Shown here piece by piece: positions 1 through 23,482 of a DNA stretch of 23,482 nt. The number at the start of each line of letters is the position of its first letter. Positions within the stretch are counted from its first letter, which is position 1. The translations under genes and the position numbers were made by a program. The stretch covers positions 1 to 23,482 of the IMG/VR virus record IMGVR_UViG_3300035158_000267; one strand, 5' to 3'. The notes beneath the pieces are model-generated. The model saw nothing but the letters and a program-made list of their open reading frames with translations, made no database searches and had not been told where the DNA came from. The stretch is from a virus.

Positions 1-1644
1 GGTCCGGAAGGCGAATCCGAGGACGAATCTGGGGACGAATCTGGGGACGAATCTGGGGACGAATCTGGGGACGAATCTGGGGACGAATCCGGTGACGAAT
101 CCGAGGACGAATCCGAGGACGAATCCGGGGACGGTGGTTTCAACGGGTTTGACGATGCCGATGCCGAAGATTCGGATGACCGAGACTCCACTCACGGTGA
201 TGAAGATTGCCCGTCCAACGAGGACGAATCCGGATCGACCGAGGAAACCACCAAGGTCGGTCCTGATCCTGCTGGCGATTCCAACAAGGATTTGGAGTCG
301 GAGATTGAGCGAAACATGAACAAGAAGATTGAGGATGACCAAGTCTATCTTGGAGATTCGTTTTCTCTTCTGGAACCGAGTCGCGAAAAGATCAATTCCA
401 CGGTCATTTTCTGGAATGACATTGTGGCCGAGCGCGAAAAGGAAGGTTCTGTGTTCAACGCTCATTTAAAGGAGAATGATTATCGCGAAGAGTATGTTGC
501 CTATCGCAAGTCCGCTCGCAAGAAGGTCTCCTCTCTTCGTCGCGAATTTGACCGGAAAAAGGCTGCGGTCGAGAATGTCCGGGCCAGCACCGCCAAGACC
601 GGGGTGATTGATGTCAATCGTCTGCATCGCTATCGATACGACGAAGACATTTTTGCGACCACTACTCGCAAGTCGATCTCCAAGTCTCATGGGATGCTTT
701 TCCTCATTGACTTCTCGGGGTCGATGTCTTCCACCTTTGAGGAGATTGTCAAGCACACTCTTGATCTGGTCGAATTTTGCCGGAATTCCAGCATTCCCTT
801 TGAGGTGTACACTTTTTCGGGTAGTTATGATGAAATGGTCCGTGCTCGATGTCCTTATTGTACTGGTCAGGACAAAACCAAGAATGAGGGAGAAATCATT
901 CTGGACGGGCTCAAGATTTGCGAAGTCCTTTCCTCCAACATGAAAAAGAACGAGTACAATAAGGCTTGCTACCAGCTCTTTGTCCTCGGGAAGATGGCTC
1001 GTACCTACAACGAGATCACCAAGTACGAATACATGAATTCCACTCCTCTTGACGAGGCTCTGGTCGTTTCCCACTATCTACTGCGGGATTTCATTCGTCG
1101 CCACAAAGTTCAGGTTCCGAACTTCTTCCTCCTCTCTGATGGCAATGGCATTGACTTTGCGGTCGAGCGCAAGAATTGGCGGAGGATGTATCGTTACGGT
1201 TACGGGAGCATTTGCGGTGGTCGTCGTCGCAAGTGGGATATCAAACATGATATGGTCCCGCAACTGATGGACAACATTAAGCAGACTCTGAATGTCAATA
1301 CCATCTGCTTCTTCTTGGTCGAAGACCAGCAGGAAGCCGAGCGACAAATCCGGTACTATGTCAACCGCGATCTGAGCTACAAAGATGCACAAAAGGTTGC
1401 CCAGAAGTTCTTGAGAAATGACAAGATCATCTTTAGCGAAGATTGTCGGGGTTTCAACCGTTACATTGTGCTTTCGTCCGAGGTGGATAGCGTTCCTGAT
1501 TCTACCGAGGATTTCGGCGGGAATCTCAGTTCCGACGCAAAGGCTTCGGCTATCGCCAAGGCATTCAAGGCTCATCAGAGCAATTCCAAGGTTTCCAAGG
1601 TCTTTGTCAGCGAACTGATCGAGGCTGTTGCCAAAAATCTCTGA
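1..1644 (+). CDS. CobT-like VWA-domain protein, 5' end outside window
   Basis: The reading frame is open from base 1, so the gene starts upstream of the window; a TTG at 292 is only an internal codon. The first 100 or so codons are very acidic and include DES(G/E) repeats. The VWA domain follows: a MIDAS metal-binding motif DFSGSMS lies at codons 237-243 and a second acidic turn LSDGNG near codon 380. A CPYC pair lies between them. An acidic linker followed by a VWA domain is the layout of CobT, the partner of the CobS ATPase in cobaltochelatase. The next gene is a CobS/MoxR-like ATPase, so the two probably act as a VWA-AAA+ pair. CobS-like genes are known from T4-like cyanophages. In phages such pairs are not shown to insert cobalt; remodelling of another protein complex is equally possible. 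Family assignment is good, substrate unknown. Confidence 0.8.
   Translation, partial: GPEGESEDESGDESGDESGDESGDESGDESGDESEDESEDESGDGGFNGFDDADAEDSDDRDSTHGDEDCPSNEDESGSTEETTKVGPDPAGDSNKDLESEIERNMNKKIEDDQVYLGDSFSLLEPSREKINSTVIFWNDIVAEREKEGSVFNAHLKENDYREEYVAYRKSARKKVSSLRREFDRKKAAVENVRASTAKTGVIDVNRLHRYRYDEDIFATTTRKSISKSHGMLFLIDFSGSMSSTFEEIVKHTLDLVEFCRNSSIPFEVYTFSGSYDEMVRARCPYCTGQDKTKNEGEIILDGLKICEVLSSNMKKNEYNKACYQLFVLGKMARTYNEITKYEYMNSTPLDEALVVSHYLLRDFIRRHKVQVPNFFLLSDGNGIDFAVERKNWRRMYRYGYGSICGGRRRKWDIKHDMVPQLMDNIKQTLNVNTICFFLVEDQQEAERQIRYYVNRDLSYKDAQKVAQKFLRNDKIIFSEDCRGFNRYIVLSSEVDSVPDSTEDFGGNLSSDAKASAIAKAFKAHQSNSKVSKVFVSELIEAVAKNL
22..129 (+). repeat. 12-bp tandem repeat encoding DES(G/E)
   Basis: There are nine head-to-tail copies of a 12-base unit, GACGAATCTGGG in the first five copies and variants with TCC and GGT/GAG/GGG in the last four. 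Each copy encodes Asp-Glu-Ser-Gly or Asp-Glu-Ser-Glu. The unit is a multiple of three, so copy-number change keeps the frame of the VWA gene and only alters the length of its acidic linker. Confidence 0.95.
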
Positions 1645-1662
1645 AAAAATCGGAGATTGTTC

Positions 1663-1691
1663 CGGACAAACCGAGCAGACTGTGTTATCTT
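1663..1691 (+). promoter_or_regulatory. possible weak promoter for the AAA+ gene
   Basis: CGGACA (1663-1668) and TATCTT (1686-1691) are separated by 17 bases. The expected start point is at or next to the ATG at 1698. The -35 matches only GACA, so this is tentative; it is listed because the layout matches stronger promoters elsewhere in the window. Confidence 0.3.
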
Positions 1692-1697
1692 TAAACC

Positions 1698-2873
1698 ATG
1701 ATGATACCGGAAAAGCAAATGATCCTTCACCTCCCCACGGGTATTTCCCTTGGGGCGGTGAAGAAGAAGACCATCGTAGCCGCCGCCGAGGCCGCCGGAG
1801 TTCCCTACGGGTATGTGCGAAAACACATCCTCGTCAAGGATCGGGCTGTTTCCTTCGGTTACTACGATCTGACCGATCTCGTCTCTGATGGCGAGACCAC
1901 CTCGGTGGCTGAAAAGACCCCCGAGAGTACGGAGCCGACTCCTGAGCCCGAACGGGCTGTGGAGATGGTTCAGACGGCATCTGCCACCGAGGAGATCGCT
2001 TATACCCCCGAGGTCAACCCTCTCTTTGTCCGTTGGGGTCCGTTCTTTGACATCGCCAAGTTCGTTTCCTACAAGGGTTTTGCCCCCGTGTATATTTCCG
2101 GGCTCTCCGGAAACGGCAAGACCATGATGGTCGAACAGGCTGCGGCCAAGGCCAAGCGCAAGTATGTGCGAGTCCAGATTTCGCCCGAGACGGACGAGGA
2201 CGATCTCATCGGGGGTTACCGCCTTGTCGATGGAGAGACCGTCTTCAGTAAGGGTCCGGTGGTCCGTGCGATGGAAGAGGGTGCTCTTCTGCTCCTTGAC
2301 GAGGTCGATCGAGGGACCAACAAGCTGATGTGTCTCCAGTCGGTTCTTGAGGGGAATCCCATCTTGCTCAAGAAGACGGGCGAGACCATCGTTCCGGCAG
2401 ACGGATTCAATGTGATCGCTACGGCCAACACCAAGGGTCGCGGTTCTGACGACGGTCGATTCACTGCGGCTTCGATTATTGACGATGCGTTCCTTGAGCG
2501 GTTCATCGCTACGATCGAGCAGACTTGGCCCACCCGAGCATCGGAGCGGAAGATTCTTGGTCTCCACGCCGAGAAGGAGGGTCTGACCGATGTTGAGTTC
2601 CTGGACAAGCTCGTCGATTGGGCTTGGGTTATCCGCAAGACCTTTGATGACGAAGGCATTGACGAGGTCATCTCGACTCGTCGGCTCTGCCACGCTGTCA
2701 AGTGCCACAGCATCTTCGGCAAGCGGGTCAAGTCGATCGAAATGGTCATTTCCCGATTTGACGACCTCACCAAGAGTGCCATGACCAGTTTGTACAATTG
2801 CATTGACAGCGGTGAGATCGAGGTGGATTCGGATGACCTGATTTCCGGTGACATCAACAAGGCGATCAACTAA
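1698..2873 (+). CDS. MoxR/CobS-like AAA+ ATPase
   Basis: This 391-residue protein has a Walker A motif GLSGNGKT at 135-142, Walker B LLLLDEVD at 197-204 and sensor-1 ATANT at 241-245. These are the ATPase core of the MoxR/CobS branch of AAA+ proteins, which work as rings with a VWA protein partner. Residues 1-60 form a separate N-terminal domain, followed by a Pro/Glu/Thr-rich linker (about 65-100). The gene lies 53 bases after the VWA gene and is followed by a strong terminator, so the pair forms a unit. The likely role is ATP-driven remodelling of a target bound by the VWA protein. CobS-type ATPases are common in T4-like cyanophages, where cobalamin synthesis has been proposed but other roles are possible. 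The start was taken at the first ATG of ATGATG; no clear Shine-Dalgarno is seen. Confidence 0.85.
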   Translation: MMIPEKQMILHLPTGISLGAVKKKTIVAAAEAAGVPYGYVRKHILVKDRAVSFGYYDLTDLVSDGETTSVAEKTPESTEPTPEPERAVEMVQTASATEEIAYTPEVNPLFVRWGPFFDIAKFVSYKGFAPVYISGLSGNGKTMMVEQAAAKAKRKYVRVQISPETDEDDLIGGYRLVDGETVFSKGPVVRAMEEGALLLLDEVDRGTNKLMCLQSVLEGNPILLKKTGETIVPADGFNVIATANTKGRGSDDGRFTAASIIDDAFLERFIATIEQTWPTRASERKILGLHAEKEGLTDVEFLDKLVDWAWVIRKTFDDEGIDEVISTRRLCHAVKCHSIFGKRVKSIEMVISRFDDLTKSAMTSLYNCIDSGEIEVDSDDLISGDINKAIN

Positions 2874-2889
2874 TCATCGCCTTGCCCCC

Positions 2890-2928
2890 GGCGGGAATCA
2901 AGATTTTCTCTTGGTTCCCGCCTTTTTT
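2890..2928 (+). terminator. strong intrinsic terminator
   Basis: A 14-bp hairpin (2890-2903 with 2909-2922, loop TTTTC, one T-G pair) is followed by six T. It ends the VWA/AAA+ unit and sits directly before the gene 45 promoter. Confidence 0.95.
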
Positions 2929-2930
2929 GT

Positions 2931-2958
2931 TTGACAAATTCCAAAAGATCAATATACT
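2931..2958 (+). promoter_or_regulatory. sigma-70-type promoter of gene 45
   Basis: A perfect TTGACA (2931-2936) and TATACT (2953-2958) are separated by 16 bases. The expected start point is near 2965, only a few bases before the ATG at 2969, so the message would be almost leaderless. It lies immediately after a terminator, so the clamp operon has its own promoter. Confidence 0.85.
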
Positions 2959-2968
2959 CCATCAAAAT

Positions 2969-3688
2969 ATGAAGCTCTCAAAAAACACACTAACAATCCT
3001 CCGCAATTTTGCGGGAATCAATCAAAGCATCTTCGTGGAGGCTGACCAAAAAACTCTGAGAACATTACAGCCTGTCTCTAAGACCATCATGGGGAAGGCT
3101 GAGATTGAGGAGACAATCCCGGTCTCCTTTGGGATTTACGATCTCAATGAATTCCTCTCTGCCATTTCTCTGGTTCCTGATCCAGTATTTGATTTTGACC
3201 CCCAGAAGATCACGGTCAGAGAAAACGGAGGTGGAAAGTTTCTCACCTACTTTTGTGCATCACCTGAAATCTGTAAAGAGGTCTGTCCCCAAGCAGATGT
3301 CAAAGACCCCGAGTATGATGTTTCGGTTGTTCTCACCGAAAGCACGATCGCCGCAATCCGAAAGGCAGCTTCGGTCTTCGGCTTCGAGAATTTCCGGATT
3401 GTCAAGAATGAAAAACAATCTGATGTGACCTGCGAAGTCTGCGATCCCCAGAATCCTTCGACCAACGCCTATTCGGTCAATGTGGGGTCGATCGAAGACT
3501 CATCTTCCTTTGTGTTTGACTTTCGGATTGATATCCTCAAGATGATTGCTGGCGACTATCGAGTCGATATGTCAAGAAAGTACATCTCTCGTTGGACTCT
3601 TGTTGACAGTGACATCTCGGTGTGCTACTGGGTAGGAGTCGAGAGGACTTCACTCTTTGTAGATTCCAAGTACTTGGAAGAGAGTTGA
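2969..3688 (+). CDS. 45: sliding clamp (gp45-like)
   Basis: This 239-residue protein resembles T4 gp45 (228 residues). The N-terminus MKLSKNTLTILRNFAGIN closely matches T4 MKLSKDTTALLKNFATIN, and IYDLNEFLSAISLV matches T4 IYDLNGFLGILSLV. Gp45 is a trimeric ring that encircles DNA and holds the polymerase on the template; in T4 it also activates late transcription when loaded on DNA. An in-frame codon further upstream at 2882 would place the terminator and promoter inside the gene, so the ATG at 2969 is chosen; it also matches the T4 start. Genes 44, 62, regA and 43 follow in T4 order. The polymerase tail (QASLEEFFV of 43B) is the expected binding partner. Confidence 0.95.
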   Translation: MKLSKNTLTILRNFAGINQSIFVEADQKTLRTLQPVSKTIMGKAEIEETIPVSFGIYDLNEFLSAISLVPDPVFDFDPQKITVRENGGGKFLTYFCASPEICKEVCPQADVKDPEYDVSVVLTESTIAAIRKAASVFGFENFRIVKNEKQSDVTCEVCDPQNPSTNAYSVNVGSIEDSSSFVFDFRIDILKMIAGDYRVDMSRKYISRWTLVDSDISVCYWVGVERTSLFVDSKYLEES

Positions 3689-3733
3689 AAAATAGATTTA
3701 CTTCACCAACAATAATAACACCTGATCATATCT

Positions 3734-3973
3734 ATGAACAATAACACTCAAGAAAACGAAGAACCCGTGGAAGTTGATAGCGTAAACGCTGTGGACATTG
3801 CCAATGCGGTTCGCATCATTGATGCTGCTGCCCAACGAGGGACATTCAAGGGCTCCGAAATGAGCACGGTCGGTTCCTGCCGAGATCGTCTGGAAGAGTA
3901 CATTGCCCATCTTCTTCCTCAGCAGCAAACCCAAGAAGAAGAGCAAGAAGAAACCACCGAAGCCCAGAAATGA
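3734..3973 (+). CDS. small acidic protein between clamp and clamp loader
   Basis: The function is not recognised. The product has 79 residues, with a polar N-terminus, a central helical stretch (AVRIIDAAAQRGTFKG, then a Ser-Thr-Val-Gly turn and a second helix ending near residue 62) and a Gln/Glu-rich tail. Its stop overlaps the gene 44 start (ATGA at 3970-3973), which suggests translational coupling. The AVRIIDAAxQRGxFKGxE pattern looks like a small conserved protein of T4-like marine phages, but this is from memory of the family and not tested. No start-proximal Shine-Dalgarno sequence is evident. Confidence 0.75.
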   Translation: MNNNTQENEEPVEVDSVNAVDIANAVRIIDAAAQRGTFKGSEMSTVGSCRDRLEEYIAHLLPQQQTQEEEQEETTEAQK

Positions 3974-4911
3974 TTGAAGCCCTCTGGTCAGAACATTACC
4001 GCCCCGCAACTGTACAGGACTGCATCCTACCCAGCAGTCTATCCAAGTCATTTGGAGAGATGATCAGTCTGGGCTCTTTGCCCAACATGATCTTTTCTGG
4101 ATCGTCGGGTCTGGGAAAAACCACAGTAGCTCGGGCTCTTTGCAATGAACTCGGTTTGGATTATGTTCTGATCAATGGCTCCGAAGATTCCGGAATTGAT
4201 GTCCTGCGAACCAAGATTCGTCAGTTTGCATCAACTCAATCATTGACTGGAAATGGTCAGCACAAGGTTGTGATTCTGGACGAGGCTGATTATCTCAACG
4301 CCTCGTCCACACAACCTGCTCTTCGTGCCTTTATTGAGGAATTCAGCGATGTCTGTCGATTCATCTTGACTTGCAACCTCAAGAATCGGATCATTCCAGC
4401 TCTTCAGTCTCGTTGTACTTGCATTGATTTTGGGGTTGATCGTAAGACTCTGGCCAAACTTGCGGCCAAATTCCACAAGCGTCTCAAGAGGATTCTTGAC
4501 GATAATGGAGTCAGCTATGATGACGGTGTTCTGGCCGAGGTTATTATGAGATTTGCTCCTGACTGGAGACGAGTCCTCAACGAGTGTCAGAGGCATTCCT
4601 ATGATGGTGAACTTTCATCCTTGATTTTGTCTTCACTCTCTGACGAGAACATATCCACCTTGATCAATTACCTCAAGACCAAGAATTTCAAGCAGATGAG
4701 ATCATGGGTCGCTGTCAATTCAGATCTTGATTCATCTGCAATCTTTCGCAAGATATACGACTCACTCAATCAAGTTTGCGAATCACCTTCGATTCCTCAA
4801 GCAGTTTTGATCTTGGCCGATTATTCATATAAGGATTCATTTGTGGCCGACAAGGAAATCAATATGGTCGCTTGTATGACCGAGCTGATGAGAGATTTGA
4901 AATGGAAGTAA
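3970..4911 (+). CDS. 44: clamp loader ATPase subunit (gp44-like)
   Basis: This 313-residue AAA+ protein is the expected size for T4 gp44 (319). It has Walker A GSSGLGKT at 44-51, Walker B VILDEAD at 101-107, sensor-1 TCN at 134-136 and the SRC arginine-finger motif at 147-149. Four gp44 subunits with one gp62 open the gp45 ring and place it on primed DNA using ATP. The gene overlaps the preceding small gene by 4 bases and gene 62 by 10 bases, consistent with coupled translation of the complex. Confidence 0.95.
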   Translation: MIEALWSEHYRPATVQDCILPSSLSKSFGEMISLGSLPNMIFSGSSGLGKTTVARALCNELGLDYVLINGSEDSGIDVLRTKIRQFASTQSLTGNGQHKVVILDEADYLNASSTQPALRAFIEEFSDVCRFILTCNLKNRIIPALQSRCTCIDFGVDRKTLAKLAAKFHKRLKRILDDNGVSYDDGVLAEVIMRFAPDWRRVLNECQRHSYDGELSSLILSSLSDENISTLINYLKTKNFKQMRSWVAVNSDLDSSAIFRKIYDSLNQVCESPSIPQAVLILADYSYKDSFVADKEINMVACMTELMRDLKWK

Positions 4912-5303
4912 AGTCGCCATTTGATTATGTCAAATCAATCAATGGCTCTTCCAAGGAGAGCATAATGATTGATGATGAAGATCGTAAGCAATACATCCCC
5001 TTTGTGATCAATCGTACACTTTCATATCATCAGGACACAATCTTGTTTGTCAACGAGATGAACATCAATCATACTGCTCCAGTTGATATGCAATATGATT
5101 TTCTTCGTCTCTTGATTCGTCCGGCCAAAAGGTTTGCCAAATGGGAAAAGCCGATACCTGATTCAGATGACATTGAACTGTTGATGAAAGAGTATTCGTG
5201 CAACCGAACCAAGGCACAAGAAGCTCTTTCAATCCTGACCAAGGGGGAAATTGAACGCATTCGTGATAGACAATATTGTGGAGGTGTTGAAAAGTCTAAA
5301 TAG
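4902..5303 (+). CDS. 62: clamp loader small subunit (gp62-like)
   Basis: This 133-residue protein sits in the gene 62 position, overlapping the end of gene 44 by 10 bases. The stretch RPAKRFAKWEKP followed by an LxxxY..N..KA..xLSILTKGE region matches the T4 gp62 pattern PRGKRYGKWAKL ... SILTKNGK. It is shorter than T4 gp62 (187 residues), as in several other T4-like phages. It has no ATPase motifs and serves as the fifth, structural subunit of the loader. An in-frame start at 4872 would overlap gene 44 more deeply; the ATG at 4902 (MEVKSPFDYV) fits better. Confidence 0.88.
   Translation: MEVKSPFDYVKSINGSSKESIMIDDEDRKQYIPFVINRTLSYHQDTILFVNEMNINHTAPVDMQYDFLRLLIRPAKRFAKWEKPIPDSDDIELLMKEYSCNRTKAQEALSILTKGEIERIRDRQYCGGVEKSK
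5296..5302 (+). promoter_or_regulatory. possible T4-type late promoter box CTAAATA
   Basis: CTAAATA overlaps the last codons of gene 62, 42 bases before regA. The T4 late promoter box is TATAAATA and related phages use CTAAATA-like variants. The box lies inside a short inverted repeat AGTCTA-AA-TAGACT, so it may serve another purpose. Confidence 0.35.
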
Positions 5304-5328
5304 ACTAGTAAACACAACACCAACACAA

Positions 5329-5334
5329 TATAAT
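5329..5334 (+). promoter_or_regulatory. perfect -10 hexamer before regA
   Basis: TATAAT ends 10 bases before the regA ATG, the same distance as at gene 45 (10) and close to 43B (12). No good -35 hexamer lies 16-18 bases upstream, so if it is a promoter it may need an activator, as T4 middle promoters do. Confidence 0.4.
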
Positions 5335-5344
5335 TGTCTATCCT

Positions 5345-5767
5345 ATGCACCAAGATGAAATAATTGAATGGACCCCCGAAGACATGGTCGAAATTCGTCT
5401 GAGAGAACCAGATGATTTTCTTCGAGTCAAAGAAACACTCACTCGCATTGGCGTATCGTCAAGGCGTGAAGAGAATACTTTGTGGCAATCGTGTCATATC
5501 CTGCACAAGCAAGGACGATACTTCATTGTTCACTTCAAAGAGCTTTTCATGTTGGATGGCAAGTATTCCAATTTTACTGCCAACGATCGAGATCGCCGCA
5601 ACACCATCACCCAGCTCTTGTCTGATTGGGGACTTGTTGAAGTAGTTGATAGCAGTCGGATTGATTCAGTTGCACCTCTCAAGCAAATCAAAATTCTACC
5701 GTTCCGAGAGAAAGATCAATGGAATCTACAAGCCAAATACTCAATCGGCAATGTGAAGAAGAAATGA
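5345..5767 (+). CDS. regA: RegA-like translational repressor
   Basis: This 140-residue protein matches T4 RegA (122 residues) along its length: EPDDFLRVKETLTRIG, LWQSCHILHKQGRYFIVHFKEL, LSDWGLVEVV and a C-terminal KYSIGN all have close T4 counterparts. RegA binds the start regions of early mRNAs, including those of genes 44 and 45 and its own, and blocks ribosome binding. It lies between 62 and 43 as in T4. The product begins 13 residues before the segment that matches the T4 N-terminus (MVEIRL at 5384); either start is possible. The ATG at 5345 is kept because it follows the TATAAT box at a typical distance. Confidence 0.93.
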   Translation: MHQDEIIEWTPEDMVEIRLREPDDFLRVKETLTRIGVSSRREENTLWQSCHILHKQGRYFIVHFKELFMLDGKYSNFTANDRDRRNTITQLLSDWGLVEVVDSSRIDSVAPLKQIKILPFREKDQWNLQAKYSIGNVKKK

Positions 5768-5780
5768 CATCTGACTGCTG

Positions 5781-5787
5781 CTAAATA
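5781..5787 (+). promoter_or_regulatory. possible T4-type late promoter box CTAAATA
   Basis: CTAAATA lies 9 bases before the ATG at 5796. It merges into AAGGGAG (5786-5792), which could be the ribosome site, though that is unusually close to the start codon. Confidence 0.35.
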
Positions 5788-5795
5788 AGGGAGTT

Positions 5796-6326
5796 ATGAT
5801 CATCAAATCAATCACAGCAGCAGTCGCTCTCGCTGCTTCGCTTGTTCCTACAGGTGTTATCAACATTGAAGAGAACTCGGAAGAGCTTGAGTATTCCAAA
5901 GAACAAAATCAAGAACTCTGGACAACATGGTGTGACTACTATCAAGCCAGTTGTCAAGACGGAGGAATCTTTGTCGAATCAGTCTTTCGCAAAGTCTACT
6001 TTGCGGTCACTGAGCAATCAGAAGAAACAACCTATCAAGAAATCTTTGCTCGCCAAGTCAACGCCTTTGGTATCAATGCATTGAGAATAGCAAACCAAAA
6101 GCACGATCTCAACATAGACGCCGAAAGTGCAAGAGAACGAGTGATTGAATTTGCCAAGGCAACTCTTCCCGAGTCGTATCGGTATTCCAAGATCATTCAA
6201 ATTCTGTACCTTGAGTACTACAATGGTGATCTTGATGCCATTGATGTTCTGAGAGCCGAATCTCGACTTGCGTTGGCGATTGCTGAGAAGCATCTCCCAA
6301 TTTTGTTGAATCGACCCAAAGCCTAA
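5796..6326 (+). CDS. exported protein of unknown function
   Basis: Not recognised. The 176-residue product starts with a short basic stretch and a hydrophobic segment (residues 2-21, MIIKSITAAVALAASLVPTG), which looks like a signal peptide; the first strongly polar residues follow at 24. The rest is helical and mostly acidic, with two Cys (in WCDY and ASCQDG) that could form a disulphide if exported. It lies between regA and gene 43, where T4 has no such gene. An inner-membrane anchor instead of cleavage is possible. Confidence 0.75.
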   Translation: MIIKSITAAVALAASLVPTGVINIEENSEELEYSKEQNQELWTTWCDYYQASCQDGGIFVESVFRKVYFAVTEQSEETTYQEIFARQVNAFGINALRIANQKHDLNIDAESARERVIEFAKATLPESYRYSKIIQILYLEYYNGDLDAIDVLRAESRLALAIAEKHLPILLNRPKA

Positions 6327-6349
6327 ACACCAAAACACCAATTATTGTT

Positions 6350-6595
6350 ATGATGAATGTTAAAATTGAAGACCTAAATTCTGAAGAGGTACTTGAAGCG
6401 ATTTTGCCTCTTCAGGGATTTGTCAATGAAAGAAAAGAATCTGAAAGAAGGATCATAAGAGATACCACTCGTAACATTTCAGATTTCACCAAGATACGAT
6501 CTGAACAGAGGCTGAAGAGCGTTTTGAAGACCGAGAAGATTCTTGATCAGATTTATCATGCAGCTCTTCTGGATTATGTGACACCCAACAGATAA
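6350..6595 (+). CDS. small hypothetical protein
   Basis: Not recognised. It has 81 residues, is charged and predicted largely helical, with a run of Arg/Lys/Glu in the middle (NERKESERRIIRDTTRN). No membrane segment or metal motif is seen. It is tightly spaced between two genes for exported proteins (23 bases after one, 9 before the next). Translation could start at the second ATG (6353). Confidence 0.65.
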   Translation: MMNVKIEDLNSEEVLEAILPLQGFVNERKESERRIIRDTTRNISDFTKIRSEQRLKSVLKTEKILDQIYHAALLDYVTPNR

Positions 6596-6604
6596 TCTAT
6601 TGAT

Positions 6605-7003
6605 ATGAAAAAATTGACAACACTGATTATCATTGCATCAAGTCTGATCTTGACAACAGCCGGATTTGGTCTGTCGATCAAGAATCTGAACGAAGACATG
6701 ACCACTCGGGTTGTGCTTGATCGGTACTTCTATGGCCAAACTCCGGTTGATATTGTGGGGTTTGCCGGAGAGGTTGACGGACAAATGAAGTATGCAATTG
6801 TCCAGATTGCTCAGACCAATCCGATCATTGCTCTTACCTATGCATACGAAGAAGAGGACAACGAAGAAGAGGACAAGATCATGCTGGCCCACCTCAATAC
6901 TGAGACTGGGGAATGGCAATACAAAGAGGCAAGTCCTTCCAATGCTGACTTGATTCGGAGACTGATCAAAGATTTTCGCAGTCTCATCAACGAGAAAGAA
7001 TAG
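6605..7003 (+). CDS. small exported or membrane-anchored protein
   Basis: Not recognised. The 132-residue product begins MKKLTTLIIIASSLILTTAGFGLS, a clear signal peptide or N-terminal anchor with no lipobox cysteine. The mature part has a Glu/Asp run (EEEDNEEEDK) near residue 80. It ends just before the hairpin that precedes gene 43. Confidence 0.72.
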   Translation: MKKLTTLIIIASSLILTTAGFGLSIKNLNEDMTTRVVLDRYFYGQTPVDIVGFAGEVDGQMKYAIVQIAQTNPIIALTYAYEEEDNEEEDKIMLAHLNTETGEWQYKEASPSNADLIRRLIKDFRSLINEKE

Positions 7004-7015
7004 ATTGAGCTTTAC

Positions 7016-7047
7016 AACGATGGACTCTTGTGATAGAGTCCATCGTT
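7016..7047 (+). promoter_or_regulatory. hairpin in the gene 43 leader
   Basis: A perfect 12-bp hairpin (7016-7027 with 7036-7047, loop of 8 bases beginning TTGTGA) ends 14 bases before the gene 43A ATG. In T4 the polymerase represses its own translation by binding a hairpin just upstream of its start codon. This one is longer than the T4 operator and is followed by TT and C, so it could instead be a weak terminator. Confidence 0.6.
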
Positions 7048-7061
7048 TTCAACAATACAAT

Positions 7062-8561
7062 ATGTCTACAGAATTTTATTCATCGGTCAGTCGTTATGGT
7101 AACTCCCTTCTCTATCGAGGCTATGATCTGGAAGGGAAACGGATCAAGAAGAGGGTCAAGTACAAGCCTCGTCTTTTTGTTCCTGATCCCAAGTCCAAGA
7201 GCGAATGGAAGACAATGGACGGGGTTTCGGTCAAGCCTCTGGATTTTGATACCATGAAAGAATTCCGTGAATTCAATGACAACTACAAGGATGTAGCCAA
7301 CTTCCAGACCTACGGAATTGAAAACCATGTGACATCTTTTCTTCAGCGCAAGTTCCCCGGTCAGATTGACTATGATCGCCGATTGATCAATGTGGTCAAT
7401 TTTGACATTGAGACAGCGATAGGCGAAGGATTTCCTCATCCTGATGTAGCTGCTGAGGAAATCCGAGCAATCACGGCCCACTCGACCCGAGACGGAAAAT
7501 ATCACATCTGGTTTCTGGTCGGATCAAAAGAATACCGCCCACACAAGGACGAGATTGCCTATCAGTATTCAACCGAGACCGAGCTTCTTCAATCGTTTCT
7601 TGCATGGTGGGAAGACTCTTATTATTCTCCTGATATCTTGACAGGATGGAACACTCGTTTCTTTGATGTCCCTTATCTTATCAACCGAGTGATCCGAGTC
7701 CTAGGAGAAAAGGAAGCCAAGAAATTCTCCCCTTGGAGAGTGTTGAATAGCCGAGAGGTCCAGCAATTTGAAGCCAGATGGACCAACACCAAAGAAACTG
7801 TCTATGAAATTTCGGGTATTCAACATCTGGACTACATTGAGCTATTCAAGAAGTTTGCCTACACCTATGGCAATCAAGAGTCCTACTCACTCAATCACAT
7901 TTCCCATGTCGTTCTGGGCGAAGCGAAATTAGACTATTCTGACATTGGTAATCTCAATGATCTCTATGAACAAGACCCCCAGAAGTTCATTGAATACAAT
8001 CGGAAGGATGTTGAACTTGTCAATAGAATTGATGATCGACTGGGACTAATTGATATCGTGCTGACCATTGCCTACATGGCTGGAGTCAATTATGAGGATG
8101 CCCTCAAGACGACTCCTGTATGGGACTCAATCATCTACCGAAGGCTCGCCAAAGACAAGATCGTCGTTCCTACCAAACACGACAATCCAGCCAAAGTAAA
8201 ATTTGAGGGTGGTTTTGTCAAAGAACCCAATCCCGGTATGTACGAATGGATGATGTCATTTGATCTCAATTCACTCTATCCTAACATCATTGTACAATGG
8301 AATATGTCGCCAGAGACTTTGCTCCCCGAGAAGAATGAGCAAGTGTCTGTCGATAAGATTGTGGAGGGTCAGTCCTTTGCCGAGCCCGATACAGCAGTCG
8401 CCGCCAACGGCGCAAAATTCTCAACCAAAAAACAAGGTGTGATTCCCTCTTTAGTTTCGGAACTCTATGATGCCCGAAAGGCCAACAAGAAGAAGATGAT
8501 CGAGGAGAAGAAACGCAAGGAAGGACTCATCCAAGAACTCCAAAAATTATCATCATCATAG
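7062..8561 (+). CDS. 43A: DNA polymerase, N-terminal part (gp43A)
   Basis: This 499-residue protein is the N-terminal part of a family B polymerase. Exo I FDIET is at 114-118, Exo II GWNTRFFD at 195-202, Exo III YNRKD at 312-316 and Pol motif A DLNSLYP at 401-407. The start MSTEFYSSV aligns with T4 MKEFYISIE; an in-frame ATG at 7005 would lie inside the upstream hairpin. The protein ends in a Lys/Glu-rich helix (KKKMIEEKKRKEG) where the fingers domain would go on, and then a natural stop. Pol motifs B and C are in 43B, 1.15 kb downstream. 499 plus 360 residues is close to the full length of T4 gp43 (898), so the enzyme is probably rebuilt from two chains. Split gene 43 is known in some Aeromonas T4-like phages. 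Confidence 0.93.
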   Translation: MSTEFYSSVSRYGNSLLYRGYDLEGKRIKKRVKYKPRLFVPDPKSKSEWKTMDGVSVKPLDFDTMKEFREFNDNYKDVANFQTYGIENHVTSFLQRKFPGQIDYDRRLINVVNFDIETAIGEGFPHPDVAAEEIRAITAHSTRDGKYHIWFLVGSKEYRPHKDEIAYQYSTETELLQSFLAWWEDSYYSPDILTGWNTRFFDVPYLINRVIRVLGEKEAKKFSPWRVLNSREVQQFEARWTNTKETVYEISGIQHLDYIELFKKFAYTYGNQESYSLNHISHVVLGEAKLDYSDIGNLNDLYEQDPQKFIEYNRKDVELVNRIDDRLGLIDIVLTIAYMAGVNYEDALKTTPVWDSIIYRRLAKDKIVVPTKHDNPAKVKFEGGFVKEPNPGMYEWMMSFDLNSLYPNIIVQWNMSPETLLPEKNEQVSVDKIVEGQSFAEPDTAVAANGAKFSTKKQGVIPSLVSELYDARKANKKKMIEEKKRKEGLIQELQKLSSS

Positions 8562-8563
8562 CC

Positions 8564-9676
8564 ATGACTGAAAGACAAAAAGAAATCTATGAGGCTGTTG
8601 AACGCCTCGGAAGCAAAGCGGCAGCAGCTCGCGAACTAGGAATTGATCGACGAACTGTATCGTCAACCTATTTTCGGGCCAAATCATTCATTGATGCCGA
8701 TCCCGGCATCAAAAATTCAATGGATGCTGTCAACACAACCATGACACCCAAACTGGCATGGATCAAGACCAAGGACGAAGACGGTTCCGCCTACTCGGTT
8801 CTGCTTAAGCCCGAAGAACCGACCGAAGAAGAGGAAGATTTTATTGAGGTTGTCAAAGAAAAACTGGAAGGAATGACTCCTCTTCCGATGGTCGGGCCAC
8901 CCAATTACATCGACGAGAATCTGGCCAATGTGATTCCGATTTTTGATGCTCATCTGGGGATGAGAACCACCTCAGAATTGACCGGAGAAAATTACAATTT
9001 GAACATTGCGACTCGAATGCTTCGCGAGAGAGCTGCCGAATGTATCCAGAGAATGCCTCGCGCCCATACTACTTTCATTGTCAACGGAGGAGACTTCACC
9101 CATGCAGATGATGACAACAATGTAACTCCGATCCATAAGCATCCTCTGGATGTCGGCAACCGTCATTATGAGACGATTGATGCGTCGGTCGAAGTGATGG
9201 CTGAACTCATTGAGCAATCGCTTTCCCACTCAAAATATGTTGAGGTCCATTCGATTCCCGGCAACCACGATCCCAAGACATGGATCGTGGTCATGTTTGC
9301 TCTGGCCGAGCGTTTTGCTCAGAATCCTCGGGTCAACATTCGTAGGTCTCCGGTCGAGTTCTTTGCCTTTCAGTGGGGACAGAATCTGATCTGTGGACAT
9401 CATGGCCACAAGAGACAAGCCAAAGATTTGGTGATGTTTTTTGCCTCGGAATACCCCGAACTCTGGGGATCGACACGACATCGTACTATGTTCACCGGAC
9501 ATTATCATCGCCTCAAGGCCGAAGACTTCCCCGGCATGGTCTGGGAATGTATGAGGCCGTTTTCTCTTCGTGACCATTATGCAGCGTCAACTGCTTATCC
9601 AGAGAATTCTGAACTTCAAGGGATCACCTACCACAAAGAAAGGGGCGAAATCTCCCGTGTTAGGGTTCGTTCTTGA
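8564..9676 (+). CDS. metallophosphoesterase with N-terminal helix-turn-helix
   Basis: This 370-residue protein carries the calcineurin-type phosphoesterase metal motifs: DAH at 128-130, GGDFTH at 175-180, GNHD at 233-236, GHHGH at 278-282 and GHYH at 312-315. The usual second Asp of GDxxD is replaced by Thr-His followed by Ala-Asp, as in some phage members of the family. Residues 10-40 (GSKAAAARELGIDRRTVS) look like a DNA-binding helix-turn-helix. The fold hydrolyses phosphoester bonds, possibly in DNA, but the substrate is not known. The gene starts 2 bases after the stop of 43A and its stop codon lies in the -35 box of the 43B promoter, so it sits exactly in the break of the polymerase gene. 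Confidence 0.88.
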   Translation: MTERQKEIYEAVERLGSKAAAARELGIDRRTVSSTYFRAKSFIDADPGIKNSMDAVNTTMTPKLAWIKTKDEDGSAYSVLLKPEEPTEEEEDFIEVVKEKLEGMTPLPMVGPPNYIDENLANVIPIFDAHLGMRTTSELTGENYNLNIATRMLRERAAECIQRMPRAHTTFIVNGGDFTHADDDNNVTPIHKHPLDVGNRHYETIDASVEVMAELIEQSLSHSKYVEVHSIPGNHDPKTWIVVMFALAERFAQNPRVNIRRSPVEFFAFQWGQNLICGHHGHKRQAKDLVMFFASEYPELWGSTRHRTMFTGHYHRLKAEDFPGMVWECMRPFSLRDHYAASTAYPENSELQGITYHKERGEISRVRVRS

Positions 9677-9701
9677 CATCTGATGCCTTTTGTGATAGAT
9701 T
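9673..9701 (+). promoter_or_regulatory. sigma-70-type promoter of 43B
   Basis: TTGACA (9673-9678), 17 bases, TAGATT (9696-9701). The expected start point is about 6 bases before the 43B ATG at 9714. The TGA stop of the phosphoesterase gene lies inside the -35 box. It would let the second half of the polymerase be made independently of the first. Confidence 0.7.
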
Positions 9702-9713
9702 GCTTGATTAGAA

Positions 9714-10796
9714 ATGAGAAGTCGTGAAGAAATTGAATCAGAAATTGCTGAATGTGACCGTCGTATCTCCATCTACGAGAATCGTCAGATGGCCCAGAAA
9801 ATTCTCCTCAACTCTCTGTATGGGGCTTTGGGGAATCGATGGTTTCGATATTTTGACCTGTCCATAGCCGAAGGAGTCACTCTGACTGGGCAGTCGGTGA
9901 TCCGATATTCAGAGAAGGTTGTCAACAACTCGCTCAACAAGAATCTCGGTGGTGACCCCAAGGATCGGGTGATCGCGATTGACACGGATTCACTCTATCT
10001 TGATGTGTCGGATGTGGTGAATTCGGTCGATGTGTCAGATACCGTTTCCTTTCTGGACAAACTGGGGTCCAAGGCAATTGAGCCAGAGCTTGAGGCTCAT
10101 TTCTCGACTCTTTTCCGAAGCCTTGGGGGCTATGAAGAGAGGATGGAAATGGGCCGCGAAGTCATTGCAGATCGTGGTATCTGGACCGCCAAGAAGAGAT
10201 ACATTCTCAATGTCCTTGACAACGAAGGAGTTCGGTATTCTACTCCTCAGATCAAGATGATGGGGATCGAGGCCGTCAAGTCGTCAACTCCCTATGTCTG
10301 TCGAAAAGAGATGAAAAGAATCTTTCCGACAATCATGAGGTCCAGCGAGTCCGAAGTTCAGGAACAGATTCGGGATTTTCGGGATCGGTTTGTGAATCTC
10401 CCGCCCGATCAAGTTTCATTTCCTCGCGGAGTTTCTGATATTAGTAAGTACCAGTCATCAGAGAAAAGTCAGGTCTACATAAAAGGAACTCCTATGCACT
10501 GCCGTGCCGCTTTGATGTACAATCATTTGGTTAGGAAAAAGGGTCTGGACAATCGGTTCCGTCTGATCAAGAATGGAGAAAAGATTAAGTTCTGCTACTT
10601 GTCAATGCCCAATCCAATTCATGAAAATATCATAGCATTTCCGGATGATTATCTTCCTCCCGAACTGGGTCTTCATGACTACATTGATTATGCGTCTCAA
10701 TTTGAGAAGTCTTTTATTGCTCCGATTCAGATGATTCTTGATGTTATCGGATGGAATTGTGAACCACAAGCAAGCCTTGAAGAATTCTTTGTATGA
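9714..10796 (+). CDS. 43B: DNA polymerase, C-terminal part (gp43B)
   Basis: This 360-residue protein continues family B polymerase where 43A stops. Residues 1-25 are a charged helix that would complete the fingers. Motif B KILLNSLYG is at 29-37 (T4 KILINSLYGALGN) and the catalytic motif C DTDS at 90-93. The thumb region follows, and the C-terminus QASLEEFFV matches the clamp-binding tail of T4 gp43 (ASLDFLFG). Catalytic aspartates are therefore divided between two proteins (D401 of 43A, D90/D92 of 43B). It has its own promoter and overlaps the primase-like gene by 4 bases (ATGA). No sign of decay is seen in either half. Confidence 0.93.
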   Translation: MRSREEIESEIAECDRRISIYENRQMAQKILLNSLYGALGNRWFRYFDLSIAEGVTLTGQSVIRYSEKVVNNSLNKNLGGDPKDRVIAIDTDSLYLDVSDVVNSVDVSDTVSFLDKLGSKAIEPELEAHFSTLFRSLGGYEERMEMGREVIADRGIWTAKKRYILNVLDNEGVRYSTPQIKMMGIEAVKSSTPYVCRKEMKRIFPTIMRSSESEVQEQIRDFRDRFVNLPPDQVSFPRGVSDISKYQSSEKSQVYIKGTPMHCRAALMYNHLVRKKGLDNRFRLIKNGEKIKFCYLSMPNPIHENIIAFPDDYLPPELGLHDYIDYASQFEKSFIAPIQMILDVIGWNCEPQASLEEFFV

Positions 10797-11746
10797 AAAC
10801 TGAAATGACTCTCTTTTCATCTATCTTTGACAACAAGACCCATCGGTATTTTGACCTTGAGGATTTTGACCGACTGGCCAATCTCCTTCAAAAAATGAGC
10901 ACCAAGAGTGTGATCAAGCCTCGTAAGGGTCAGGCCAAGAGCAAGAAAGATGCCCCCTTGATTTCTCCGGCTGTCTACAAAGAAGGAACCACCCGAGCCA
11001 ATGCCAATGTGATTCGATGGGGTGGCTGGGCAGCTCTGGATGTTGATGACTATTCTTGTACATTTGAGGAGTCACTTCAAGTATTTGATGGTTATGAATA
11101 TGTATGCTATTCTTCGGCTTCATCAACCAAAGAGCATCCTCGATATCGAGTCGTTCTTGCTCTGGACCAATCGGTTCAATCTGACCAGATTCGACATTTC
11201 TGGAATGCTCTGAACAAAGAGTTTGCGGGTCTGGGTGACGAACAAGCCAAAGACTTGTCAAGGATGTACTATGTTCCCGGCCAGTATCCGGAAGCGTACA
11301 ATTTCATCTTTCGTAATCGAGGTAAACTTTTGTCACCTCAAGACCTCATTGAAAAACACCCCTATGAGGAAAAGAAGTCGTCTGATCTTTTCTCGTCTCT
11401 GCCTCCCGAGATGCAACAGGCCATTCTCCGTCAAAGGTATCAGCATCTGGACAACAAGGATGTCCGTTGGAGTACCTATCGCGATTGTCGGTTTGTCAAC
11501 CAGAACATGATTGATCATTACCGATCAATCGCAAACATTGACGGGACTGGTAGATATGCTTATATCTTCAAGATAATGATCAACATTGCAAGCAATGCAA
11601 TTTCTCTCAAATATCCGATCACACCTCATGAGGTTGCTTCTCTGGTCCGAGAAATCGATCAGGAAATGGGCAATCGGTATCGAAATCGTCCTCTGGCCAA
11701 GGAGGCCGAAAGGGCGATCGGATATGTCCTGAAAAAAACCAAATAA
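10793..11746 (+). CDS. archaeo-eukaryotic-primase-like protein
   Basis: This 317-residue protein overlaps 43B by 4 bases. It has features of AEP/RepA-type primases: an ALDVDD motif at 81-86 (metal-binding D-x-D), a YSSAS...EHPRYRVVLALD segment at 106-125 like the second and third motifs of plasmid and phage primases, and a KDLSRMYYVPGQ segment like their conserved SR-x-x-Y-x-P region. The C-terminal 100 residues form a separate helical domain that could be a primase C-terminal domain. Coupling to the polymerase suggests it makes or extends primers. T4 uses an unrelated DnaG-type primase (gp61), which is not in this window. The motif match is by eye; a replication-initiator role is the main alternative. 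Confidence 0.6.
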   Translation: MKTEMTLFSSIFDNKTHRYFDLEDFDRLANLLQKMSTKSVIKPRKGQAKSKKDAPLISPAVYKEGTTRANANVIRWGGWAALDVDDYSCTFEESLQVFDGYEYVCYSSASSTKEHPRYRVVLALDQSVQSDQIRHFWNALNKEFAGLGDEQAKDLSRMYYVPGQYPEAYNFIFRNRGKLLSPQDLIEKHPYEEKKSSDLFSSLPPEMQQAILRQRYQHLDNKDVRWSTYRDCRFVNQNMIDHYRSIANIDGTGRYAYIFKIMINIASNAISLKYPITPHEVASLVREIDQEMGNRYRNRPLAKEAERAIGYVLKKTK

Positions 11747-11750
11747 TCTC

Positions 11751-11779
11751 TTGACTCTGGGGGTCAAATCGGTTATGGT
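11751..11779 (+). promoter_or_regulatory. sigma-70-type promoter
   Basis: TTGACT (11751-11756), 17 bases, TATGGT (11774-11779). The expected start point is at about 11786, which is the ATG of the next gene, so the transcript would be leaderless. The same TATGGT -10 is seen before the tRNA array. Confidence 0.65.
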
Positions 11780-11785
11780 ATGAGT

Positions 11786-11953
11786 ATGAAGACAGAAGAC
11801 ACCATGCCGCCCCTTGAGGGCTATCTTGACACCCTCTTCGTCGAGGACTACGATCTTGAGGGGTACTATTCCCGCGAGGTCGAATGGGAAGACGACCTCG
11901 ACGAGTTCCTCCTCGTTGGCTGGACTTGCGAGGAAAGCTTCACTGAGTCGTGA
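11786..11953 (+). CDS. small acidic protein
   Basis: Not recognised. The 55-residue product is very acidic (MKTEDTMPPLEGYLDTLF, then repeated DY/EGYY and EWEDDLDEF stretches). Codon third positions are strongly C/G biased like the neighbouring AAA+ gene, which supports it being real. An ATG two codons earlier (11780) is also in frame but would directly follow the -10 box. It overlaps the next gene by 4 bases (GTGA). Its size and charge resemble phage proteins that bind or mimic nucleic-acid-binding surfaces, but nothing more can be said. Confidence 0.65.
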   Translation: MKTEDTMPPLEGYLDTLFVEDYDLEGYYSREVEWEDDLDEFLLVGWTCEESFTES

Positions 11954-12249
11954 TCTACACCGACGAAAACGGTCTCCAGTACCGATTCTCACTCATCCTT
12001 GGACGAGACACCGTGAGAATTTCTCCGGTGGCTCGTTCTTTTATTAGTAACATTGAGAACTTCCCCAACACCGAAAAACTCTTTGAGGAAAGTTACACTG
12101 AGGAAGTCTCATTGGATGATCAAAGAGTGTTCTCGGTCAACTGGATGGATAGGTTGCCTCGCAAAGTTATCTGTGATGCTTTGCTGTGGGGCTTGATGAT
12201 TCGTATTTCGCCAACCTTTCGTAAGAAACACGAAAATAACAACAACTGA
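11950..12249 (+). CDS. hypothetical protein, GTG start
   Basis: Not recognised. It has 99 residues and starts at a GTG that overlaps the stop of the small acidic gene (GTGA), which argues for translational coupling. The sequence is mixed alpha/beta with a basic C-terminal end (RKKHENNNN). No metal, nucleotide or membrane motif is seen. Confidence 0.68.
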   Translation: MIYTDENGLQYRFSLILGRDTVRISPVARSFISNIENFPNTEKLFEESYTEEVSLDDQRVFSVNWMDRLPRKVICDALLWGLMIRISPTFRKKHENNNN

Positions 12250-12257
12250 TAAAAAAT

Positions 12258-12872
12258 ATGGCAACCAAAGCAGCAATTGCAATTGAAACTCAATTTTGCG
12301 GTGAATACACCGTAATCTCAAGGGTAATCGAATCTGATGGATATCTTGATATAGTTGGAAAGGAGCTTCATTCTAATTACTCTCAGATGGAAGATGCTTG
12401 GGCCTTGGTCAATAGTGACATTTACTTTTTTGTTGATCAAGAACCATTGGAAATGGAACCTATTCCGATGGGTCCACAACAAAAATTTGAAAGTCTTGAT
12501 TCATGGGAACATCAGATGTCCAATTCTGGATGTCCGTATCTCTACGTTTTTTCATGGGACAAAGGATGGGCCTATCGTAATTTTGATATGGAAACATTCA
12601 AGTACCTGTCCGAAGTATTTGGTGACCATGTCTTTTTTGTCGAAAATACTCCTGATGTCTACTACATCGAGCGATCAGACGGAAAGAGACAAGCAACATC
12701 TGACTTTGTCATTGTTACTCCGATCAAAATTGACCACCAAATCCACACCGTAAACCTCTCCAACTACGAGGAAGGAAGTGGGTCTGAAGGAGTTGAAATC
12801 TCGGTCGATTCAATTCCAATCCTGATTGATCGTCTCAGTGACATCCATGAGAAATCTCAAAAATCCAAGTAG
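12258..12872 (+). CDS. hypothetical protein, 204 residues
   Basis: Not recognised. The product is acidic with many aromatic residues (SDIYFFVDQEP, PYLYVFSWDKGWAYRNF) and no signal peptide or known catalytic motif. It follows the previous gene by 8 bases and precedes a membrane-protein gene by 8 bases, so the three are probably transcribed together. Confidence 0.72.
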   Translation: MATKAAIAIETQFCGEYTVISRVIESDGYLDIVGKELHSNYSQMEDAWALVNSDIYFFVDQEPLEMEPIPMGPQQKFESLDSWEHQMSNSGCPYLYVFSWDKGWAYRNFDMETFKYLSEVFGDHVFFVENTPDVYYIERSDGKRQATSDFVIVTPIKIDHQIHTVNLSNYEEGSGSEGVEISVDSIPILIDRLSDIHEKSQKSK

Positions 12873-12880
12873 TAGTAATA

Positions 12881-13192
12881 ATGAGCGCATTGGGAGGTCT
12901 TTTGATTCGTCAACGACAACAACAGATGCATTCGGACCAAGACTTGTCTGATGAGGAAAATCCATACATCTCTTTCATCAAAGAGTATTTTGTTGTTCTC
13001 CTCACCGGATTGTTCATCTCCCTCAAACTTGCAGGTATCATCAACTGGTCTTGGTGGTGGGTGATTTCTCCAATGTTGATTAGCGTAGCATTGGGACTAG
13101 GAATCATTCTGTTTGTGTTGACAGCGTTCTATGGAATGATTATCATGGGCACTGTCATAATTCTTTACCAAAGGATTCGAAACAATAAGTAA
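12881..13192 (+). CDS. small membrane protein
   Basis: The 103-residue product has a polar N-terminus of about 30 residues and then two to three hydrophobic segments (around residues 34-52, 56-75 and 78-95) with a WSWWW cluster between the first two, and a short basic tail. This suggests an inner-membrane protein with the basic end inside. No holin family signature was recognised, although size and topology would allow it. The stop lies 8 bases before a tRNA gene. Confidence 0.7.
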   Translation: MSALGGLLIRQRQQQMHSDQDLSDEENPYISFIKEYFVVLLTGLFISLKLAGIINWSWWWVISPMLISVALGLGIILFVLTAFYGMIIMGTVIILYQRIRNNK

Positions 13193-13200
13193 TTCTCAAT

Positions 13201-13276
13201 GGTCCTGTAGCTCAACAGGTAAGAGCGTTCCCCTTATAAGGGATTGATCTGGGTTCGAGCCCCAGCAGGACTACCA
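13201..13276 (+). tRNA. tRNA-Ile (anticodon TAT)
   Basis: A cloverleaf can be drawn: acceptor 13201-13207 pairs with CAGGACT, the anticodon loop is CTTATAA, the T arm has TTCGAGC and CCA is encoded. The first anticodon-stem pair is T-T. It lies outside the main array. A TAT anticodon reads AUA, a codon normally read by a modified CAT tRNA in bacteria. Confidence 0.9.
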
Positions 13277-13333
13277 GCACCATTTTTGATCCACCATAAA
13301 AAACACAATCTTCCATATCGTTCTCTCTCTTGT

Positions 13334-13359
13334 TCTTGGGACATGGCTCCCAAGATTTC
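13334..13359 (+). terminator. possible terminator after tRNA-Ile
   Basis: An 8-bp hairpin TCTTGGGA / TCCCAAGA (loop CATGGC) is followed by a short T-rich run (TTTCTCT). It is a weak intrinsic terminator or a processing structure between the tRNA and the next gene. Confidence 0.5.
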
Positions 13360-13403
13360 TCTGTCAAATCACCCATAAAGAAACACGAAAAGAAATCATA
13401 AAC

Positions 13404-13634
13404 ATGACAACACAGAATCAGCGCAGTTCTCGCAACAATGTCCTTTTCTCTCGATTTCGTCTGGTCGGTCGGGCCAATCGGCTTGCTGTCGCCACCCATC
13501 GAGAAAGCGGGGCCGAAGTTCATCTCTATGAGGAGGACGAACTGAAAAAGATGATTCGGACCAAGCTGGACGAATTTCAGATTCGTCTCTGCAATCAGCG
13601 CGATCCCGAAGACTCTGAGTGGAATCTGGGTTGA
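13404..13634 (+). CDS. small hypothetical protein
   Basis: Not recognised. It has 76 residues, a basic first half (QRSSRNNVLFSRFRLVGRANRLAV) and an acidic second half. The compact beta-like pattern at 15-45 could be a small nucleic-acid-binding fold, but there is no diagnostic motif. It ends 3 bases before the next gene. Confidence 0.68.
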   Translation: MTTQNQRSSRNNVLFSRFRLVGRANRLAVATHRESGAEVHLYEEDELKKMIRTKLDEFQIRLCNQRDPEDSEWNLG

Positions 13635-13637
13635 GAT

Positions 13638-14279
13638 ATGAAGAAGATTACCCTTCGGGATTTGCCCTTTGATCCGACCAACGAAGGCGATTTTGTTCAG
13701 CAAGCATTGGATTTCCTTTGTGACAATGGTTTCTCGATCTCCTTGGTGAACAAGAAATCAGTTGATGGGTCGGCTGGATATATGTCCAAAGACCGCAAGA
13801 AGGTTGTGGTTGCAACTGGCCAAGGTGATTGGCTGTCTGTCTTCATTCATGAGGTCTGTCATGTTATTCAATCAATTTATGAGACAGAATGGTGGAACAA
13901 ATATTGGAACAATGATATGAACATATTTGAACCTTCCACTTATGAAAATGAAGACGAGGACACCATTCGTGATTTCTTCTTCACGACCATGAAGATGGAA
14001 GAAGAATGTGACAAAATCGCATTAGCAATAATTGATGATTTCTACATGGACCCCCGTTTTCTTGATCGGGAAGAGTATGTTCAAGCTTCCAATTGCTATC
14101 ATGCTTCCCATTACTACTTCTGGTCTCGTCGGTGTTTCTATGATCCCAAGCACACTCCTTACAAGCATCCAGAATTACTTCAATTATTCTCCAATGAAAG
14201 AATCACCCGAAGCCGTTACAAGTTTCGTCCTCGTCCTGTCATGGATGAGTTCTTTGACAAATACAGCGTACCCCTGTGA
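13638..14279 (+). CDS. HExxH putative metallopeptidase
   Basis: The 213-residue product has the zinc-peptidase motif HEVCH at 71-75, inside VFIHEVCHVIQS, and a Glu-rich helix MEEECDKIA at 120-128 that could give the third zinc ligand, as in gluzincins. The stretch before the motif (KKVVVATGQGDWLSVFIHE) fits the strand that precedes the active-site helix in such enzymes. No signal peptide is present, so it would act in the cell or be packaged. The target is unknown. It overlaps the HNH gene by 4 bases. The assignment rests on the motif alone. Confidence 0.65.
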   Translation: MKKITLRDLPFDPTNEGDFVQQALDFLCDNGFSISLVNKKSVDGSAGYMSKDRKKVVVATGQGDWLSVFIHEVCHVIQSIYETEWWNKYWNNDMNIFEPSTYENEDEDTIRDFFFTTMKMEEECDKIALAIIDDFYMDPRFLDREEYVQASNCYHASHYYFWSRRCFYDPKHTPYKHPELLQLFSNERITRSRYKFRPRPVMDEFFDKYSVPL

Positions 14280-14899
14280 ACAACAATAATAATCAACAGC
14301 CGCAAGAAGCAGTCAAGCCATCGTCAACAACAACTCTTGTGCTTGATGGCACTTATCAACCTCTGGGCTTCTTCAGTGCCCGTGCATCAGTTCGACATCT
14401 GATCACAGGACGAGCCAAAGCTTTTGATCGGTATGGGAATTTGCAGGACTGGGATTCTTGGACCGAGAATACCAGCTTTCATCAGGACGCCATTCCTTAC
14501 ATGAGAACTGCAACCCGAAAATTTGAAGTTCCAACTATCATGGTGGTTACTCATTTTTTTGGGGCTCGCAACCAAGCAAGAGTCAACGGAAAAAAGGAAA
14601 TTTCGCTCAAGTATCTGTACAAAGTGTATCAGGGAACTTGTCAGTATTGTCTGGAAAAAATACCATTTCGGGCCGCAACCAAGGATCACATCTACCCCAA
14701 ATCTAAGGGAGGCACCAATCATTCGTACAATCTGGTCCTTTCATGCAAGCGGTGCAATTCCATAAAGTCTGATACATTTCCGTACTTCAACAAGAATGGC
14801 GAAGAAGTCGAAGCCAAGAATCTTCTTCCGATCCATCACAACACGCTTTTTGATGGAAAAATTCGCCCTGAATGGAATTTTTTTCTCTATAAGGGCTGA
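14276..14899 (+). CDS. HNH endonuclease
   Basis: The 207-residue product starts at a GTG overlapping the previous stop (GTGA). The C-terminal half has a zinc-ribbon HNH core: CQYC at 122-125, DHIYPKSKGG at 137-146 (catalytic His 138), a downstream Asn-Leu turn and CKRC at 157-160. The N-terminal half (TTLVLDGTYQPLGFFSARASVRHL) resembles the leader domain of stand-alone HNH enzymes of bacteria and phages that cut double-stranded DNA. Free-standing HNH genes in T4-like phages are often homing endonucleases, and its place directly before the tRNA array would fit that. No intron is seen around it. Confidence 0.88.
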   Translation: MNNNNNQQPQEAVKPSSTTTLVLDGTYQPLGFFSARASVRHLITGRAKAFDRYGNLQDWDSWTENTSFHQDAIPYMRTATRKFEVPTIMVVTHFFGARNQARVNGKKEISLKYLYKVYQGTCQYCLEKIPFRAATKDHIYPKSKGGTNHSYNLVLSCKRCNSIKSDTFPYFNKNGEEVEAKNLLPIHHNTLFDGKIRPEWNFFLYKG

Positions 14900-14915
14900 T
14901 TCTAGCCTTTCGGAT

Positions 14916-14923
14916 GATAAATA
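14916..14923 (+). promoter_or_regulatory. possible T4-type late promoter box GATAAATA
   Basis: GATAAATA differs from the T4 late box TATAAATA at the first base. It lies just after the HNH gene and before the tRNA array promoter, so it could give late transcription of the array. Confidence 0.45.
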
Positions 14924-14958
14924 ATGGTCCGTTCTAAGAAAAAAAATCAAAAAATATC

Positions 14959-14987
14959 TTGACCAATCTCCATTTCTGGTGTATGGT
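14959..14987 (+). promoter_or_regulatory. sigma-70-type promoter of the tRNA array
   Basis: TTGACC (14959-14964), 17 bases, TATGGT (14982-14987). The expected start point is near 14994, about 125 bases before the first tRNA. The -10 is identical to that at 11774. Confidence 0.7.
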
Positions 14988-15013
14988 CATCCCATAAATT
15001 TCGCACAGTCTGT

Positions 15014-15097
15014 GGCTCCTCGGGCCAAATATCAAACCGGGGTTAGAGGTCTCGTAAAAGTCGGTGTCCAAACCATTCCAAGAGAATGAGAGGGGCA
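15014..15097 (+). other. leader region of the tRNA array, possible fold
   Basis: Between the promoter and the first tRNA there is no gene. GCTCCTC (15015-15021) can pair with GAGGGGC (15090-15096), enclosing about 70 bases. No T-arm signature is present, so it is not a tRNA. Confidence 0.25.
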
Positions 15098-15118
15098 AAG
15101 GAAGTATTTCTATGAAAT

Positions 15119-15202
15119 GGGCGTGTGGCGAAATGGTAAACGCACCTGACTTAGGATCAGGCGACTTCGGTTTTGCAGGTTCGAATCCTGCCACGCCTAC
15201 CA
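15119..15202 (+). tRNA. tRNA-Leu (TAG)
   Basis: The acceptor GGGCGTG pairs with CACGCCT (one G-T). The anticodon loop is CTTAGGA, a variable arm of Leu type is present and CCA is encoded. Confidence 0.93.
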
Positions 15203-15208
15203 ATTTTT

Positions 15209-15284
15209 GTGGCTGTCGTCTAATGGATAGGACACTGGGCTTTCACCTCAGTAATGGCGAGTTCAATTCTCCCCAGCCACACCA
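15209..15284 (+). tRNA. tRNA-Glu (TTC)
   Basis: The acceptor GTGGCTG pairs fully with CAGCCAC. The anticodon loop is CTTTCAC and CCA is encoded. The T stem has one C-C mismatch. Confidence 0.9.
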
Positions 15285-15292
15285 ATTTCGAT

Positions 15293-15367
15293 GCCGCAGT
15301 AGTGTCAATGGCAGCACGGAAGTCTCCAAAACTTCTTGTAGGGGTTCGAATCCTCTCTGCGGTGCCA
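15293..15367 (+). tRNA. tRNA-Trp (CCA)
   Basis: The acceptor GCCGCAG pairs with CTGCGGT. The anticodon loop is CTCCAAA, G73 is present and CCA is encoded. Confidence 0.92.
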
Positions 15368-15373
15368 TTTTTG

Positions 15374-15530
15374 TCTAGATTGAATGGCCCCTCAATCTAG
15401 ATCAATCGACCTGCGGAAGCAGAGAATCTCTCCGCAAGTCACCTTTTTCTAAAGTTGCTGGTTCGCTACCAGTAGGGAATACAGGGAGTCATGACCCTAA
15501 CAAGTTCGAATCTTGTCCGAGTGTGTTTTA
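15374..15530 (+). other. hairpin-rich stretch with tRNA-like pieces
   Basis: This stretch between tRNA-Trp and the next structured RNA holds five small hairpins in a row: TCTAGATTGA/TCAATCTAGA (15374-15401), TGCGGA/TCCGCA (about 15412-15436, followed by five T), GCTGG-TTCGCTA-CCAGT, AGGG/CCCT around a CAT, and ACAAG-TTCGAAT-CTTGT. The third and fifth look like tRNA T arms, and the fourth like an anticodon arm with CAT. No acceptor stem can be paired for either, so they are probably remnants of tRNA genes, not working tRNAs. Confidence 0.4.
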
Positions 15531-15531
15531 C

Positions 15532-15670
15532 TTTGAAGAATATCTCAAGTGTTTGAGGAACGCAAGCTACGCGCTGCATTTAATTCGCTCCACCACAGAT
15601 AACAGATGATGGCAGCTCATTACTGTTACAGGCTGCAACTGTGCTCTGGCTTGAGATATTCTTCTTCAAT
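15532..15670 (+). ncRNA. candidate structured RNA 1 between tRNA-Trp and tRNA-Gln
   Basis: A perfect 15-bp inverted repeat, GAAGAATATCTCAAG (15535-15549) and its complement at 15650-15664, closes a 100-base loop. Inside, TAACAG (15600-15605) pairs with CTGTTA and an inner ATGA/TCAT extends the hairpin. There is no T-loop signature and no reading frame of note. It ends 6 bases before tRNA-Gln, so tRNA processing would release its 3' end. T4 has stable RNAs of unknown role in its tRNA cluster. Confidence 0.5.
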
Positions 15671-15675
15671 TTCAC

Positions 15676-15750
15676 GGGCCTATGGTGTAACGGTCAGCAC
15701 GAAAGACTTTGAATCTTTCAGTCGAGGTTCGAATCCTTGTAGGCCTACCA
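15676..15750 (+). tRNA. tRNA-Gln (TTG)
   Basis: The acceptor GGGCCTA pairs with TAGGCCT. The anticodon stem is AAAGA/TCTTT with loop CTTTGAA, and CCA is encoded. Confidence 0.93.
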
Positions 15751-15761
15751 CTTTTATTTTC

Positions 15762-15837
15762 GCCTCCTTAGCTCAATTGGCAGAGCATCTCACTTGTAAT
15801 GAGAAGGTTATCAGTTCGATGCTGATAGGGGGCTCCA
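15762..15837 (+). tRNA. tRNA-Thr (TGT)
   Basis: The acceptor GCCTCCT pairs with AGGGGGC. The anticodon stem is TCTCA/TGAGA with loop CTTGTAA, and CCA is encoded. Confidence 0.93.
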
Positions 15838-15843
15838 CTTTTT

Positions 15844-15932
15844 GGAGAGTGCCGAGCTTGGCTGCTCAAACGGTCTTGAAAACCGTGGTGGCGTTTGTAG
15901 CGTCAATGGTTCGATGCCATCACTCTCCGCCA
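15844..15932 (+). tRNA. tRNA-Ser (TGA)
   Basis: The acceptor GGAGAGT pairs fully with ACTCTCC. The anticodon loop is CTTGAAA, the long variable arm is of Ser type, G73 is present and CCA is encoded. Confidence 0.93.
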
Positions 15933-15943
15933 TTTTCATCAAT

Positions 15944-16019
15944 GGGGGTAAAGCTCAATTGGCAGAGCAGTCGGCTTTTAACCGATTGGTTGTGGGTTCG
16001 AGCCCCACTGCCCCTACCA
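15944..16019 (+). tRNA. tRNA-Lys (TTT)
   Basis: The acceptor GGGGGTA pairs with TGCCCCT. The anticodon loop is CTTTTAA and CCA is encoded. Confidence 0.93.
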
Positions 16020-16026
16020 ATTTTTT

Positions 16027-16104
16027 CGGGGCGTAGCGTAGCTTGGTCATCGCGCTTGCTTTGGGAGCAGGAGGTCGCTGGTTCGAATCCAGCCGCCCCG
16101 ACCA
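16027..16104 (+). tRNA. tRNA-Pro (TGG)
   Basis: The acceptor CGGGGCG pairs fully with CGCCCCG. The anticodon stem is CTTGC/GCAGG with loop TTTGGGA, and CCA is encoded. Confidence 0.93.
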
Positions 16105-16110
16105 TTTCCT

Positions 16111-16186
16111 ACGGGTGTAGCTCAATTGGTAGAGCACCAAGCCGATAACTTGGAGGTCAATGGTTCGACTCCATTTTCGGGGACCA
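16111..16186 (+). tRNA. tRNA-Ile (GAT) with unpaired acceptor stem
   Basis: The D arm, anticodon arm (CCAAG/CTTGG, loop CCGATAA), T arm (AATGG/CCATT) and CCA are normal. The acceptor strands ACGGGTG and TTCGGGG do not pair. It may be a recombinant of two tRNA genes or a non-functional copy. Confidence 0.7.
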
Positions 16187-16193
16187 ATTTGAA

Positions 16194-16304
16194 GTACACT
16201 GGCCATAGAGAAATGGGAGTAGCTGGGTTCAATTCCCATGCGTTCGGTGGCCGAAAGTAAAAGGTAGCTCCGCTCGACGGTTCAACTCCGTCCGGCCAGT
16301 GTGC
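16194..16304 (+). ncRNA. candidate structured RNA 2, with tRNA-like T arm
   Basis: An 11-bp stem (16194-16204 with 16294-16304, one T-G pair, core CACTGGCC/GGCCAGTG) closes the element. Directly inside the 3' arm is a T-arm-like hairpin GACGG-TTCAACT-CCGTC (16276-16292). The middle 70 bases hold TTCGG-TGG-CCGAA and a TGGG-TTCAATT-CCCA hairpin but do not give a normal cloverleaf, and GTG replaces CCA. It lies between tRNA-Ile and tRNA-Asn. It may be a tRNA-like RNA or a heavily altered long-variable-arm tRNA. Confidence 0.5.
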
Positions 16305-16318
16305 TTTGTAAATTTTGA

Positions 16319-16393
16319 TCGGGAGTAGTTCAGTGGTAGAACGGGTGGCTGTTAACCACCATGTCGTAGGTTCGAAACCTACCTCCCGAGCCA
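16319..16393 (+). tRNA. tRNA-Asn (GTT)
   Basis: The acceptor TCGGGAG pairs fully with CTCCCGA. The anticodon stem is GGTGG/CCACC with loop CTGTTAA, G73 is present and CCA is encoded. Confidence 0.94.
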
Positions 16394-16399
16394 TTTTGA

Positions 16400-16474
16400 G
16401 CGGACATGATCCAAAGGCAAAGATGCTAGGCTTCCACCCTAGATATGAGAGTTCGATTCTCTCTGTCCGCACCA
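16400..16474 (+). tRNA. tRNA-Gly (TCC)
   Basis: The acceptor GCGGACA pairs fully with TGTCCGC. The anticodon stem is CTAGG/CCTAG with loop CTTCCAC, and CCA is encoded. Confidence 0.94.
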
Positions 16475-16483
16475 ATTTTTCAT

Positions 16484-16560
16484 GGGGGATTAGCTCATCT
16501 TGGAAGAGCATCTGCTTTGCAAGCAGAGGGTGATCGGTTCGAGTCCGATATCCTCCACCA
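16484..16560 (+). tRNA. tRNA-Ala (TGC)
   Basis: The acceptor GGGGGAT pairs with ATCCTCC; the G-T pair is at 3-70, the classical alanine identity element. The anticodon stem is TCTGC/GCAGA with loop TTTGCAA, and CCA is encoded. Confidence 0.94.
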
Positions 16561-16561
16561 A

Positions 16562-16648
16562 GCGGTTGTGGCGAAATAGGTAAACGCGGTGGTCTCAAAC
16601 ACCACAGTCTTAAGGACATTGAGGGTTCGACCCCCTCCAACCGCACCA
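16562..16648 (+). tRNA. tRNA-Leu (CAA)
   Basis: The acceptor GCGGTTG pairs fully with CAACCGC. The anticodon stem is GTGGT/ACCAC with loop CTCAAAC, a long variable arm is present and CCA is encoded. Confidence 0.94.
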
Positions 16649-16658
16649 TTATTTTCAT

Positions 16659-16804
16659 TTGCGGACGGTGTAAACAGATGTACGAAACTCAGAGAAACAG
16701 AGAGAGGATTGAAGCGACCCTCGTTGATAAACACGCTGACTGCTTTCTTTGAGGAGTATTACATTTGATTACATTGAAAAGGTTGGGCCTGACCGTTTCC
16801 GCAA
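16659..16804 (+). ncRNA. candidate structured RNA 3 between tRNA-Leu and tRNA-Phe
   Basis: An outer stem of 11 bp (TTGCGGACGGT, 16659-16669, with ACCG at 16792-16795 and TCCGCAA at 16798-16804; a TT bulge) encloses a second stem of 14 bp (16687-16700 with 16740-16757, two small bulges), which encloses a 39-base loop with AGCG/CGCT. There is no T-loop signature and no plausible gene. It fills almost exactly the space between two tRNAs (10 bases after one, 4 before the next), so tRNA processing would release it. Confidence 0.55.
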
Positions 16805-16808
16805 TCAT

Positions 16809-16884
16809 GTAGGAGTAGCCAAGCTGGTCAAGGCACTCGGTTGAAGCCCGAGTAATGAAGGTTCGATTCCTTCCTCCTACACCA
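16809..16884 (+). tRNA. tRNA-Phe (GAA)
   Basis: The acceptor GTAGGAG pairs fully with CTCCTAC. The anticodon stem is CTCGG/CCGAG with loop TTGAAGC, and CCA is encoded. Confidence 0.93.
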
Positions 16885-16890
16885 TAAATA
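16883..16890 (+). promoter_or_regulatory. possible T4-type late promoter box CATAAATA
   Basis: CATAAATA begins in the CCA end of tRNA-Phe and lies 15 bases before the ATG of the heme-oxygenase-like gene. It is one base from the T4 consensus. Confidence 0.4.
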
Positions 16891-16905
16891 TTATACACAA
16901 ACATT

Positions 16906-17532
16906 ATGTCATTAAAATCTGAAACAGCACAACTCCACATCGAGGCAGAAAATCATCCCTTTAATCAACGCATGATGAAAGGCGAACTTTCAGACTCTGA
17001 TTACCTTTCTTGGTTGCAATGTCAAAAAGAGCTTTTTGACGCAATTGAAAAGAAAGTTGATCAGTTTGCGGTTATGCCGCACATGGCGCTTTTAGATGCA
17101 CCTATCTTTGGCTTTGATCTTGTTGGCATTAATCGACCCAACAAGTTCACTGCGGCATTCTTAGATTTGTCCGGAAACGCAAATCAGTCCTACTTTAATC
17201 CCGACGGTGATTTTTTTGGTGAACCGCACCGCATTCCAAATTGGGGCGATATCTTTTCGCCCTCGTTTGTTTGTATTATTCCAGATATGAACAAAATTAA
17301 ATCATTGCTTAGCTATGCGCTTGGCGTGTTTTTATCATACTTTCAAATTTTGGCTCATTATAAACCAGTCAAAGATTCAAGTGACATTGTTGATCGCCAA
17401 AATCAATATTGTGAAGTACAATCACAAAATCCTAAGACTTTCGGTGTTTTAAAGTCAAAGATTGGTGAAAACGATGCTCGGTGGTTTATGCAGAACATCT
17501 TGTTTCCTTTAGCAACACCTTTGCGAGAGTAG
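16906..17532 (+). CDS. heme-oxygenase-like protein
   Basis: This 208-residue protein resembles heme oxygenases at its N-terminus: ETAQLHIEAENHPFNQRMMKGELS matches the family pattern T-x-x-x-H-x-x-A-E-x-x-x-F-x-x-x-x-x-x-G, with His 11 at the place of the heme ligand. Heme oxygenases open heme to biliverdin, iron and CO with electrons from ferredoxin or another donor. The glycine-rich distal helix of classical enzymes is not obvious (LSYALGVFLSYFQILAHY lies in its place), so it may be a family member with another substrate. Cyanophages carry heme oxygenase for bilin synthesis. The gene interrupts the tRNA array, its codons are more A/T-rich than those of the replication genes, and its last 10 bases are also the first bases of a tRNA half, suggesting later insertion. 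Confidence 0.6.
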   Translation: MSLKSETAQLHIEAENHPFNQRMMKGELSDSDYLSWLQCQKELFDAIEKKVDQFAVMPHMALLDAPIFGFDLVGINRPNKFTAAFLDLSGNANQSYFNPDGDFFGEPHRIPNWGDIFSPSFVCIIPDMNKIKSLLSYALGVFLSYFQILAHYKPVKDSSDIVDRQNQYCEVQSQNPKTFGVLKSKIGENDARWFMQNILFPLATPLRE

Positions 17533-17569
17533 TTCAGTGGATAGAACAACTGATTAAATTTGAGTTTTT

Positions 17570-17577
17570 TATAAATA
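17570..17577 (+). promoter_or_regulatory. T4-type late promoter box TATAAATA
   Basis: This is an exact match to the T4 late promoter box, followed by GG. It lies in the insert of the interrupted tRNA, 8 bases before tRNA-Arg, so it would drive tRNA-Arg and the zinc-finger gene. Confidence 0.6.
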
Positions 17578-17584
17578 GGATAAA

Positions 17585-17659
17585 GCGCCTATAATGTAAT
17601 GGAAAGCATCAGGGTCTTCTAAACCCTTCGTCTAGGTTCGAATCCTAGTAGGCGCACCA
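17585..17659 (+). tRNA. tRNA-Arg (TCT), nested in another tRNA gene
   Basis: The acceptor GCGCCTA pairs fully with TAGGCGC. The anticodon stem is AGGGT/ACCCT with loop CTTCTAA, and CCA is encoded. It lies wholly inside the insert of the interrupted tRNA. Confidence 0.94.
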
Positions 17660-17676
17660 CCCTATTATAAAAATAT

Positions 17677-17844
17677 ATGTCTACTTGTAAACATTGCAAA
17701 AAGGAATTTGAAAAAAAAGATATTGCTAATCATTCTAGATGGTGCGATTTAAATCCCAAAAGAATTCAATATGCTGAAAATTTAGCTAAAGCTAGATCTG
17801 CCAAATCAAAATATTTTGATATTAGACTCTTTAGAAAAGTGTAA
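17677..17844 (+). CDS. small zinc-finger protein
   Basis: The 55-residue product is MSTCKHCKKEFEKKDI followed by a His and a Cys (NHSRWC) and a basic tail, giving a CxxC...HxxxC metal site near residues 4, 7, 19 and 23. The motif followed by LNPKR is like small zinc fingers found in many phage proteins, either alone or attached to homing endonucleases, where they bind DNA. The codons are far more A/T-rich than those of the neighbouring genes, and the gene lies in the insert of the interrupted tRNA, so both probably arrived together. Its role could be binding of DNA or RNA at this locus; that is inference. Confidence 0.7.
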   Translation: MSTCKHCKKEFEKKDIANHSRWCDLNPKRIQYAENLAKARSAKSKYFDIRLFRKV

Positions 17845-17906
17845 AACATTCAACGTTTAAACAGTCGGTCGTCAGTTCGAGTCTCACCTCTCGCGCCAGA
17901 ATTTAG

Positions 17907-17982
17907 CCAAGGGTAGCTCAATTGGCAGAGCATTCGTCTCATACGCGAAAGCGTGGCGGTTCGATCCCGCCCCCTTGGACCA
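17907..17982 (+). tRNA. tRNA with CAT anticodon (elongator Met or Ile2)
   Basis: The acceptor CCAAGGG pairs fully with CCCTTGG. The anticodon stem is TTCGT/GCGAA with loop CTCATAC, and CCA is encoded. It lacks the mismatched first pair and GGG/CCC stem of initiator tRNA, so it is an elongator Met tRNA or an AUA-reading Ile tRNA whose C34 is modified to lysidine. Confidence 0.9.
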
Positions 17983-18021
17983 ACTAAACAAACAAAGCAG
18001 AAAATAAAACAAAGGACCGCA

Positions 18022-18162
18022 ATGAGAAATTCCGATTTCAACGAAAACGGATTCTCGCGCATTCGTGACTATGCTGCTCCAAAAGGACATAATGCCACAC
18101 CACTGATCTGGTATCTTGGCATGGCATTTTGCATTATGCTCATGGTCGTTGCGGCGGCGTGA
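18022..18162 (+). CDS. small single-span membrane protein
   Basis: The 46-residue product has a polar N-terminus (MRNSDFNENGFSRIRDYAAPK) and a C-terminal hydrophobic segment (about 27-46, LIWYLGMAFCIMLMVVAAA). An AAAGGA sequence lies 6 bases before the ATG, one of the better ribosome sites in the window. It lies between tRNA-Met and tRNA-Val and is followed at once by a strong hairpin. Function not recognised; small tail-anchored phage proteins often act at the host membrane. Confidence 0.7.
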   Translation: MRNSDFNENGFSRIRDYAAPKGHNATPLIWYLGMAFCIMLMVVAAA

Positions 18163-18197
18163 AGGATTCACCTGTCCCTGCGGGGGCAGGTTCCTTC
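18161..18197 (+). terminator. strong hairpin after the small membrane-protein gene
   Basis: GAAGGA (18161-18166) pairs with TCCTTC (18192-18197), and ACCTGTCCC (18170-18178) with GGGGCAGGT (18183-18191); a TTC bulge separates the two parts and the loop is TGCG. It begins on the stop codon. No long T-run follows, so it may protect or process the transcript instead of ending it, as more tRNAs lie downstream. Confidence 0.6.
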
Positions 18198-18209
18198 TTC
18201 AATTTCAAT

Positions 18210-18286
18210 GGGGGATTAGCTCATCTGGCTAGAGCGTCTGGCTTACATCCAGAAGGCAGTTGGTTCGATTCCAACATCCCCTACCA
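18210..18286 (+). tRNA. tRNA-Val (TAC)
   Basis: The acceptor GGGGGAT pairs with ATCCCCT. The anticodon stem is TCTGG/CCAGA with loop CTTACAT, and CCA is encoded. Confidence 0.93.
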
Positions 18287-18297
18287 TTTTTCTTCAT

Positions 18298-18374
18298 GGT
18301 GTTCATAGCCTAATTGGTCAAGGCACTAGATTGTGAATCTAGGTATCCGAGTTCAATCCTCGGTGGACACCCCA
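18298..18374 (+). tRNA. tRNA-His (GTG)
   Basis: The extra 5' G (18298) faces C73, the hallmark of tRNA-His. The acceptor GTGTTCA pairs with TGGACAC. The anticodon stem is CTAGA/TCTAG with loop TTGTGAA, and CCA is encoded. Confidence 0.94.
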
Positions 18375-18376
18375 TT

Positions 18377-18464
18377 GCGGAGATGGTGAAACTGGTAAAC
18401 ACAATGAACTTAAAATTCATCGCTCTCAATGAGTTTGCGGGTTCAAATCCCGCTCTCCGCACCA
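18377..18464 (+). tRNA. tRNA-Leu (TAA)
   Basis: The acceptor GCGGAGA pairs with TCTCCGC. The anticodon stem is ATGAA/TTCAT with loop CTTAAAA, a long variable arm is present and CCA is encoded. It is the third Leu tRNA of the array. Confidence 0.93.
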
Positions 18465-18470
18465 TTTTGG

Positions 18471-18559
18471 AGAGGGTAAATCAAACTGGAGTTTGACTCT
18501 GTTTGCTAAACAGGTGGAACACAAAAGTGTTTGCGGTTCAATCCCGCTGCACTCTACCA
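18471..18559 (+). tRNA. tRNA-Ser (GCT)
   Basis: The anticodon loop is TTGCTAA on a TCTGT/ACAGG stem, and the variable arm is AACAC/GTGTT. The acceptor AGAGGGT and GCACTCT pair at five or six of seven positions with one mismatch. CCA is encoded. Confidence 0.85.
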
Positions 18560-18562
18560 TTT

Positions 18563-18570
18563 GATAAATA
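18563..18570 (+). promoter_or_regulatory. possible T4-type late promoter box GATAAATA
   Basis: GATAAATA lies just after the last tRNA and 40 bases before the ATG at 18610; it is one base from the T4 late consensus. Confidence 0.45.
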
Positions 18571-18609
18571 GAAATACTTCCACCACAAATTTCAAACACA
18601 GCAATCAAG

Positions 18610-19053
18610 ATGAACCATAAAGAGACTGATCTTGTCAACGAATCTCTTCGTATTTTGCAAGAAAGCGAATGTGAACTCAATCCTCTTGAAGAAGCACGAT
18701 ACACCGGAAAATACAAGTATCACAGCCTTCGGGAACTGGTTGATAAAATCAAACAAAATGAAGACCAAATTCCACCAAGAGCAATGAACATAATTCGCAA
18801 GATGGATCGAAGAGATGTTGAATACCTAGGGAGTGAAGTAGTAGGAACAACACCTGACGATGTACTTACTGCTTGGAGAAATATTTCTCATTACAATGCA
18901 CTTGCGATTCATTATTTTCGGGCATTTCTTCGTCTGTCCAAAAGATGGAAAACACCTGAAGCCAAAGAGATCAAGGCTGAATTGAAAAAAAGAATCAAGA
19001 AGTTTTACAAGGCTGAATTTTCAGACGAAAAAATTTACAGCTTCTCTTACTAG
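18610..19053 (+). CDS. hypothetical protein, 147 residues
   Basis: Not recognised. The product is largely helical and charged, acidic at the N-terminus and strongly basic near the C-terminus (AKEIKAELKKRIKKFYKAEF). No catalytic or membrane motif is seen. It is the first gene after the tRNA array and follows a late promoter box. Confidence 0.72.
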   Translation: MNHKETDLVNESLRILQESECELNPLEEARYTGKYKYHSLRELVDKIKQNEDQIPPRAMNIIRKMDRRDVEYLGSEVVGTTPDDVLTAWRNISHYNALAIHYFRAFLRLSKRWKTPEAKEIKAELKKRIKKFYKAEFSDEKIYSFSY

Positions 19054-19073
19054 TTTAACCCTTAATCTATCTT

Positions 19074-19508
19074 ATGAAACATCTATTGATTATCTCATCT
19101 CTATTGCTTTCATCCTTTCTGATCGGATGTGGAACACTCACTCTTTCCCAGACTTCTGACATCAGGACTACCGTGAGACTTGCGACGGTTCTTTACATTT
19201 CGGATGATCAGGAAAGAGCCGAAGATGTCCTGTTTGTGGTTGAGGAAACTCGCCGTGATATCAATTCTCTTCAAGCTGTCTCGATTGCCAAGGTTGCAGA
19301 CTTTGTAAGGGAGAACATTCTTTGGCAAGAATTGACACCTCTGGAAGCGGTTGCAGCCGAAGGTCTAATCACTCGCCTCGAAATGGCTATCGCCAACGAA
19401 ATCCGCAATGCGGAACTCCCGCCAGACAAGCTGGTCCTGATCGGAAATGTCTTGGACTGGGTTGAGGATGCGGTTCGTCGAGTTCAGTACCAGCAAGAGA
19501 ATTACTGA
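19074..19508 (+). CDS. lipoprotein
   Basis: The 144-residue product begins with a basic start, a hydrophobic segment and the lipobox LIGC (Cys 19), the mark of a bacterial-type lipoprotein that is lipidated and anchored in a membrane. The mature part is helical and acidic. Phage lipoproteins often act in superinfection exclusion or in lysis (Rz1-like), but Rz1 proteins are shorter and Pro-rich, so exclusion or another membrane role is more likely here. That is inference. Confidence 0.8.
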   Translation: MKHLLIISSLLLSSFLIGCGTLTLSQTSDIRTTVRLATVLYISDDQERAEDVLFVVEETRRDINSLQAVSIAKVADFVRENILWQELTPLEAVAAEGLITRLEMAIANEIRNAELPPDKLVLIGNVLDWVEDAVRRVQYQQENY

Positions 19509-19517
19509 TTTTTCCTC

Positions 19518-19546
19518 TTGACTTGGTGGCCAATCCTTGCTATAAT
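19518..19546 (+). promoter_or_regulatory. near-perfect sigma-70 promoter
   Basis: TTGACT (19518-19523), 17 bases, TATAAT (19541-19546). This is the best match in the window. The expected start point is near 19553. It overlaps the only in-frame start codons of the next gene's full-length frame. Confidence 0.8.
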
Positions 19547-19804
19547 TGCCCCGAAGAATGGTCCACCTTTGGGGTAGACATCCGCAAGATTCTGGAGAAT
19601 CGTCGCAGCCTCACCGAAGATGAGGAGGACGCTTTTGAACGGAATTCTATGATTGTGCTCACCTCTGACAGGGGAGTTGAGTACATTGATCCGGAGACTC
19701 TGATCTCTCTGAATCTGTCCACCTACTCTCATCCCGAAGCCATTCGGGAAGAAGTTATCCGAAAGGTAATTCCATCGGGAAGTCGCCAAGGAGCGAAAAA
19801 GTAG
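19523..19804 (+). CDS. hypothetical protein, start uncertain
   Basis: Not recognised. From about 19565 on, codon use looks clearly coding (VDIRKILENRRSLTEDEEDAFERNS...). The only in-frame start codons before that are TTG 19523 and GTG 19526, which lie inside a near-perfect promoter; the next is ATG 19649, which would give only 51 residues. An ATG at 19558, 11 bases after the TATAAT, is out of frame but would be in frame if the GGGG at 19571-19574 were GGG. So either a frameshift (real or a sequence error) or an unusual start is involved. The protein is acidic with a basic end (SRQGAKK). Confidence 0.55.
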   Translation: MVANPCYNCPEEWSTFGVDIRKILENRRSLTEDEEDAFERNSMIVLTSDRGVEYIDPETLISLNLSTYSHPEAIREEVIRKVIPSGSRQGAKK

Positions 19805-19827
19805 AGATTCAGTCGGTTTTTTCTTGT

Positions 19828-19872
19828 ATCCCCAAAGGATTTGTGCTATCGTGCCCAATCTCCTTTGGGGAT
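19828..19872 (+). other. long-loop hairpin in intergenic region
   Basis: ATCCCCAAAGGA (19828-19839) and TCCTTTGGGGAT (19861-19872) form a perfect 12-bp stem with a 21-base loop. A weak promoter (TTGTAT 19824-19829, 17 bases, TATCGT 19847-19852) would start inside the loop, so the hairpin forms only in transcripts coming from upstream. Confidence 0.6.
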
Positions 19873-19906
19873 ATTCTGTATCCAATAAATTGTAACACAA
19901 CAAAAT

Positions 19907-20152
19907 ATGATGAAAGAACACCTGTCTGAACAAATGATTCGGGAGTACGGTCATGTGATGTCTGAAGCCGAGATGGAACGACTCCTCTCAATCTCGGACG
20001 ACACTCCTGCTTCGCGAATTCCCAGCAGCAGAAATCACCTTGATTTCATGCTTGATTACAACATCAAGATCAGTCAAAAGACGGCTGATTTCATCTGTTC
20101 TGTGATGAACAGTATTCAACCCGATCCCGAGTTTACTTATGATCAACGATAA
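19907..20152 (+). CDS. small hypothetical protein
   Basis: Not recognised. It has 81 residues, with a charged helical N-terminus (EHLSEQMIREYGHVMSEAEMERLL) and no known motif. It overlaps the next gene by 14 bases. Confidence 0.65.
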   Translation: MMKEHLSEQMIREYGHVMSEAEMERLLSISDDTPASRIPSSRNHLDFMLDYNIKISQKTADFICSVMNSIQPDPEFTYDQR

Positions 20153-20351
20153 CGAACAACCACAAGAAGAAGATTATGATCCCTATGGTCTTGATAACCC
20201 TCTGTCACCTATCTATGAGTACATGGTTCTGTTTGCAGAGATTATGGAAATTGAACAAGAACTTGAGGACATTGATAATCGTCTTATCAATCTTCAAGTC
20301 GAGAAGCTTATCGCCGATGTGAAAAACAATCTGTGGCGATACGAAGTTTGA
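20139..20351 (+). CDS. small acidic hypothetical protein
   Basis: Not recognised. It has 70 residues with an acidic, Pro-containing N-terminus and a long amphipathic helix (about 30-60, with leucine/isoleucine spacing suggesting a coiled coil). It lies 19 bases before uvsX. Confidence 0.65.
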   Translation: MINDNEQPQEEDYDPYGLDNPLSPIYEYMVLFAEIMEIEQELEDIDNRLINLQVEKLIADVKNNLWRYEV

Positions 20352-20370
20352 AATCTTACCTATCCAAATC

Positions 20371-21417
20371 ATGTCAGTACTAGATAAAATTCGCAAGTCA
20401 TCCAAGGTGAAAGATTCGTCGGTCCTTGCCGACTCAAAATTCTTCCTCAATCCAGAGCAAGCACCAACACCTGTCCCTATGATCAATGTGGCACTCTCTG
20501 GATCAATCAAAGGAGGTCTCTCATCAGGACTTACTGTTCTCGCTGGACCAAGTAAGCATTTCAAGACTTCTTTTGGTCTCCTCATGGCATCTTCCTATCT
20601 GCAAAAGTATGAGGATGCAGCTTTGCTCTTCTATGACACCGAATTTGGGTCGCCTCAATCCTATTTTGAATCGTTTGGGATTGACACCGATCGAGTGATT
20701 CATTCTCCGGTGATGAACATTGAGGAACTCAAGTTTGATCTCATTTCTCAGCTTGAAAATCTGGATCGAGAAGACAGAGTTGTGATCGTGATTGACTCGA
20801 TCGGAAATCTGGCCTCCAAGAAAGAAGTTGAGGATGCCATCAACGAGAAGTCGGTTGCCGACATGACTCGCGCCAAGTCGCTCAAGGGTTTGTTTCGGAT
20901 GGTAACACCATATCTGAGGATGAAAGACATTCCTCTGATCGGCATCAATCACACTTACAAAGAGCAAGCCTTGTACCCAAAGGACATTGTGAGTGGGGGG
21001 ACAGGTGTGATGTATTCAGCCGACAATGTCTGGATCATTGGCCGCCAGCAGGACAAGCAAGGAACCGAAATTCAAGGTTATCATTTTGTGATCAAGATTG
21101 AGAAGTCTCGGTTTGTCCGCGAGGGTTCCAAGATTCCGATCAGTGTATCTTGGGAGGGAGGAATCCAAAAATGGTCTGGCTTGACCGAGGTCGCAATGGA
21201 AACTGGGTATGTTGTCAAGCCTCAATCCGGATGGTATCAAGCTATCAATCCATTGACCGGAGAGCTTGTCGAGCCCAAGCTGCGATACAAGGACACCCAG
21301 ACCCAAGAATTCTGGGAGCCTTTTCTTGACAATCCGAAGTTTTTGGATTCAGTGCAGTCCAAGTATTCTCTTGAATCCAATCAAATGATCCAGCAAAAGG
21401 AATCTGACCATGAATGA
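20371..21417 (+). CDS. uvsX: UvsX-like RecA-family recombinase
   Basis: The 348-residue product has Walker A GPSKHFKT at 59-66 (T4 GPSKSFKS), a Walker B strand VVIVIDSIGNL and the YDTEFG motif of T4 UvsX. UvsX coats single-stranded DNA and pairs it with a homologous duplex, which in T4 starts recombination-dependent replication; the gp41 helicase is then loaded at the resulting forks. Gene 41 lies close downstream, as in T4. It overlaps the next gene by 8 bases. T4 UvsX has 391 residues, so this is somewhat shorter. The C-terminal tail is acidic (QKESDHE). Confidence 0.95.
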   Translation: MSVLDKIRKSSKVKDSSVLADSKFFLNPEQAPTPVPMINVALSGSIKGGLSSGLTVLAGPSKHFKTSFGLLMASSYLQKYEDAALLFYDTEFGSPQSYFESFGIDTDRVIHSPVMNIEELKFDLISQLENLDREDRVVIVIDSIGNLASKKEVEDAINEKSVADMTRAKSLKGLFRMVTPYLRMKDIPLIGINHTYKEQALYPKDIVSGGTGVMYSADNVWIIGRQQDKQGTEIQGYHFVIKIEKSRFVREGSKIPISVSWEGGIQKWSGLTEVAMETGYVVKPQSGWYQAINPLTGELVEPKLRYKDTQTQEFWEPFLDNPKFLDSVQSKYSLESNQMIQQKESDHE

Positions 21418-21787
21418 AACTAATAGTAACGATAACAAACTCTACGAGATAGTCGAAAGCCCCAACGAATCCTTTACCGAAGATTTGTTCCCCTTGAGGA
21501 TCACCCAAGGCAAGTTTCGAGGCACTACATTCCGATTCGGAGTCGTCCGTGTTCTTGAAGATGAATCTGAAGATCAAGCCACGCTTCAATACGATTTTGA
21601 GGTTGAAACTCCTTGTGAAGGATGGACCAAAGATGGCTTGGAGGCAGACGAGGACTTTCGGCGCAATCTGGGCGACATCCTGATCCAGATTTTTGAGGAA
21701 CACGCCGAGATCAAGAAGGAGGAGGAATCTGAATTATCATCGTCCTCATCATCTGAAAGCCAAATCTCTGTTGATGAGAATATCTGA
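21410..21787 (+). CDS. hypothetical protein between uvsX and 41
   Basis: The 125-residue acidic protein has a compact central region (DLFPLRITQGKFRGTTFRFG, then VRVLEDE and LQYDFEVE strands, then GDILIQIFEEH) and a Ser/Glu-rich disordered tail. An AAGGA lies 8 bases before the ATG. It sits where T4 has gene 40, but similarity to gp40 is not evident. The GKFRGTTFRFGxVxV pattern looks like a conserved small protein of T4-like phages; a role alongside the replisome is likely from position only. Confidence 0.75.
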   Translation: MNETNSNDNKLYEIVESPNESFTEDLFPLRITQGKFRGTTFRFGVVRVLEDESEDQATLQYDFEVETPCEGWTKDGLEADEDFRRNLGDILIQIFEEHAEIKKEEESELSSSSSSESQISVDENI

Positions 21788-21792
21788 TAGTA

Positions 21793-23196
21793 ATGCCTTC
21801 ACTTGATACGATATCCAACTCTGAAATTCCAAAAATTGTTCTGGTCAATCTTCTGCGGAACGAGGAATACTGTCGCAAGGTTTTCCCGTTCTTGAAGCCT
21901 GAGTATTTTGAGGGGAATTCTAAAATCATCTTTGATCTCTTTGTCAAATTCTTTGGTGAGTACAATGTGATGCCGTCAGAGAAAGCTCTGGAGATCGAGT
22001 TCCTCAACTCTGACCAGAACACAGAGGAGAATGCTTCGGTCTTGGATAATCTGGCCAGAGTCTATCAAGATGCAGAAGACTATCTTTCGGCAGATGAGGA
22101 CTGGCTCATGGCCACGACCGAAAAATGGTGTCAGGATCGGGCCGTCTATCTGGCTGTGATTCAGTCGATCAATATCATTGATGGCGGTGATAAGCAATAC
22201 TCACCGGGGGCCATTCCTGACATTCTGTCCAGAGCACTCTCGGTCAGCTTTGATCGCAACATCGGCCACGACTACATTGAGAATGCCCAAGATCGATTTG
22301 ACTTCTACCACCAAGTAGAGAAGAAGATCGGATTTGATCTTGAGATGATGAACAAGATTACCAAGAACGGAGTTTCACGAAAGACGCTCAATGTGATTCT
22401 TGCTGGAACCGGAGTGGGCAAATCTCTGGCTATGTGTCATTTCGCTTCGGCAATGCTAACCCAGAGCAAGAATGTCTTGTACATTACATTGGAAATGGCC
22501 GAAGAAAAGATCGCCGAGCGAATTGATGCCAATCTCTTTGATGTTGATATTTCGGACCTTCGCTCCTTGAATCGTCAAGAATTTGACAATCAGATCGACA
22601 CAATCAGGACCAAGACCAATGGAAGGCTGGTAGTCAAGGAGTATCCGACTTCTCAGGCTCATGTGGGTCATTTCCGTGCCTTGCTCAACGAGTTACAGAT
22701 GAAGAAATCCTTTGTTCCAGATTGTATCTTTGTAGACTATCTGAACATTTGTGCATCATCTCGGATGAAGGGAGTCGGAGGATCGGTCAATACCTACAGT
22801 TATGTCAAGGCAATCGCCGAAGAAATCCGAGGTCTGGCTGTTGAATGGGATGTTCCAGTTTGGACAGCTACCCAGACCAACCGAGAAGGCTTCGGGAGTT
22901 CAGATGTTGATCTGACCAACACATCAGAGTCGTTTGGCCTCCCGGCTACAGCCGACCTAATGTTGGCCATGATCACGACAGAGGAGCTTGATGAACTCAA
23001 TCAGATTCTGGTCAAGCAACTGAAGAATCGGTACAATGACCCTACATTCTACCGAAAATTCGTTCTTGGGATTGACAGAGCCAAGATGAGGCTGTATGAT
23101 GTTGAGGATTCTGCTCAAGACGACATCCAGACCGATGCGAATGAGCATGGATCGCCATCATCCTCCAACGATTTTGGAGACTGGATAACCGATTGA
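21793..23196 (+). CDS. 41: replicative DNA helicase (gp41-like)
   Basis: The 467-residue product (T4 gp41: 475) has Walker A GTGVGKSL at 205-212, then LYITLEMAEEKIAERIDAN (T4 LYISMEMAEEVCAKRIDAN), a Walker B FVDYLNIC and the segment SESFGLPATADLMLA, which is nearly the same in T4. It is a hexameric DnaB-type helicase that moves 5' to 3' on the lagging strand and, in T4, works with the gp61 primase. Here the primase-like protein after 43B might take that role. The C-terminus is acidic and Ser-rich. Confidence 0.96.
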   Translation: MPSLDTISNSEIPKIVLVNLLRNEEYCRKVFPFLKPEYFEGNSKIIFDLFVKFFGEYNVMPSEKALEIEFLNSDQNTEENASVLDNLARVYQDAEDYLSADEDWLMATTEKWCQDRAVYLAVIQSINIIDGGDKQYSPGAIPDILSRALSVSFDRNIGHDYIENAQDRFDFYHQVEKKIGFDLEMMNKITKNGVSRKTLNVILAGTGVGKSLAMCHFASAMLTQSKNVLYITLEMAEEKIAERIDANLFDVDISDLRSLNRQEFDNQIDTIRTKTNGRLVVKEYPTSQAHVGHFRALLNELQMKKSFVPDCIFVDYLNICASSRMKGVGGSVNTYSYVKAIAEEIRGLAVEWDVPVWTATQTNREGFGSSDVDLTNTSESFGLPATADLMLAMITTEELDELNQILVKQLKNRYNDPTFYRKFVLGIDRAKMRLYDVEDSAQDDIQTDANEHGSPSSSNDFGDWITD

Positions 23197-23228
23197 AAAA
23201 CGATACTAGATTATGAAAAACGATACTA
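23194..23228 (+). repeat. 15-bp direct repeat at the gene 41 / next gene junction
   Basis: TGAAAAACGATACTA occurs at 23194-23208 and 23214-23228, 5 bases apart. The first copy contains the stop of gene 41 and the second the start of the next gene. Confidence 0.9.
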
Positions 23229-23443
23229 AACAAATCACTGACAAAGAAAGACTTGACTTCATCGAAGATTATCAGGTTGAAATTCTGACCGAAGTTGAAA
23301 TCGAGAATCGCAATGGCATTCAGAGTTTCTTCACGATGTTTCGGGTAAGATGCCGAGGAACTCAAGGCGGTCCCTATCGTTCTCTTCGGGATTGCTTGGA
23401 TGAAATGATGATGGTTCAAAAGGAGAAAAACCCCTATGATTAA
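23213..23443 (+). CDS. small hypothetical protein
   Basis: Not recognised. The 76-residue product begins within the second copy of a direct repeat. The ITDKERLDFIEDYQVEI start is typical of many small phage proteins. It has mixed charge and an RCRGTQGGPYRSLRDCLDEMM helix-like end. It overlaps the next start by 8 bases. Confidence 0.68.
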   Translation: MKNDTKQITDKERLDFIEDYQVEILTEVEIENRNGIQSFFTMFRVRCRGTQGGPYRSLRDCLDEMMMVQKEKNPYD

Positions 23444-23482
23444 AAAGTGTGGACAAGCATTGCCAAAATCACCCATCAAGGA
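23436..23482 (+). CDS. start of a gene cut by the window end
   Basis: An ATG overlapping the end of the previous gene opens a frame that runs to the window edge (MIKKCGQALPKSPIK). Overlapping starts are common here, and 'aggagaaaaacccctATG' gives an AGGAGA ribosome-site-like sequence upstream. There is too little to identify. Confidence 0.45.
   Translation, partial: MIKKCGQALPKSPIK

Follow-up and report, generated by a model that had tools for sequence, protein, structure and literature searches.

A tRNA-Arg gene interrupted by a probable defective homing-endonuclease element that carries its own tRNA-Arg(UCU)

Positions 17523-17898 of the window, the whole 23,482-nucleotide stretch of viral DNA analysed here (IMG/VR record IMGVR_UViG_3300035158_000267), contain one tRNA body in two halves, 17523-17555 and 17861-17898, around a 305-base insert. 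What lies here is very probably a mobile homing-endonuclease element, of a kind present in T4-like and other phages, in defective form; the element would destroy a tRNA-Arg(UCU) gene and supply its replacement. Relatives show the full element inserted after U33-C35 of a tRNA-Arg gene and, as read from their sequences, the intact form is composed of a late promoter, a tRNA-Arg(UCU) and an endonuclease of C2HC-NUMOD3-PD(D/E)XK type. What persists in the window copy is the carried tRNA, beside a decayed endonuclease. The identity of the mobile element came from these relatives and is not visible from the window alone; the initial annotation, made from the window, had favoured a split tRNA and named as its alternative an insertion that broke the tRNA. 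The alternative was right, but what was inserted would be a mobile element that has an endonuclease and carries a tRNA-Arg(UCU). The features of the locus are:

17523-17555, plus strand: outer tRNA-Arg, 5' part (from sequence and pair counts)
17556-17860, plus strand: inserted element, probable defective copy, 305 bases (boundaries from relatives and empty sites)
17570-17577, plus strand: T4-type late promoter box TATAAATA (from sequence)
17585-17659, plus strand: carried tRNA-Arg(UCU), complete with CCA (ARAGORN; Rfam tRNA, 62 bits)
17677-17844, plus strand: 55-codon ORF, N-terminal C2HC zinc-finger remnant of a homing endonuclease (alignment to full-length relatives)
17825-17860, plus strand: endonuclease C-terminal codons DSLEKCKTFNV and stop TAA (comparison with the C-termini of relatives)
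17861-17898, plus strand: outer tRNA-Arg, 3' part (from sequence and pair counts)

The 5' part of the outer tRNA provides the acceptor strand GCGAGAG, the D arm GTTC-AGTGGATA-GAAC, ACTGA at tRNA positions 27-31, and U32 and U33, while the 3' part provides ACAGT at 39-43, the variable loop CGGTC, the T arm, the acceptor strand CTCTCGC, G73 and CCA. The tRNA body first read from the two ends is borne out by an acceptor paired at 7/7 positions (17523-17529 with 17888-17894), a D stem of 4/4, G73 at 17895 and CCA at 17896-17898, and falls short in the T stem, which pairs at 4/5 positions with one C-C mismatch. The anticodon stem has 4 bp only, plus an A-A opposition (31:39). A20 in the D loop and G73 are established tRNA-Arg features, and by its D loop AGTGGATA with A20, together with G73, the outer body reads as Arg-type. 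With introns allowed, ARAGORN joins the outer halves into a single tRNA whose intron would be 300 bases long and whose anticodon is UUU. The replacement of the middle of the anticodon loop by about 300 bases, the perfect T4 late promoter box and the complete nested tRNA-Arg(TCT) were all confirmed, and the box would be expected to drive the endonuclease as well as the carried tRNA. In other phages the 5' half of the window tRNA has no exact match; the gene upstream of the locus, tried as a handle on the corresponding empty site, has no relatives, and for this locus itself an empty site was not found.

The short zinc-finger gene described initially exists as an ORF but is not a complete gene. 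Its residues 1-46 align with the start of longer proteins (about 195 residues) from other viral contigs, with 72-76% identity in the closest six loci, and the C-terminal codons DSLEKCKTFNV, whose counterpart in locus L001 is DSIEKCKQYSV, lie out of frame with respect to this N-terminal remnant. Since the C-terminal codons persist in another frame, the window gene is read as having lost roughly 135 codons from its interior, the nuclease domain among them, and as having undergone a frame shift. An independent zinc-finger gene was ruled out on the same grounds, namely the alignment to the N-terminus of a longer endonuclease and the C-terminus left in the other frame.

Full-length relatives, about 195 residues long, combine a C2HC finger, a NUMOD3 motif (scoring above its cut-off in L001 and L007) and a PD-(D/E)XK-like C-terminal domain, in which E110, D145 and D156-P-K158 are invariant or near-invariant. 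PHROG matches of these proteins are to endonucleases and homing endonucleases, and no Pfam match to a GIY-YIG domain was found in the family. The AlphaFold model has a mean pLDDT of 87, and its best Foldseek matches are PD-(D/E)XK nucleases (Bax1, RecE, Vsr), which are weak matches, the best with an E-value of 5.7e-3 and none below 1e-3. The alignment search returned relatives at 79 viral loci; the non-redundant set used below has 58 loci, including the window and two loci found by pattern. No relative was found in bacterial and archaeal genomes, and annotated phages hold distant relatives only, the fullest with 42% identity.

At the level of sequence, comparison across loci shows which gene the element targets, where it enters, that target bases are lost, that the element is mobile and that its cargo is constant. 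The left flank ends inside the anticodon loop, either after U33 or after CTTC (C32-C35), and the right flank begins in either the variable loop or the T stem. Leaving the window aside, the other nine two-half copies place the endonuclease stop codon at -4 to +3 nt relative to the T stem. At the 3' junctions of L015 to L018 the stop codon TAG falls on the CTAGG of the variable region in the recipient tRNA, and the target tRNA may therefore supply the stop codon. Empty sites, in which a glycine-zipper gene is followed by an intact tRNA-Arg(TCT), occur in L140, L168, L142, L176, L132, L133, L134, L157 and others, and the same glycine-zipper gene stands directly upstream of the element in the occupied alleles L016, L019 and L023. 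Compared with L140 and L168, the element in L016 replaces TTCTAAGCA, a sequence that takes in the anticodon and the greater part of the 3' anticodon strand; across empty and occupied sites about 9-11 target bases, comprising the anticodon and the 3' anticodon-stem strand, are deleted on insertion.

Both outer halves are kept in ten copies, in clearly different tRNA bodies, with the acceptor paired 7/7 and the D stem 4/4 in 10/10 and a T stem of 4-5/5. The acceptors of the outer halves in L016 do not match, and in many elements the outer halves are eroded or missing while the endonuclease stays open. The elements of L015 and L016 are 87% identical over 759 bp, and this identity stops within the D arm and the T arm/acceptor of the outer tRNA, beyond which the flanks are unrelated. 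Three marks of a homing element are present in the family: a nuclease domain (in relatives), occupied and empty alleles of one site, and near-identical elements in unrelated flanks.

A plausible route of spread can be proposed from these junctions. In co-infecting phages the endonuclease would cut tRNA-Arg(UCU) genes close to the anticodon, and repair from an element-bearing genome would copy the element, with the conserved D-arm and T-arm sequences of tRNAs serving as homology arms. Crossovers in the D and T arms would leave both outer acceptor strands recipient-derived, and the outer acceptors would match because both strands come from the recipient, with no selection on the outer tRNA needed. 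The carried tRNA would then replace the destroyed one and may itself escape cutting through its differing sequence.

A role for the carried tRNA can be weighed against passive baggage, the reading in which the tRNA-Arg stays beside the endonuclease by descent and has no rescue role. A UCU tRNA is found beside the endonuclease in 56/58 non-redundant loci: directly upstream in 47, upstream in a special form in three (L053, L066, L077), and overlapping or abutting the 3' end of the endonuclease in six, with no adjacent tRNA-Arg in the remaining two (L056 and L074). A late-type box precedes the carried tRNA in 37/47 loci. Such a neighbour could come by linkage within the endonuclease family, but the carried tRNAs have many unrelated bodies, some of them rewired, and yet present one anticodon, UCU (loop CTTCTA[A/C] or TTTCTA[A/C]), in every relative with a tRNA there. 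The carried isoacceptor is also that of the destroyed target. Of the 15 element contigs (up to 230 kb in size) that have an Arg(TCT) pattern match, 13 have no such match besides the carried tRNA. The carried tRNA is moreover retained beside broken endonucleases, in the window, L022 and L004. Passive baggage can draw on the weak difference between the likeness of the outer tRNA to its own carried tRNA (0.539) and to those of others (0.573), for which the permutation value is 0.024 among sequences that are related to one another; overall it is improbable. The exact D-loop motif GGATAGAGCA, tried as a marker separating target from carried tRNAs, was suggestive by eye and was set aside as confounded by descent.

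It is tempting to extend the homing element with a replacement tRNA to a natural home-and-rescue drive, in which the endonuclease would specifically destroy tRNA-Arg(UCU) genes at the anticodon and spread by carrying a resistant tRNA-Arg(UCU) of altered sequence and, in some lineages, altered topology. This extension is a tentative possibility, somewhat short of an even chance, and the resistance of the carried tRNA to cutting is only hinted at, by the lower likeness of each outer tRNA to its own carried tRNA than to those of other elements.

The retained outer halves invite two other readings. They might be kept because their acceptor, T arm and D arm together form a tRNA-like cap that terminates the endonuclease mRNA and shields it, in a manner loosely comparable to the tRNA-like domain of tmRNA; the position of the stop codon beside the T stem in full-length copies and the intact outer acceptor, D and T arms would suit such a cap. 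Many elements, however, lack the outer 3' part or have an eroded 5' part while the endonuclease is still open, and the acceptor match is explained by recent insertion and recipient-derived acceptors, which leaves the cap highly unlikely.

The split-tRNA reading of the initial annotation fares slightly worse still and deserves very little credence. It holds that processing of the nested tRNA-Arg frees the outer halves, which pair through a flank helix and function either joined or in trans. The intact acceptor and D stem of all ten two-half copies are compatible with it, an intron model is possible with ARAGORN, and T4-like phages encode RNA repair enzymes, as established for T4. The flanks were also said to continue the anticodon stem, and an extended helix of -14.0 kcal/mol does exist in the window, a value reached by 0.27% of random window 30-mers; the helix is partly leftover anticodon stem, and its insert-only part, without the four old anticodon-stem pairs, has -9.5, reached by 0.8%. 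The helix is not conserved in relatives, where a lack of conserved pairing had been named in advance as counting against the split tRNA: element ends from the same copy pair no better than ends swapped between different copies (permutation p=0.73). The full 3' anticodon-stem strand is missing in 9/10 two-half copies, the anticodon bases are deleted according to the empty sites, and the outer halves are eroded at many loci. The window is the best case, with the 3' strand kept, yet no excision of the insert restores UCU, ARAGORN gives UUU in an Arg-type body, and the T stem contains the C-C mismatch. The split tRNA is unsupported because of the lost 3' strands, the unconserved flank helix and the frequent erosion of the outer halves, and for the family it is already largely refuted. 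A group I intron was ruled out, as no Rfam intron match was found in the window.

Among known systems, T4 SegB is a free-standing homing endonuclease that PMC2988022 lists between tRNA-Arg and tRNA-Ile, with a late promoter predicted and the tRNA intergenic region as the site of cleavage; according to Brok-Volchanskaya et al. 2008, as cited in PMC2988022, it spreads the tRNA region in mixed infection. The present element resembles it as a phage endonuclease adjoining a tRNA-Arg and provided with a late promoter. SegB, however, is a GIY-YIG enzyme and intergenic, whereas the present family combines a zinc finger, NUMOD3 and PD(D/E)XK, lies inside a tRNA anticodon and carries its own tRNA-Arg; the element is therefore not a SegB. 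In tRNA anticodon loops, group I introns that encode homing endonucleases likewise place an endonuclease gene in the loop, but here there is no ribozyme by Rfam intron match, the window insert has no space to hold one, and the target bases are deleted. Free-standing organelle homing genes carry a replacement part of the invaded gene, as in atp6 of Allomyces, and the proposed supply of a function that the invader destroys is of this type, with the difference that a whole tRNA of other sequence is placed before the endonuclease. Synthetic home-and-rescue gene drives join a nuclease that destroys a useful gene to a resistant copy of it; the present element would share this logic, with resistance putative, and differs in being natural, in phages and directed at a tRNA. 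Archaeal split, nested or permuted tRNA genes share the interruption of the anticodon loop and the presence of another tRNA inside, whereas in most of the present copies a joined product is impossible and the halves decay. A search of the open literature, covering sources outside subscription journals, found no paper on an endonuclease that sits in a tRNA anticodon and brings a replacement tRNA with it.

Phage tRNA clusters are rich in homing endonucleases, and to our knowledge there is little information on what such phage enzymes cut and at what cost to the phage. In the present family the sequences reveal the target (the tRNA-Arg(UCU) anticodon), the empty allele, the occupied allele and the likely replacement, and a nuclease-plus-rescue element is therefore directly testable. 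The phage would lose one tRNA-Arg copy and receive a replacement, and the element offers an explanation of fragmentary tRNA genes in phage genomes that does not involve split tRNAs.

Two further RNA features lie upstream in the window. A tRNA-Ile(GAT)-like gene at 16118-16175, whose acceptor stem does not pair and of which Rfam covers positions 8-63 only, has probably decayed. The RNA of 16193-16306 folds strongly (z -3.7): a 12-bp stem closes it, and one hairpin, GACGG-TTCAACT-CCGTC, resembles a T arm, but there is no CCA; no relative of it was found in the phage collection.

Separately from the window, a non-canonical tRNA-Arg(UCU), about 84 bases long and lacking a D hairpin, is seen in several carried tRNAs and in most of 27 pattern-found viral contigs. 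In it, the segment before the anticodon arm pairs with the segment after it, so that the anticodon arm is enclosed by a D-like stem, with the TGGA D-loop motif 3' of that arm. These rewired genes were missed by ARAGORN and have no dedicated Rfam family. They occur as follows:

L098, L184, L187, L191, L201, L023, L019, L034, L088 and others: rewired tRNA-Arg(UCU)
L208, 1195-1277: rewired tRNA-Arg(UCU) in a cultured phage, Salicola phage SCTP-2, no feature annotated there
L209, 1182-1267: rewired tRNA-Arg(UCU) in a cultured phage, Nitrincola phage 1M3-16, no feature annotated there

Among 17 distinct sequences the proposed pairs of the D-like stem are kept in 90% of cells, and 36 double-change cells are seen, against 8.0 in shuffles (0/500 reach the observed number) and at most 4 in slid controls; covariation is strong backing for a D-like stem that wraps the anticodon arm. 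A covariance model of the rewired tRNA-Arg(UCU) gives 28 matches at 61-106 bits, with other tRNAs mostly below 35 bits and one Tyr-type relative at 43.5. A relative of the rewired tRNAs with the anticodon GTA (Tyr) is located at L072:1107-1192.

In L053 (4807-4929) and L194 (about 5140-5260) two different tRNA genes share a conserved anticodon-loop insertion of about 50 bases with the core GGGTATGRAAGCCCAGTGAAGTGCGAATCTTCTA, the removal of which in L053 leaves CTTCTAA. The insertion is possibly a small intron, with no Rfam intron match. Just upstream of the element copy on the viral contig of L042, a tmRNA gene of permuted type is found at 4521-4843 (Rfam, 102 bits). A second non-canonical tRNA type consists of a TAGCCGAG-like segment, an anticodon arm and CGTAACTGGA, followed by the T arm, with no clear D stem, and is present at:

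L042:4897, L046:4783 and L009:2082: second non-canonical type
L210 (Maribacter phage Panino) and L211 (Microbacterium phage Pumpernickel): second non-canonical type
L073:8957: second non-canonical type, with the anticodon ACG
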